A stretch of 55,397 bases of DNA, taken from positions 1 to 55,397 of the forward strand of contig CALJEJ010000025.1 in NCBI GenBank assembly GCA_938074745.1, in the 5' to 3' direction. This document shows positions 1 through 55,397 of the stretch, piece after piece; within the stretch, counting starts at the first letter, position 1; each line of letters begins with the position of its first letter. The stretch comes from an uncultured Endomicrobiia bacterium. Lineage in GTDB: Bacteria > Elusimicrobiota > Endomicrobiia > DTEH01. The notes under the pieces are model-generated. The model was not told the origin of the DNA. It saw only the letters and a program-made list of their open reading frames with translations, and searched no databases. The position numbers and the translations under genes were made by a program.

Positions 1-12
1 CTGACGATTTTT

Positions 13-100
13 TGGAGTAGAGCCTTTAGCTCGTTAAATTATAAATTTTTCTTCACGTGGATAAATCCTTTACTCCCACGAGGCTAAAGCCTCTACTCCA
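13..100. repeat. Three hairpin-forming repeat units, two in tandem and one inverted
   Basis: On the minus strand, bases 100 to 55 hold two adjacent 23-base units that both start GGAGTA and end CGTG. Their cores are GGCTTTAGCC and GGATTTATCC. The cores differ at two positions that lie opposite each other, so both remain palindromes. A third, inverted copy with core GAGCCTTTAGCTC lies at 13-34. This looks like a small interspersed palindromic repeat under selection for pairing. Its function is unknown. Confidence 0.7.
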
Positions 101-135
101 AGAATTTCAGTGGCTACTTAACAGTGTATGAAAGA

Positions 136-159
136 GCAAAGTTTACGCTTTGCCGCTAC
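136..159. repeat. Dispersed 24-base hairpin repeat, copy 1
   Basis: These 24 bases recur at 35613-35636 with a single mismatch. The unit begins GCAAAG, contains TACGCTTTGC and ends CGCTAC, so its first part can fold into a short GCAAAG/CTTTGC hairpin. Both copies lie in gene-free, repeat-rich gaps. Confidence 0.8.
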
Positions 160-169
160 GTTTTCTACC

Positions 170-197
170 GTGGACTGTGGACTATTGACTATCAACT
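170..197. repeat. Degenerate heptad tandem array, four units
   Basis: Four consecutive 7-base units can be read here. The first two are GTGGACT and the next two drift to ATTGACT and ATCAACT. Two further four-unit heptad arrays with different words occur at 35655-35682 and 35861-35888. Short tandem heptamers of this kind are known from other bacteria, for example the STRR sequences of cyanobacteria. Confidence 0.65.
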
Positions 198-272
198 GAA
201 CATTTCCTATCACCTGCCACCCTTTTTTATTTTTTCAATTTTCTTACAACTACCACTTTCTTTCCCAAAAGA

Positions 273-290
273 TTGTGATTTTTTTCACAA
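273..290. promoter_or_regulatory. CRP/FNR-type palindromic operator
   Basis: The sequence TTGTGA, six T bases, then TCACAA is a perfect inverted repeat with the spacing used by the CRP/FNR regulator family. It lies about 4 to 21 bases downstream of the expected start of transcription from the minus-strand promoter at 301-329, a position that usually means repression. No CRP/FNR gene is present in the window, so the regulator is inferred. Confidence 0.55.
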
Positions 291-300
291 AGTTTTAGGT

Positions 301-329
301 ATTATATAAAACAAAAAATTTTTTGTCAA
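301..329 (-). promoter_or_regulatory. Perfect sigma-70 promoter pointing off the left edge
   Basis: Read on the minus strand, TTGACA (329-324) is followed by a 17-base spacer and TATAAT (306-301), an exact consensus for the housekeeping sigma factor. It fires leftward through the repeats toward position 1. No gene of this unit is visible before the window ends. Confidence 0.75.
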
Positions 330-408
330 GTATGTTTAAAAAATTTTAGTTATTATTTGCAGGGTTAAAAATTTTAATGTGTATCTAATTTAGAGTAGAA
401 AGGCACAA

Positions 409-2445
409 CTACAACTGTAAACTTACACCTGCAAGAATAGTTCTTGCTGGCATTGGATAGCCAGGTTTTTCTTCATACATAGTATCAAATAAGTTATTTA
501 TTTTAAAATTTAACTTGAGATATTTGTTTATTGCATAACTCAAATTTAAATCTACAACAGTGAAATTTCCATATTCTATCTCAGTTTGACCTATATATAC
601 AGTAGTAAACCAATTGGGTTCAACCATTTTTCCTACATAACGAAAATTAAGTCTTCCTGCAAGTTTTTTGTCAGTATAACTTATTCCATAATTAGCCTTA
701 GTTTTTGCTACGTTGTAAAGGTCTTTATCGTTGGTAACATCTTTTGCTTGCAACAGATAGGTAAAATTAGAATATAACTCAACTGCCTGAGTAAGATTAA
801 ATAATTTAGCAAGATTAAAAGAAAAAGTGTTTTCTATACCACTCATTTTTGCCTCACCAATATTTTCAAAAGTAGTTTCAGTTGCGCTAACCCTTTTACG
901 TTGTATTTTATCTTTAACATCTGTATGGAAATATGTAATATCTATATTCAAATGCGAAATACCGACTTCCAAACCAAAGTCATAACTTAAACTAGTTTCT
1001 GGTTTTAAATCAGGATTACCACGAGTAGTCTTCCCCCAAACAGTATAATATCCAGCTTTCTCTCTAGGTTTAGGTACAACAAATGCAGTACCAACTGTAG
1101 AATGTAGTTTCGCAAAATCTTTAATCTTAACCACTACACCGCCACGAGGATTGAAACTTGAAAGTTTTTCTTGTCCGGGTTGATAGTTCCCAGCAAAATA
1201 TGGTGTTTCAAGTGTTTTAAGTGTATAATCGTCATATCTTGCACCTAAAGTTGTAATAAGTTTCTCATCAAGCAGAGACAATTTATCTTCTGCAAATATA
1301 GCAAAATTTATTTTTTCATTATCTGGTTCGTAAGGAGAAAGTCTACTACCGTCTGTAGTATATCTTTCTGAAACAGTTTTGTCTTGATTATAGTCAATAC
1401 CAACTGTCAATTGATTATTAAATGGCAATTTTATGGTATCTTGGACTTGAAAACCTATATAGTCTGTGTAAGAGAGATATGATTTATACCATGTAACTTT
1501 TTCCCATGTAAACGGGTCGTATTCACTATAATAAAGACTATTGTCTTTTGCGATAAAGATTCTACTAAGCAAAGAATGTTTTTCTTCGTGTGTCTTTACG
1601 TTGTAAACAAGGTCAACTGAAAATCTATCCAAATCTTTTTTCCCCGGTCCATATTCACCAAAAATGTCTCCAGCATAGTTTATATCTTTTCCTATAAACA
1701 TATCGGTTCTTAAATCTAACCGCTGATTTGTAGTAATACCATAACCTAACCGTATACTACCACTATAGTTGGTATAACTATTTCCTTTCCATGTCCCACC
1801 GGACCATTCCCAAGCACCAACACTATATTTAGGCACGTCGTAATCACCTTGAACTATTCTACTAAAAGAAAAGTCAAAATCAAACTTTTCGTTTATATTC
1901 CCACCAGTAACTAAACCTATTTTACCCGAAGAAAAACTTCCATATTCTAAATCTATCTTTGTTTTAACTTTCCCTTTACTTTTCTTAGTAATTACGTTTA
2001 TAACTCCAGCCATTGCTTCTGAACCATATAAAGAAGATGCTGGACCTTTTAATACTTCTATTCTTTCAACATCATCTAAAAGAATAGTGGAAAGATTTAT
2101 AGTCCCCGCTCTTCTTCCATCAACTAATAATGCGTGATGTTTGATATTTGTAAAAAGTTCCGGGCTAAATCCACGTAAGTTTACTACACTTGAAACTCCC
2201 GGGTAAGAAATTATATCAACACAACTATTTTTTGCTAAAACTTCTGTAAGTGTTTGTGCATTTGTTTTTTTAATGTCTGTAGAAGTGATCACATCTATGA
2301 CTGCAGGTTGGTTCTGTTTTAAAACTTCTGTCCTAACCGGTGTTACAACTTTTTCTAATTTTAACCATACAGTAGGCTCTTCTTGTGCAAAAGTTAATTG
2401 TAAAAATGCTACTGCGAATATTACTCCAAATATTTTTTTTCTCAT
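409..2445 (-). CDS. TonB-dependent outer-membrane receptor, probably for cobalamin (BtuB-like)
   Basis: This is an outer-membrane active-transport channel of about 678 residues. A signal peptide (about residues 1-20, ending near FAQ) is followed by a plug domain that begins with the TonB-box-like stretch EKVVTPVRTEV, and then by a long beta-barrel of alternating aromatic strands to the C terminus. I place the start at the second ATG (2445) because AGGAGG lies eight bases before it but only two before the upstream ATG (2451). It is the last gene of the B12 salvage locus, so cobalamin or cobinamide is the likely substrate. That is inference from context: no second riboswitch lies in front of it, and barrel sequence alone does not fix the ligand. 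Energy could come from the TonB/TolA-like protein at 31140-31760. Confidence 0.88.
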   Translation of the reverse strand: MRKKIFGVIFAVAFLQLTFAQEEPTVWLKLEKVVTPVRTEVLKQNQPAVIDVITSTDIKKTNAQTLTEVLAKNSCVDIISYPGVSSVVNLRGFSPELFTNIKHHALLVDGRRAGTINLSTILLDDVERIEVLKGPASSLYGSEAMAGVINVITKKSKGKVKTKIDLEYGSFSSGKIGLVTGGNINEKFDFDFSFSRIVQGDYDVPKYSVGAWEWSGGTWKGNSYTNYSGSIRLGYGITTNQRLDLRTDMFIGKDINYAGDIFGEYGPGKKDLDRFSVDLVYNVKTHEEKHSLLSRIFIAKDNSLYYSEYDPFTWEKVTWYKSYLSYTDYIGFQVQDTIKLPFNNQLTVGIDYNQDKTVSERYTTDGSRLSPYEPDNEKINFAIFAEDKLSLLDEKLITTLGARYDDYTLKTLETPYFAGNYQPGQEKLSSFNPRGGVVVKIKDFAKLHSTVGTAFVVPKPREKAGYYTVWGKTTRGNPDLKPETSLSYDFGLEVGISHLNIDITYFHTDVKDKIQRKRVSATETTFENIGEAKMSGIENTFSFNLAKLFNLTQAVELYSNFTYLLQAKDVTNDKDLYNVAKTKANYGISYTDKKLAGRLNFRYVGKMVEPNWFTTVYIGQTEIEYGNFTVVDLNLSYAINKYLKLNFKINNLFDTMYEEKPGYPMPARTILAGVSLQL

Positions 2446-2520
2446 ATGCATGTCCTCCTTTCAGACAAAAGACTTTTTTTCTGTTTGGCTTTTTTTATAA
2501 AATTTAAAATCTCTCCTCAA

Positions 2521-2545
2521 CTGACATTTTGGGACATTATGTCAG
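2521..2545. promoter_or_regulatory. Palindrome with repeated GACAT half-sites
   Basis: CTGACAT and ATGTCAG form 7-base arms 11 bases apart. Inside lies a shorter 11-base palindrome, GACATTATGTC (2533-2543). The word GACATT occurs directly at 2523 and 2533, one helical turn apart. The site lies between a small HTH gene (2565-2732) and the TonB receptor (409-2445), so it could be that protein's operator or a weak hairpin in the transcript. Confidence 0.4.
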
Positions 2546-2564
2546 CAAATCCGAATAAAAAATT

Positions 2565-2732
2565 TTAAGATTTTCTATTATTAGCAACTTTTTTAATAAT
2601 GCGCCAGATATGCCTTTCTGACAGTTTAAATTTATGTGCAATAATTTTTATTGGTACACCTTTTTTCCGTAAGTTCAATATTTTATTATTTCTGGAGTTC
2701 AGGTAATTAATAAAAACTTCATTGAGACGCAT
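2565..2732 (-). CDS. Small helix-turn-helix protein, 55 residues
   Basis: This short frame starts at ATG 2732 and ends at TAA 2565. The C-terminal half, from about residue 21 to 50, reads as a helix-turn-helix: GVPIKIIAHKFKLSERHIW, then RIIKK. A basic tail follows. It resembles the DNA-binding half of Mor-like or region-4-like HTH proteins, but I do not recognise a family. No strong ribosome site precedes the ATG, and a stop codon lies a few codons upstream in frame, so it is not an obvious fragment of a longer gene. It lies between cobS and the TonB receptor and beside a GACAT palindrome, which suggests a local regulator, perhaps autoregulatory. A remnant of a mobile-element regulator is the alternative. 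Confidence 0.5.
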   Translation of the reverse strand: MRLNEVFINYLNSRNNKILNLRKKGVPIKIIAHKFKLSERHIWRIIKKVANNRKS

Positions 2733-2802
2733 TTTTGTTTTTACTTTTTATACTATCTCCATTCTAACTGACGAATACTAAACTTTTTGAGTTCTACTAC
2801 AT

Positions 2803-3564
2803 TTAGAAATTGTGCCTGTATGAATTAAGTATTATAAAAACTGACAATATTGTAATTTCGGCAATTTCGTTAATCGCACCGATAGAATCGCCTGTCATAC
2901 CGCCAATTTTTTTAGTTAAAAATTTAGTAGTAATAATAACAACCAACACGGAAAATACAATCATAGCAATTGCAACGATTATGTTAAAAAACAACATAGC
3001 CACTATAACACAAACTATAGTTGAAATTGCTAAACTTTTCATATTTGTATTTTCGATAAAAAGTTTTCCGAGCCCATCTGGTTTTGCAGGTTTTGAAAAA
3101 AACATTGACACTACCATACAGTATCTTGAAATAACTGGAAAAATTAACAAAATATTCTGAAAGATTCCGACAGGAATTTTATATAGTAAAACAAACTTTA
3201 GTAGAATATCACACACAATTGCAACAACTCCTTCTGCACCGATATGGCTATCTGACATAACTAAAAGAATCTTTGTTTTATCTTTAATACTTGCTGAAAT
3301 ACCATCAACAGTATCTGATAATCCATCAAGGTGAAAACCGCCTGTAAGAATAATATAAATGACTAATACGAAACCAACAACTATTTCTCGAGGTAATAAT
3401 AAAAATTTCTCAAGTATCAAATCTAACAAAAAAAGTATCGCACCAAGAATTAAACCAACAAATGGAAAATATGCAGTTGTCAAAAAAGTTATTGAATAAC
3501 TCTTTATTGGCACAATTGTTAGAAAACTAATAGCAGAAAATAAATCTTTCATATTTATCATCAC
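2803..3564 (-). CDS. cobS: Adenosylcobinamide-GDP ribazoletransferase (cobalamin synthase)
   Basis: CobS joins adenosylcobinamide-GDP to alpha-ribazole (or its phosphate) and makes the last bond of the nucleotide loop of adenosylcobalamin at the cytoplasmic membrane. The protein has about 253 residues and several hydrophobic helices. It carries the family signature GGFHLDGLSDTVDGI near residues 75-90, whose Asp residues bind metal. A second glycine-rich acidic stretch, MTGDSIGAINE, lies near the C terminus. Candidate starts are GTG 3564, ATG 3561 and ATG 3552, and the sequence does not decide between them. It lies 16 bases after cobT and is the last recognised B12 biosynthesis gene before the HTH gene and the receptor. 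Confidence 0.95.
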   Translation of the reverse strand: MMINMKDLFSAISFLTIVPIKSYSITFLTTAYFPFVGLILGAILFLLDLILEKFLLLPREIVVGFVLVIYIILTGGFHLDGLSDTVDGISASIKDKTKILLVMSDSHIGAEGVVAIVCDILLKFVLLYKIPVGIFQNILLIFPVISRYCMVVSMFFSKPAKPDGLGKLFIENTNMKSLAISTIVCVIVAMLFFNIIVAIAMIVFSVLVVIITTKFLTKKIGGMTGDSIGAINEIAEITILSVFIILNSYRHNF

Positions 3565-3580
3565 TTTACGTGTTTACAAC

Positions 3581-4660
3581 TTACATTTTCTTTGTCACAC
3601 CAGCACTTTCAAACGTTGCCATTTCATTTAGAATTTTACAAGATACTTCTATAATACTCATTGCCAAACATGCACCTGTTCCTTCACCCAACCGCATATT
3701 TAAGTTTAGTATAGGTTTAATTCCAAGAAATTCAAGTTGAACTTTATGCCCGGGTTCTTCTGAAAGATGTCCTGCAAACATATACGGGATACATTTACAC
3801 GACAATGTTGCAGCGATTAACGCTCCTGCTGCAGAAACGAACCCGTCAATCACAACCGGTATTCTATTCGCTGCACAAGCAAGTATTACTCCTGCAATAC
3901 CACCTATCTCATACCCACCAAGTTTGTACAAAATATCAATCCCGTCAGTAATGTTAGGTTTGTTACACTCAATTGCCTTTTTTATTACTTCAATTTTAGT
4001 TTGATATGTTTTATTATCTATCCCTGTGCCATAACCTGTAACTTCTTCTACTGGTTTACCTGTAACAACTTGAGTAATTGCAGACGCAGAAGTCGTATTC
4101 CCTATACCCATATCACCTACCGCAATTAAACATATTTCATCTTTATGGAAAATTTTTTCTTTTAATAATTCTTCTACTAGTTCAATTCCTGTATTTATTG
4201 ATTTTATAGCTTCTTGTTTACTCATTGCAGGTCCTTTGACAAAATTTTTCGTCCCAAAAGAAATTTTTCTTAACTTAAATTTTTCATCTTGAATGTTCAA
4301 CTCTTTATCAACTCCAATGTCTACCACAATAACATCAGCACCAACATGTCGTGCAATAACATTTATTCCCGCACCACCATGAATAAAATTGTAAACCATC
4401 TGTGAAGTAACTTCTTTAGGATACGCAGAAACACCTTCTTGAGTAACCCCGTGGTCTGCCGCAAAAACAAATACTGTCTTACTGACTACTTTCGGAGATA
4501 ATTTGCCAGTGATACTACATACTTTTTTTACTATTTCTTCAAGATAACCTAATGAACCTATAGGTTTCGTGAGATTATCTAGACGTTTTTGTATTTCTGG
4601 AATTATTTGTTCATCTATAGGAGAAATTTTTGTTATTGTGTTATTAATTTTTTCCATCAT
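3581..4660 (-). CDS. cobT: Nicotinate-nucleotide:dimethylbenzimidazole phosphoribosyltransferase
   Basis: CobT activates the lower-ligand base by transferring phosphoribose from nicotinate mononucleotide, giving alpha-ribazole phosphate for CobS. At about 359 residues it has the usual family length. The motifs GDMGIGNTTSASAI, GFVSAAGALIAA and RLGEGTGACLA are all present, the last holding the catalytic Glu. Two adjacent ATG codons (4660 and 4657) could start it. The 5' end overlaps the DUF71 gene by 17 bases, which implies translational coupling. No gene for making dimethylbenzimidazole is seen in the window, so the base is probably scavenged or made elsewhere. Confidence 0.96.
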   Translation of the reverse strand: MMEKINNTITKISPIDEQIIPEIQKRLDNLTKPIGSLGYLEEIVKKVCSITGKLSPKVVSKTVFVFAADHGVTQEGVSAYPKEVTSQMVYNFIHGGAGINVIARHVGADVIVVDIGVDKELNIQDEKFKLRKISFGTKNFVKGPAMSKQEAIKSINTGIELVEELLKEKIFHKDEICLIAVGDMGIGNTTSASAITQVVTGKPVEEVTGYGTGIDNKTYQTKIEVIKKAIECNKPNITDGIDILYKLGGYEIGGIAGVILACAANRIPVVIDGFVSAAGALIAATLSCKCIPYMFAGHLSEEPGHKVQLEFLGIKPILNLNMRLGEGTGACLAMSIIEVSCKILNEMATFESAGVTKKM

Positions 4661-5357
4661 GTTTCACCTCTTTTTCTTCAACTGTGTATTTCTTAATATC
4701 TAAAAACCATGCAGACCAAAAAGTTTTTTTGAACACTTTCCGTGTAGCCAAAATTTTAATCTTTTTATTAAATATTGGTCCGTCATAAACAAATGTGTGG
4801 TATTCTCCGTTTTCTCCACAAGGACAAATTTTGTATTTTTTTATTTCTTTTAAAAAATTTTCGTTAATCTCTTTCCCGAGAAACTTCTGTGGTAAAAGTT
4901 TTGCATTTATACTTACTACTTTAGATTTAAACCCTAACGAAATAAACTCTTTTAACACTTCTAACACAGGTTTTTTCCATAACGGTTCTACTAATTTTAA
5001 TCCTACTTTCCTACATTGTTTTCTTATCCAATTAGGATGTTCCTCAAGATATATATCTCCACAAACAAAATATTCTATTCCTAAACTCTTTAACTTTTTT
5101 AACATTTTAATAAACTTTGTTTCATAAGATTTTTGTCCCTTACCAACTGTATATTGAAGTAAAGGTATACCCAAACATCTTGCCTGTAAAGAAATAACTT
5201 CCCGAGGAATGCCATGAAACGAACTTCGTCTAACTTTGCGAGAAATAAAATTTACTAAATATTTTACGTTATATCCTAATTGTAAAGCATACCATAAAGA
5301 TAAAGTAGAATCTTTTCCTCCACTAAAACTGCATGCTGCAAGTTTCTCTTTTTTCAT
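4644..5357 (-). CDS. DUF71/COG2102 PP-loop ATPase, B12-salvage type
   Basis: This is an ATP-pyrophosphatase of the adenine-nucleotide alpha-hydrolase fold, about 237 residues. The PP-loop CSFSGGKDSTLSLWYA is near the N terminus. The downstream SLGIEYFVCGDIYLEEH stretch is typical of the diphthine-ammonia-ligase-like family. Bacteria do not make diphthamide, and published comparative genomics assigned a bacterial branch of DUF71 to B12 salvage because of its clustering with such genes. Its position between cobU and cobT agrees. I chose ATG 5357 over the upstream frame start at 5381 because it overlaps the cobU stop as ATGA. The actual reaction, perhaps an amidation of a corrinoid side chain, is not known. 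Confidence 0.85.
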   Translation of the reverse strand: MKKEKLAACSFSGGKDSTLSLWYALQLGYNVKYLVNFISRKVRRSSFHGIPREVISLQARCLGIPLLQYTVGKGQKSYETKFIKMLKKLKSLGIEYFVCGDIYLEEHPNWIRKQCRKVGLKLVEPLWKKPVLEVLKEFISLGFKSKVVSINAKLLPQKFLGKEINENFLKEIKKYKICPCGENGEYHTFVYDGPIFNKKIKILATRKVFKKTFWSAWFLDIKKYTVEEKEVKHDGKN

Positions 5358-5863
5358 TTTATCCTTAAACTTATACCACAAAACATAAGATATACCCTAT
5401 CAGCATAACTTGCTAAAATTTGGTTAGTTTTGCCAAGCAACTCTTGAAACTTCCTACCTAATCTGTTTGTTGAAACTAAACTCATCCCTACTTCATTTGA
5501 AACCAATACTGACATTTTAAATTTTTTTAACTGTTTACATAAATTTTCAACCTCAGATAAAATATCTTTCTCATCATGATACTTTCCCATCATATTAGCA
5601 ACCCACATATTAACACAATCTATTATTATATTTGAACCTTTTGGAAGTTGAGATACTAACGATACAATTTTAATAGGTTCTTCTATAGTAATAAAATTTC
5701 TACTTCTGTTTTTCTGATGAAGTTCTATCTTTATTTTTATTTCTTTATCTACAGGTTTTGCTGTAGCAATAAAATATACATGTTCTTTTTTGTTAACCAG
5801 TGAACAAGCAAAATTTGATTTCCCACTTTTTATCCCGCCAGAAATTAAAATTATTTTATTCAT
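5354..5863 (-). CDS. cobU: Adenosylcobinamide kinase / guanylyltransferase
   Basis: CobU phosphorylates adenosylcobinamide and then transfers GMP to it, preparing it for CobS. The protein has 169 residues and begins with the P-loop ISGGIKSGKSNFA. The GTP-binding stretch IIDCVNMWVANM and the conserved VSNEVGMSLVS and GRKFQELLGKTNQ segments follow, in family order. It lies six bases after cobA and overlaps the DUF71 gene by four bases (ATGA). It serves salvage of incomplete corrinoids as well as complete synthesis. No corrin-ring synthesis genes accompany it here. Confidence 0.95.
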   Translation of the reverse strand: MNKIILISGGIKSGKSNFACSLVNKKEHVYFIATAKPVDKEIKIKIELHQKNRSRNFITIEEPIKIVSLVSQLPKGSNIIIDCVNMWVANMMGKYHDEKDILSEVENLCKQLKKFKMSVLVSNEVGMSLVSTNRLGRKFQELLGKTNQILASYADRVYLMFCGISLRIK

Positions 5864-5868
5864 AATTT

Positions 5869-6405
5869 TTAATATTCTATACCTTTCCGTATTAAAATTT
5901 TTTTGTCATAAGGATGTTTTATTTTTTTTATATACGAAATATAATCAACATACTTTTTAAGTTTTTGGACAATTTTTTTATCTGATTGACCTGTTAAAAC
6001 CAGTTCTGTATTTTCTGGTTTTGATTTTAAAAGTTTTACCAGTTGACTTATGGATAAAAGTTTTTCTCTAACACAAACAAGTATTTCATCAAGTACTATC
6101 AAATCAAAGTTTTTATTAAAAATTTCGTTTTTGATAAAATTTATACTCGTAACAATTTCTTGCTTTATTAATTTTTTGTCATATTTTTTGTCAAAATAAG
6201 GACATATTTTAGCAAAATTGTAAATTTTTAAATTATGCAATTTTTTTAAAATATTAAACTCTCCATATCCGTATTTTTTAGGGTCTTTTTGAAAAGTTAT
6301 ATAACATACCTTAAATTTATGTCCTAACATACGAATTGTTAACCCAACCGCAGCAGTTGTTTTACCTTTACCATCACCCGTGTAGACATGTATTAATCTT
6401 TTCAT
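5869..6405 (-). CDS. cobA: Corrinoid adenosyltransferase (CobA/CobO type)
   Basis: This enzyme transfers the adenosyl group of ATP to cob(I)alamin or cobinamide. It has the CobA/CobO-family P-loop, HVYTGDGKGKTTAAVGL, at the very N terminus, and a Walker-B-like DLIVLDEILVCV in the middle. I place the start at ATG 6405, not at the frame start 6459, because AGGAGAG lies about ten bases before 6405 and the P-loop then falls at the usual distance. That gives 178 residues, close to the family norm. It lies between the transporter ATPase gene and cobU, so imported corrinoid is adenosylated at once. Confidence 0.93.
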   Translation of the reverse strand: MKRLIHVYTGDGKGKTTAAVGLTIRMLGHKFKVCYITFQKDPKKYGYGEFNILKKLHNLKIYNFAKICPYFDKKYDKKLIKQEIVTSINFIKNEIFNKNFDLIVLDEILVCVREKLLSISQLVKLLKSKPENTELVLTGQSDKKIVQKLKKYVDYISYIKKIKHPYDKKILIRKGIEY

Positions 6406-6446
6406 AAAAAACTTTTCTCTCCTGTATTTTTGGTATAATAGAAAAA

Positions 6447-7226
6447 TCATTTTTTCCACATCATAGGAACAGGAAATACATACGGTTTGTCTGAAACAGG
6501 ATTAGTTTTTACTATAACAGTTGTTTTATACACTTCTTCTAAAATCTTATAATCTACAACTTCTTGTGGTGAACCCATTTTTCTTATTTCGCCATTGGAA
6601 AGAAGAATTATTTTATCACAATATTCTACTGCTAAATTAAGTTCGTGGAATGTTGACAATACTGTAATCTTTTGTTCCATACTAACCTTTTTTATAAAAT
6701 CAAGTATTGTAACTTGATGTGCAATATCCAAATGTGAGACAGGTTCATCTAAAAGTAACAATTTAGGAGTCTGAATAATACTTTGTGCTATAATTACCCT
6801 TTGTAATTCTCCGCTTGAAAGTTCACAAAGTTTTTTGTTTAATAAACTTTGTATTTCTAATGATGTAATAATTTGAGAATAGATATTTAAATACGATTCT
6901 TTTTCTCTAAACGGGAACCGAGCTAATAACAAAAATTCTTCTACAGAATATTTAAGCGAATAATCGGAAATTTTTGTTGCAAAAGCAACTAATGTTGCAT
7001 ATTTTGTAAATGTGTAGTTTTTTATATTTTGGTTGAATAAAAAAATCTCGCCTTCCCATATAGGTAAAATTTTATCAATGACTTTTAACAAAGTTGTCTT
7101 TCCTGAACCGTTAGGCCCGATTATCCCTATAAATTCGCCAACGTGAAGTTCAAAATTGATATTCCTTAACACAGGGAAATTTTTATATCCTGTAACTAAA
7201 TTTTTTATAGATAGAACAATACTCAT
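6447..7226 (-). CDS. btuD: Cobalamin ABC transporter ATP-binding protein
   Basis: This is the cytoplasmic ATPase of a type II ABC importer, 259 residues. It has Walker A GPNGSGKTT (about 36-44), the signature LSSGELQR, Walker B LLLLDEP with the following SHLDIAHQ, and a switch His in STFHELNLA. The ATG overlaps the stop of the permease gene as ATGA, so the two are translationally coupled. Siderophore ATPases of the FepC group look the same. The cobalamin riboswitch and the cob genes downstream decide for corrinoid uptake. Confidence 0.92.
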   Translation of the reverse strand: MSIVLSIKNLVTGYKNFPVLRNINFELHVGEFIGIIGPNGSGKTTLLKVIDKILPIWEGEIFLFNQNIKNYTFTKYATLVAFATKISDYSLKYSVEEFLLLARFPFREKESYLNIYSQIITSLEIQSLLNKKLCELSSGELQRVIIAQSIIQTPKLLLLDEPVSHLDIAHQVTILDFIKKVSMEQKITVLSTFHELNLAVEYCDKIILLSNGEIRKMGSPQEVVDYKILEEVYKTTVIVKTNPVSDKPYVFPVPMMWKK

Positions 7227-8194
7227 AAAGTTATCTTAGATTTCTTAATATAGAAGATAAAAAATACACTACCCAAAATTCCCGTAAATACACTTATTGG
7301 TATCTCTATAGGGTAAAGTATGTTCCGGGACAAATTGTCTGCAATTGAAACAAACACTGCACCTGTTATTGCGGAAAATAAAATCCATCTGTTATGTTTT
7401 AATCCTACGAATGTTTTCATCATATTAGGAACTATAATCCCAACAAACATAATCACTCCAGATAAAGAAATACAAAAAGTTGAGATAAGAATTACTAAAG
7501 TCAACAAAATTTTTTTTAGTTTTATTTCATCTACTCCTAATGAAATAGATTTTTCTTTCCCTAAAACTAAAATATCCAGTTGGTCCGAATATATTAAAAT
7601 TATCACTATGCACATAGCAATTATTAATGAACAGAGATATACTTCTTTTGTATCTATTCCAGAAAATCCGCCAAGCAACCACAAAAGCACATAATGTAAC
7701 CTGTACGGTTCTATAAACAAAGTTAGCATTACTATCAAACCAGAAAACAAGTAATTTAATACTATCCCTGTAAGAACAAAACCTATATCTATGGTTTTAT
7801 GGAAAATCAATGTCAGCAGATAAATTGCACTGAAAGCAATAATTATACTAATCGTCGACATCAGAAATTTCCCTATTGGTAATTTCAATATCAATCCTAA
7901 CACCACTCCTAACGCTGCAGCAGAAGAAATTCCCAAAGTATAACTTTCACACAACGGGTTTAAAAAAATACTTTGTAATACACACCCTGCAACTGCTAAC
8001 CCCGCACCTACAATATATGTCGCAACAGTTCTTGGTATTCTAATCTGTGTTAAAATTTTATACTCTACATTATTTGTATCTCTGTTTACCAACAAACTTA
8101 TTATTTTGGGTATTGAAAAAAAGTGTTTTCCTAACATTATAGAAAATATAAAATTAGCAATTAATAAAAAAATTAAAAAGTAATACTTCTTCAT
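7223..8194 (-). CDS. btuC: Cobalamin ABC transporter permease (FecCD/BtuC family)
   Basis: The protein has 323 residues and about nine to ten membrane helices. Family landmarks include LTQIRIPRTVATYIVGAGLA near the N terminus, VLQSIFLNPLCESYTLGISS, and GVIMFVGIIVPNMMKTFVG, which holds the loop that contacts the ATPase. It lies 18 bases downstream of btuF and overlaps btuD by four bases. With BtuF and BtuD it forms the inner-membrane importer for cobamides that the outer-membrane receptor delivers to the periplasm. Confidence 0.93.
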   Translation of the reverse strand: MKKYYFLIFLLIANFIFSIMLGKHFFSIPKIISLLVNRDTNNVEYKILTQIRIPRTVATYIVGAGLAVAGCVLQSIFLNPLCESYTLGISSAAALGVVLGLILKLPIGKFLMSTISIIIAFSAIYLLTLIFHKTIDIGFVLTGIVLNYLFSGLIVMLTLFIEPYRLHYVLLWLLGGFSGIDTKEVYLCSLIIAMCIVIILIYSDQLDILVLGKEKSISLGVDEIKLKKILLTLVILISTFCISLSGVIMFVGIIVPNMMKTFVGLKHNRWILFSAITGAVFVSIADNLSRNILYPIEIPISVFTGILGSVFFIFYIKKSKITL

Positions 8195-8212
8195 AATTTA
8201 TCTCCATAAAGG

Positions 8213-9061
8213 TTACTGTGATTGTAAGTTTACTTCATATTTTCTTACACTTATTTTTAACTTCCTTTTAATTTCTTTAACAGAAATCCAAAAATTTTTT
8301 ATTGTAGGTTGACAAAAAATGTTGCTATTTAAAATGAATATATTATCATTCTTAACTGCTCTAATCTGAGAATATTTATTCTTAAAAAATTGTTTTATGT
8401 ATTTTTCATTATATCCCATATCTGTCACAAAAATAATATCTGGGTCGCACCTAACCATTTCTTCAACACTTATACGAGGATATTTTATTGAAGAGACAAT
8501 ACAATTTTTTACACCAACAAAAGAGATTATCTCTCCTAAATAACTTTTAGAAGAAGCTACTATCAACGGTTCTAAACTTACAACACATAAAGTTTTTAAT
8601 TTGTAAGGAAATTTTTCTTGATATTCCTGCTGATAGTATCTCTCATAATAAAGGACAACACTTTTTGCTATAGATTTTTTAGCTAAGATCTCAGCTAATT
8701 TAAGAAACTGTTCTACAAGTTCTGTATAAGTATTTACAGGTTCAAACGTGTATACTTTTATATTAAACCGTTCAATTTGTTCTACAATTTCTTTTTGTAC
8801 TCCTTCTTTTGAAATAAAAACAATATCAGGTGCTAACTGAACAATCCTTTCAATATTAGGCTGAAGGTACGTCCCTACAATTTGCTGTTCAGGGTAAAGT
8901 TTACGACAAAAACTTGTTATCCCAACAACTTTCCTACCTTCGTTAAGCAAATACAACTGTTCTGTAATAGATGGTGTTAAAGAAACGATCCTTTTTATTT
9001 CTGAAGAGACTAATGAACTTAGAAAAAACAAAAAAGTTATTACTGAAAATATTTTTCTCAT
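8213..9061 (-). CDS. btuF: Periplasmic cobalamin-binding protein
   Basis: A signal peptide (about residues 1-20, ending SLVSS) leads a class III periplasmic binding protein of 282 residues. The N-terminal lobe begins RIVSLTPSITEQLYLLNEG, and the family feature LAPDIVFIS follows. The C-terminal lobe contains CDPDIIFVTDMGY. There is no lipobox Cys, so the protein is probably soluble in the periplasm. It is the first gene after the cobalamin riboswitch, about 100 bases downstream of the aptamer. The same fold binds heme and siderophores, but the riboswitch strongly supports a corrinoid ligand. Confidence 0.92.
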   Translation of the reverse strand: MRKIFSVITFLFFLSSLVSSEIKRIVSLTPSITEQLYLLNEGRKVVGITSFCRKLYPEQQIVGTYLQPNIERIVQLAPDIVFISKEGVQKEIVEQIERFNIKVYTFEPVNTYTELVEQFLKLAEILAKKSIAKSVVLYYERYYQQEYQEKFPYKLKTLCVVSLEPLIVASSKSYLGEIISFVGVKNCIVSSIKYPRISVEEMVRCDPDIIFVTDMGYNEKYIKQFFKNKYSQIRAVKNDNIFILNSNIFCQPTIKNFWISVKEIKRKLKISVRKYEVNLQSQ

Positions 9062-9164
9062 TTTAAAACAAAATAAAAAAATTTGTTAAATTATTTCCCC
9101 GGATGGAATTTGTTAAAAGGAAAGAAAATACGTAAGAGGTATAATAAAGCAAGCCATTTTCTTC

Positions 9165-9292
9165 CCCTCCCATCGCGGGTACTTCCTAGGTTCAACGATA
9201 GACCGGACTCGTCCTATACCTAAATATTATAGGTTAGGCATCACCGTTGCGTGGGCAGTAATGGATTCTCACCATTTTCCCCCGTTGAACCA
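9165..9292 (-). promoter_or_regulatory. Cobalamin riboswitch
   Basis: Read on the minus strand, an outer stem pairs GGTTCAACG (9292-9284) with CGTTGAACC (9196-9188). Inside are the B12-box elements GGAAAATGGTGAGAATCC and TGCCCACGCAACGGTGATG, a variable hairpin, and GAGTCCGGTC before the closing strand. Beyond the aptamer, CCCGCGATGGG forms a small hairpin suited to the kissing loop and expression platform. No T-tract terminator follows, so control is probably of translation of btuF, shutting down uptake and salvage when cobalamin is plentiful. Confidence 0.92.
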
Positions 9293-9321
9293 GTTTGTCA
9301 AAACAAGAGAATTAATGTAAA

Positions 9322-9349
9322 AGTATAAATTTTGAATACAATATGTCAA
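9322..9349 (-). promoter_or_regulatory. Promoter of the B12 salvage operon
   Basis: On the minus strand TTGACA (9349-9344) and TATACT (9327-9322) are 16 bases apart. Transcription would begin near 9315, about 20 bases before the riboswitch. The position is as expected for the btuF-to-cobS unit, and the opposite flank is the end of the psiE-like gene. Confidence 0.6.
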
Positions 9350-9422
9350 TAGTTAGTTTTCTATGAAAAAAATTTCTTGGTTAAATTGGAAAAATTAAGT
9401 TTTAATTTCAAAAACTTGTTCT

Positions 9423-9830
9423 CTAATTTCCTTTATCAACCCGATTTTCTAAAGAATGATGTAAAAACCTTCTTACCAATATAAAAATAATTATTACCAA
9501 ATATCCAATTATGTTATATGGTGTAAATTCCGGTTTAATAAGAATTTTTCGAGAAATTGCAAACAACAAAACATCTACTAATACAGTATAATCTCGGACC
9601 AAAATAAGTTCTGCAAGTTCAATCCCTACAACAATAAGAATAATGGAACTTAAAAAATTAAAAACTTGTGTTTCAATATTTACATTTCCTAAAATGAAAA
9701 GTGAATAAATTACCCAACCAATATTATAAATTAGATATAATAACAAAATTAACGAGACAAGAAAAGTTAAACTTCTTACCAAAATCAAAATTTTCAACTG
9801 CATTTTTTTAAATATATCATTATGTATCAT
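9423..9830 (-). CDS. PsiE-like membrane protein
   Basis: This small membrane protein has 135 residues and four hydrophobic helices. The pattern with ELAELILVRDYTVLVDVLLF, then AISRKILI, resembles the phosphate-starvation-inducible PsiE family, whose biochemical role is unknown. It begins 42 bases after the RACo gene and is the last gene of the run that includes acsC, so it is probably co-transcribed with them. Whether it relates to phosphate here is unclear. A Pho-type link is not visible in the sequence, and the only phosphate gene in the window is the distant PiT transporter. Confidence 0.6.
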   Translation of the reverse strand: MIHNDIFKKMQLKILILVRSLTFLVSLILLLYLIYNIGWVIYSLFILGNVNIETQVFNFLSSIILIVVGIELAELILVRDYTVLVDVLLFAISRKILIKPEFTPYNIIGYLVIIIFILVRRFLHHSLENRVDKGN

Positions 9831-9872
9831 AACTTTTTATCCTCTCTCTTAATTACTCTCCTGATAAAAAAC

Positions 9873-11825
9873 TCATAAATTAAATATTTTACTAACATTG
9901 GGGAACAAACCTAGATTAGTATGTGGAATAAACAATGTTGAAGTATACTCGTTCATAAACATAGGGTCGCTAGAAAGATCTATATATGTCATTTTTTGTG
10001 CCACAGCAGCAACTTTTTTACGAACATCTTGGGAATATAAAAACAACTTCGCACCCAACAAAGAAGAATTACCTACAACAACAAATTTTTCTTTAGGCAA
10101 GTCAGGAAATAATCCTAAAACTTGTGCTTTATGAATGTCAATAAAACTTCCAAAGCCACCTGAAATATAAATTTTATCATTATCTTCAAATTTTAAATTT
10201 AGATGGTTTAACAATGTATAAACTCCATGAAACAACGCACCTTTTGATCTGAGTATGTTGTTTATATCGCTTTCTGTAATTACAATATCTTTATTATTTG
10301 CTGTCTCGGTTTTTTCTGCTATAACAAACTCATATTCTCCTTCGTTATTAATTCTTACTCTATTATAAAGTTTAGAATTATGTTTTGTATCACTCTGTTT
10401 TATAAACTTTCCTGCACGGTCAATAATCCCGTTAAAATACAAAACTGCCGGAATACTTATTAACCCTGAACCACAAATGCCAATAGGTTTTACATCTCCA
10501 ATAACCTTATATATTACATCTCCGTTTTTAATTTCCACATCCTCTATTGCACCAACAGTAGCATAAATACCACAGGAAATATCTACACCTTCAAATGCAG
10601 GTCCTATAGAACATGCAGCACATATAATAAAGTCCTTATTACCAATAGCAATTTCTCCATTAGTCCCTAAATCTAACAACAAAGATATTTTCTCTTTCAT
10701 ATCTATACCACAAGAAATTATTCCTGCAACTATGTCACCTCCAACGTAAGAAGCTACCGAAGGGAAAGAATATATGATACCATTTGGATTTATCATAATT
10801 CCAACTTCTTTTGCATGCATAGGTGGTATTTGTGAAATTACAGGAACATATGGTTCTCTACGCACATATTTTGGTGGAATTGAATAAAACAAATGTATCA
10901 TAGTAGTATTTCCAGCAACAACCATTGTATAAATATCTTTTAACGGAACTTTTGCCTGCTCACTAATAACATCTATAAGTTGATTGATAGTATTAACAAT
11001 TTTCTGATTTAATTCATATAATCCTTGTGGATTTTCAGAATAAATGATTCTTGTAATAACATCGTCTCCATAAACCCGTTGTTGATTTAAACTTGTCCTT
11101 GTAGCAACTGTTTCAAGTGTAGTAAGATTTATTAGTGACACAGCAACAGTTGTTGTACCAATATCAACTGCTAATCCATAATATTCTTCATTTTCAGATA
11201 TAGATAAAACATCTACTAATTCGTGTTCTATTTTATCTTTATAAATATTTTCTAACAACAACATTTTTATTTCCCAATTATTATTTCGTAACTTTTCAGG
11301 TAATTCTCTAAGAAAAGAAAAATTATTAAATTTAACATTTTCTATTCCGTTTTCTGCAAGTTCTTTTTCTATACGTTCAAAATCTGCCGTAGGATTATTT
11401 AATGAAGGAGGGTCTATCTTCGGTTTTATAATTTTTAATGGCGGAGATTTTCCCCAACAGTTTTTTTCAAGTATGTGAGCTGGATTAATATTTTCTATAT
11501 AAACAGAAGTTTGGTCTTCTAGTGTTTTTATATATTCTAATTTTGCCTCTTGTAAAACTTCTATTGTTAAGTCTGACTCAGGTACTGTAAGACAGGCAAG
11601 AACTATATTTTGTTTTTTTTCATTTTCTGAAATAAACCTAGTTTCTGCAGTAAAATATTTACCTAAAAGAATTTTAACCTTACATTTTCCACAATTACCC
11701 TTACCACCACAACTCGCATAAATGTTGACCCCGTTGGAAATTAACGAATGCAACAAATTTTCTGTAGTTAACGACTCAAACTCTTTTTTTTCAGGTAGAA
11801 CTTTTATTTTAACTTTTTTCAGCAT
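9873..11825 (-). CDS. Reductive activator of corrinoid protein (RACo-like ASKHA/2Fe-2S protein)
   Basis: This 650-residue protein uses ATP and an N-terminal iron-sulfur cluster to rescue the inactive Co(II) state of corrinoid proteins by reduction to Co(I). The ferredoxin domain has Cys39, Cys45, Cys48 and Cys78, the pattern of a plant-type 2Fe-2S cluster. After a linker comes the ASKHA ATPase core: YGLAVDIGTTTVAVSLI, YGDDVITRI, LLLDLGTNGEIAIG, and YISGGFGSFIDIHKA near the C terminus. It follows acsC by 50 bases, and RACo is known to act on the corrinoid iron-sulfur protein of which AcsC is the large subunit. Activators of corrinoid methyltransferases share this architecture, but the neighbour favours the CoFeSP. 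Confidence 0.9.
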   Translation of the reverse strand: MLKKVKIKVLPEKKEFESLTTENLLHSLISNGVNIYASCGGKGNCGKCKVKILLGKYFTAETRFISENEKKQNIVLACLTVPESDLTIEVLQEAKLEYIKTLEDQTSVYIENINPAHILEKNCWGKSPPLKIIKPKIDPPSLNNPTADFERIEKELAENGIENVKFNNFSFLRELPEKLRNNNWEIKMLLLENIYKDKIEHELVDVLSISENEEYYGLAVDIGTTTVAVSLINLTTLETVATRTSLNQQRVYGDDVITRIIYSENPQGLYELNQKIVNTINQLIDVISEQAKVPLKDIYTMVVAGNTTMIHLFYSIPPKYVRREPYVPVISQIPPMHAKEVGIMINPNGIIYSFPSVASYVGGDIVAGIISCGIDMKEKISLLLDLGTNGEIAIGNKDFIICAACSIGPAFEGVDISCGIYATVGAIEDVEIKNGDVIYKVIGDVKPIGICGSGLISIPAVLYFNGIIDRAGKFIKQSDTKHNSKLYNRVRINNEGEYEFVIAEKTETANNKDIVITESDINNILRSKGALFHGVYTLLNHLNLKFEDNDKIYISGGFGSFIDIHKAQVLGLFPDLPKEKFVVVGNSSLLGAKLFLYSQDVRKKVAAVAQKMTYIDLSSDPMFMNEYTSTLFIPHTNLGLFPNVSKIFNL

Positions 11826-11875
11826 AACTGTTTTGGTATTTAATTGAAATTTTGTCTATAAGTTATATCTTCAAA

Positions 11876-13213
11876 TTACTTTGCTAAAGTTTTTAGAAAT
11901 TTAGGTATACCTGAAGCTTCCTTAGGTCCAACAATAATCTTCCAGTCTGATAACAAATCGTTTAATTTACCACTCATAACAGCAACATAACCAGGAATAA
12001 TTAATGTTTTATGTGTTATTAATTGTTCAACATTATGTTTTTTTATTGCATCAACAACTTTTTCTGCAGTAAACTTTTCCGCAGCCCAAGCAGTAAGTAC
12101 TGATAAACCATCAGTATCTACTATTAATAACCAAGAAGGTATTTTTGAATTTATTATTTCTGGTTCTACTGAATAATATGTTAAAGAAAAATTTGTAGTC
12201 ACCAACAATGGCGAATCTGGGGTTGGTTCACCACCAACTTTGTAAAGTTTAGGTTCTACAATAACAGGTTTTTGTGGGTCAGTATAAATGTTTAACCTCA
12301 GAGTTATCAATGATAAATAAACTTCAGCAGATGTGTTGTTCAACACCAACACACTTGCATATTTTAAAACACCTGTAGTTGCAATCACAAGTGTTTCATT
12401 AATATCTTCTGAATCTATTAATAAAAAAGTAGGATATCCAAAAGGACGAAAATTTTTTTTCAAAGCAAGTTTACGTATTTGTGTTAAATATTCTAAAACC
12501 TGAATATTGTTTCTAACAGGAATATCTAACAATATTTCTCTATATCCTGACTGGACCACAGTGTTCACTATAGATACAATATCGTCTAAATTTTCTCCAC
12601 TAACAATTAACGGAACATTGTATTCTTTTGCAATATTAACAAATTTTTCTATATTATTTTTTCTGCCAAATCCTATTAAATCTATCTTCCTTATTTTCAT
12701 TATTTCAGGGATAACATCAGGATTTTCTGTTCCTAAAGCTAATATTGTTTCTTTTCCTTGAAATTTTGTAATAACATTTTTTATTTTTTCTATATTTTCT
12801 TGAGAACTGCTATCCTCAATTTTGACAAATACCATTTCAGGATTATACTTTTTCCCCACACGGTCAAATACTAAACTGTTAAATATGTTTATTCTTCTAT
12901 CTATTTCGGTATCAGAAAATGTATCTTTTATTAACATACCAATGATACAAGGGTTATAAAATGTTTTCTCATGGCGGAACAACACTGTCTCACCACCAAC
13001 CTTGTATTTTTCAGCAATTGTAACAGTTCTTATAGGCGGTTCTGAGGCTTCCTGCAAGATACGTTTTGTTTCTTCGCTAACATCAGGACATTTTTCTAAC
13101 GCAACTTTTTTTGCTGCTAATGCCATTGCAAATGCCAAACATGTTGGAAATCCACATTTTTTACAGTTTGTTTTTGGAAGTAATTTATATATTTCTAATC
13201 CCGTTAGTGCCAT
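11876..13213 (-). CDS. acsC: Corrinoid iron-sulfur protein large subunit (acetyl-CoA synthase complex gamma)
   Basis: AcsC carries a cobamide and a 4Fe-4S cluster and hands a methyl group from methyltetrahydrofolate to acetyl-CoA synthase in the Wood-Ljungdahl pathway. The N-terminal cluster motif is Cys17, Cys20, Cys25 and Cys42, beginning LLPKTNCKKCGFPTC. The TIM-barrel middle and the corrinoid-binding C-terminal domain (PLLVTTNFSLTYYSVEPEI onward) complete the usual length of about 445 residues. The small subunit AcsD, the methyltransferase AcsE and the CODH/ACS subunits are not in the window. It lies one base after the gene for an unknown membrane protein and just before RACo. Confidence 0.93.
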   Translation of the reverse strand: MALTGLEIYKLLPKTNCKKCGFPTCLAFAMALAAKKVALEKCPDVSEETKRILQEASEPPIRTVTIAEKYKVGGETVLFRHEKTFYNPCIIGMLIKDTFSDTEIDRRINIFNSLVFDRVGKKYNPEMVFVKIEDSSSQENIEKIKNVITKFQGKETILALGTENPDVIPEIMKIRKIDLIGFGRKNNIEKFVNIAKEYNVPLIVSGENLDDIVSIVNTVVQSGYREILLDIPVRNNIQVLEYLTQIRKLALKKNFRPFGYPTFLLIDSEDINETLVIATTGVLKYASVLVLNNTSAEVYLSLITLRLNIYTDPQKPVIVEPKLYKVGGEPTPDSPLLVTTNFSLTYYSVEPEIINSKIPSWLLIVDTDGLSVLTAWAAEKFTAEKVVDAIKKHNVEQLITHKTLIIPGYVAVMSGKLNDLLSDWKIIVGPKEASGIPKFLKTLAK

Positions 13214-13214
13214 A

Positions 13215-13838
13215 TTATATAACCCTCCGTTTTTGTATTAATAAAATTTCAAGTTCTTTAGTTATTCTTGAATTTAGTCGTACTTGTGTAAAATATGGAT
13301 TGTAATCAGGATGGTTAATATATAAATTATAAACTGCCTCTTGGTTAGGAATAAATAAATCTATTTTAAACTCACCAGTACTATCTGAAAAAGTTTCGTA
13401 AACAATAAATTTATCATTTTCATCTTTTAACACTACTCTTGCATTAAAAACAAAATTTTGTTTATCTGTAGTATGAGAATAACCAATTATTTTTCCTATC
13501 AGAACAGTTTTATTTTCTTGTAAAACACTCATTTCTTTTTCATTTATAAAATTTGTTGGATGTCTAATTAGGAACATTCTCGCTGTAGTATATCCTAACA
13601 TAGCAAGTACAAAATTCGCTACCGACCAAAAAAATATTAGCATAAACAATATTTTTATAGTTTTTTTAGGAATAAAAATTATATCTTTTCGAGAAAGAAA
13701 AATGTATAAAACCAAAATTAAACTTATCCAAAAAACATTGCAGATTAAAAACCACAATTTGGAGGAGACTATCGGAAGAAAATAGGAAATTAAGATATTT
13801 GTAACGATAGTTATACTTAACAATAAAATTTGTTCCAT
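13215..13838 (-). CDS. Unknown membrane protein with carboxypeptidase-regulatory-like domain
   Basis: I do not recognise a specific family. The first about 95 residues contain three or four hydrophobic helices. The rest is a soluble beta domain, roughly residues 105-200, with the pattern FNARVVLKDENDKFIVYETF then SDSTGEFKIDLF. That pattern resembles the transthyretin-like carboxypeptidase-regulatory fold found on many envelope proteins. The C terminus is basic. It lies between pyrH (12 bases) and acsC (1 base), so it belongs to the same long transcript. Confidence 0.6.
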   Translation of the reverse strand: MEQILLLSITIVTNILISYFLPIVSSKLWFLICNVFWISLILVLYIFLSRKDIIFIPKKTIKILFMLIFFWSVANFVLAMLGYTTARMFLIRHPTNFINEKEMSVLQENKTVLIGKIIGYSHTTDKQNFVFNARVVLKDENDKFIVYETFSDSTGEFKIDLFIPNQEAVYNLYINHPDYNPYFTQVRLNSRITKELEILLIQKRRVI

Positions 13839-13850
13839 TAAAAGTATCTT

Positions 13851-14555
13851 TTATTTTATAATGGTTCCTACATCTGAAGAACCTTTTAATACTTTTAATA
13901 AATTGCCTTTCTTATACAAATTAAACACTATCACAGGCAAATTGTTATCCATACATAAAGTAAATGCTGTTGTATCCATAATTTTTAATTTTTTATTTAT
14001 GGCTTCTATAAAAGTTAATGTCTTATATTTTTTAGCATGGACATTCTTTAATGGATCATCAGTATAAACACCATCAACTTGAGTAGCTTTTAATAAAACT
14101 TCTGCTTTCAACTCTACAGCCCGTAACGCTGCTGTTGTATCTGTAGTAAAATATGGATTACCGGTCCCACCAGCAAAAATTACAATTCTACCTTTTTCTA
14201 AATGTCGTATAGCTCTACGACGAATGTACGGTTCTGCTATTTTAGGCATTTCAATTGCTGTCATAACACGGGTAACTAACCCAACATCTTCTAAGGCTGA
14301 TTGTAATGCTAAAGCATTTATTACTGTAGCAAGCATACCCATATAATCTGCAGTTGTGCGTTCTATAAAATCAACATCTTTACCACGTAAAATGTTCCCA
14401 GCACCTATTACTATTCCAAGCTGAACTTTAATAACATCTAATGTTGTCTTTATTTCCTTTGCCACATTATACAATGAAACTTTGTCAATACCAGTTTTAG
14501 AACTTTTTTTACCTAAACTTTCTCCTGAAAGTTTTAATATTACTCTGTGATACAT
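13851..14555 (-). CDS. pyrH: UMP kinase
   Basis: PyrH phosphorylates UMP to UDP at the entry to pyrimidine nucleotide synthesis. The 234-residue protein is of the amino-acid-kinase fold with VILKLSGESLG at the N terminus, GIVIGAGNILRG, RRAIRHLEKGRIVIFAGGTG, and FTTDTTAALRAVELKAEVLL. The order rpsB-tsf-pyrH is conserved widely in bacteria. The usual fourth member frr does not follow; a membrane protein and acsC take its place. Confidence 0.97.
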   Translation of the reverse strand: MYHRVILKLSGESLGKKSSKTGIDKVSLYNVAKEIKTTLDVIKVQLGIVIGAGNILRGKDVDFIERTTADYMGMLATVINALALQSALEDVGLVTRVMTAIEMPKIAEPYIRRRAIRHLEKGRIVIFAGGTGNPYFTTDTTAALRAVELKAEVLLKATQVDGVYTDDPLKNVHAKKYKTLTFIEAINKKLKIMDTTAFTLCMDNNLPVIVFNLYKKGNLLKVLKGSSDVGTIIK

Positions 14556-14577
14556 AATTTAGTTTTAATTAAAAAAT

Positions 14578-15201
14578 TTATTCTTCACCAAGTACATATC
14601 TTGTAAATCTCTTGATAGATATATTTTCGCCCAATTTAGATATAGCTTCTAAAATTAAATCTTTAACTTTTTGTTTTCCTTGGGTATCTCGAATATATGG
14701 TTGTTCTAATAGACAAGTTTCTTCATAAAATTTTTCAATTCTACCTTCAACAATTTTTTCTATTACTGAATGAGGTTTTGATTTGTTTTTTTCATCTTGT
14801 AGAAGTTGTTTTTTATAAATTTCTTTCTCTTGTTCTAAAACACTTTGTGGCACATCTTCTTTTTTAATCCACTTGGGGTTACAAGCAGCAATCTGTAAAC
14901 AAATTTCTTTTGCTAATTTCTTGAATTCATCTGTACGAGCTACAAAGTCTGTTTCACAATTTATTTCCAACAACACTCCAATTTTATCTCCAGCATGAAT
15001 ATATGCCGCTATAATACCATTATTTGCTACCCGTTCAGATTTGCTTAAAGCTTTTGTAATTCCACGTTCTCTTAAGAGTATTAATGCCTTATCAATATCA
15101 AAATTACTTTCTTCTAATGCTTTTTTACAATCAAGAATACCGGCACCTGAGATATTACGTAATTTTTGAATTAAATTAGTAATTTGTTGTTTAGAATCCA
15201 T
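14578..15201 (-). CDS. tsf: Elongation factor Ts
   Basis: EF-Ts exchanges GDP for GTP on EF-Tu. The UBA-like N-terminal domain reads IQKLRNISGAGILDCKKALE with the conserved helix that follows. The dimerisation core has VLLEINCETDFVARTDEFK. At 207 residues it is one of the shorter forms, as in many bacteria with a single core subdomain. It lies 28 bases after rpsB and 22 bases before pyrH in the conserved order. Confidence 0.97.
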   Translation of the reverse strand: MDSKQQITNLIQKLRNISGAGILDCKKALEESNFDIDKALILLRERGITKALSKSERVANNGIIAAYIHAGDKIGVLLEINCETDFVARTDEFKKLAKEICLQIAACNPKWIKKEDVPQSVLEQEKEIYKKQLLQDEKNKSKPHSVIEKIVEGRIEKFYEETCLLEQPYIRDTQGKQKVKDLILEAISKLGENISIKRFTRYVLGEE

Positions 15202-15229
15202 TTTTGTATTTTACTCCTTTCTAAAAAAA

Positions 15230-16030
15230 TTAATTATCTTCTTCGGTAGAACTTAAATTTATTGGCTGGTCTATATCTTCCAACAATTCTCCTTCAGAGA
15301 TAGGAATTTCTTGGTCAGTAACTTTTTGTGCAATTGGCTTTTCTGAATACAACTGTTTACCTTCAATAACTGCGTCAGCAATTATTGAACAAATAAGTTT
15401 TATTGAACGGATAGCGTCATCGTTAGCAGGAATAGGATAATCCACAACATCAGGATCAGCATCAGTATCACATATTGCAACAATAGGAATTTTCATTTTT
15501 CTTGCTTCTTTAACTGCAATTTCTTCTTTCACTGTATCCACAATAAAAATTATACCTGGTAGACTTTCCATATTTCGTATTCCTTCTAATGTTGTGGCAA
15601 GTTTGTTTAATTGTTTCATTTTCATTGTAGCTTCTTTCTTTGATAATTGTTCAAATATACCTTCGTTTTTCATTTTTTCTAACTGGTTAAGTTTTTGAAT
15701 AGATTTTTTTATAGTCTCAAAATTGGTCAAAGTACCACCAAGCCATCTGTTGTTTACATAAAATGCGCCACATCGTTGTGCTTCTGATTTTATAATTTGT
15801 TGTGCCTGTGGTTTTGTACCAACAAAAAGAATTGTTTTCCCTTCTGCTATACTGTCACGAACAAATCTATATACACGTCTTAACTCGCGAATAGTTTTTT
15901 GTAAGTCAAGTATATGAATTTTATTCTTTGCAGCAAAAATATATTTTTTCATTTTAGGGTTCCATTTTCGTGTCTGATGACCAAAATGGACCCCAGATTC
16001 TAATAATGTTTTTATACTTACATTTACCAT
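15230..16030 (-). CDS. rpsB: 30S ribosomal protein S2
   Basis: The protein has 266 residues and begins with the family N terminus [20 protein letters not shown]. The segments [29 protein letters not shown], and [20 protein letters not shown] are typical of S2. The C-terminal about 30 residues are acidic and variable. A GGGAGGG ribosome site lies just upstream. It follows rnfB by 69 bases without an obvious terminator, so ribosomal genes may share the transcript of the energy genes or use a weak promoter in that gap. Confidence 0.97.
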
Positions 16031-16099
16031 ACTTTATAACCCTCCCTTTTAGTTATCAATTTGTGAAATTTAAAAAAGATAAAATTACCTATTGTTTTT

Positions 16100-16921
16100 T
16101 TATAAAACTTTTGTCGAAATAGTTGTTTTTTCTATAACAATAGTTTTAGTAGGACATTTAGTTACACAAATTTGGCAATTATCACACTTTTCATATTTCA
16201 TAATTGCAAGATTGTTATCCAGATAAATATCGTTCTTAGGGCACGACTTTACACAAATCCCACAACCTATACATCCTGTGGAACACATTTGTTTTACAAC
16301 TACACCTTTATCTTTTGAAGCACATCTTATATGGACTTGAAATTTGCAGGGGACCAACTTTATAATTTTTTTAGGACATTCGGATACACAAAGTCCACAA
16401 CCTGTACATTTTAAGATATCAACTTCTGCAACACCATTTTTATTAATAAAAATAGCATCAAAAGGACAAACTTCTACACAATCGCCAAAACCTAAACATG
16501 CATATTTACACATTTTTTGTCCTTGGAAAAAATTTGTTGCATACGAACATTTTTGTTCACCTTTATATACAAAATCGTCCTTACAATTTGTTCCACCATT
16601 ACACATAACTTGGGCAACTAATCGTTCTATTTGTGAAATTTCTTTACCGACTATTGAAGCAATTTTTTTTGCAGTTTCTTCACCGCCAGGACGACATAAG
16701 GTTATGTCTACATTTTGTAAAAGTATAGCCTCTGCATATTGTTCACAACCTACATATCCACAAGCGCCACAGTTTGCTTTGGGTAACGAATCTAATATTT
16801 CATTTTTTTTAGGGTCGGAATGTACCTCAAATTTTTTTGCTGCAAAACCTAAACCTAAACCTATCAAAATGCTCGTTATTGCCATTAGTAGTGTGGAATA
16901 AATAATAATTTGTGTTTGCAT
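16100..16921 (-). CDS. rnfB: Rnf complex subunit B, polyferredoxin
   Basis: RnfB takes electrons from ferredoxin and passes them into the membrane Rnf complex. An N-terminal membrane helix is followed by the Fe-S motif SLPKANCGACGYVGCEQYA and then several CxxCxxCxxxC clusters. These include CKYACLGFGDCVEVCPF, CTGCGLCVSECPK and CIGCGICVKSCPK, with a last one near the C terminus. I prefer ATG 16921 to the TTG frame start at 16969, since the helix then begins at once, but no strong ribosome site supports either. RnfB is separated from rnfA by a coiled-coil gene, which is unusual. The length of about 273 residues fits the extended RnfB of anaerobes. Confidence 0.94.
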   Translation of the reverse strand: MQTQIIIYSTLLMAITSILIGLGLGFAAKKFEVHSDPKKNEILDSLPKANCGACGYVGCEQYAEAILLQNVDITLCRPGGEETAKKIASIVGKEISQIERLVAQVMCNGGTNCKDDFVYKGEQKCSYATNFFQGQKMCKYACLGFGDCVEVCPFDAIFINKNGVAEVDILKCTGCGLCVSECPKKIIKLVPCKFQVHIRCASKDKGVVVKQMCSTGCIGCGICVKSCPKNDIYLDNNLAIMKYEKCDNCQICVTKCPTKTIVIEKTTISTKVL

Positions 16922-17000
16922 ACGACTAAATAATAAACCAAACTTTTGTTTATAAGTGTTTGAAGTCAAAGTTGGTAATTGGTCAATTTTTATTTGTTTA

Positions 17001-17519
17001 TTATTTTTCTTTTACCATATAAACATTCTTTTCTTCAGCCCAACGCCTATCCATTCGTTCAATCATTTCGGCAATTTTTAATGTTCTTTCATCCATCTTT
17101 TCAAGCAACGCTCTTGTTTCTCTTCTTCCTTCTTCAATCATCTGTTGTACCTTATCAATCATCTGTTGTGTCTTCTCAAGCATCACTTGGAGCCTTTTAT
17201 TTCCTTCATCTATCAGCTGTTGTGTCTTCTCAAGCATTTGCTGTACTCTTTTGTTACCTTCGTCAATCATCTGCTGTGTCTTTTCAAGCATCTGCTGTGT
17301 CCTTTTGTTACCCTCATCTATCATCTGTTGAGTCCTTTCAAACATCTCTTGTACCCTTTTGTTTCCTTCATCAATCATCTGTTGAGTTATTCTATTACCC
17401 TCAGCAATCATTTGTTTTGCTAATTTATCTTCGCTTTTAAGCAACCTGTCAGTCCTTATGCTTAAAAAAACTGCAAATATTATACTCATTACTCCTAAAC
17501 CAATACCAACTAATTCCAT
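17001..17519 (-). CDS. Membrane-anchored coiled-coil repeat protein inside the rnf operon
   Basis: I do not recognise a family. The protein has one N-terminal membrane helix (about residues 3-22). It is followed by a long, highly charged helix made of an 18-residue repeat of the type TQQMIDEGNKRVQQMLEK, about five copies, then a basic C-terminal helix. A 54-base periodicity in the DNA matches exactly (17158, 17212, 17266, 17320, 17374). The start is ATG 17519 because GGGGGTGA lies just before it; the earlier ATG (17537) falls in that ribosome site. It lies between rnfA (36 bases) and rnfB (79 bases). A structural or scaffold role for Rnf is possible but is inference only. Confidence 0.7.
   Translation of the reverse strand: MELVGIGLGVMSIIFAVFLSIRTDRLLKSEDKLAKQMIAEGNRITQQMIDEGNKRVQEMFERTQQMIDEGNKRTQQMLEKTQQMIDEGNKRVQQMLEKTQQLIDEGNKRLQVMLEKTQQMIDKVQQMIEEGRRETRALLEKMDERTLKIAEMIERMDRRWAEEKNVYMVKEK
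17158..17427. repeat. 54-base coding tandem repeat
   Basis: Five periods of exactly 54 bases start at 17158, 17212, 17266, 17320 and 17374, each beginning ATCATCTG or ATCAGCTG on the plus strand. They encode the 18-residue coiled-coil units of the gene at 17001-17519. Units differ at several bases, mostly in codon third positions, so the array is not freshly duplicated. Copy number may still vary between strains. Confidence 0.85.
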
Positions 17520-17555
17520 TTTTTCACCCCCATCCAAAATAAAGGTGTCGTATAA

Positions 17556-18146
17556 TTAAAACCCGAACAAACCTATTAGCCCCATAAATGATAAAGACAT
17601 TATAGCTGCTGTGATAAACACAATCCCGTAACCTTTTACAGCGTTAGGCAACGGTGCAATTTCTAACCGTTCTCTAATTGAAGAAAACAAAATTATTGCT
17701 AAAGAATATCCTGTAGCAGTCCCTACAGCAAAAACAATTGATTGTAGAAAATTAAATTTGTAATCTACAACAAGAAACGTAACTCCGAGTATTGCACAAT
17801 TGGTCGTAATAAGAGGCAAATAAATCCCTAACGCTTTGAACAACATAGGCAAATTTTTTTTCATAAACAGTTCTACAAGTTGTACTAACGAAGAAATTAC
17901 TAAAATAAAAACTATAATTTTTAAAAACACAAGGTTTAACGGTATCAAAACAAAATTGTAAATTAACCATGAAATTGTTGTAGCTAAAGACATTACAAAA
18001 GTTACTGCTAAAGACATACCTAACGCAGACGAAAGTCGGTTTGATACACCAAAAAATGAGCACAGACCAATAAACCGCATCAAAATTATGTTGTTAACAA
18101 AAATTGACGAAACAAGAATTGCAATTAATGGAGTATTAGAATTCAT
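17556..18146 (-). CDS. rnfA: Rnf complex subunit A
   Basis: RnfA is an integral membrane subunit of the ion-pumping ferredoxin:NAD oxidoreductase, paired as an inverted homologue with RnfE. The protein has 196 residues and six hydrophobic helices. Family segments include NNIILMRFIGLCSFFGVS, with the Cys that helps bind a membrane Fe-S cluster, GIYLPLITTNCAILGVTF, and a GTATGYSLAIILFSSIRERLE loop. It lies 12 bases after rnfE. Confidence 0.95.
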   Translation of the reverse strand: MNSNTPLIAILVSSIFVNNIILMRFIGLCSFFGVSNRLSSALGMSLAVTFVMSLATTISWLIYNFVLIPLNLVFLKIIVFILVISSLVQLVELFMKKNLPMLFKALGIYLPLITTNCAILGVTFLVVDYKFNFLQSIVFAVGTATGYSLAIILFSSIRERLEIAPLPNAVKGYGIVFITAAIMSLSFMGLIGLFGF

Positions 18147-18158
18147 TTTTAGTAGAGT

Positions 18159-18854
18159 TTAACCAGATTTTTTAATATTTGCTTGTAGTTGTCCAATACA
18201 AATTAATTTCATTGTACAACCTTCACATTCTGAAGGTAGATTACTAACAATTTTCTTTTTATCTTTTTTAACCTTGTTTTCAATATATTTTACTAAAGTT
18301 ACCAAACATCCTATTACTAAAAATGCTCCGGGAGGTAAAATCATTATTACAGCAGGGTTAGATAATATAGGTTTTGAATTAAAAATTGTACCTGAACCTA
18401 AAAATTCTCGGATTATCCCTAAACTAACTATAGCAACAAAAAATCCAAAACCCATACCTAAGCCGTCAACAATTGAATGAACAACAGAGTTTTTATAAGC
18501 GAACGCTTCTGCTCGGGCTAAAATTATGCAGTTTACTACTATTAATGGAACAAACACGCCAAGGTTATCAGAAAGTCTTGGTGCGTATGCTTGCATTACG
18601 TAATCTACTATAGTAGTAAATGTGGCAATAATTACTATAAACACAGGGATCCTTATTTGAGTCGGTATTATTTTTCTTATCATTGAAACAATAAAATTTG
18701 AACATACAAGAACAAATGTTGCTGCTATACTCATACCAACTGCATCAGTTGCAGTAGTAGAACAAGCTAATACTGGACACAACCCTATCGCCATTATTAA
18801 TACAGGATTTTCTTTAAGTATCCCATTTAAAAAAATTTGTATTATTTTTTTCAT
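18159..18854 (-). CDS. rnfE: Rnf complex subunit E
   Basis: RnfE is the second of the paired membrane subunits. It has ENPVLIMAIGLCPVLACSTT near the N terminus, then FVPLIVVNCIILARAEAFA and a GMGFGFFVAIVSLGIIREFLG loop. The length, 231 residues, is slightly more than usual because of a C-terminal tail with three Cys (SECEGCTMKLICIGQ) that is not part of the core fold. A small metal or Fe-S site there is possible. It follows rnfG by four bases. Confidence 0.94.
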   Translation of the reverse strand: MKKIIQIFLNGILKENPVLIMAIGLCPVLACSTTATDAVGMSIAATFVLVCSNFIVSMIRKIIPTQIRIPVFIVIIATFTTIVDYVMQAYAPRLSDNLGVFVPLIVVNCIILARAEAFAYKNSVVHSIVDGLGMGFGFFVAIVSLGIIREFLGSGTIFNSKPILSNPAVIMILPPGAFLVIGCLVTLVKYIENKVKKDKKKIVSNLPSECEGCTMKLICIGQLQANIKKSG

Positions 18855-18858
18855 AAAT

Positions 18859-19509
18859 TTAATGTACCGTTACAGTAGAAACTGAAATTTCGTTTGTCTC
18901 AATTAAAGTTTGAACTACACTTTTTTTTGTTCGTAGAGGTATTATAGGTGGACTGGTCTTTTCTTTTATATACTCTTTAATTTGTTGATTTGTCAATACT
19001 GCTCTTATAGAACTTGTTATTGCTCGTGAAGTTATCGTTGCACCTGTAATACCGTCAATTTCGCCAGAAGATAAGTCTTTTTTTAAAAATATTTTTTCTG
19101 CAGGTTTTCCTTTAAACTGGGACAAAAATTTTTCTGAAGAAACTTTTGCTCCAAGACCGGGAGTTTCCCTATGGGAAAGAATTTTTATGTTTATTATTCG
19201 TGGTTCTATTTCAGCAGTCAAACCAACAAGATATTCAATATCACCACCATAACCACGACATTTCTCTTTTATTAATAAACCCATAAACTCATCTTTTTCG
19301 TTATCCCCGCGATAAACCTCTGAAAATGCAGTTATTTCTTTTACAGGTAAAAAATTTTTAGCGTTCATAATTTCCTGTTTAATTTTTAATTCTCGTTCTT
19401 GTTTGTTTTTTAATATTCTGGGTTTTGTAGTAGTATATATAAATGATAAACTTATCCCAGAAATACAACATACCACTGCTAATATTATTACCAATTTGTT
19501 TATCTTCAT
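18859..19509 (-). CDS. rnfG: Rnf complex subunit G, flavinylated
   Basis: RnfG carries a covalently bound FMN on the outer face of the membrane. A single N-terminal helix (about residues 7-27) precedes the FMN-binding domain. The flavinylation site DGITGATITSRAITSSI has the Thr in the expected SGAT/TGAT-S context. The ETPGLGAKVSSEKF segment is also typical. The ATG overlaps the rnfD stop as ATGA. The flavin transferase ApbE needed for this modification is not in the window. Confidence 0.94.
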   Translation of the reverse strand: MKINKLVIILAVVCCISGISLSFIYTTTKPRILKNKQERELKIKQEIMNAKNFLPVKEITAFSEVYRGDNEKDEFMGLLIKEKCRGYGGDIEYLVGLTAEIEPRIINIKILSHRETPGLGAKVSSEKFLSQFKGKPAEKIFLKKDLSSGEIDGITGATITSRAITSSIRAVLTNQQIKEYIKEKTSPPIIPLRTKKSVVQTLIETNEISVSTVTVH

Positions 19510-20450
19510 TTTTTCGCCATACCAAATTTTTTTACTATAGTATAATTATCAATTAAAGGTGTCAATAAATTCATTAACAAAATTGAAAAACAAGCACCTT
19601 CAGGATAACTGCCATAAAATCGTATCAAACATGTTAATATACCACAACCTATTGCAAAAATTACTTTTCCTTTTGACGAGACAGGTGTAGTAACAGGATC
19701 GGTTATCATAAACATTGCAGCTAAAAATATTCCTCCTGAAAACAAATATATTGCTATATTTTCTTTTGCTATAATAAAAGTAATTATACTTATTGTTAGA
19801 AGATATGCTATGGACATTAACGCAAAAACATGTTTCTTTATAACAAGGTAGATAAAACCTAAAGTTAACAATATTACAGAAGTTTCACCTAACGATGACG
19901 GATAATTGCCTATTAACAAAGTTGTTATCTCGGGAATTTTAGCAATTTGTTCTGGGAAATGTTTTAATATAGTCAACGGTGTAGCAGTAGTGATACTATC
20001 AGGAAACTGTGGTAGGACAACAAAATTTCCCATCTGTTGAGGGAATGCTATATGAACAAACGCTCTACCTACAAGTGCTGGGTTAAACGGGTTAAACCCT
20101 ATACCGCCAAAAACTTGTTTGCCAAACACTATCGCTACAAACGAACCTATCACTACAATCCATAAAGGTATTCTCGGAGGTAATGTATAGGCAAATAGTA
20201 TCCCTGTAATAACACAACTTAAGTCAGTAATAGAAAGATGTTGTTTACGTAACAAATTTGTTACCAATTCTGATAACATCGCAACAACAACTGAAACTAA
20301 TATTATCCCTGCAGCATACCAACCAAAAAATATCACAGAACCAATACCTGCAGGAAGTAATGCTATTATTGTATCTAACATCATTGTTCTAACAGAATGG
20401 TTTGCTTTAATATGTGGTGCAGGTGAAATTACAAACTTTTGTTGTTGCAT
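19506..20450 (-). CDS. rnfD: Rnf complex subunit D
   Basis: RnfD is a membrane subunit with covalent FMN and is thought to form part of the ion path. The 314-residue protein starts with ISPAPHIKANHSVRTMMLDT, a family signature. The flavinylation site is in SITTATPLTIL. Further landmarks are GGIGFNPFNPALVGRAFV and MITDPVTTPVS. About nine hydrophobic helices are evident. It is seven bases after rnfC and overlaps rnfG by four bases. Confidence 0.95.
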   Translation of the reverse strand: MQQQKFVISPAPHIKANHSVRTMMLDTIIALLPAGIGSVIFFGWYAAGIILVSVVVAMLSELVTNLLRKQHLSITDLSCVITGILFAYTLPPRIPLWIVVIGSFVAIVFGKQVFGGIGFNPFNPALVGRAFVHIAFPQQMGNFVVLPQFPDSITTATPLTILKHFPEQIAKIPEITTLLIGNYPSSLGETSVILLTLGFIYLVIKKHVFALMSIAYLLTISIITFIIAKENIAIYLFSGGIFLAAMFMITDPVTTPVSSKGKVIFAIGCGILTCLIRFYGSYPEGACFSILLMNLLTPLIDNYTIVKKFGMAKK

Positions 20451-20456
20451 AAATTT

Positions 20457-21755
20457 TTAACTTCTTAATTTTGTTTTAGCATATTTTATTTGTGCAGTGA
20501 TTGGACGTTTAGAAACACAAATATATGAACATACACCACATTCTATACAATCATATAAAGAAAACATTTTTACTTTATCCCAAAGTTTGTGTTCAATATA
20601 TAAACTTAAAAAGTTTGGCATAAGTTTCATAGGACAACATCTTACACATTTACCACAACGGATACAAGGATAATACTTTCCATCATCTACTTTAGAATTA
20701 CTTTTTATAAACAAAATCCCTGTAGTACCTTTTATTACAGGAATATCTAAAGAATTTACAGCAACACCCATCATAGGTCCACCCAAAATTACTTTATCTA
20801 TTGCTGAAATGTCAATATTTAACATTTTCACAATATCGCTTATCAATGTTCCTATAGGGACTAAAAAATTTCCAGACCGTGTAATATCTCCAGAAATAGT
20901 AACTACTCGTTCATACAACGGTATTCCTTTAACAATTGCGTTATGTATAGCATACAATGTACCCACGTTATGAACCACAACACCAACATCCATTGGTAAC
21001 CCGCCTGAAGGGACTTCACGGTTCAACACTGTTTTAATTAACTGTTTTTCTGCTCCTTGGGGATATTTGGTTTTTACTTTTATTATTTCCACATTTGGTA
21101 CACGGGAAACCACTTCTTTAAGTTTATTATACGCTTCAGGTTTGTTATCTTCTACTACAACAATACCTTTTATTGCATCAAGAATATACATTACAATTTT
21201 TAACCCGCTGACAATTTCAGCAGGATATTCTTGCATTAACCTTTCGTCACAGGTTAAATAAGGTTCACATTCACAACCGTTCGCTATAACATAATCTATT
21301 ATTTTATCTTTAGGTGGAGAAAGTTTTACTGCTGTGGGAAACATCGCTCCTCCTAAACCTACAATACCGTTCTCACGAATAAAACTTACCAGTTCTGAAC
21401 GGTCAAACCTAAAATATTCTTTATATTTTGTGTTGCAATGAATACTTCTGTTTAATTTGTCAGATTCTATTATTACCGAAGGAAGTTTTGTTCCTGTAAC
21501 AGGATGAACAAAATCTTTTATTTCCTTAACTCGGCCTGAAATAGAAGAATGTACAGCAGCAGAAATTAACCCGTCAGGTTCGCTAATTTTTTGTCCTTTA
21601 AGAACTGTATCGCCAACTTTTACTATAGGTCTTGAAATTTTCCCTGTATGCTGGGATAAATGTAACACCACTAGCGGTGGAACTGGAATAGGTTCTATAC
21701 GATAATTTCGTGTAATTTTGTTCTCTTTAGGATGGACACCACCGTAAAATTTCAT
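20457..21755 (-). CDS. rnfC: Rnf complex subunit C, NADH-binding
   Basis: RnfC is the peripheral subunit that carries the NADH and FMN site and two 4Fe-4S clusters. It begins FYGGVHPKENK, shows VGLGGAMFPTAVKL and VIANGCECEPYLTCDERLM, and has a SLBB-type middle. Near the C terminus are the clusters CIRCGKCVRCCPMKLMPN and YDCIECGVCSYICVSKRPI. At 432 residues it has the normal size. It lies 22 bases after porB, which ties the Rnf genes to the pyruvate oxidoreductase genes. Confidence 0.96.
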   Translation of the reverse strand: MKFYGGVHPKENKITRNYRIEPIPVPPLVVLHLSQHTGKISRPIVKVGDTVLKGQKISEPDGLISAAVHSSISGRVKEIKDFVHPVTGTKLPSVIIESDKLNRSIHCNTKYKEYFRFDRSELVSFIRENGIVGLGGAMFPTAVKLSPPKDKIIDYVIANGCECEPYLTCDERLMQEYPAEIVSGLKIVMYILDAIKGIVVVEDNKPEAYNKLKEVVSRVPNVEIIKVKTKYPQGAEKQLIKTVLNREVPSGGLPMDVGVVVHNVGTLYAIHNAIVKGIPLYERVVTISGDITRSGNFLVPIGTLISDIVKMLNIDISAIDKVILGGPMMGVAVNSLDIPVIKGTTGILFIKSNSKVDDGKYYPCIRCGKCVRCCPMKLMPNFLSLYIEHKLWDKVKMFSLYDCIECGVCSYICVSKRPITAQIKYAKTKLRS

Positions 21756-21777
21756 TTTTGTCGTTCAACTATTTTTC

Positions 21778-22668
21778 TTATGTTTCTATTAAATTATATT
21801 TTTTAATATTGTTTTCAACTATTTGTTTAAGTTGTTCTATAACCTGTTTCCCTGTTTCTGAAGAGAATAAATGTTGGAACCGTCCTTGTAATTTTAAATA
21901 TTCTTCTATTGGTTTTAATTCTTTTATTTTTCTTACATTAATTAATACACCGTTCTCGTATTCTACTATAGGCCAAAAACCTGTCTCAACTGCCATTTTC
22001 GCTACTTCTATTGACAACGAAGGGTCATAACGCCATCCTAACGGACACGGAGCAAAGATATGTAAAAACTTTGCTCCTTTAAGTTTATTCGCTTTTTTAA
22101 CTTTGTTTTGTAAATCTATCGGTAAATGAATTGACGCTGTTGCTACATAAACACAATTATGTGCCAACGCTATATCTACAATATTTTTTTTGTGTGTAAT
22201 GTTACCATAACTTCTTGTTCCAGATGGAGAAGTTGTTGTCTCACTACCTAAAGGAGTAAGTCCACTACGTTGCACTCCAGTATTCATATATGCTTCATTA
22301 TCATAACATATAGTAAGCACATCGTGTCCTCGTTCCCATAAACCAGAAAACGCTTGAAACCCTATATCTGCAAACCCGCCATCACCTGCTTGTGCTATAA
22401 CATTTACAGAATCTTTTTTCCTTAAATATTTTAATGCTGATTCTATCCCTGAAGCAACAGCTGCTGCGTTTTCAAACAATGAGTGGATAAACGGAACTTT
22501 CCACGAACTATATGGATATCCAGTAGAAAATACTTCTAAACAACCTGTGTTGGTCACCACAATTGTGTTTCTCCCTGAAGCGTCTATTACTAACCTTGCG
22601 GCAAGTGATTGGCCACAACCTGCACATGCTGTATGTCCTGCAGTAAATAAAATTTTTTCATCAACCAT
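21778..22668 (-). CDS. porB: Pyruvate:ferredoxin oxidoreductase subunit beta
   Basis: The beta subunit binds thiamine diphosphate and a proximal 4Fe-4S cluster. Cys15 and Cys18 in HTACAGCGQSLAARLV, a Cys in NTGCLEVF and a Cys in FAPCPLGWRYD are the expected ligands. The TPP motif is GDGGFADIGFQAF followed by YDNEAYMNTGVQRSG. The last stretch, with ETTTSPSG, is typical of pyruvate-type rather than 2-oxoglutarate-type enzymes. The length of 296 residues fits four-subunit PORs. A GGAGG site precedes the ATG. Confidence 0.94.
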   Translation of the reverse strand: MVDEKILFTAGHTACAGCGQSLAARLVIDASGRNTIVVTNTGCLEVFSTGYPYSSWKVPFIHSLFENAAAVASGIESALKYLRKKDSVNVIAQAGDGGFADIGFQAFSGLWERGHDVLTICYDNEAYMNTGVQRSGLTPLGSETTTSPSGTRSYGNITHKKNIVDIALAHNCVYVATASIHLPIDLQNKVKKANKLKGAKFLHIFAPCPLGWRYDPSLSIEVAKMAVETGFWPIVEYENGVLINVRKIKELKPIEEYLKLQGRFQHLFSSETGKQVIEQLKQIVENNIKKYNLIET

Positions 22669-22695
22669 ATTTATTCCTCCATTATCTGTGTGAGT

Positions 22696-23883
22696 TTATA
22701 TAACACTACCTAAATTTTCTTGTTTTACATTAATAAATTTTGCAGTTGGCGATTGTGTTTTACTTTCTTCATAAATAGAAACAATTTCTTCTTTAGTAAC
22801 ATCGCGTCCACCAAGACCACAAATATAACCACTTATTAAAGGTTTGTTTTTGTTGTTGTGGGTAGTATACAACAAAGAAGATATCTCGGTAAACAACGGA
22901 CCATTACTACCTAATGAAATCGCTTTCTCTATCACAATAATTTTTTTCGTAGAAGCTACCAGTTTGACTAAAGTTTCGTTAGGGAAAGGACGGTAAGAAA
23001 TTATTCTTACCACACCAACTTTTTCGCCTTTATCTCTTAACTCGTCCACTACTTCTTTAATAACCCCACAAATAGAACCCATAGCAACAAACACTGTTTC
23101 TGCATCGTCAAGTTTATACGATTCTACTAACCCGTAAGATTCCCTGCCAAACAGGTCTGTGAACTCTTTAGCAACTTGAGAAATTATTTTTATAACTTCA
23201 TTATTCATTGTTTGCTGAATAGCATACCGTGTCTCAAGATAATATTCAGGACCTGACAAAGGTCCTAAAGTAACTGGATTATCAACGTCAAGTTTATATG
23301 CAGGATTGTAAGGGGGTAAAAATTTATCCACGGTTTCTTGTAAAGGCAACTCTACAGGTTCATATCCGTGACTTAAAATATATCCATCTATATTAACTAT
23401 CACAGGCAACATAACTTCTTTATGTTCTGCAATTTTGAACGCTTGGATATGTAAATCACATGCTTCTTGAATTGTTTCTGCAAATAAAAGGATTATCCCA
23501 GCGTCACGAACTGTCATAATATCCTGTTGGTCATTCCAAATATTTAATGGAGCAGAAACTGCCCTGTTGACACAACACATCACTACAGGTAGTCTCATAC
23601 CTGCTATGTTAAATAATACTTCTGCCATTAACAATAATCCTTGTGAAGAAGTTGAAGAATATGCTCTTACACCTGTAGCTACAGCGCCAAGAACACAACT
23701 TGCTGCTGAATGTTCAGATTCTACATTAACAAATTCTGCGTTAAGTTCACCATTAGCAATTAATGAAGAAAGTTCTTCTACAATATGTGTTTGTGGAGTA
23801 ATCGGGTAAGCAGAAATTACTCCTGGCCGACATAACGCTACTGTTCTTGCAATTGCAACTGCACCTTCTAAAAATTGTTTCAT
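22696..23883 (-). CDS. porA: Pyruvate:ferredoxin oxidoreductase subunit alpha
   Basis: The alpha subunit holds domains I and II, which bind pyrimidine and CoA-related regions. Its N terminus has GAVAIARTVALCRPGVISAY and PITPQTHIVEELSSL, with the SEHSAASCVLGAVATGVRAY segment following. DVTKEEIVSIYEE near the end is typical of four-subunit PORs. It has 395 residues and lies between porD and porB. The four-gene order is porG-porD-porA-porB as in many anaerobes. Confidence 0.94.
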   Translation of the reverse strand: MKQFLEGAVAIARTVALCRPGVISAYPITPQTHIVEELSSLIANGELNAEFVNVESEHSAASCVLGAVATGVRAYSSTSSQGLLLMAEVLFNIAGMRLPVVMCCVNRAVSAPLNIWNDQQDIMTVRDAGIILLFAETIQEACDLHIQAFKIAEHKEVMLPVIVNIDGYILSHGYEPVELPLQETVDKFLPPYNPAYKLDVDNPVTLGPLSGPEYYLETRYAIQQTMNNEVIKIISQVAKEFTDLFGRESYGLVESYKLDDAETVFVAMGSICGVIKEVVDELRDKGEKVGVVRIISYRPFPNETLVKLVASTKKIIVIEKAISLGSNGPLFTEISSLLYTTHNNKNKPLISGYICGLGGRDVTKEEIVSIYEESKTQSPTAKFINVKQENLGSVI

Positions 23884-23907
23884 ATATTCTATCCTCCATA
23901 AACCTGA

Positions 23908-24156
23908 TTATTCTTTTTCCATTACAATATCTTCTACTGGACAGACTACACTACAAATGCCACAACCTTTACAATAATCAAGGTCTACATCATAAAATTT
24001 CTTACTTCCAGAAATACATCCTTCAGGACATAATAAATAACACATTCTACATCCAGTACATTTGTTATGCAAAAACTTAGGTTTTTTTCCACTACGCCAC
24101 GAACCTGTTTTGTTATCCAACGAAGTTGCTGGTTTTATTATTAACTTAGCAAACAT
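23908..24156 (-). CDS. porD: Pyruvate:ferredoxin oxidoreductase subunit delta
   Basis: This 82-residue protein carries two 4Fe-4S clusters, CTGCRMCYLLCPEGC and CKGCGICSVVCPVE, and links the TPP centre of the beta subunit to external ferredoxin. The N-terminal TGSWRSGKKP segment is a hallmark of PorD. A GGAG ribosome site precedes the ATG. It lies 11 bases after porG and 24 bases before porA. Confidence 0.95.
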   Translation of the reverse strand: MFAKLIIKPATSLDNKTGSWRSGKKPKFLHNKCTGCRMCYLLCPEGCISGSKKFYDVDLDYCKGCGICSVVCPVEDIVMEKE

Positions 24157-24167
24157 AAGTTTTCTCC

Positions 24168-24701
24168 TTATTGTTTTTTAATAAATTTATACCCTGCTTC
24201 GGATAATTTTATATTCAATTCCGCTGCTTTCCCTTTAAATCGTTCTTTTATTGATTCATACAAAATTTCTATTGGAACAATACCTGTAACTGCACAAAAC
24301 GCACCTAACAACACAGTATTAGCGAACGGCCGACCAGTAATCTCTACTGAAATATCATTAGCAGGTACAGAAATGATTTGTTTTGTGTCAGTTAAAGGAA
24401 AATTTCGTAAAGAATTTATTATTGCTATCCCTTGCGGTTTTAATGTTTCAGCAGGATTTTTAAAACTAAACAAGGTTTCGTCTACTATAATAGAATAGTC
24501 GGCAATTTTTATTTGGTTTCTTAACCGTATTGGTTTATCGTCGTAACGTAAGAAAGCGTTCATAGGCGCACCCATACGTGCTGCACCAAAATGTGGAAAC
24601 GCGTATGCATATTTGCCTGATTTTACTATTGCTGAACCTAATATCTGTGCAGTAGTAATAGCACCTTGTCCTGCACGGGCAAAAATTATAATTTCTTTCA
24701 T
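24168..24701 (-). CDS. porG: Pyruvate:ferredoxin oxidoreductase subunit gamma
   Basis: The gamma subunit contributes the CoA-binding region. It starts EIIIFARAGQGAITTAQILG, the glycine-rich signature of the family. The middle has FPHFGAARMGAPMNAFLRY, then RPFANTVLLGAFCAVTGIV. I use ATG 24701 because AGGAG lies ahead of it; the frame start at 24707 is a TTG. The protein then has 177 residues. It is the second gene of the run that begins with the ferredoxin. Confidence 0.93.
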   Translation of the reverse strand: MKEIIIFARAGQGAITTAQILGSAIVKSGKYAYAFPHFGAARMGAPMNAFLRYDDKPIRLRNQIKIADYSIIVDETLFSFKNPAETLKPQGIAIINSLRNFPLTDTKQIISVPANDISVEITGRPFANTVLLGAFCAVTGIVPIEILYESIKERFKGKAAELNIKLSEAGYKFIKKQ

Positions 24702-24739
24702 AACCAACTCCTATTTTTCGTATAATAAACTTACGTTTT

Positions 24740-24928
24740 TTATTCTTCTATTTTTATCGCTTCCGTAGGACAATTTTGTGCTGCTTCTTTAACTTTATCT
24801 TCTAAATCTGTAGGGACAATATCTACTTTTACCACAGCAAAATCTTCCTTAATTTCAAACACTTCAGGACAAGTATCTGCACATAGACCACAAGCTGTAC
24901 ACAAATCTTTATCCACTTTAACTTTCAT
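24740..24928 (-). CDS. Single-cluster 4Fe-4S ferredoxin
   Basis: This 62-residue ferredoxin has one 4Fe-4S cluster, CTACGLCADTC with a distant Cys in NCPTEAI. The start is ATG 24928, since AGGAGGG lies before it; the frame start at 25000 adds 24 residues unlike ferredoxin. It is the first gene of the por-rnf run and so may be the carrier that takes electrons from POR to RnfB. The pattern is of the Thermotoga/Desulfovibrio single-cluster type. Confidence 0.93.
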   Translation of the reverse strand: MKVKVDKDLCTACGLCADTCPEVFEIKEDFAVVKVDIVPTDLEDKVKEAAQNCPTEAIKIEE

Positions 24929-24988
24929 TTGTTCTACCCTCCTTTTGTTAATTTGTGTAAATAAGTGTAGATTCACAAAATCAAGACT

Positions 24989-25017
24989 ATTGTAGCACAC
25001 TAAAGAGTATCATTAAA
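24989..25017 (-). promoter_or_regulatory. Candidate promoter of the fd-por-rnf unit
   Basis: On the minus strand TACAAT (24994-24989) is preceded at 17 bases by TTTAAT (25017-25012). The -10 is good and the -35 weak. It would start transcription about 55 bases before the ferredoxin ATG. A second AT-rich element with TATAAT lies near 25056 to 25061, so two starts are possible. Confidence 0.35.
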
Positions 25018-25148
25018 CTAATATCCACCAACATACCGTTAATTTACTGCTGGATTATATAGAAAAGTTAAAAAAAAACTATATTTTATAACCTATTTTT
25101 TTAAAAAAACAAAAATTTTTGTTATTGTATAAAACTAAAAAATTTTTT

Positions 25149-26342
25149 TCAATAGATGAAATTCAAATTTTTTACCCCTAAACAAGACAGGTATTCTGAT
25201 AATATTACCGGAATAATTTTTTCAGGCAAATGTTCAGATATATCAAACTGTAAATTTTTCAATTGTTCTTTCTTTATATAAATATCTTTTATTTTTTCTA
25301 CAAGATGTGCTACTGTTTGGTTTCTATCTTGTGATAATGCTACTATATAACACCCTTTTTTACTATTTAAAATTTCCTTTACTCCGGCTACTTCTGTAAC
25401 TATTACTGGCTTATTAAACCACAACGCTTCAAGAACCACGTTAGGAGAACCTTCCCAGTAAGAAGTTAATAAAAACAAATCGCAACTGTTTATGTAATCA
25501 TATACATTTTCACGATAACCAATAAATCTAACATATTGGTTTAGTTTATATAAACTCACTGTATTTAATAAATTTGTATATTCTTCGCCATCGCCTACAA
25601 CAACAAACAAAATTTTCTTTTCTACAACTTTTTGTTTAACTAATCTGTGAACAACTTCTAATAATAAATCATACCCTTTTTGTTTATGTAATCTCCCTAC
25701 AGAAAGAATTAAAAAAACATTCTCGTCAATACCTAACTCTTGCCGTATCTCTGATTTTGATTTTAATATATTCATCTCTTGTGGAAATATCATATTTTTT
25801 ATAACTATAATTTTTTTAGGGTCAACTTGTTGTGTATTGATAACAAACATTTTTAATTCATTTGAATTCACAATTATTTTATCTACTAAAAAATTTGTGT
25901 ACCGAGATAATATTAAATGCCACTTTTTTTGTTGTTCTGTTACACGTTCTGAACTAAAAATTTTACAATTATAAAATGGAAAGAAAAATTTTATCATCCG
26001 AGATAAAAAGTTTGCTTGAAATAAAAAACTATGTATAATCTGTGGCCTAAACCAAAATATATAACATGCAAAAATTAAAAAGTATAAAGGTATACACAAA
26101 ACTGTGGCTGGATAAATTTTTTGTGGCATGCCTAAACTATAAACTGGAATACCTGCAGACAAAAATTTATGTTTCATTCTACCAAACTTCTTCAATGAAA
26201 CCACTACAGGTAAAATTTTGAAATTGTTAAGTTTTAGTTGAGTTATACTTTTCAACAAATAAAAAAGTTGTTTTTGTGTTCCCCCATAGTCTAGTGAAGT
26301 AATTACATACATCAACTTTATAGTTATATAATGTGATTTCAT
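25149..26342 (-). CDS. Family 4 glycosyltransferase
   Basis: This 397-residue cytoplasmic or membrane-associated enzyme has the GT-B fold. The N-terminal domain starts LMYVITSLDYGGTQKQLFYL, the acceptor-side glycine loop. The C-terminal domain has LILSVGRLHKQKGYDLLLEV and then SYWEGSPNVVLEALWFNKPV, the nucleotide-sugar binding region. It overlaps the preceding glycosyltransferase as ATGA. The pair probably adds sugars to a surface polysaccharide or lipid. Neither donor nor acceptor can be read from the sequence. Confidence 0.9.
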   Translation of the reverse strand: MKSHYITIKLMYVITSLDYGGTQKQLFYLLKSITQLKLNNFKILPVVVSLKKFGRMKHKFLSAGIPVYSLGMPQKIYPATVLCIPLYFLIFACYIFWFRPQIIHSFLFQANFLSRMIKFFFPFYNCKIFSSERVTEQQKKWHLILSRYTNFLVDKIIVNSNELKMFVINTQQVDPKKIIVIKNMIFPQEMNILKSKSEIRQELGIDENVFLILSVGRLHKQKGYDLLLEVVHRLVKQKVVEKKILFVVVGDGEEYTNLLNTVSLYKLNQYVRFIGYRENVYDYINSCDLFLLTSYWEGSPNVVLEALWFNKPVIVTEVAGVKEILNSKKGCYIVALSQDRNQTVAHLVEKIKDIYIKKEQLKNLQFDISEHLPEKIIPVILSEYLSCLGVKNLNFIY

Positions 26343-27073
26343 TGTTTGAAAAACAATTTAGATTTTATAATTCCTGCCTTTGTTAAAAAATATTTTATTA
26401 TAGTAACGAATGTACCTATCCCGTATTTAATGCTCTGATAAAAGTTTATACTAGAAGAATATTTGAAATACTTAGACACTACAGGTACATCACCTATTCT
26501 AAAACCATAAAATACACATTGTATCAACATCTGTTGGTCAAAAACAAAATCGTTAGAATTATTTTCCCACGGGATTGTTTCTAAAACTTTTCTTGAGTAT
26601 GCACGAAGACCTGAATGCCATTCGGCAAGGTTCTGGCCAAAAATTATGTTCTCAAACATACTGGAAATACGGTTTAACAAATATTTCCATAATGGCATAC
26701 CATTAAACAACGCTTCTTTTCTTGTTCTTATTCTGTTTCCCAATACAACGTCACAAATATTTTCTTTTATAAAACCTATCATATACGGTATTATCCTCGG
26801 ATCATATTGATAATCTGGATGTAACATAATAACAATATCAGCTTGGTATTCTAACGCTTTCGCATACAAAGTTTTTTGGTTTGCACCATAACCTAAATTT
26901 TTTGTATGTTGAAGAACTTCTATACCTAACTTTTTTGCTTCATCTACTGTTTTGTCAGTAGACCCGTCGTCACATAAAATCAATTTATCATAACAATTTT
27001 TTGGTATTGATAAAACTGTATCCTTGATAGTTTTTTCTGCGTTATACGCTGGAAGGACTATTATAACTTTCAT
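26339..27073 (-). CDS. Family 2 glycosyltransferase, DPM1-like
   Basis: The protein has 244 residues of GT-A fold with VLPAYNAEKTIKDTVLSI at the N terminus, CDDGSTDKTVDEAKKLGI next, and IVIMLHPDYQYDPRIIPYMI, which holds an acidic metal-binding position. The later AEWHSGLRAYSRKVLETI segment is typical of the polyprenyl-phosphate sugar transferase branch. A C-terminal amphipathic stretch may bind the membrane. It is coupled by ATGA to the family 4 enzyme and lies 99 bases after the tRNA-Met gene. The sugar is not known. Confidence 0.88.
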   Translation of the reverse strand: MKVIIVLPAYNAEKTIKDTVLSIPKNCYDKLILCDDGSTDKTVDEAKKLGIEVLQHTKNLGYGANQKTLYAKALEYQADIVIMLHPDYQYDPRIIPYMIGFIKENICDVVLGNRIRTRKEALFNGMPLWKYLLNRISSMFENIIFGQNLAEWHSGLRAYSRKVLETIPWENNSNDFVFDQQMLIQCVFYGFRIGDVPVVSKYFKYSSSINFYQSIKYGIGTFVTIIKYFLTKAGIIKSKLFFKQ

Positions 27074-27172
27074 AATTTAGAAATGACTACTCAAAAAATA
27101 CTGAAGAGACTTAGACATTTTTTAATACAGGAGAGCAACAGTTTCTATGAATATTAAGTAATTAAAAATTTT

Positions 27173-27245
27173 TGGGCGCGGAGGGATTCGAACCCCCGAC
27201 CAACGGATTATGAGTCCGCCGCTCTGCCTGCTGAGCTACGCGCCC
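27173..27245 (-). tRNA. tRNA-Met (CAT anticodon)
   Basis: A full cloverleaf of 73 bases can be drawn. The acceptor stem GGGCGCG pairs with CGCGCCC, the anticodon loop is CTCATAA, and the T arm has TTCGAAT. The discriminator is A and no CCA is encoded. The first pair is G-C, so it is not an initiator. It is elongator Met or, less likely, a lysidine-modified Ile tRNA. It begins five bases after the stop of the response regulator gene and is probably cut from that transcript. Confidence 0.95.
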
Positions 27246-27250
27246 AAGGT

Positions 27251-28180
27251 TTAACCTATAACTAATGCATTGTTGTTCGTCTGTTCACTTTGTTGTTTGG
27301 CTATTTTACATAATTCTTTCACATAATCCAACACTTCTGCATAATGACGGAACTTCCCAGGGGTAACGTCTGTTATACCTATTAATACTTTCATTAAAGT
27401 AGACGTAGCAGTTTCTCCTGTTTTTGTTTTATATTCAAAACTACCTTTAACGATTGTTTCTTCATCGTAAAACTTTTTTATCTGTTCATTAAACAATGTC
27501 ATTATACTCTTTCCTATATCTTCTGCTTTGTCTTCAGTAGACAACACAACAAAATGGTCAGCATAAATATTATAAATAGTATCAGTAGGATTACCATAAT
27601 TTGTTACTATAGATCTTAACATTCCAGTGAAAAGTTTTAACACATTGTCGCCTGAAGAATACCCATATTTATAGTTATACGCAGCAAAATTGCTTAAGTT
27701 AAGATAAATTATACAAAATTGTTGGTTAGTATCCAGTTTCGTTTTTATATCAAATTCAAGATGGTTATTTCCGGGTAATTTTGTTATAGAAGAACCTATG
27801 TTTTCATAATACCGATAGACCAAATTTTCCGCACGTGTAAGAAGTTCGTACGGGTCAACAGGTTTCACAAGATACTCGTCTGCACCAAGTTTTAACCCAG
27901 TAAGTTTGTCTTTAGTTTGTGACAACGAAGTAAGCATTATCACCGGAATAAGACAAGTTGAAGGTTGTGTCCTCAGTTCTTCAATAACTTCAAATCCGTT
28001 TTTTTTAGGCATAATAATATCAAGTATAACAATTTCTGGTAATATCTCAGTAACTTTCTTTATTGCTTCTTCACCGTCAAACGCTTGGTAAACTTCATAC
28101 TTATGTTTTTCAAAAGTAAACTTTAACAAATCTTGCAGTTCTAAATCGTCGTCTACTATTAAGACTTTAGGCATAGACAT
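27251..28180 (-). CDS. Response regulator with a degenerate GGDEF-like output domain
   Basis: A receiver domain occupies about the first 120 residues: KVLIVDDDLELQDLL with the acidic pocket, ILDIIMPKKNGFEV with the phospho-acceptor Asp, and the LVKPVDP Lys. A second domain, about residues 150-290, has the layout of GGDEF, but its signature position reads NIYADHFVVL where GGDEF is expected. It therefore probably does not make cyclic di-GMP. I place the start at ATG 28180 (or 28174), since the frame start at 28210 is a TTG with no ribosome site. It lies about 30 bases after htrA. No sensor kinase is close by. Confidence 0.82.
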   Translation of the reverse strand: MSMPKVLIVDDDLELQDLLKFTFEKHKYEVYQAFDGEEAIKKVTEILPEIVILDIIMPKKNGFEVIEELRTQPSTCLIPVIMLTSLSQTKDKLTGLKLGADEYLVKPVDPYELLTRAENLVYRYYENIGSSITKLPGNNHLEFDIKTKLDTNQQFCIIYLNLSNFAAYNYKYGYSSGDNVLKLFTGMLRSIVTNYGNPTDTIYNIYADHFVVLSTEDKAEDIGKSIMTLFNEQIKKFYDEETIVKGSFEYKTKTGETATSTLMKVLIGITDVTPGKFRHYAEVLDYVKELCKIAKQQSEQTNNNALVIG

Positions 28181-28210
28181 ATCATCGTTTTTACAGGCAT
28201 AATTACACAA

Positions 28211-29767
28211 CTATCTGCTAAACGAAACAAACATAGGTCTACCATCCCTTATAATATCAAAAACTACACCATACTTTAAATCTACACTGTCAAGAACTTT
28301 CTTAAGTTGAGATATATTAGTAACATTTTTCTGGTTTATAGAAACTACAACATCGTATTCTCTCAGTCCAACATCTTCATAATCTTTTGCCCTATAATTA
28401 ATCTGAGAAACTACAACACCTGAAATATCTTCGTCAATATTTAGTTTTCTACGATAATAATCAGTTAAATTAACAAACTCGTGACCTAACCATGTAAATT
28501 TCTTTTCTTCAGATTCTGATTCTTGTGATTCTGAAGATAAAGAAGGTTTTAATTTAGTTAAATCTTCAGGCATCTCAGCTAATATTACGTTAACTATCTT
28601 TTCCTGTCTATCTCTAAAAATTTTCAGTTCTATTTTTTCTTTAGGAGAACAGGAAGAAATTATATCCTGTAACTCTTGTGGCGAGTTAATTTTTACATTT
28701 TTTTTAGCAGTGCGAACTTCAAGAATAATATCTCCTCGCCGTAAACCACTTTTTTCTGCAGGAGTGTTTTTTATCACATTGTTCACAAGCACACCTTGTT
28801 TTTCTTTTAACCCGAACTGTTTCGCTATTACATCATCCACAGGACGAATTTCTACTCCTAACCAACCACGGGTAACTTTACCTTTTTGAATTAACTCGGA
28901 CAAAATTTCTTTAGCACGGTTTATCGGAATAGCAAACCCTATCCCTGAAAAAACGCCTGTTGGCGCATATATTGCTGTATTTATCCCTATTACTTCACCA
29001 CGTAAATTACATAACGGACCACCAGAATTGCCACGGTTTATAGCAGCGTCTGTTTGGATAAAATCCCTATATTCTCGGCCTTCAACAACTATCCGCTGTC
29101 TTATTGCAGAAATTATACCCTGGGTTACTGTTTGTTCTAACCCGAATGGTGAACCTATTGCAAAAACCCACTCACCAACACGAATTTTGTCAGAATCGCC
29201 AAGTTTTGCATATACCAAATTTTTTGCATTAATTTTTATCACGGCGAGGTCAGTCCGAGGGTCACGACCTACAACTTTACCACGGAACTCTTTATTTTCT
29301 CCGTTGATGTTCACCAAAACTTTTATTTCATCTGCACCTTTTATTACATGTTCATTTGTTAGAATATAACCATCTTCTGAAATTATCACTCCACTACCTC
29401 CACCTTCTGCTTTATACTGTCGTTTAGGTACAGAACGACGTTTCTTAAATTTCGGTATACCAAAAAATTCTTCAAAAAACTCTTCAAACGGGTCACCAAA
29501 ATAAAATTCTATTCCTGGAACTTCATATGAATAAACAGTGGAAATACTTACTACTGCAGGACGGACTTTCTCTACAACTTGTACACAAACTTCTTGAAAT
29601 GTGTAAACGTCACTAACTTGTTCGGTTCTACTAGCAAGTTTAATTGCTTTATAAGAGCCGTTTTGTTGCGGAGTAAAAACTTTTATTACAGGATTGCCAG
29701 AAATTAAAACTATACCTATTGTAAGAACTAATATTATTATCCCGAGTTTAAAAATTTCTTTTTTCAT
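28211..29767 (-). CDS. HtrA/DegP-type periplasmic serine protease
   Basis: A protease and chaperone of the envelope, 518 residues. After one N-terminal membrane helix (about 7-24) comes a trypsin-like domain with the triad His in LTNEHVIKG, Asp in TDLAVIKI and Ser in NRGNSGGPLCNLRG. Two PDZ domains follow: VTRGWLGVEIRPVDD onward, and a second from about residue 430. The helix lacks an obvious signal-peptidase site, so it may stay membrane-bound like DegS. A candidate promoter lies at 29821-29849. The response regulator gene follows. Confidence 0.95.
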   Translation of the reverse strand: MKKEIFKLGIIILVLTIGIVLISGNPVIKVFTPQQNGSYKAIKLASRTEQVSDVYTFQEVCVQVVEKVRPAVVSISTVYSYEVPGIEFYFGDPFEEFFEEFFGIPKFKKRRSVPKRQYKAEGGGSGVIISEDGYILTNEHVIKGADEIKVLVNINGENKEFRGKVVGRDPRTDLAVIKINAKNLVYAKLGDSDKIRVGEWVFAIGSPFGLEQTVTQGIISAIRQRIVVEGREYRDFIQTDAAINRGNSGGPLCNLRGEVIGINTAIYAPTGVFSGIGFAIPINRAKEILSELIQKGKVTRGWLGVEIRPVDDVIAKQFGLKEKQGVLVNNVIKNTPAEKSGLRRGDIILEVRTAKKNVKINSPQELQDIISSCSPKEKIELKIFRDRQEKIVNVILAEMPEDLTKLKPSLSSESQESESEEKKFTWLGHEFVNLTDYYRRKLNIDEDISGVVVSQINYRAKDYEDVGLREYDVVVSINQKNVTNISQLKKVLDSVDLKYGVVFDIIRDGRPMFVSFSR

Positions 29768-29820
29768 ACACTAAAAACCTCTTTTTTAATTAGAACTTTG
29801 ATCTCCAAAAAATTAATATA

Positions 29821-29849
29821 AAAATATAAAAAAAATAAATTCAAGTCAA
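29821..29849 (-). promoter_or_regulatory. Candidate promoter of htrA
   Basis: On the minus strand TTGACT (29849-29844) is followed after 17 bases by TATTTT (29826-29821), with TATATT close behind. It lies in the 110-base gap after tolB, about 55 bases before the htrA ATG. Confidence 0.4.
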
Positions 29850-29877
29850 GAAAAAGAAGGTAAAATTTTAACGAATA

Positions 29878-31143
29878 TCAAATTCTTCTTGGTGTCCAGC
29901 AAGGAGTGAAAGAATTTCCTTTCAAAGCTGTTATGCGTCTTTGGTTAGACCCGTCAATAAACATTGTAAACAACTCATATTTTCCGAACCTGTTCGATGA
30001 AAAGACAATGTACCGTCCATCAGGTGAAAAGTACGGATTTTCATTACTACCACTATCTTGGGTGAGTCTGTAATATTCGTTTTTAGGGATATTATAAATA
30101 TATATATCAAACAATTTTTTTTCTGTCTTCATACAGAAAGCGATATGTTTTCCATCTGGTGACCATACGGGAGAATCTGTATATCCTGAAGTAGGTAATC
30201 TGCGAACATTTATACCGTCAATGTCAGAAATATACATTTGTGGAACTCCTGCACGGTCTGAAACAAAAACTATCTCACGGTTGTTTGGAGAAAAATATCC
30301 TGAAATATCCGCCCACGTACCTTTTGTAATTCGTTTCATTATCTGTGAGGACAAATCTAACAAAAATAGGTTTGGCGAATGTTGTGCTCGTGTCATTGTA
30401 ATAATAATTTTTTGTCCATCAAAAGACCAGTTGGCAGTAATGTTCAACCCCTGTTTTGTTGATAAAGGTTGTGGTTGTGAACCATCAATATTCATTATAT
30501 AAAGGTCCGGGTTGCCATATTTGTAGGTGGTGTAGATAATTTTCTTACCATCGGGAGAAACACGAGGATAAATTGTTATACTTTTGTAATCTGTAATCTG
30601 CCGTAAATTATGTCCATCATAGTCCATTATATAAATTTCTTTGTTTGAAGTCATATCGTTTACAAAAACTATTCTCGTAGTCGCAATACCATATTCGCCA
30701 GTAAAATATAATATCACATGGTCACAATACAAATGTGCAACGAACCGCGGATCCGCTGATTTAAATTCTTGCTCATAAATTTTTTGTGTTGTTTCAACAT
30801 CGTAAATTGTCCCTTTAAGGACGTATTCATGTTTGTCAACTGAAACTTCACCATGAACAACTAAATCTACACCATACCTTTTCCATTTTTCTGAGACTAT
30901 TTTGTCAGGTATATACTGCCATCCTGGGTCTATTATGTTAAACATTCGCGTAAACATTAAATCATCTCGTAAAGTATTCTGTATTTCTTGGACAACTTTG
31001 ATATTTTTAATATCTTTAGAAACAAATTTAGAAATACCTATATCTATCCGTTTTCCTTCCCTAACCATCTTTATCCAAACATCTACTGGCGCAGAACTTG
31101 CTACACAATTAATAAATATTAATAAAAAAATTGTTTTTTTCAT
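29878..31143 (-). CDS. tolB: Tol-Pal system protein TolB
   Basis: TolB is the periplasmic beta-propeller that contacts Pal. A signal peptide (ending VASSAP) is followed by an N-terminal alpha/beta domain and a six-bladed propeller. Repeats such as YPRVSPDGKKIIYTTY, DLYIMNIDGSQPQPLS and NPYFSPDGRYIVFSSNR are seen in sequence. The length of 421 residues is normal. The ATG overlaps the end of the TolA/TonB-like gene as ATGA. Confidence 0.95.
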   Translation of the reverse strand: MKKTIFLLIFINCVASSAPVDVWIKMVREGKRIDIGISKFVSKDIKNIKVVQEIQNTLRDDLMFTRMFNIIDPGWQYIPDKIVSEKWKRYGVDLVVHGEVSVDKHEYVLKGTIYDVETTQKIYEQEFKSADPRFVAHLYCDHVILYFTGEYGIATTRIVFVNDMTSNKEIYIMDYDGHNLRQITDYKSITIYPRVSPDGKKIIYTTYKYGNPDLYIMNIDGSQPQPLSTKQGLNITANWSFDGQKIIITMTRAQHSPNLFLLDLSSQIMKRITKGTWADISGYFSPNNREIVFVSDRAGVPQMYISDIDGINVRRLPTSGYTDSPVWSPDGKHIAFCMKTEKKLFDIYIYNIPKNEYYRLTQDSGSNENPYFSPDGRYIVFSSNRFGKYELFTMFIDGSNQRRITALKGNSFTPCWTPRRI

Positions 31144-31760
31144 TCTTTATATTTGAACTCAAAATATACACCTAAATAATCTTCTTCGTAACCTTGTGGT
31201 AGCGGAGGAAAAGGGTTCGCTAATTCTATTGCACGTAAACATAAATTATCATAAAAAGTATTTTTAGAAGTTTCTTTAATTTTTATTTCCTTAACTTCGC
31301 CCGACCTTAATATTTTGAAATATACTACTGTTCTAAACTCACCGGGATTATTTTGTGCCCATAACCAGTTTTCTTCCACTTTTTTTCTTATTTGACGAAT
31401 GTAATAGGTATAAGGAAACTTCGTCACTTCAAGAGATAAAGACGGAGAAACTGTCTGTGCAGAAGAAATTTGTTGTTCATCTTTTTTAGGTTCAGGTTTT
31501 TGTTGTTCAACAACTTTTTGAGGTTGGGGGACCGTTTTCTTTTTCTTCGGTATCACAATTTCTTCTTTTTTATGAACTACAGAATCTTTCTTAATTTCTA
31601 TAGAAGGTTTCTCAAACGAAGGTAGAGTAATCAGTTCTACTGGAAAGGTAACTATTATCGGTTGGTGTCTAAAAATAAATTTAAAATTTAAAAAAAATGT
31701 TAAATGTATTAAACAGGAAATAAAAAATGAAACTATTAACCGCGTATTTTTTAATTCCAT
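31140..31760 (-). CDS. TolA/TonB-like energy-transducing protein
   Basis: This 206-residue protein has one N-terminal membrane helix, a Lys- and Pro-rich periplasmic linker (for example KKKKTVPQPQKVVEQQKPEP) and a C-terminal TonB/TolA fold that ends PFPPLPQGYEEDYLGVYFEF. By position between cpoB and tolB it should serve as TolA. The short linker and TonB-type C terminus leave open that it also energises the B12 receptor. No ExbB/TolQ or ExbD/TolR gene is nearby. Confidence 0.82.
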   Translation of the reverse strand: MELKNTRLIVSFFISCLIHLTFFLNFKFIFRHQPIIVTFPVELITLPSFEKPSIEIKKDSVVHKKEEIVIPKKKKTVPQPQKVVEQQKPEPKKDEQQISSAQTVSPSLSLEVTKFPYTYYIRQIRKKVEENWLWAQNNPGEFRTVVYFKILRSGEVKEIKIKETSKNTFYDNLCLRAIELANPFPPLPQGYEEDYLGVYFEFKYKE

Positions 31761-31785
31761 ACATAAAAGTTTTTTTAAGACGAGT

Positions 31786-32511
31786 TTATTCTATAGAAGA
31801 ACGAATATTTTCCGCTTCTTTACTGTTGGGATATGTTTTCATTATATAATCAGCAACATCTTTGGCTTGCTCCTCCATTCCTAAAGAAGAAAAACATTGC
31901 ATTTTTTTGTACAACATTGCAGGACAAAGTTCGTCTTTAGAATATTTCGTCAGAAACTCGTCAATAATTTTTAAACATTCATTAAACTGTTTTTTAACAA
32001 AATATGAATCAGATAAGTAATAGTATGCTTTAGGTGCAAGTTCGCTATTAGGATACCTTTCCAAATAATCTTTGAACCCACGAATTGATAAATCGTACAA
32101 CCCACGAGAATAATCGTTGTACGCCATATTAAACAGTTCCGTAGGTAGGGGTAAAATTGAAGTATCTACTTTGGGTAACTGTTTAGATAAAATATCCATC
32201 CTTTGAGTTAAACTTGAATGGATATCGTCCATCCGTTGGGCTAAAAAAGACATTTTATACTTGTTCTCTTCAAGTTTTTCAGTATAAACTTGTAAATTAC
32301 TATCTAACTTAGCCATTTTGGAATTTAGTTCTGCTTGGTTCTTTTTCAAAATACTCATTTCTGTTTTCAAAGAACTTATTTCTGTTTTCAGTTGTGCAAT
32401 ATCTTCACTTAAGGAAAGAATCTGATTTGAAGTCGCAATACAACTATAAAATGTAATACATATAAAACTCAAAATATAAACCTGAGCATATGACACTACT
32501 CGGAATTTCAT
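31786..32511 (-). CDS. CpoB/YbgF-like Tol-Pal accessory protein
   Basis: A signal sequence ends in FYSC, a possible lipobox with Cys24, so this may be a lipoprotein, unlike the soluble E. coli CpoB. A coiled coil follows (LSEDIAQLKTEISSLKTEM onward). The C-terminal about 120 residues form TPR-like helices such as LFNMAYNDYSRGLYDLSIRG and YPNSELAPKAYYYLSDSYF. Length is 241 residues. It lies three bases after pal and belongs to the same operon. CpoB coordinates outer-membrane constriction with wall synthesis in model species. Confidence 0.85.
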   Translation of the reverse strand: MKFRVVSYAQVYILSFICITFYSCIATSNQILSLSEDIAQLKTEISSLKTEMSILKKNQAELNSKMAKLDSNLQVYTEKLEENKYKMSFLAQRMDDIHSSLTQRMDILSKQLPKVDTSILPLPTELFNMAYNDYSRGLYDLSIRGFKDYLERYPNSELAPKAYYYLSDSYFVKKQFNECLKIIDEFLTKYSKDELCPAMLYKKMQCFSSLGMEEQAKDVADYIMKTYPNSKEAENIRSSIE

Positions 32512-32514
32512 TTA

Positions 32515-33054
32515 TTATTTTTTTATTCTCACTTTTGTTTCAGCTCTGCGGTTTGGAATACAACGTATTGAATCCGGAGGACCTGCATTTTTGTTTATCG
32601 GTTTTTCTTCACCATAAGATATAGTAGCAATTTTTCCTGCTGGAATGCCTAAATTTATATAATATTCCCTTACTGTCATTGCACGTTTCTGTCCTAAAGC
32701 AAGGTTGTATTCTGCAGTTCCACATTCACAACAATGTCCTTCTACTAAAATTTCATATTCAGGATGAACAGATAAATATTTTGCATTTTCTTCAAGAATC
32801 TTTTTTGCTTCATCTGTAAGGTCAAACCTGTCAAATTGAAAATTTACAGTCCTAAGTTCAGGAATTGAAACAAATTCTTCACCATGAATTGACGGTTCTT
32901 CAACAACTGTAGGTGTAAAAGTAGAAATTTCACTTTCTTGAGGTTGTGGCGGTAAAGGTTTTGGTTTTCGTTTTGGACAACTGTAAAAAAATCCAGTGAT
33001 TATAAATAATAGTAGTATATATATTACCTCTTTACTCCTTTTTCTAACTTTCAT
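32515..33054 (-). CDS. pal: Peptidoglycan-associated lipoprotein Pal
   Basis: The 179-residue protein has a basic signal sequence ending FFYSC, with the lipidated residue Cys26, then a Pro-rich linker. The C-terminal OmpA-like domain contains VNFQFDRFDLTDEAKKILEE, EGHCCECGTAEYNLALGQKR and NRRAETKVRI. The Asp and Arg that bind diaminopimelate in wall peptides are in place. The CCECG in place of the commoner CDERG is a known Pal variant. It is the first gene of pal-cpoB-tolA-tolB, about 100 bases after a strong promoter. Confidence 0.94.
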   Translation of the reverse strand: MKVRKRSKEVIYILLLFIITGFFYSCPKRKPKPLPPQPQESEISTFTPTVVEEPSIHGEEFVSIPELRTVNFQFDRFDLTDEAKKILEENAKYLSVHPEYEILVEGHCCECGTAEYNLALGQKRAMTVREYYINLGIPAGKIATISYGEEKPINKNAGPPDSIRCIPNRRAETKVRIKK

Positions 33055-33158
33055 TTTACCCTCCTTTTAAATCATACAGTAATTGGACAAATTATCGTTT
33101 GGCTGCTGTTGAACAACATTTTTCCATAATTAAATACAAAAATTTTTATTCAAATTAA

Positions 33159-33186
33159 ATTATAAAATTTAGGAAGATAAAGTCAA
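33159..33186 (-). promoter_or_regulatory. Promoter of the pal-tol operon
   Basis: On the minus strand TTGACT (33186-33181) and TATAAT (33164-33159) are 16 bases apart. It lies just downstream of the mdcA-like stop and drives pal, cpoB, tolA and tolB with a leader of about 100 bases. Confidence 0.6.
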
Positions 33187-33202
33187 GAGGATAAAAAAAA
33201 TT

Positions 33203-34801
33203 TTATATCCTTGTTTTGGGCGGGACGTATAATCCTTTTGACCATTTAACTATATCGTCAAAAGTTTGTGCTGAAAGTAAACCACGGGTTGCATCTTTAG
33301 GATTGATACCTAAATCTTCCGGATAAAACACTATTTTTCTATCACGCAAATTTTTTATCTGCGATTTTGTAATTTTTTTTCCTACTACAGTATCGCCTGC
33401 AATTGATGATATAGCCAACATCCTCGTTTTTAAATCAGGACATTTATGTAAACATGCGATACCCCGTTCCGTAACAATATGTGTAATCTGATCACCATAA
33501 ATCATTATCGGTGCTTGGGACAAAATTTTTTGTTTCACAAATTTTACAGCGTCAAGTTCTTCTACAAAAACAGGGATACCTTTAGGTGTTACCGTAGGCG
33601 TGATCTGGACAACAAGTTTTCTGTTCCCACATTTTAAAAAACTTTCAGAGAAATGTCTTCTTCCGGGCGGTGTGGAACCTAAATTAGGTGCACCGCCAAA
33701 CCCTGCAACCCTTCCTAAAGTTGCAGTAGAACTGTTCCCGAACTGGTCAATTTGTAAAGTAGAACCGATAAACAAATCAATCCCGTAAAGTCCTGCAAGA
33801 TGTGCGTATACACGGTTGGATTTTAACACACCGTCAGGTCCTACACTGAAAATGTTTTTTCTGTATTTTATATATTCCTCCATTCCGGGTTCACCACCAA
33901 AACTGTAAATCCTTTCTACAAACGACGATTCTATTGCAGGTATAAGTGTAGGATGAGGGTTTAACACCCAATGAGTTACATACTTACCTCTCATACCCAA
34001 TCGTGTTCCATAAGTCGGTAAAATAAGTTCAATTGCAGCCGTTGCATTACCGACCCCGTGGTTCAAACTTCTGACTTTATAAGGAATGTATATTCCTTTT
34101 AGCACCATCATTGCCATTAATATCTGTGTTTCTGTAATTTTTTCAGGGTCGCGAGTAAACAACGGTTGGATATAATATGGTTGACCTGTTTCAACAATGA
34201 AATCTACATAATCTTTAGGGATATCTACACGGGGCAATTTTTTTACCACGTTTTTTACCTGAGCAATAACAATACCAAACTTTGTCTTTGTCGCTTCTAC
34301 AATAACAGGTGTATCTTCTGTATTAAACCCGGTATAAAGATTACCTTCTTTATCTGCAGAATCTGCAACAACCAAACTTACATCCGGAGTTAAATCAATA
34401 AAATATCTGGAATAAAGTTCTATATAAGTGTTTATAGCACCAAGTTGGACTGTTTTGCTTGTTATAATTTCAGCAAGATTTTTTGCTTGTGGGCCAGAAT
34501 ATGAAAAATCTAATTTTGAAACAATCCCTGAAGACAAAATTTTTATATGTTCAGGTAACACTATTGACGACTGGACTAAATGTATATTATTTACTTTTTT
34601 AGGGTCTAAAGAAGAAAATTCTTTTGCTAAAAAATCTGCTTGTTTCTGATTGTCTCCTTCAAGACAAACTTTGTCTCCTGAATATATAACTGTCTCTAAT
34701 AATTTACGAACAAAATTTTTAGGGACAAATTTCGTATTTTTTATAACATACTTTTTTGCTGATTTAATTTTTTTTAGATATGTTTTATAAAAATCTTTCA
34801 T
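33203..34801 (-). CDS. mdcA: Malonate decarboxylase alpha subunit homologue (acyl-CoA transferase), standing alone
   Basis: The 532-residue protein matches MdcA throughout. VCLEGDNQKQADFLAKEF is near residue 50, LDFSYSGPQAKNLAEIIT follows, then NLYTGFNTEDTPVIVEATK, YYIQPLFTRDPEKI, LNPHPTLIPAIESSFVE and GNSSTATLGRVAGFGGAPN. MdcA normally swaps acetyl for malonyl on the decarboxylase carrier protein, but the genes for the carrier and other subunits (mdcB, C, D, E, G, H) are absent here. I place the start at ATG 34801 because it overlaps the aldolase stop as ATGA; the earlier frame start (34813) also exists. It may be a CoA-transferase with a different acceptor, working with the aldolase. That is inference. 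Confidence 0.85.
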   Translation of the reverse strand: MKDFYKTYLKKIKSAKKYVIKNTKFVPKNFVRKLLETVIYSGDKVCLEGDNQKQADFLAKEFSSLDPKKVNNIHLVQSSIVLPEHIKILSSGIVSKLDFSYSGPQAKNLAEIITSKTVQLGAINTYIELYSRYFIDLTPDVSLVVADSADKEGNLYTGFNTEDTPVIVEATKTKFGIVIAQVKNVVKKLPRVDIPKDYVDFIVETGQPYYIQPLFTRDPEKITETQILMAMMVLKGIYIPYKVRSLNHGVGNATAAIELILPTYGTRLGMRGKYVTHWVLNPHPTLIPAIESSFVERIYSFGGEPGMEEYIKYRKNIFSVGPDGVLKSNRVYAHLAGLYGIDLFIGSTLQIDQFGNSSTATLGRVAGFGGAPNLGSTPPGRRHFSESFLKCGNRKLVVQITPTVTPKGIPVFVEELDAVKFVKQKILSQAPIMIYGDQITHIVTERGIACLHKCPDLKTRMLAISSIAGDTVVGKKITKSQIKNLRDRKIVFYPEDLGINPKDATRGLLSAQTFDDIVKWSKGLYVPPKTRI

Positions 34802-35490
34802 TTTAATACACAACTTTTTTCACAAGTGTTACACTGTGGTAAAGGTCCTTTGAAACCAAGTTCTTCTCTTAATTTCATCAACGATTCAAATTGTTGTTTA
34901 GACAAGACATCAACTTTACCTAAATTCCGTGCAAGGTATATTACTTGCGCTAAATGTTCAACTTTTTCTAACCGATGGTACGCTGAAGTTACCGTAGAAC
35001 CAATTGTTACCACACCATGATTTTTTAACAAGAAAGCGTTAAAATCAGTTATATATTTTTTTAAAGAATTTGGCAGTTCTTCTGTATACAATGTAGCATA
35101 TTCTGTTAACGGAACACCGCCTAAGCTAAGAACAACTTCCGGTAAAACACATTCCATTAACGGTATCCCTGCAACAGAAAACGCTGTTGCATACGGCGGG
35201 TGTGCATGAACTACTGCGTTAACATCTTCTCGTTCTTTATAAACCATAAGATGCATCCTGTATTCTCCTGAGGGTTGTAAACTACCTGAAATTTTTTTAC
35301 CATCTAAATCTATAACTACCAAATCTTGAACTTCTATAGAACCTTTACTTTTGTTGCTCGGAGTAATGATTATTTCTTTTTCACCTATCCGTGCGGAAAC
35401 ATTCCCGTCTGTAGCTGAAACTAACCCACGAAAATACATCTGTTTACAAACTTCTACAATTTCTTTTTTTATATAAAAAATTGAACTCAT
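34798..35490 (-). CDS. Class II aldolase/adducin-family protein, L-fuculose-phosphate-aldolase-like
   Basis: This 230-residue zinc enzyme cleaves or dehydrates phosphorylated ketoses in the aldol class. It has LVSATDGNVSARIGEKEIII at the N-terminal side, the metal ligands in VVHAHPPYATAFS, and a later His in FLLKNHGVVTIGS. The C terminus has an unusual CNTCEKSC tail. The start is ATG 35490. The frame reaches back to 35538, but those extra 16 codons are tRNA-Arg sequence. It lies 21 bases after the tRNA and overlaps mdcA by four bases. Substrates such as methylthioribulose-phosphate or a ketose-phosphate cannot be told apart by sequence. Confidence 0.85.
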   Translation of the reverse strand: MSSIFYIKKEIVEVCKQMYFRGLVSATDGNVSARIGEKEIIITPSNKSKGSIEVQDLVVIDLDGKKISGSLQPSGEYRMHLMVYKEREDVNAVVHAHPPYATAFSVAGIPLMECVLPEVVLSLGGVPLTEYATLYTEELPNSLKKYITDFNAFLLKNHGVVTIGSTVTSAYHRLEKVEHLAQVIYLARNLGKVDVLSKQQFESLMKLREELGFKGPLPQCNTCEKSCVLK

Positions 35491-35511
35491 CACAGGACAA
35501 AATTTTCTTCT

Positions 35512-35585
35512 CGCGCCCAGCAGGAATTGAACCTGCAACCTGCGGGTTCGAAGCCCGACGCTCTATCCAATTGAGCTATGGGCGC
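35512..35585 (-). tRNA. tRNA-Arg (TCG anticodon)
   Basis: A 74-base cloverleaf has acceptor stem GCGCCCA with TGGGCGC, anticodon loop CTTCGAA and T arm TTCAATT. The discriminator is G and no CCA is encoded. The top pair of the anticodon stem is a T-C mismatch. It lies 21 bases before the class II aldolase start and is probably the first element of that transcript. Confidence 0.93.
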
Positions 35586-35612
35586 AATATAATTTTGAAG
35601 AACACTACAAAA

Positions 35613-35636
35613 GCAAAGCTTACGCTTTGCCGCTAC
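35613..35636. repeat. Dispersed 24-base hairpin repeat, copy 2
   Basis: It matches 136-159 except for one base, a C in place of T that restores the GCAAAGC/GCTTTGC pairing. It lies 27 bases beyond the 5' end of the tRNA-Arg gene. Confidence 0.8.
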
Positions 35637-35654
35637 ATTATTTTATAAAATTTT

Positions 35655-35682
35655 GTAACCAGTAATCGGTAATCAGTAATTA
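35655..35682. repeat. Degenerate heptad tandem array, four units
   Basis: Four 7-base units of the type GTAATCA follow each other, the first reading GTAACCA and the last GTAATTA. The period is the same as at 170-197, but the word differs. Confidence 0.65.
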
Positions 35683-35698
35683 GGATATAAAATTTCTC

Positions 35699-35715
35699 CA
35701 ACGACCGTGTCGTTG
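35699..35715. repeat. Short palindrome, 7-base arms
   Basis: CAACGAC, a three-base loop CGT, then GTCGTTG form a hairpin. It has the size and setting of the other palindromic words in this gap. Confidence 0.5.
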
Positions 35716-35741
35716 CACTACTTCCCAAATAGGTAATCTTT

Positions 35742-35767
35742 GTAAACGGCGTTTAAACGCCGTCTAT
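35742..35767. repeat. 26-base palindromic repeat, variant core GTTTAAAC
   Basis: The unit has ACGGC and GCCGT arms around the palindromic core GTTTAAAC, with two mismatches near the outer ends. It is a sister of 35805-35830, which has the same arms but a different, still palindromic, core. Confidence 0.7.
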
Positions 35768-35804
35768 TATTTTCTGAAATTTCTTAAAACAAAACCTAAC
35801 TTTT

Positions 35805-35830
35805 GTAGACGGCAATTAATTGCCGTCTAC
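35805..35830. repeat. 26-base perfect palindrome, core AATTAATT
   Basis: Thirteen bases are followed at once by their exact reverse complement. The outer arms GTAGACGGC and GCCGTCTAC enclose AATTAATT. As a transcript it would form a hairpin without a T tract, so a simple terminator is unlikely. Confidence 0.75.
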
Positions 35831-35860
35831 TACTTTTTCACTCTTTCACTTCTTTCCCTC

Positions 35861-35888
35861 CACCTACCTGCTACCACCTACCACCTAT
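35861..35888. repeat. Degenerate heptad tandem array, four units
   Basis: Four 7-base units of the type CACCTAC can be read, the second drifting to CTGCTAC and the last to CACCTAT. A partial version with CACCTGC lies at 211-224 in the left-edge gap. Confidence 0.6.
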
Positions 35889-35989
35889 TTTTCTACACAC
35901 ACCCCTTGGTCCCTTCATATTTATCTTGACCTGTCCTGATTATCTCGCTAATAAAGAGAAATTATGTAATTTTTTAAGAAAAGTTATTT

Positions 35990-36781
35990 TTATTCCTGCG
36001 ATTCTGTGTTGTAAGTAACATTAACCTTGCTACCCTGCGGAACAGTCGCGCCAGAAGACGGTGTCTGACTTAAAATTATATCAAACTCTTTATCTTCATC
36101 TGTAACATTTTTAACTTCGCCTAATATTAACCCACGAGATTCTAAAATTTTTTTTGCTTCAACTAACGATTTACCGATAATATTAGGAACTGTAACTTTA
36201 CGAACAACAATTTTTTTAGGTTGAGGCCGAGGTTTAGGTTTACTTATTGTAAGATCTACAACAGAACCTTTATTAACTTGTTGTTTTTCTTTAGGATTGG
36301 AATCTATTACTACTCCGACAGGAAATTCGTCCGTCTCTACTTCAGTAACATTTCCTACAACTAATCCTGCGTTGTGTATCAACTTTTGCGCTTCTTGTAG
36401 TAACTTCAATTTTATCTCAGGAACAACAACCATTGGTATACCTTTGGATACAATTATGGAAATTTCCTCTCCTTTTTTTACCTTTGTTTTAGGTAAAGGA
36501 AACTGAGATATGATTTTACCTGTAGGAACCGTCTCTGATTCTTGTTCTTCTACAACATTGTAATTTAAACCTACGGATTTCAGTCTTGTATCTGCTTCAG
36601 ATATTGTAAGAAAACGAACATCAGGAACTTTTACTGTAAAATGTTCCTTCTCTATTTTAGGGAAAATATAAAAATATCCTAAAAAAGAAATTATAAACGA
36701 GATTAACAAAGAAATCAGTATAACTATCATTATACTTAAACCTTTAGAAACAGTTTGACTTTGTGGTATATTTTCTGACAT
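35990..36781 (-). CDS. Membrane-anchored PASTA-repeat protein without kinase
   Basis: One N-terminal membrane helix (about 16-37) anchors three extracytoplasmic PASTA domains. They begin at VKVPDVRFLTISEADTRLKS, VVVPEIKLKLLQEAQKLI and VTVPNIIGKSLVEAKKIL, separated by a basic linker rich in Pro and Lys. PASTA domains bind peptidoglycan fragments or beta-lactam-like structures and are usually fused to Ser/Thr kinases or penicillin-binding proteins. Here there is no enzyme domain in 263 residues. It lies six bases after the PorV-OmpA gene, so the two are probably co-expressed in the envelope. Confidence 0.87.
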   Translation of the reverse strand: MSENIPQSQTVSKGLSIMIVILISLLISFIISFLGYFYIFPKIEKEHFTVKVPDVRFLTISEADTRLKSVGLNYNVVEEQESETVPTGKIISQFPLPKTKVKKGEEISIIVSKGIPMVVVPEIKLKLLQEAQKLIHNAGLVVGNVTEVETDEFPVGVVIDSNPKEKQQVNKGSVVDLTISKPKPRPQPKKIVVRKVTVPNIIGKSLVEAKKILESRGLILGEVKNVTDEDKEFDIILSQTPSSGATVPQGSKVNVTYNTESQE

Positions 36782-36787
36782 ATTAGT

Positions 36788-38842
36788 TTACCTCCATATT
36801 ATAATTTCTACTCTACGGTTTTGCATTCTACCAGTACGGGTTTTGTTTGACGCAACAGGTTTTTTCTCACCCCAACCTTTCACTTCAATATTTTGAGGAT
36901 TTAAACCTAAAGTTTTTACTAAATATGAATACAAAGACCAAGCATAAGAAGAAGATCTTTGTTCGTTAGTTAAATCGTCGCCAACAGAATCTGTGTGCCC
37001 TTCAATAGAAATTTTTTTGTCTGCGAACTTTGTTTTTATTGTCTCTGCTAACGACTGTAATGAATCAAAAAATCGTGGGTCAATATCTGTCTTACCCTTG
37101 ATAAACAACTCGTCCGTAGGATACGTAACAACAACACCACGTTCATCTATCGTAACTTTTGCACCTTTGATATAAAGCAAAGTTTGTTCTTTTTCAACAA
37201 TTTTTTCATACACTTTTTGTGGAATGTGAACAATTACCACTGCATCTTTGTGAGATTTATTCCCTGCAAGATCTTCAGCAGAACATTTTATTTTATAACT
37301 TCCGTTCGGAACAATATTGTTATAAACTTCATCTTTGCCATCCCAACTAAAAGTTAACCTTACTGTTTTTTGTGAAATAGTAGAAAGTTCTATTGCATAA
37401 TTTTTTATAGGTTTATCAGTTAAAGTAGTTATTTTCAATGAAATATCTACTATCGGACTTAATAAATCTTCTACCGAAATATCAAATTTTAATTCATCAT
37501 CAAAACCATCACCATCAGGCGAAATTGTTGTCGTAGAAAGTGTGATTGAAATATCAGGTTTTTGGGTATCTACTACAAACATTTTCTTTTGTGTAACATA
37601 TTTTGTCTTTTTATTATCAGCTGTATCAATAACTATAAGGTCTACATTATAACACCCGTCAGACAAAAATTCGCCTGAAGGTAGTCTAGCATCGTAAACA
37701 TAAAAATGGTCAATTTTTGTTACTGTTGTAGAAGAAGAAATTTCTGTAATTGGTTTATTATTAGAATCGTATATTGTAAAACTCCAGAAAGTAACATTTT
37801 TAGTATTCGTAGCATCGTGGATAAAAAATACATTATCTTTATATCCATCATTGTTGGGAGAAAAATATACAGGTTCAACTTTAAGATTTGCGTAAGATGT
37901 TTTTTCTAAAACTTTTTTTATCTTAGGAAATTTTAAACTTAAACCTATGTTATGTGTAGTTTCTAATGGAATGTTCGGACTATACGCATAATCTATACTA
38001 AAGTTTCCTATACGTAAACTTATACCTGCACGATAAAAAGATATCGGTTGGTAAACACCAGAATTTATTTTATCTTCGTCATAAATATATCCCACACGTA
38101 AACCTATCACATCAGAACCCCAGTGTTCAATACCAAAATTGTATGTTTTAGAATTACTTTGAGAATCTATCTTTGTTGCAAAAACAAAATTTAATTTTGA
38201 CATCTGTTGAACAAAGTTAAGTTTTAACCCTATACCAAAATTGTAAAAAAAAGGTACTTTAGACTCAGAAGTGTAATTTATTACAGAACCAGAAATTAAC
38301 AATAGCTCATTCAATAATCTTAAAATTAAACCTGCATCGTATAAAAGTATGCTTTTGTTAGAATAAAAATTTTTCATTTCTTCAGAAACATATTTTATTC
38401 CTGCACCTATACCAAATATATCTGAGAAATTTAATCCCAAAGTTCCTCCAGCAAGAGTTGAACTGAATTTATATTTACCTTTAAAAGTATAATTTTGAAT
38501 CCAATCTATTTCAGGGGAGCCTACTTCTAAACCTATAATCCCAATACCTACCATCCCCATAGGAACACCTACAGTTACCTGACTTAAATAACTACCACTG
38601 AAATAAAGATGATGACAAAAAACAAATTCTGTAGTTGGAAGAACAGCTGATACTGCTGGATTATAAAATATTCCTTCGGAAGAATCGTCTAAAGAACCTA
38701 AATTTCCTCCCAACCCTAAAGCACGAACGCCTAACGGTATCGTTAAAAAATTAAATTCATAACTTTTCGTAAATACTAAATAGAAAATGTTAATACATAC
38801 AAATATACTAAGTACCTTCTTATCCCATTTATAACTTTTCAT
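36788..38842 (-). CDS. PorV-like beta-barrel fused to Ig-like domains and an OmpA domain
   Basis: The protein has about 684 residues. A signal peptide is followed, to about residue 330, by a PorV/PorQ-family barrel that begins LTIPLGVRALGLGGNLGSLD and has GIFYNPAVSAVLP. The middle, to about 550, has two FlgD-type or gliding-motility-type Ig-like domains, with VYFSPNNDGYKDNVFF and TTISPDGDGFDDELKFD. The C-terminal about 100 residues form an OmpA domain with SIEGHTDSVGDDLTNEQRSS and MQNRRVEIIIWR. I place the start at ATG 38842 because the upstream frame start (38869) lies inside the previous gene, whose stop is one base before 38842. It probably ties the outer membrane to the wall. Confidence 0.82.
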   Translation of the reverse strand: MKSYKWDKKVLSIFVCINIFYLVFTKSYEFNFLTIPLGVRALGLGGNLGSLDDSSEGIFYNPAVSAVLPTTEFVFCHHLYFSGSYLSQVTVGVPMGMVGIGIIGLEVGSPEIDWIQNYTFKGKYKFSSTLAGGTLGLNFSDIFGIGAGIKYVSEEMKNFYSNKSILLYDAGLILRLLNELLLISGSVINYTSESKVPFFYNFGIGLKLNFVQQMSKLNFVFATKIDSQSNSKTYNFGIEHWGSDVIGLRVGYIYDEDKINSGVYQPISFYRAGISLRIGNFSIDYAYSPNIPLETTHNIGLSLKFPKIKKVLEKTSYANLKVEPVYFSPNNDGYKDNVFFIHDATNTKNVTFWSFTIYDSNNKPITEISSSTTVTKIDHFYVYDARLPSGEFLSDGCYNVDLIVIDTADNKKTKYVTQKKMFVVDTQKPDISITLSTTTISPDGDGFDDELKFDISVEDLLSPIVDISLKITTLTDKPIKNYAIELSTISQKTVRLTFSWDGKDEVYNNIVPNGSYKIKCSAEDLAGNKSHKDAVVIVHIPQKVYEKIVEKEQTLLYIKGAKVTIDERGVVVTYPTDELFIKGKTDIDPRFFDSLQSLAETIKTKFADKKISIEGHTDSVGDDLTNEQRSSSYAWSLYSYLVKTLGLNPQNIEVKGWGEKKPVASNKTRTGRMQNRRVEIIIWR

Positions 38843-38843
38843 T

Positions 38844-39566
38844 TTATCTTCGTTTAATAATCCCAACAAGTTTTGTTACTGGTGGATTGTCATCAACAAT
38901 TAACACAACAACATACAACCCTTCAGGTAAAATATTACCATTTATATCTTTCCCATCCCAAACTTCAGTATATTCAACATTTTTCATTGCAAGACCGTTG
39001 TATAAAGTACAAACATATTCTCCTGAGAAAGTGAAAATATACAATTTGGCTTGCGAATCTTTGTCAGAAACTTTGAACCTAAACTTTGTAATTTCATTGT
39101 TATACGGACAGAAAGGATTGTTATAGTCTACTTCTAAACTTATTGTTCCAACCAACGAAACAGCAGTGGGTACGGTATAAAAATATCCTTCTTTTGTTAT
39201 ACTACTTGTGGAATTATAAAACGTAATATTCCAATAATACGTAGTGTGTTCTACTAAATTTGCTCCACGATATTCATATTTTGTCCTATAACCTTTGGGT
39301 AAAGACAATGTATTTATTGTATTTGTAGTGTCTATCACATGCCATATAGTATTCCCATTACTTAATCCTGTATGTGTAGTAGCAACTTTTATTTCAAATT
39401 TTGTTATTTCATTATAAAATTCCCAATGAAATATTGGGTTTCTGTTCTTTAGCACTACTTCTGCATTTGCACTACTACCATCTACACCATACGAAATTAT
39501 TTCAACAGCACAAAAAGTGTATACTGTTATAAATAACGAACCTAAAATTGGAAATATTTTTTTCAT
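38844..39566 (-). CDS. Secreted protein with C-terminal FlgD-like Ig domain
   Basis: A 240-residue exported protein with a signal peptide ending near FCAVE. The first half resembles a fibronectin-type fold, with a conserved-looking ENTIWHVI-like region (GNTIWHVIDTTNTINTLSLP). The C-terminal about 90 residues are of FlgD-Ig type: VDYNNPFCPYNNEITKFRFK, YIFTFSGEYVCTLY and VWDGKDINGNILPEGLYVVV. Such C-terminal domains act in some phyla as sorting signals for type IX secretion. No type IX secretion gene other than the PorV-like neighbour is seen here. It overlaps the phosphate transporter gene by four bases (ATGA). Confidence 0.7.
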   Translation of the reverse strand: MKKIFPILGSLFITVYTFCAVEIISYGVDGSSANAEVVLKNRNPIFHWEFYNEITKFEIKVATTHTGLSNGNTIWHVIDTTNTINTLSLPKGYRTKYEYRGANLVEHTTYYWNITFYNSTSSITKEGYFYTVPTAVSLVGTISLEVDYNNPFCPYNNEITKFRFKVSDKDSQAKLYIFTFSGEYVCTLYNGLAMKNVEYTEVWDGKDINGNILPEGLYVVVLIVDDNPPVTKLVGIIKRR

Positions 39567-40612
39567 AGGTTTAAAACTTTAAATATATTTAACAAAATAA
39601 AAAATAATATCCCAGAAAATATGCCAGAGGAAGGTAAGGTAAAAATCCAAGCAAAGACTATACGTTTTAAAACCATCCATCCAACATGTTTAGGTTTTTC
39701 TGCAAACCCTGAACCTATTACTGACGATGTAATAATATGACTTGTTGACACTGGAAAACCAAAAATTGAAGATGCATAAATCACTGCTGCACCACCAAAC
39801 TCCGCTGCAAAACTGTTCACCGATTTCACTTTATACACTCGCCTACCAATAGTTTTTATAACTTCTTTCCCACCAAACATTATACCTAAAGTTAATGCAA
39901 TACCACAACTTAACATCACCCATAAGGGTATCTTTCCTTTAGCTACTGTAACAGGGTCGTAAAACTGAACTAAATTTAGTGAAATTAAAGTGAACATTAC
40001 TAATCCCATAGGTTTTGCAGCATCGTTTGACCCATGTGAAATACCAAATAATATTGACGATATAATCTCCATTATCCTAAACTTTTTCACTACTGAAGGG
40101 GGTGAATTAATTGTTAAAAAGTATGACAATTTGGTTAATAAATAACCGATAAGAAATCCTAAGATAGGAGAAGTTATCATCACAATAATAATTTTGTATA
40201 CTACATTCTTCCATTGAACACAACCAATACCTGAAGCAACAATACCACTACCTATAAATCCACCAATTAGTGAATGAGAAGCAGATATAGGGAACCCTAA
40301 AATTGTACATATCCCGTTCCACAAACTTGCACCAAGTAAAGTTGCCCAAATTAGTGTTATACTTTCTAAAAAAGTTGCTTTAGAAAATATTTGTGGGGCA
40401 ATTATACCAAAACCTATTGTCTGTGCAACAGCTCTACCAAAAAATACTGCACCACAAAATTCAAAAATTGAAATAATAAAAACTGCTTTCCTTGGATTTA
40501 ATGTTCGTGAAGCTACAACAGTAGCAATTGCGTTTGCAGAATCGTTGAACCCGTTTGTAAAAGCGAATATAAGACATAAAAATATTGTTATAATACCTAA
40601 AATCAACACCAT
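39563..40612 (-). CDS. Inorganic phosphate transporter, PiT family
   Basis: PiT proteins import metal-phosphate complexes with protons or sodium. The 349-residue protein has about ten membrane helices and the two inverted family signatures: FAFTNGFNDSANAIATVVAS near the N terminus and GISHGSNDAAKPMGLV in the second half. Both GxNDxAN-like elements are intact. It lies eight bases after the DJ-1-like gene. A PhoU-like partner gene is not adjacent. Confidence 0.93.
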   Translation of the reverse strand: MVLILGIITIFLCLIFAFTNGFNDSANAIATVVASRTLNPRKAVFIISIFEFCGAVFFGRAVAQTIGFGIIAPQIFSKATFLESITLIWATLLGASLWNGICTILGFPISASHSLIGGFIGSGIVASGIGCVQWKNVVYKIIIVMITSPILGFLIGYLLTKLSYFLTINSPPSVVKKFRIMEIISSILFGISHGSNDAAKPMGLVMFTLISLNLVQFYDPVTVAKGKIPLWVMLSCGIALTLGIMFGGKEVIKTIGRRVYKVKSVNSFAAEFGGAAVIYASSIFGFPVSTSHIITSSVIGSGFAEKPKHVGWMVLKRIVFAWIFTLPSSGIFSGILFFILLNIFKVLNL

Positions 40613-40620
40613 AAAAAAAT

Positions 40621-41232
40621 TTATTTCCCAAGAAGAACACTCTTAATAGTCTCTCCAAAAAGTTTCGCAGCCTGTGGCCCTGAAGCAGTAATTATCTTAC
40701 CGTCTGTTTCCACACTTTTTCCTGTATAAGTAACACCACATTTTTTAAGTTCATCTATTTCTGACGAAAATACTGTTGCTTTTTTACCTTTTAACACACC
40801 TGCTCTCGCTAAAGTTACCGGAGCAATACATATCGCAGCAAGAACTTTATTATGCTTGAGAGCATCTTTGGCAATTTTATGTGCTACAGGGTTATCCCAA
40901 TATTCAGTAGAACCTGTCCCACCAACAAATATTATACCATCATACTCTTCTACTTTTATATTATCTATCGTAATATCTACTTTTGCAGTAGCGCCTAACA
41001 TCCCTGTTGCTGTCCCCAACGAAGAAGATGCTGTAACAACATCTATCCCTGCGGTAGATAATATCCTTTTAGGTTCAAGATATTCTTCATCACGGAAATT
41101 GTTTTTTGCAATTATCAGCACTACTTTCATAACTTTTTTAACCTCCTTATCAACAGAAACCTTTTTCTTCTTCACAGCAGAATAACTTAAAACTGTTGTA
41201 GTGACTAATATTGCAGTTATAATTTTTTTCAT
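40621..41232 (-). CDS. DJ-1/PfpI-family protein with an export signal
   Basis: A 203-residue protein of the class I glutamine-amidotransferase-like fold. Residues 36 onward read VVLIIAKNNFRDEEYLEPKR, then YDGIIFVGGTGSTEYWDNP and the nucleophile elbow LAAICIAPVTLARAG with its Cys, and a final ITASGPQAAKLFGETI. The first 19 or so residues form a signal peptide (ITAILVTTTVLSYSA). An alternative ATG at about residue 35 would make it cytosolic. Family members act on glyoxals, damaged proteins or stress. The role in the periplasm is unknown. Confidence 0.85.
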   Translation of the reverse strand: MKKIITAILVTTTVLSYSAVKKKKVSVDKEVKKVMKVVLIIAKNNFRDEEYLEPKRILSTAGIDVVTASSSLGTATGMLGATAKVDITIDNIKVEEYDGIIFVGGTGSTEYWDNPVAHKIAKDALKHNKVLAAICIAPVTLARAGVLKGKKATVFSSEIDELKKCGVTYTGKSVETDGKIITASGPQAAKLFGETIKSVLLGK

Positions 41233-41236
41233 AAGA

Positions 41237-41905
41237 TTAAAACACTGTAATTAAAGCAAAAATTGAAAGTAGTAAAGAAGTGATAACTAAGTAAGGTGAA
41301 GTAAGTATACGACGTAAGTTTGGGTCTTTTATTTCAGAAACAGTATAAGTTTTGTGTAGTTCTTTAAGTTCATCCAACTCTTTTTTTAACAAATAAATTT
41401 TTTTGTTCAACTGTTCTATTTCGGTATCTTCTATAGAAAACCCAGGTAAATCCTGAGTAGAGGAAGAGAACACATTTTCTGTAGTTACATTTGACGAAAT
41501 GGCAATTCTATAAGTGGATTCTAATGTATCAGTTCTTTGTTGCAATTTCAAAATTTCAGTTTTTAACCAAGAAATTTCTTTTGTTATACCCTCAATTTTT
41601 TCCATGAGATTTATAACATCACTGTTTATCCGTTCCAGCTTACGATTAAGCTCTAATATAGAACCTACAGCTTCTTTTAGTTCATTAGAAGTATCGGCCT
41701 TTTGAAAAGTAATTTTACTTTTTATGTTCTCTAAATCTATTTTTATTTCTTCAAATTGTTTCATCAACAGCTTCAATTTTTTACTAAGTTCTTCAGTTGA
41801 AATTGGTTTATTTTGTGTTTCTGCCCACAAGGTTATTGTTGTAAACCACATAACAAGAGTATAGAACAAAAATCTTGTGGTAATTTTGCAGTAAATTCTT
41901 TCCAT
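41237..41905 (-). CDS. Coiled-coil envelope protein of unknown function
   Basis: I do not recognise it. A hydrophobic N-terminal signal (about residues 10-28, ending LWAE) is followed by a long heptad-rich coiled coil through residue 190, for example LRKLLMKQ-type heptads and LKTEILKLQQRTDTLES. A final hydrophobic helix, YLVITSLLLSIFALITVF, would anchor the C terminus. It overlaps the RluD-like gene by 73 bases if the first ATG is used, or by 19 with the ATG at 41851. The base periodicity and family-free sequence are typical of a real but fast-evolving envelope gene. Confidence 0.6.
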   Translation of the reverse strand: MERIYCKITTRFLFYTLVMWFTTITLWAETQNKPISTEELSKKLKLLMKQFEEIKIDLENIKSKITFQKADTSNELKEAVGSILELNRKLERINSDVINLMEKIEGITKEISWLKTEILKLQQRTDTLESTYRIAISSNVTTENVFSSSTQDLPGFSIEDTEIEQLNKKIYLLKKELDELKELHKTYTVSEIKDPNLRRILTSPYLVITSLLLSIFALITVF

Positions 41906-42786
41906 TGTTCTTCTCCACCAAAATCATTAAATTTTTTTAATCTAAACTTTATTTTATATGAATGTAACATTATCCGAGGAATTTTTTTGCCAAAAAGTTC
42001 TAAACTGCCATGGTATTTCACATCGCCTAAAATTGGATGGTTGATAAAACTTAAATGTGTTCTAATCTGATGTGTCCTACCAGTTAATGGATACAGTTCT
42101 AAATATGTAACTTCTTGGTTAGAAGAAAGCACCTTAAACTTGGTTACCGCATCTTTACCTGAAACACTTATCCGTGTTAAACTACCAAATTTTTCTAGCG
42201 GAGCTACAATCTCGCCTTGTTGTTCTCGGAATTTACCACTAACTATTGCACGATATACTTTCTTTATTTCTCGTTGTTGGAACAAGTTAGATAAATAATA
42301 TTGCATCTGAGGAGTCTTAGCAACCAACATCACACCTGAAGTATCTTTATCTAACCTGTGAACAATAAACGGACGGCCTAACGGCCATACAAAATTTTTA
42401 TTCTTAGGATATAATTCTAAAAGATAATCCAACAAACTTTTTCTAAAATCTAACTTTTTAGACGGATGGACAATTAAACCTGAATGTTTATTTATTACTA
42501 ACAAATCTTCATCTTCGTAGATTATCTCAAACGGTAACACCTCAGTTTTAGAAAAAAACTCTAAATCTTTATTTAACCAAATATCTTCACGTTGAGGTAA
42601 AAATATTTCTATCCTTTGGCCATTTTTCACTTTATCTGACGGAACAACATTCTTCCCGTCAACTTTTACATACTGGAGTTTACAAAGAAGTTTTAAATAT
42701 TCACGAGAATATTCTGGAAATAAAGTTTTTAAATATTTATCTATCCGAACTGACGTAGTTTGAACTGTAATAACCTTCCTTTCCAT
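41833..42786 (-). CDS. rluD: RluD-type rRNA pseudouridine synthase
   Basis: The protein of 317 residues has an N-terminal S4 RNA-binding domain (VRIDKYLKTLFPEYSREYLK) and then the synthase domain with PFEIIYEDEDLLVINKHSG. The catalytic Asp is in FIVHRLDKDTSGVMLVAKT. PLTGRTHQIRTHLSFINHPI is also typical. By analogy it modifies uridines of 23S rRNA near helix 69, though RluC-like and other specificities cannot be excluded. Its first 50 bases overlap the end of lgt, and its last 73 overlap the next gene. Confidence 0.9.
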   Translation of the reverse strand: MERKVITVQTTSVRIDKYLKTLFPEYSREYLKLLCKLQYVKVDGKNVVPSDKVKNGQRIEIFLPQREDIWLNKDLEFFSKTEVLPFEIIYEDEDLLVINKHSGLIVHPSKKLDFRKSLLDYLLELYPKNKNFVWPLGRPFIVHRLDKDTSGVMLVAKTPQMQYYLSNLFQQREIKKVYRAIVSGKFREQQGEIVAPLEKFGSLTRISVSGKDAVTKFKVLSSNQEVTYLELYPLTGRTHQIRTHLSFINHPILGDVKYHGSLELFGKKIPRIMLHSYKIKFRLKKFNDFGGEEQWKEFTAKLPQDFCSILLLCGLQQ

Positions 42787-43543
42787 GTCTTAACTTAAAA
42801 GTTATATAAATTATAAAAATTAAATTCAATATCAACAACACTACACTAACAAACTGTGAAAAAGATAATCCTAAAATTGGACTTCCTCTGTCGTCATTAC
42901 GAAAATATTCGTTTATAAACCTAAAAACAGAATATAATATCAAACCTAAAAATATTCTTCTGGATTTAAACTTACCTTTTGTAGACAACAAATGCAAAAT
43001 TAAGAAAATTATTATACAATAAAACGATTCAAACAATTGTGTAGGAAAAATTTTTATCCCTTGAGGCGCTAAACTTTCTGGATGGGTAAAAACAATACCT
43101 AAAAAACTTTCCGTAGGTTTGCCATAACAACATCCGGCTGAAAAACATCCCAACCGACCTATACTCTGGCCAAGAAATATTGCAGGAGCATAAAGGTCTA
43201 AAACATCTAACAAATTTTGTTTTTTAAATAAAGTATAAAAAATTCCAAATAATAAACCAAGTATAAGACCTGGATAAAATACCATTCCACCTTCCCAAAC
43301 TTTTATTACCCCTAAAAAATTTTCTTTATAATATTCAAAATTTTGGATAACATATCCTATCCGAGAACCTAAAAAACCTACTATTATACAATAAAAAGTA
43401 AGGTTGGAAATAAACTCAACACTGAACTTTTCTCGAGAAGCGGTTTTGTAAAGATAACCATATCCTACAATAACTCCTAAAGCAACAAAAAAACCGTAAG
43501 TTCGTAAAGTTAAAGGACCAATTTTTAATAATATAGGAAACAT
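42737..43543 (-). CDS. lgt: Prolipoprotein diacylglyceryl transferase
   Basis: Lgt transfers diacylglycerol to the lipobox Cys of prelipoproteins such as Pal. The 268-residue protein has about seven membrane helices. The phosphatidylglycerol-binding region is KVWEGGMVFYPGLILG, where the commoner form has HGG in place of YPG, and the signature helix reads GQSIGRLGCFSAGCCYGKPT. Near the C terminus RFINEYFRNDDRG is conserved. The variant motifs are also seen in Lgt of several uncultured phyla. The 3' end overlaps the rluD start by 50 bases. Confidence 0.93.
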   Translation of the reverse strand: MFPILLKIGPLTLRTYGFFVALGVIVGYGYLYKTASREKFSVEFISNLTFYCIIVGFLGSRIGYVIQNFEYYKENFLGVIKVWEGGMVFYPGLILGLLFGIFYTLFKKQNLLDVLDLYAPAIFLGQSIGRLGCFSAGCCYGKPTESFLGIVFTHPESLAPQGIKIFPTQLFESFYCIIIFLILHLLSTKGKFKSRRIFLGLILYSVFRFINEYFRNDDRGSPILGLSFSQFVSVVLLILNLIFIIYITFKLRHGKEGYYSSNYVSSDR

Positions 43544-43577
43544 ATAAAAGACTAACCTTTTCTTGAAGAGATATTTA

Positions 43578-44147
43578 TTATTTTGAAAATTTTTTTAAAG
43601 TTAATTTTTTAGATAACAGTTTAAGTCCTCTGTATAATCTTACTCGGACTGTAGACGGTTTAATTTTTAGTATATCACTGATTTCTTCAATTTTTAGTCC
43701 CTCTATGTATCTTAAAGACAATACTTCCCTATACTTGGGTTTCATACGATTCAATTCTATATATACTCTGTTAACCAACTGTGGGTCAAAAGTTGGCCCA
43801 GAAGAAGTTTCTGCAGTTTCTGTTAAATCATCAAAACTGTTCTCATCTAAAGGGACAAAATCTATCACCCTTTTAGAATTTGACCTACGTAGAAAATCTA
43901 TTACGTAGTTAGTAACAATTTTGTAAAGCCAACTTTTAAACTCGTATTTTAAATTATAACTTGGTAATATACTATACACTTTTACAAAAATTTCTTGTGT
44001 TAAATCTTTCGCATCTTCTTTATTGCCACATAACCGCAATACAATGTTATAAACATAGTCTTTATATTTATCAATTATAACTTCAAAGCTATTTATATCA
44101 CCATTTATACATCTGTGGATTAACTCAAAATCGTTGTCGTTGGTCAT
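43578..44147 (-). CDS. ECF-type RNA polymerase sigma factor
   Basis: About 189 residues with region 2 (FEVIIDKYKDYVYNIVLRLC, then DLTQEIFVKVY) and region 4 (PKYREVLSLRYIEGLKIEEI, then KIKPSTVRVRLYRGLKLL), the RpoE-like layout. I take the second ATG (44147) as the start, because the earlier one at 44165 lengthens the overlap with the upstream gene to 41 bases. The upstream protein may be exported and could act with it, but it has no anti-sigma domain that I recognise. Lgt and RluD follow. Confidence 0.9.
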   Translation of the reverse strand: MTNDNDFELIHRCINGDINSFEVIIDKYKDYVYNIVLRLCGNKEDAKDLTQEIFVKVYSILPSYNLKYEFKSWLYKIVTNYVIDFLRRSNSKRVIDFVPLDENSFDDLTETAETSSGPTFDPQLVNRVYIELNRMKPKYREVLSLRYIEGLKIEEISDILKIKPSTVRVRLYRGLKLLSKKLTLKKFSK

Positions 44148-44901
44148 ATTGTTGTTGTATATCAACCTCTTGTTTTAATTCTGTTTTTATTTTTTGTTTT
44201 ATGATATTATCTATCTTTTGAACTAACTTTGAAGTTGACAATGAAGAAAATTTGTCCAATATTTCATAAATTTGTTGTTTATCACGAGTTACATGATAAA
44301 ACTTTGTAACTGCTTGTATTAATCTGCTCATTTCTTTAACTGAACGAGTAGAATATTTTAAAAAAATTATTTCTGCAGGATTTGTTATTCCGGGCTGTTT
44401 TTCAGGTAAGTATCGTTTCAATACAATGTAATAATTCAACATTATTATTGCATCGTCAAACCTTACCTTTTGTGCCATAAACAAAGTCATAAATTTTATA
44501 AATTCTTCTTTTGTAAGACCTGATAAGATAAGTGTAGATAATAAAGAAGTGCAATAATTAGTATCATAAGGAGAAAACTTTCCCGTAGGATCACTTTTTT
44601 TTATCTGTGCAATATATTCTTTGGCAAGAATTAAAGATTCTATAATACTTTTCATTGCAGGTAACATTTTTTCATAACTACCTTTTTTAGCTACTGTTTC
44701 GTTTATAAAATTTATTATTGGTGTTTGAGGTAGATCATGAACTGTTACAGACGAAAGTAAAATCTCAATATTATCTAATTGTTCTTTAGTAAAATTCAAA
44801 GTGGCAAGTTTCTGACGAGCAATTTTGTTAAGTTCTGTTGAATATATTAAAGGAGTGATAATAATTAAAGATAAGATAAAACCTGTAATCTTGAGGTTCA
44901 T
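44125..44901 (-). CDS. Exported helical protein of unknown function
   Basis: I do not recognise a family. A signal peptide (about residues 1-21, ending PLIYS) leads a protein that is predicted mainly helical, 258 residues, with charged amphipathic segments such as YEKMLPAMKSIIESLILAK. The C terminus is Gln-rich (QQQYDQRQRF). It overlaps the ECF sigma gene, so the two are coupled, and a sensing or periplasmic control role is conceivable. A CRP/FNR-type palindrome lies about 43 bases before its start. Confidence 0.55.
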   Translation of the reverse strand: MNLKITGFILSLIIITPLIYSTELNKIARQKLATLNFTKEQLDNIEILLSSVTVHDLPQTPIINFINETVAKKGSYEKMLPAMKSIIESLILAKEYIAQIKKSDPTGKFSPYDTNYCTSLLSTLILSGLTKEEFIKFMTLFMAQKVRFDDAIIMLNYYIVLKRYLPEKQPGITNPAEIIFLKYSTRSVKEMSRLIQAVTKFYHVTRDKQQIYEILDKFSSLSTSKLVQKIDNIIKQKIKTELKQEVDIQQQYDQRQRF

Positions 44902-44941
44902 GATTATTTTTTTATCAATTTAATTTTTTATTTTCAATACA

Positions 44942-44959
44942 ACGTGATTTAAATCACAA
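44942..44959. promoter_or_regulatory. CRP/FNR-type palindrome upstream of the sigma-factor operon
   Basis: The core GTGATTTAAATCAC (44944-44957) is a perfect 14-base palindrome. On the minus strand it reads TGTGA, six bases, TCAC-G, close to the TGTGA-N6-TCACA consensus. The same spacing is found at 273-290. It lies between ruvB (ends 44971) and the gene at 44125-44901, whose promoter is not obvious. Confidence 0.5.
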
Positions 44960-44970
44960 ATATTAAGAAA

Positions 44971-45993
44971 CTAAAATAATTCTTGTTGTTGAGGTTTGTA
45001 TTTTATTCCAAGATGTTTATAGGCGAGTTCTGTTGCTACTCTACCTCGTGGTGTCCTTTTTAAAAACCCTGCCTGAATAAGGTAAGGTTCGTAAACTTCT
45101 GATATAGTATCAATTTCTTCATTCAACGCTACCGAAATTGTTTCTATTCCTACAGGACCACCATTGAATTTTTCTATTATCGTAGACAATATTTTTCTAT
45201 CCATATCATCAAGACCATATTCGTCAATACCTAAAGCAGTCATAGCTTGTTTCACAATCGGAATATCAATTACACCATCGGATTTTACAATAGCAAAATC
45301 GCGTACACGACTTAAAAGACGGTTTGCAATTCTTGGAGTTCCTCTGGAACGTAAAGCAATCTCGTAACTTGCTTCTTTAGAAATTTTTATATCCAAAATA
45401 TTTGCAGAACGAAGAATAATTTGTTGTAACTCTTCAGGTGTGTAAAACCCTAAGTTTTCTATAATTCCAAACCTGGAACGTAACGGTGCTGAAAGTAAAC
45501 CGCTACGTGTTGTTGCACCTACTAAAGTAAATCTTGCTATTGGTAAACGAACTATTTTTGCGTTAGGTCCTTGACCTACAATTATGTCCATTTTAAACTC
45601 TTCCATTACAGGATAAAGTGCTTCTTCTACAATATGGTTCATCCTATGAATTTCGTCAATAAAAAAGACATCTTGAAACTGTAAACTTGTCAACACAGCA
45701 GCAAGATCTCCTGTTTTTTCTAATGCAGGTCCTGAGGTAACTTTTATTTCTGTATTAAACTCATGAGCAATGATATGTGCTAAAGTTGTTTTTCCAGTAC
45801 CTGGTGGGCCTGAAAATAAACAATGGTCTAAAGAAACATTTCTTAACTTGGCAGATTCTATAAATACACGAAGGTTTTGTTTCAATTTTTCCTGACCTAT
45901 AAACTCGTCTAAAGTTTTAGGTCGTAGGGCAATTTCTAAATCACGTTCCTCAGGAAAAATTTTTGTCGTAGTGATACGGTTTTGAGAAACCAT
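44971..45993 (-). CDS. ruvB: Holliday junction helicase RuvB
   Basis: RuvB is the hexameric motor that drives branch migration with RuvA. The protein, 340 residues, has [19 protein letters not shown], Walker [10 protein letters not shown], Walker [11 protein letters not shown], sensor [20 protein letters not shown] and the C-terminal winged helix ([17 protein letters not shown]). I place the start at ATG 45993, four bases after the ruvA stop; the frame start at 46011 is a TTG inside ruvA. No ruvC lies beside it. Confidence 0.96.
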
Positions 45994-45997
45994 TTTT

Positions 45998-46639
45998 TTA
46001 TTTATTCTCAATTATAGAAACTTCTTTAATTGCAAGTTTTATTAATTCTGACATTTTTTCAGAAGAGATATTTTTTTCCACAGGATTTGTTTTCAAAACT
46101 TTTTCAACAGCTATCTTAGCCACTTGTTCTTTATAACCTAAATTTACCAACGCATCTACAAGGTCAGAATATACATCTATATCCAACGAAGGAGATGAAG
46201 TTGCAGTCTCAATAAATGTTTTAACTGAATTTAACGAATCTACAATTTTTACTGCAGAAGAATGACGAAAGTTAAACAACGAAGTTAATACTTTATAATT
46301 TTTTTCTTTAACAGCGCGTCTAAACTCAGAAATGTTTTTTTCAACTTTATCCAGATATTCTAACGCTTTCTTAGGACCTACATTTGTAAGATTGTTTTTA
46401 AAAGATAAAAAAATTTCTTTCTCTTCAGTAGATAAAAATCCATATAATGTAGGAACGTTATTGCTATACAACCCACCGGAAATTTCTACAACATAAAATT
46501 TTTTTTCTTCACCTAAAACAATTTTATTAAATGTAGTGTTGGAAACAACAATTTCGTATCCAAGCCCGTTTACTTCTACTACACATAAGTTTTTATCATC
46601 AATTTTTTCTACTACTTTACCTTTAATAAAACTATACAT
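45998..46639 (-). CDS. ruvA: Holliday junction DNA-binding protein RuvA
   Basis: RuvA binds four-way junctions and recruits RuvB. The N-terminal OB fold has [20 protein letters not shown], followed by a helix-hairpin-helix region with [18 protein letters not shown]. The C-terminal domain III contains [20 protein letters not shown]. At 213 residues it has normal size. It lies six bases after the fabZ-lpxA gene and is co-transcribed with ruvB. Confidence 0.93.
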
Positions 46640-46645
46640 ATCTTT

Positions 46646-47977
46646 CTAACCAGAAAAATTGACTCTGTATTTAAGTCTTACTGGACGACAAATACCACGT
46701 TTTGATGTTTTTATAAATTCTAACATATACTTTACTTCGTCAGAAAGATTTTTTTCTTGTTCAAGTCGAGCTACTGCTTCTGATAAAGGTAATTTTGACC
46801 TGAAAAGTTTTTTATAAGCTAACTTAATTTCTTTAATTTTCTCCCTACTAAATCCTTTACGTCGTAACCCTATAACATTTACTCCACGAAGTTCTGCACG
46901 GTCTCCTACAACCATCAAAAATGGAGGGACATCTTTTGATACCATTGCACCACCACCAAGCATCGCTAATTCACCTATTCTTACATACTGGTGAACAGCT
47001 ACAAGACCGCCTATCGTAACATTATCCTCAACAACAGTATGTCCAGCAAGTGTCCCACCGTTGGTTATAACAACGTTGTTCCCTACACGACAGTCATGTG
47101 CAATATGCGAATATGCCATTATATAACAGTTGTCTCCTATTAAAGTAAGTTTTGTAGTTGTACCTCTGTGAATAGTGACAAACTCACGAATTACACAATT
47201 TTCGCCAATTATTGCTTGTGTCTGTTCTCCTTTATATTTTATATCCTGAGGCAAAGTTCCAATGCATACACTATCAAACACTTTTGTATTTTTCTTAATT
47301 ATAGCATGTTCTATGTGACAATGAGCACCTATCTGAACATTTTCTTCTAACACAACATTTTCACCAATGACAGTATACGGTCCTATTTTTGCAGTAGGAT
47401 GAATTTTTGAAGTTGGATGAATAATAGCAAACGGATGGATATTAACTTGAGTTTGAACTGCAACGTTAACTTCTGGTTGTTGTGAAGTTTTTCGTGCATC
47501 TTTGTTATCAACTAATATGAACATAAACTCTGATTCAGCAACAACATCTGTGTTTACATATGCAACTCCACGAACTTTCCCTACACGTTCTTTCGCTTTT
47601 ACTACTTCAACTCTTAACTCTAAAAGGTTGCCTGGAAGGACGGGTTTTCTAAACTTCGTTTTGTCTATAGACATAAAATATGCAAATTTACCTCTTAAAT
47701 CTGGTCTAAATAAATACAAAACACAAGCAGTTTGTGCCATTGCTTCAACTACTAACACACCCGGCATTATCGGATTGTTAGGAAAATGGCCTTTGAAAAA
47801 ATCTTCTTCACCTGTAAGATATTTATAACCCACAGCGGATTTTTCTTCTTCAGTAATTTCTACTTTATCAATCAAAAGGAATGGTTCTCTATGTGGGATA
47901 ACTTTTTTTATTTCTTCTTTCTCAAGAGTAAGTTTAGGCGTTTTTGGTGGAACTGGTTCTAAATTATTTATTAACAT
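46646..47977 (-). CDS. FabZ-LpxA fusion protein
   Basis: This 443-residue protein joins two enzymes. Residues about 18-158 are a 3-hydroxyacyl-ACP dehydratase of FabZ type: VIPHREPFLLIDKVEI, then GHFPNNPIMPGVLVVEAMAQ with the catalytic His64 and Glu78. Residues about 178-443 are UDP-GlcNAc acyltransferase (LpxA), made of hexapeptide beta-helix repeats with the catalytic His in AYSHIAHDCRVG and a C-terminal helical domain. Thus fatty-acid elongation and the first step of lipid A assembly share one chain. A GGAGGG ribosome site precedes the ATG. LpxC-FabZ fusions are well known; FabZ-LpxA is less familiar to me. Confidence 0.9.
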   Translation of the reverse strand: MLINNLEPVPPKTPKLTLEKEEIKKVIPHREPFLLIDKVEITEEEKSAVGYKYLTGEEDFFKGHFPNNPIMPGVLVVEAMAQTACVLYLFRPDLRGKFAYFMSIDKTKFRKPVLPGNLLELRVEVVKAKERVGKVRGVAYVNTDVVAESEFMFILVDNKDARKTSQQPEVNVAVQTQVNIHPFAIIHPTSKIHPTAKIGPYTVIGENVVLEENVQIGAHCHIEHAIIKKNTKVFDSVCIGTLPQDIKYKGEQTQAIIGENCVIREFVTIHRGTTTKLTLIGDNCYIMAYSHIAHDCRVGNNVVITNGGTLAGHTVVEDNVTIGGLVAVHQYVRIGELAMLGGGAMVSKDVPPFLMVVGDRAELRGVNVIGLRRKGFSREKIKEIKLAYKKLFRSKLPLSEAVARLEQEKNLSDEVKYMLEFIKTSKRGICRPVRLKYRVNFSG

Positions 47978-48103
47978 ATTTAAACCCTCCTGAAAATAAA
48001 GTATTATTAATTTTCTATGAAATTTAATCTTTAGTTTGCAATAAAATTAAAAATTTTTTATTTATAAAAAAGTTATCTACTCAAAATATTGGTAGGATAT
48101 AAA

Positions 48104-48811
48104 TTAAACAAGACGGTTTTCAAAAAGAATTTTCTGGTCGGAAAAAATTTCGGAAGGCAAAGCATCTTTTATTATTCTACCTTGATTGAGCAAAATTACT
48201 CTTGTAGAAATTTCTTTTATAAACTCAAGGTCGTGCCCTGCAACAATTTTTGTATGATTAAAATTTTTTAATAATTCAATAAATTCTCTTCTAGTAGCAG
48301 GGTCAAGGTTCCCTGTGGGTTCATCAAGGAGTAAAATCTCTGGTTCCATTGCAAGAATAGTTGCTAATGCAACCCTTTTTTTCTCTCCGTAACTTAAATG
48401 GTGAGGAGACCTTTCTTCAAAACCAGCCATTTTTACCTGTTCAAGCGCATTTTTAACTTTTTGAATTACAATATCTTTAGAAAATCCTAAATTAAGTGGA
48501 CCAAAAGAAACATCGTCAAAAACAGTTGGCATAAACAACTGGTCTTCAGGGTCTTGAAATAATAAACCAACTTTACTCCTTATAGTTCTTAAATTTCCGT
48601 TGTTAAGTTCTTTTCCAAAAATTTTTATTTTACCATTTTTACTTTTTAGAATTCCGTTTAAATGTAAAAGCAATGTTGTTTTACCTGCACCATTGGGACC
48701 AATAATCCCTACTGATTCACCTTCAAAAATATCTAAACTTATATCTTGAAGAGCTAACTTTCCGTCAGGATAAGTATAACTTAAATTTTTTATCTCAATT
48801 ACTTTTTTCAT
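48104..48811 (-). CDS. cbiO: ECF transporter ATP-binding protein for cobalt or nickel
   Basis: The 235-residue ATPase has Walker A GPNGAGKTT, the Q-loop LLFQDPEDQLFM, the signature LSYGEKKRVALA and Walker B ILLLDEPTGNLDPAT. FQDPEDQLF is characteristic of energy-coupling-factor ATPases. The start is ATG 48811, which overlaps the cbiQ stop as ATGA; the earlier frame start at 48856 lies inside cbiQ. It is the last gene of the transporter operon cbiM-PDGLE-cbiQ-cbiO. Confidence 0.93.
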   Translation of the reverse strand: MKKVIEIKNLSYTYPDGKLALQDISLDIFEGESVGIIGPNGAGKTTLLLHLNGILKSKNGKIKIFGKELNNGNLRTIRSKVGLLFQDPEDQLFMPTVFDDVSFGPLNLGFSKDIVIQKVKNALEQVKMAGFEERSPHHLSYGEKKRVALATILAMEPEILLLDEPTGNLDPATRREFIELLKNFNHTKIVAGHDLEFIKEISTRVILLNQGRIIKDALPSEIFSDQKILFENRLV

Positions 48812-49548
48812 ACAAGAATTTTTATTACTAAAATAATAAGTGAGAATACAATACAAAAACTAAAATCTAAACTTGTCAACTTTAAATTATTCAATATCCT
48901 TATATTTCCGTCAAACCCTCGTGAAACCATATTTTGATAAACTCTTTCTGCACGGTTGTATGTTTTTATAAAAAGTAATCCAATTATGTTTGCATACACT
49001 TTTAACTGTAAAAAAAATTTTCCACCAAAATATCTTGAATCCCTTGCTCGTTGTAACCTTTGTACTTCGTCAATTAAAACAAAAATATATCGGTACATAA
49101 AGGATACACACATTATAAGAAATTTTGGCAATTTTAGTTTTTCAAAACCTTTTAACAAAACAGAAAATCTTGTAGTAGAAGTTAAAACTGTTATAGCAAT
49201 CACAGAAAGCCAAGATTTAATTAAAACATTCCATACTATAAAAAACCTACCATATCTGTATATCTCCACAGGATTATCAAATTTATAAAAAGGAACAAAT
49301 ATAACAACAAGAAAAACAAAAGGAAAAATTACAAAAGAACGTCTAAGAACATATCCGAAAGGAAGGCGACTTAAAAAAATCAGTATAAAAATTAATACTG
49401 AATACCCAAAAAACTCTGAAAATTTATTTGGCGAAGTTAAAACCACGAACACTACATAAATAAAAATTGAAAGAATTTTAGTCCTCGGGTCTAAACGATG
49501 AATTATACTATCTAAATTACTGTACTTATCTATGAACGAGTGTTCCAT
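48808..49548 (-). CDS. cbiQ: ECF transporter transmembrane protein
   Basis: CbiQ couples the substrate-binding membrane protein to the ATPase. The 246-residue protein has about five membrane helices and starts HSFIDKYSNLDSIIHRLDPR, a family signature. The coupling helices include RVYQNMVSRGFDGNIR, which has the A/S-RG motif that contacts CbiO. Its start overlaps the PDGLE gene by 19 bases. Confidence 0.92.
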   Translation of the reverse strand: MEHSFIDKYSNLDSIIHRLDPRTKILSIFIYVVFVVLTSPNKFSEFFGYSVLIFILIFLSRLPFGYVLRRSFVIFPFVFLVVIFVPFYKFDNPVEIYRYGRFFIVWNVLIKSWLSVIAITVLTSTTRFSVLLKGFEKLKLPKFLIMCVSFMYRYIFVLIDEVQRLQRARDSRYFGGKFFLQLKVYANIIGLLFIKTYNRAERVYQNMVSRGFDGNIRILNNLKLTSLDFSFCIVFSLIILVIKILV

Positions 49549-49823
49549 TTTTTAAGAACAACTGCACCAAAATAAGATATTAAGAAAACAAGAACTGTAC
49601 CAATCAGTCCTGCAAAAGAAGTTGAAATTGATTCATTCTTTATAAAACTTACTGTATAGTCAGGCAATGGTGCTTGAAAAACTTCTTTACCTTCTGCTTT
49701 TTCTATAAAACCTTTATCTTCTGCAACTTTTTCAAGACCATCAGGTAATTGTGAAGCAAAAGGTGAAAGAAAAACAGCAATTGATAAAGAAATTAAAAAC
49801 ATAATTATTGTTATTTTTTTCAT
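49530..49823 (-). CDS. PDGLE-domain accessory protein of the cobalt/nickel transporter
   Basis: A 97-residue membrane protein with one helix at each end and a periplasmic stretch that holds the name-giving motif QLPDGLEKVAEDKGF. PDGLE proteins take the place of CbiN or NikN beside CbiM-type transporters and are often fused to them. The ATG has a GGAGG site. It lies 14 bases after cbiM and overlaps cbiQ by 19 bases. Confidence 0.88.
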   Translation of the reverse strand: MKKITIIMFLISLSIAVFLSPFASQLPDGLEKVAEDKGFIEKAEGKEVFQAPLPDYTVSFIKNESISTSFAGLIGTVLVFLISYFGAVVLKKWNTRS

Positions 49824-49837
49824 TTTATCCTCCAGGT

Positions 49838-50470
49838 TTATATTTTTTCAATATCAATTAAATCAGGTCTTATCTTACTTATAAAACCTAAAACCAAACA
49901 GGTAATTATACCTTCGCCAATTCCTATCAAAGAATGAATTCCTGCCATTGCAGGTAAAGCTACTTTTAGTGGTACTGTTGCTGATATTGCAAGTTCAACA
50001 GCACAGAAACTTGCTGAAAGAACAATTGATAACCAACTTACTATAAATACACCAATAATAAAAATTTTTGAACCAGCAAGTTTTTTTATCATACTATAAA
50101 GATAATAAGAGAAGAAAGAACCAATTATCCCCATATTAAAAATATTTGCACCGAGAGCAGTCAACCCACCGTCCTGAAAAATAAGACATTGAACAATTAA
50201 TACAGTTGACATCACAAGAAGACCAGCAAAAGGACCAAGTAGAATAGAAGCAAGTGCTCCACCCATAAAATGTCCTGAAGTTCCAGCTGCAACCGGGAAA
50301 TTAAGCATCTGTGCTGCGAAAATAAACGCAGACATAACTCCAATTAAAGGAACATGTTTTTCGCCAATTTTTTTGCCAACTTTTTTAACAGCATAAGCCA
50401 GTGCTACACCTGAAACTATACTTAAACTTAACCATGTTTTTGTATCTAAGAAACCGTCCGGTATATGCAT
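49838..50470 (-). CDS. cbiM: Substrate-specific membrane subunit CbiM/NikM
   Basis: The subunit binds Co2+ or Ni2+ through its own N terminus: the second residue, His, of MHIPDGFLD is a metal ligand. I place the start at ATG 50470, since AAGGGGG lies just before it and the mature N terminus must begin with MH. The frame start at 50512 would bury it. The 210-residue protein has about six to seven helices with VAAGTSGHFMGGALASILLG. Co versus Ni cannot be decided by sequence here. The PDG form of the N terminus is common in nickel-type subunits. Corrinoid use favours cobalt, and acetyl-CoA synthase needs nickel. Confidence 0.9.
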   Translation of the reverse strand: MHIPDGFLDTKTWLSLSIVSGVALAYAVKKVGKKIGEKHVPLIGVMSAFIFAAQMLNFPVAAGTSGHFMGGALASILLGPFAGLLVMSTVLIVQCLIFQDGGLTALGANIFNMGIIGSFFSYYLYSMIKKLAGSKIFIIGVFIVSWLSIVLSASFCAVELAISATVPLKVALPAMAGIHSLIGIGEGIITCLVLGFISKIRPDLIDIEKI

Positions 50471-50495
50471 TTTATTCCCCCTTGGAAAAATTATT

Positions 50496-50516
50496 ATACC
50501 ACGAAGGCACAAAGTA
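50496..50516 (+). repeat. Inverted end repeat of the GxxExxY cassette, copy 1
   Basis: The 21 bases read ATACCACGAAGGCACAAAG-TA on the plus strand. An inverted copy with an 8-base insertion lies at 50984-51012. Together they bracket the GxxExxY gene. This copy lies between the gene's stop and the cbiM start. Confidence 0.6.
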
Positions 50517-50603
50517 AAAACAAAAGTTTCACAAAGAAAAAATGATTGAAACTAAAAAATTTATATATTTCTTTTGTGAACCTTTAGTTTTTCTCTGTGA
50601 CAC

Positions 50604-51023
50604 TTATAAAACAACTCTTTTTATTCCTTTCTTCAATACCTCAGTATTAAAATTAAGTATCAATCCTAACCTTAGCCCAGTTAATCTTAAATAAGTTAAT
50701 ACCTGTGCCTGATGAACAGGCAAAATTGCTTCTACACATTTTATCTCTACTATTACTAACTCTTCTACAATTAGGTCAATTCTATATCTCTCCGATAACT
50801 TTATATTTTTATAAATTATTGGCAGTTCTTTTTGCCTGGTATATTTGATTCCATTTAACTCAAATTCTTTACATAGACATTCTTCATAGATAGATTCTAA
50901 TAGTCCAGGGCCTAATTGTTTATGTACCTCTATAGCACATTTTATTATCTTCTGTGATATTTTATTTTCTAATTCTAATGTATTACTTTGTGTCACTGTG
51001 CCTCTGTGGTATGCATTTTTCAT
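50604..51023 (-). CDS. GxxExxY protein (PDDEXK-like)
   Basis: The protein has about 139 residues. The family core is NKISQKIIKCAIEVHKQLGP with GLLESIYEECLCKEF, which gives the G-x-x-E-x-x-Y motif, and RYRIDLIVEELVIVEIKCVE with a nuclease-like D and E-x-K. The function is unknown. Candidate ATG codons are 51023 and 51056, the second inside the upstream gene; 51023 gives the usual length. The first about 12 codons (AYHRGTVTQS) are the translation of an inverted end repeat at 50984-51012. GxxExxY genes are common beside CACAGAG-like short repeats. It interrupts the metal-uptake operon between the outer-membrane protein and cbiM. Confidence 0.8.
   Translation of the reverse strand: MKNAYHRGTVTQSNTLELENKISQKIIKCAIEVHKQLGPGLLESIYEECLCKEFELNGIKYTRQKELPIIYKNIKLSERYRIDLIVEELVIVEIKCVEAILPVHQAQVLTYLRLTGLRLGLILNFNTEVLKKGIKRVVL
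50984..51012 (-). repeat. Inverted end repeat of the GxxExxY cassette, copy 2
   Basis: Read on the minus strand it begins ATACCACAGAGGCACAG, then ACACAAAGTA. It is the reverse-complement partner of 50496-50516, with three changed bases and 8 extra bases. It overlaps the 5' end of the GxxExxY coding region. Confidence 0.6.
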
Positions 51024-51042
51024 AGAACTTTTGACATTTCTC

Positions 51043-51693
51043 TTATTTAAATTCATAATGAAATCCGGAAGTGATTTTTTCTCTTTTTTCATTAAAACCA
51101 TTTCCATAGGCAAAACTAAAAGCAACTCCGTCAATAAAATTATATCTGAAACCTAACAAATAATCTTGAAAACCATCTTTGTCACCAAGAATTTCGCCAA
51201 CAATGTCAAATTTTTTAATAGACCACTCAAAAGCAGAACTATAAGTTATACTACCTTCAACATCTTGTTGGCCTGTTGACTGATAACCAAGATTAAGATG
51301 TAAAATAACTGGTGAAATTTCGTAAGAAAAGATACTATTAAGAAAATACTCCGACGAACCAAGTGGATTAGTTATTGAAAAAGTAAGTAAATCTTTAACT
51401 ACTGAGAATTTCAACCCGATTGACGCTTGGCCAAAAGATTCTTTTGGTTCAAACAAATAGGGAAAAGAAACTCCTATATCCATTTTTTCTGTCAACCCGT
51501 GCTTAAAAGATAAGCCAAATGATTGTTCTTGTGAATCAGTCACTTTAGAGTAGTCATAAGAGAGTTCCAATTCATAACCCGACTGGTCCACTGTTTTTGC
51601 ATCATCTGTTGTTAGAGGATGTGCACTGAATAAAAAAGAACAAATGCAAACAAAAAAACAACAAGAAACAAAATATCTAAAAAACTTTTTCAT
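51043..51693 (-). CDS. Small outer-membrane beta-barrel protein (MetA-pathway/transporter-like)
   Basis: A 216-residue exported protein with a signal peptide ending LFSAHP and then HPLTTDDAKTVDQSGYELEL, typical of the DUF-type outer-membrane family named after the phenol-degradation MetA pathway. The rest alternates as expected for about ten beta strands and ends in YEFK. Position ahead of cbiM suggests a channel for cobalt or nickel, or for a metal chelate. AGGAGGAG precedes the ATG, and a 21-codon leader ORF overlaps its start as ATGA. The GxxExxY gene lies between it and cbiM. Confidence 0.72.
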   Translation of the reverse strand: MKKFFRYFVSCCFFVCICSFLFSAHPLTTDDAKTVDQSGYELELSYDYSKVTDSQEQSFGLSFKHGLTEKMDIGVSFPYLFEPKESFGQASIGLKFSVVKDLLTFSITNPLGSSEYFLNSIFSYEISPVILHLNLGYQSTGQQDVEGSITYSSAFEWSIKKFDIVGEILGDKDGFQDYLLGFRYNFIDGVAFSFAYGNGFNEKREKITSGFHYEFK

Positions 51694-51755
51694 TTTGCTC
51701 CTCCTTTTTTTAGTATTGTTAACTTTTCAATACTGCTTCGGTAGAGAAAAAACAA
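51690..51755 (-). CDS. 21-codon leader ORF in front of the outer-membrane gene
   Basis: AAAGGAGGTGAG, a very strong ribosome site, lies before TTG 51755. The frame then runs 21 codons (reading FLYRSSIEKLTILKKGGAK at its end) to a TGA that overlaps the ATG of the outer-membrane gene as ATGA. The second ribosome site of that gene is read as Lys-Lys-Gly-Gly. It could couple translation of the uptake genes to a signal or simply be a translated leader. Whether the peptide itself matters is unknown. Confidence 0.45.
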   Translation of the reverse strand: MFFLYRSSIEKLTILKKGGAK

Positions 51756-51812
51756 AATATCTCACCTCCTTTCCTCTATTAAGGTTTAGCATTTTTAAAC
51801 AGAACATAAAAT

Positions 51813-51833
51813 TTAACACTTACTCAGTGTTAA
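51813..51833. promoter_or_regulatory. Operator-like palindrome TTAACACT-N5-AGTGTTAA
   Basis: Perfect 8-base arms are five bases apart. The site lies about 60 bases before the leader ORF, in the only gap between cobN and the metal-uptake genes, so a metal-responsive repressor is a natural candidate. It does not match the NikR consensus (GTATGA-N16-TCATAC). It is too AT-rich to be a terminator. Confidence 0.5.
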
Positions 51834-51953
51834 TTAATTTTGTTTAAAAGTTTATATGACAAACCATGCTCAAGCGAAGCAAATGATTCCAGCCAAATAG
51901 AGCGAATTTTGGAAAAGTGAGTGTCTCAGCATTATGACTCAGTTGCAAGTTAG

Positions 51954-54900
51954 TCATTCAATTTCACCTTCCATGTTTAATATTATACCTTGTAACTGTT
52001 TCAACTTTTCTTTTTCCACTTTCCAATATCCCCTCCTTTCAGATTCTATTAAAAGTTCGCAAATCTTCACAGTAGCATATGGGTTGTTTTGCTGAAGTTT
52101 TTTTCTCATCTCATCGTTAAATATTAATCTATCGGCAACTTCATCAAATATCCAATTTTCAACCTTACCAGTTGTAGCAGCAAAACCAAGAAGATATTCC
52201 ACCCTATCCTTTATTTTCTTTGCACCATGGAAATCATGTTTTAACATTCCATCTATCCATTTGGGGTTAAAAATTCTTGTTCTACTTGCTCTTTCAATAG
52301 ATATTTTCAAATCCTCCACTACTACGTCCTCTTCTGTTGAGTCTATCACCAAAATGTCTGCCTTTTTACCTCTCTTCTGCTGAACTGTTCTTGACAACCC
52401 ACCTAAAAATTCATAGTAATGGTCGAGATCGGTGACCTCGTACTCTGTGTTATCTCTTTCCTGGGTTACAATATCAACAAGTTTAAGCACATGGGAGAAT
52501 GCACGCTCATTTCTTTCTATTCTTCCTCTGAAATAAGCATAACTCATGCTATCATCGTAACTTTTAACCAAGTCTTCCTCATCCCTCCAGGCACCACTTT
52601 CAACCAATGTTCTCAATGATGTGGCATATTCTGTAGGAGAGGGACCAAAGATTCTTGCAAGTGCAAAATCTTTTAGTTCATCTTTAGATTGTAGGAAATG
52701 CTTTCTTATATAATTTTTTTCAGGCGGTTCCTCAAGACATGCAACCATTTCTATTCCCCTGTTTATCAAATCTATATGTGTTCTGAATGTGTCTCTAAAT
52801 ATCCCACAAATAGTTATTATAACATCTATCCTTGGTCTATTCAATTCTTCTAACGGTATAACCTCAAGCTCTTTAAACCATGGTGACTTTTTGTGTTTTA
52901 TTCTTATTCCAAGTAGAGAAAGTATGGTGGAAATTGTATCTCCTCCTGTTTTCATAGTCTCAAATCCCCAGAGGACAATTCCTACACTCTCGGGATATTT
53001 TTTATAACTTTTCAAGTAGGAATCAACTAAGAGTTCAGCAGCTTTTTTGCCTCTTAATTCAGCTGAAATGGTTGGAATGAGTCTTGGGTCAAAAGCATAC
53101 ATTGCTCTTCCAGATGGATATACTTCAGGATCACGGATAGGGTCACCTCCGCGGGCGGGAAGAATATATTTTCCTTCCAATGCACACAAAAGTGCCTCGC
53201 TTTCCAATCTTTTATTAGCGTTTTCCACAATATTTCTTACAAAGCCATCATATCCTTTGGGTAGCCATTCAGGTGATTTACCATGAATTATTTCCCCGAT
53301 TACTTTCCTTGCTTTAGTTTCTATTTCATCTGCCAGTTTAGATTCTTTTATTTTATCCCAATCAAGTCCATTTTGTTTTGCCAACAATTTCAAAATGGAT
53401 GGAAATTCTCTGTCAATTCGTAAGACACCAAACAGATAATCAATCATCTCTTCTTCTGTCAATTTTCTATCCATTATATGTAATCCATAAGGGATAAGTC
53501 TCCGCTTCATTTTGTATAACTCTTTTCTTAACTCAGAAGTGTCCAAAGGCGAATGTAATTCAATAGCGGTTTCTTTAATCGCTTCTAGGGTAGTTTCATC
53601 CTTGTTTTCATCATATTGGTTGAGTAAATCCTCTAAAATAATGTATTTTTCATAAAGACCAGAAACTTTCATTGGTGGAGATGCATGTGATATACAAATT
53701 GCATAAGAGCGTCTCTTAGCAATCGTTGACTCTGAAGTGTTTCCAATCCAGTAATAATATATGTGAGGCATATTTCCGATAAGTATATCCGGGAAGCATT
53801 CTGATGAAAGTGCAATCTCTTTCCCTTTTGTAAATTCAAGGGTTCCGTGCATTCCAAAGTGTATCACTGCATTTGCACAAAACTCTCTCTCTAAGAAGAA
53901 GTAATATGCGAGATACTGGTGATGTGGAGGTAGGTTTTTATCGTGATAAGCTTTGTCAGGGTCTTCATGATGTACACCTCTTGAGGGTTGAATACCCAAG
54001 AATACATTACCTAAAATAATACCAGGAATTAAAATATTACCGACATCATCAACCATCACATTGCCGGGCGGTTCTCCCCAATGTCTTATCACATCTTTTT
54101 GGACAGATTCCGGAAGTGATTTAAACCATGTTGCGTATCTATCTGCAGATATCCTCAATCCTGATTTCTGTATATAGTTTGGACTATTAACTACTCCTGA
54201 GGAAAGAAAAAGTTCTTTTAAAGTTGTATTTGGAATTTCTACCTTATACCCTCTCTCCTTGAGTTTTTCCAAAAATACATTCAAACTTCCAAAAACATCA
54301 AGGTAACCAGCACTTGCTAAATTGTCCTCCCCGGGTGGGTAATTGTAGGTAAGGATGGCGATACGTTTTTCATTATTTGGGGTATTTCTTAAAGCGAGCC
54401 AATTTTTAATCCTTTTGCTTAACTTTTTTACCCTATCTTCTAATACTTTCGGTCTTTTTACTTTACCAAGGATAGGATCGTCAAAACTTTCCAAACCCGA
54501 TATGAAAACAGGTTCTATACCTCCGTCAAGTTCTGGAAGAGTCACACCTATTACAATCTCCAATGGATCTAATCCCTCTTCACTATTTTTCCATTTTTCT
54601 ATATCAGTTGAGTACGATCTAAGCCCTATGAAAAGTGGCACATCTGCTCTTTGTAGAAATTGGTAAGTTGGTTCTGGTTCACCACCATAAGGTCCTCCAT
54701 GAATTCTGAAATATTGCCAATTCAGAAATAGGTCAATCTTCAAATTCTTTAGGTATTTGTTAATTGCTTCAAGGTTATACTCCACTTTAGATGTAATGAA
54801 AATCAAATTAACATCATTTCTCAACTCTTCATAAAGTGCATCTGCTATTACTTTACATTCCCCAAAATGCATCCCACCATACAGTAAAACAGCAACTACT

Positions 54901-55397
54901 TGCTTTTTAGGATTATACGGAAGCATTTTTTTGTATTCTTCAATGTTATCAATGAAGCCTTTTGTTGGTAAATAAAGACTATAATTAAAAATCTTCGGTG
55001 GCGGAATTTTTTTAATTTCTCCAACTCCACTATATTCTTTAAGCAAAAGTAGGAAAAGGTTTTTTAAATTCTCTGCTCCTCCTTCAGTGAAATACTGCTG
55101 TGCTAAAACCCAGTTCCGCATATCTTTGAGTGCTCCAAAAGGTATGATTTTCCCCAGTTTTTTCACAAGTTCAGAAAATTTTTTTGCTTTGATATAAGTA
55201 TGAATATTGAATTCTTTTTCTTTGCCTTTAAAAATCATTTCTCCATTAAATTTGCCCATTTTTATGAATCTCCAGATGTGTTGTCCACCTGCAACTAAAA
55301 CGACTACAGTTTTTTCTTTTCCTTCAAGCAGACGAGGTAGCTCTCGTCCTACTCTACAATCTCCCCTTATATCCACAAGTATAATATCCGATGAGTC
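51954..55397 (-). CDS. cobN: CobN-type cobalt chelatase large subunit, 5' end cut by the window
   Basis: The large subunit of the CobN/BchH family inserts a metal into a tetrapyrrole ring with two ATPase partners. The frame is open to the right edge; the GTG at 55376 is only an in-window codon, and the residues before it (DSSDIILVDIRG) fit the family. About 1147 residues are visible and perhaps 100 are missing. The core has LLYGGMHFGECKVIADALYE, VIHFGMHGTLEFTKGKEI and YAFDPRLIPTISAELRGKKA. The C terminus is complete. Its Arg codons are mostly AGA or AGG, unlike CGN-richer neighbours, which suggests separate ancestry. Magnesium or nickel as metal cannot be excluded. A partner ATPase is not in view. 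Confidence 0.9.
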   Translation of the reverse strand, partial: DSSDIILVDIRGDCRVGRELPRLLEGKEKTVVVLVAGGQHIWRFIKMGKFNGEMIFKGKEKEFNIHTYIKAKKFSELVKKLGKIIPFGALKDMRNWVLAQQYFTEGGAENLKNLFLLLLKEYSGVGEIKKIPPPKIFNYSLYLPTKGFIDNIEEYKKMLPYNPKKQVVAVLLYGGMHFGECKVIADALYEELRNDVNLIFITSKVEYNLEAINKYLKNLKIDLFLNWQYFRIHGGPYGGEPEPTYQFLQRADVPLFIGLRSYSTDIEKWKNSEEGLDPLEIVIGVTLPELDGGIEPVFISGLESFDDPILGKVKRPKVLEDRVKKLSKRIKNWLALRNTPNNEKRIAILTYNYPPGEDNLASAGYLDVFGSLNVFLEKLKERGYKVEIPNTTLKELFLSSGVVNSPNYIQKSGLRISADRYATWFKSLPESVQKDVIRHWGEPPGNVMVDDVGNILIPGIILGNVFLGIQPSRGVHHEDPDKAYHDKNLPPHHQYLAYYFFLEREFCANAVIHFGMHGTLEFTKGKEIALSSECFPDILIGNMPHIYYYWIGNTSESTIAKRRSYAICISHASPPMKVSGLYEKYIILEDLLNQYDENKDETTLEAIKETAIELHSPLDTSELRKELYKMKRRLIPYGLHIMDRKLTEEEMIDYLFGVLRIDREFPSILKLLAKQNGLDWDKIKESKLADEIETKARKVIGEIIHGKSPEWLPKGYDGFVRNIVENANKRLESEALLCALEGKYILPARGGDPIRDPEVYPSGRAMYAFDPRLIPTISAELRGKKAAELLVDSYLKSYKKYPESVGIVLWGFETMKTGGDTISTILSLLGIRIKHKKSPWFKELEVIPLEELNRPRIDVIITICGIFRDTFRTHIDLINRGIEMVACLEEPPEKNYIRKHFLQSKDELKDFALARIFGPSPTEYATSLRTLVESGAWRDEEDLVKSYDDSMSYAYFRGRIERNERAFSHVLKLVDIVTQERDNTEYEVTDLDHYYEFLGGLSRTVQQKRGKKADILVIDSTEEDVVVEDLKISIERASRTRIFNPKWIDGMLKHDFHGAKKIKDRVEYLLGFAATTGKVENWIFDEVADRLIFNDEMRKKLQQNNPYATVKICELLIESERRGYWKVEKEKLKQLQGIILNMEGEIE

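Follow-up and report, generated by a model that had tools for sequence, protein, structure and literature searches.

The stretch of DNA analysed here, termed the window, comprises 55,397 nucleotides of contig CALJEJ010000025.1 (assembly GCA_938074745.1) from an uncultured Endomicrobiia bacterium, and this report concerns three adjoining features on its reverse strand. In the direction of reading, these are a tRNA-Arg(TCG) at 35511-35586 (ARAGORN), a class II aldolase gene at 34798-35490 (230 amino acids; PF00596), and a lone MdcA-like gene at 33203-34801 (532 amino acids from its ATG), assigned to a carrier-free clade by PF16957, its TIGR01110 score and a tree. The TGA stop of the aldolase and the ATG start of MdcA overlap as ATGA. 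A preliminary description of this DNA had given the coordinates exactly, and both the overlap and the upstream tRNA that it reported are confirmed by the sequence and by ARAGORN. In all three mdcA-bearing genomes of this family, the locus is preceded by a tRNA-like sequence, recognized by reading the DNA, whose anticodon region is the same.

The aldolase is possibly co-transcribed with mdcA. Beyond mdcA, the gap to pal contains a promoter-like site (33159-33186, reverse strand), recognized by consensus match alone (11/12), which suggests that pal may have its own transcript. On the other side, the 400-base gap between the tRNA-Arg and a PASTA-domain-like gene holds two palindromes of terminator-like appearance, AACGGCGTTTAAACGCCGTC (35745-35764) and GACGGCAATTAATTGCCGTC (35808-35827), where the chance expectation for long palindromes is none. 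Elsewhere in the window, a cobalamin riboswitch (Rfam RF00174, 37.1 bits; 9157-9323, reverse strand) lies upstream of genes read as BtuF- (8213-9061), BtuC- (7223-8194) and BtuD-like (6447-7226) importer parts and as a cob(I)alamin adenosyltransferase-like protein (5869-6459), although methylmalonyl-CoA mutase is missing in the genome.

MdcA identity and the search for its partners

The assignment to MdcA is firm at the family level: the protein scores 765 bits against PF16957, above the gathering score and over model positions 11-541 of 546, and matches the solved MdcA chains 5vit and 6mpr over their full length. Against the mdcA equivalog model TIGR01110, it reaches 727 bits, under the cut-off of 789. 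MdcA normally functions only within a multi-part malonate-degrading enzyme, and the preliminary description had claimed that here the gene stands alone. Family-by-family profile searches of the window genome (1.52 Mb, 93.9% complete) bear this out, with one PF16957 gene and no second mdcA. Neither an MdcC-type carrier (PF06857) nor MdcE (PF06833) was found by profile search in the five genomes of the family (G000-G004), although such searches could miss a strongly diverged carrier; two relatives, G002 and G003, likewise have one MdcA each and lack both families. Within the window, tblastn with Hyphomicrobium references returned no protein resembling MdcC, MdcD, MdcE, MdcG, MdcB or MdcH. The absence of mdcC and mdcE thus holds at genome scope, and that of mdcB, mdcD, mdcG and mdcH at window scope. 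As loci of the PVC group are in the same state (see below), the lone gene proves to be of a general kind.

A clade of lone MdcA proteins

Following G002, a contig scan yielded ten loci of interest at 55-61% identity, labelled as PVC group, Verrucomicrobia, Lentisphaerae, Kiritimatiellae or plain bacterium. Genes for MdcC, MdcD, MdcE, MdcG, MdcB and MdcH were missing from the examined flanks of all ten, and profile search found no PF06857 carrier in any of the ten genomes, whereas at 65 other loci mdcC, mdcD and mdcE lie beside mdcA. Moreover, no neighbour gene is conserved clade-wide at the lone loci; apart from a weak cluster of repeat proteins, genes recur only between close relatives. In a midpoint-rooted tree, the window family and the lone PVC proteins form one clade (support 100/99), with the Endomicrobia family nested inside it (100/98); the operonic sample in this comparison is mostly Pseudomonadota, with Methylobacterium and Burkholderia prevailing and distant rows being few, and the clade genomes are mostly fragmentary MAGs. 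Independently of the tree, TIGR01110 scores separate the clade from other MdcA proteins: the window protein and six clade members score 705-762 bits, all below the cut-off, while four others (two operonic, two lone from Dialister and Pyramidobacter) score 887-948.

The lone branch occurs mostly in poorly known anaerobes, and in the class of one member (L009) mdcA is present in 18 of 346 genomes. Because mdcA is also rare in the window's own phylum (3/341 genomes, all three of the window's family), transfer into the family is the simplest account, and its donor was probably a PVC-type lineage. Among the three mdcA-bearing genera, dN is ~0.21 and dS ~1.7, giving a dN/dS of ~0.12 with dS near saturation; the lone mdcA is under purifying selection. 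The carrier-free branch is apparently undescribed so far; we found no literature joining Kiritimatiellae with malonate decarboxylase, in a search that had most subscription journals outside its scope.

The clade can further be characterized by residue changes, mapped on 5vit numbering across 23 clade rows and 67 operonic rows including 5vit itself, with malonate ligands and MdcC-interface residues taken from the Pseudomonas malonate decarboxylase structure paper (PMC5534430). The lone clade retains N59, Y134, R228, N258, N292, F312, R341 and G381. In the window protein, the malonate site (Asn59, Tyr134, Asn292, Phe312, Arg341 and Gln345) is kept throughout except that Gln345, which hydrogen-bonds the C1 carboxylate of malonate (PMC5534430), is replaced by His. 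The codon of this His334 lies at 33800-33802, and that of Arg330, equivalent to the Arg341 that pairs ionically with malonate C1, at 33812-33814 (both on the reverse strand, by alignment to 5vit). Position 345 is His in 21/23 clade rows, whereas every one of the 67 operonic rows has Gln. Nearby changes comprise C344A, M385L and W305F; M385L is also a fixed clade difference, as is E422P. At the interface with MdcC, F424 and E466, both probed by mutation (PMC5534430), are invariant in operonic sequences (n=66) and mostly replaced in the lone proteins, the window MdcA carrying V and R, respectively. A further fixed difference is an acidic residue at position 155, seen in every lone row shown; an AlphaFold model built with eight sequences is too poor for geometry (pLDDT 49). 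Two lone proteins that branch close to the base, L134 and L135, retain Gln345 and have lost the MdcC contact F424. They are candidates for an intermediate state in the alignment, and as they carry Gln, the change to His either did not occur at the base of the clade or has reverted.

The aldolase and its link to mdcA

The upstream gene matches PF00596 with 175 bits (model 2-182 of 183), above the gathering score, and falls under every NCBIfam cut-off among the matches listed. Its nearest solved relatives are fuculose-phosphate aldolases: with 4c24, 6btd and 1fua of the L-fuculose-phosphate aldolase family it shares the Aldolase_II domain and the HAH and NHG motifs, but it differs from them in having PSGE instead of PSSE and a Cys tail. 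This C-terminal CxxCxxxC tail (34810-34833, reverse strand), noted in the preliminary description, is real and is a possible metal or redox site. It reads CNTCEKSC in the window and CDTCENMC in G002, of a sister genus, is missing from the aldolase copies of G001, G003 and G004, and is thus limited, among the copies examined, to the two aldolases linked to mdcA.

The preliminary description further proposed a two-enzyme route, in which the aldolase makes or consumes an acid that MdcA activates. Adjacency in two genera, the ATGA overlap in one and a Cys tail common to exactly those two aldolases speak for such a pairing, which we nevertheless consider very unlikely. The aldolase adjoins mdcA in two of the three mdcA-bearing Endomicrobia genomes, overlapping it in the window and preceding it by a 177-base gap in G002. 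In G003, however, the two genes lie apart, mdcA standing directly behind the tRNA-Arg-like sequence with no adjoining aldolase. The aldolase is a single-copy gene in all five family genomes and its five copies form one clade (SH-aLRT 97); G001 and G004 have it and lack mdcA, and the flanks examined at the PVC lone mdcA loci contain no aldolase. As a general link, the partnership is rejected on the basis of these genomes and loci. Furthermore, class II aldolases of this kind yield an aldehyde and dihydroxyacetone phosphate rather than acids, so an extra enzyme would be required. Because all five genomes have the aldolase, two of them without mdcA and one with the genes unlinked, the aldolase is a family inheritance and its adjacency to mdcA is local; it is probably a separate enzyme and merely a neighbour. 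In a related genus (g2; three genomes: L086, L087, L088), of which two genomes have no mdcA, the single aldolase lies behind psd-like and pssA-like genes, identified by reading their translations as phosphatidylserine decarboxylase and synthase. The lone MdcA, on the other hand, is a real part of a carrier-free branch, and the new aspect of the locus is MdcA rather than its pairing with an aldolase.

Proposed function and rival explanations

We consider it likely that the window protein is a carrier-independent CoA-transferase of the MdcA family, acting between acetyl-CoA and malonate or a close diacid. CoA would be moved directly (acetyl-CoA + acid = acyl-CoA + acetate, in either direction), and MdcC, MdcD and MdcE would not be needed. 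This agrees with the part of the preliminary description that foresaw CoA transfer onto an acid, although the acid would not be a product of the window aldolase. Acetyl-CoA can be used by MdcA subunits in isolation. In its classic form, MdcA acts as an ACP transferase, in which the acid and an acetyl thioester form a mixed anhydride before a thiol takes the acyl group (PMC5534430). By analogy, an acid gripped at its far carboxylate by Arg330 (R341) would attack the thioester, and the resulting mixed anhydride would hand its acyl group to the free CoA thiol. As no carrier was found, this thiol would most simply be that of free CoA, which would replace the carrier. Since all ligands but one are retained, the acid may well be malonate or a near relative, and the Dialister MdcA encoded behind the malonate transporter genes madL and madM offers a parallel that would support a malonate-type acid. 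In the clade genomes tested, searches for MadM found nothing, and malonate uptake by MadLM was rejected for the clade, this transporter being seen only in Dialister.

Compared with the MdcA of malonate decarboxylase (5vit, 6mpr, TIGR01110), the window protein is homologous along the full length of both domains and retains Arg341, Asn292, Phe312, Asn59 and Tyr134, but differs in that no carrier or MdcE was found in the family genomes searched, the MdcC contacts are lost, Gln345 has become His and the score lies below the TIGR01110 cut-off. With class I CoA-transferases (4-hydroxybutyrate, glutaconate) it has the superfamily fold in common, by homology through MdcA. Those enzymes rely on an acidic catalytic residue, in most cases Glu, that forms a covalent adduct with CoA, whereas the MdcA active site has no such residue (PMC5534430), and the MdcA ligand positions are almost unchanged in the window protein. 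The reaction proposed here is that of malonate CoA-transferase (EC 2.8.3.3), an activity that, according to PMC8307300, was reported for Pseudomonas ovalis and to which that paper assigns no KEGG orthology number; in the literature searched, the name malonate CoA-transferase occurs in two papers only. The clade could supply a sequence for this activity.

Several other readings were weighed against this one. The strongest, a lesser but serious possibility that overlaps with the preferred reading and differs in the acid alone, is that the substrate has switched from malonate and that Gln345His marks the change to a different acid, for instance succinate or a hydroxyacid. The near-fixation of His at a malonate-touching residue, accompanied by C344A, M385L and W305F, and the absence of MadM from the clade genomes tested fit this idea; the other malonate ligands are all retained, however, and His is able to bind a carboxylate. 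A role in succinate/propionyl-CoA metabolism is unlikely, and propionyl-CoA:succinate transfer within the methylmalonyl-CoA pathway was rejected, because methylmalonyl-CoA mutase is missing in the window genome and, with one exception, in every clade genome tested. It is unlikely that MdcA remains an ACP transferase whose carrier, be it the ordinary fatty-acid ACP or an MdcC that has diverged, is encoded at another place. Its mechanism is that of an ACP transferase (PMC5534430), and in a genome that is 93.9% complete a highly diverged carrier could evade PF06857, but the carrier family is absent from five family and ten PVC genomes and the MdcC contact residues have been lost in parallel.

Still less can be said for a replacement of acetyl-CoA carboxylase (ACC) by MdcA as the source of malonyl-CoA for fatty acid synthesis, which we regard as highly improbable. 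Malonate would indeed give malonyl-CoA as product, and a Dialister genome with a lone MdcA has no full-length ACC alpha subunit, but the window genome encodes ACC alpha, as do G002, G003 and nearly every clade genome tested, and the replacement was rejected on this ground. That mdcA merely survives, no longer of use, from a malonate decarboxylase operon acquired earlier is barely credible: the gene is rare in the phylum, likely acquired and missing from two genomes of its own family (G001 and G004), yet it is intact in three genera with the low dN/dS given above (at a dS close to saturation), and a whole PVC clade shows the same lone state.

Taken beyond the window, the carrier-independent reading leads to a more tentative and, in our view, somewhat doubtful proposal, namely that the clade has departed from the malonate decarboxylase complex to form a new subfamily of CoA-transferases, which works with free CoA and, through Gln345His, accepts an acid other than malonate. 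If true, PVC-group bacteria and some Endomicrobia would have a metabolic step that has so far gone undescribed. Lacking the carrier and its contacts, with a pocket intact but for one ligand, the clade offers a natural test case for the conversion of an ACP transferase into a CoA-transferase. Moreover, if the lone genes are annotated as ‘malonate decarboxylase’, malonate breakdown is predicted for anaerobes in which that complex is not seen.

Lone MdcA proteins outside this clade provide a second case. Those of Dialister and Pyramidobacter belong to another tree branch and have lost F424 and E466 while retaining Gln345; loss of the MdcC contacts thus accompanies carrier absence on two branches, and the His change is specific to the clade. 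Dialister L014 shows the order madL-madM-mdcA at 3315-6355. Its MdcA resembles the window protein in its genome lacking a carrier and in the lost F424/E466 contacts, but differs in keeping Gln345, in scoring above the TIGR01110 cut-off, in its adjoining malonate transporter genes and in its branch. No full-length ACC alpha subunit was found in its genome, and Dialister L014 may make malonyl-CoA from imported malonate. In Pyramidobacter (L042, L077), mdcA stands alone, yet the genomes contain a PF06857 carrier; since this carrier adjoins a CitE-like gene in G352 (L117), it is probably the citrate lyase protein CitD.
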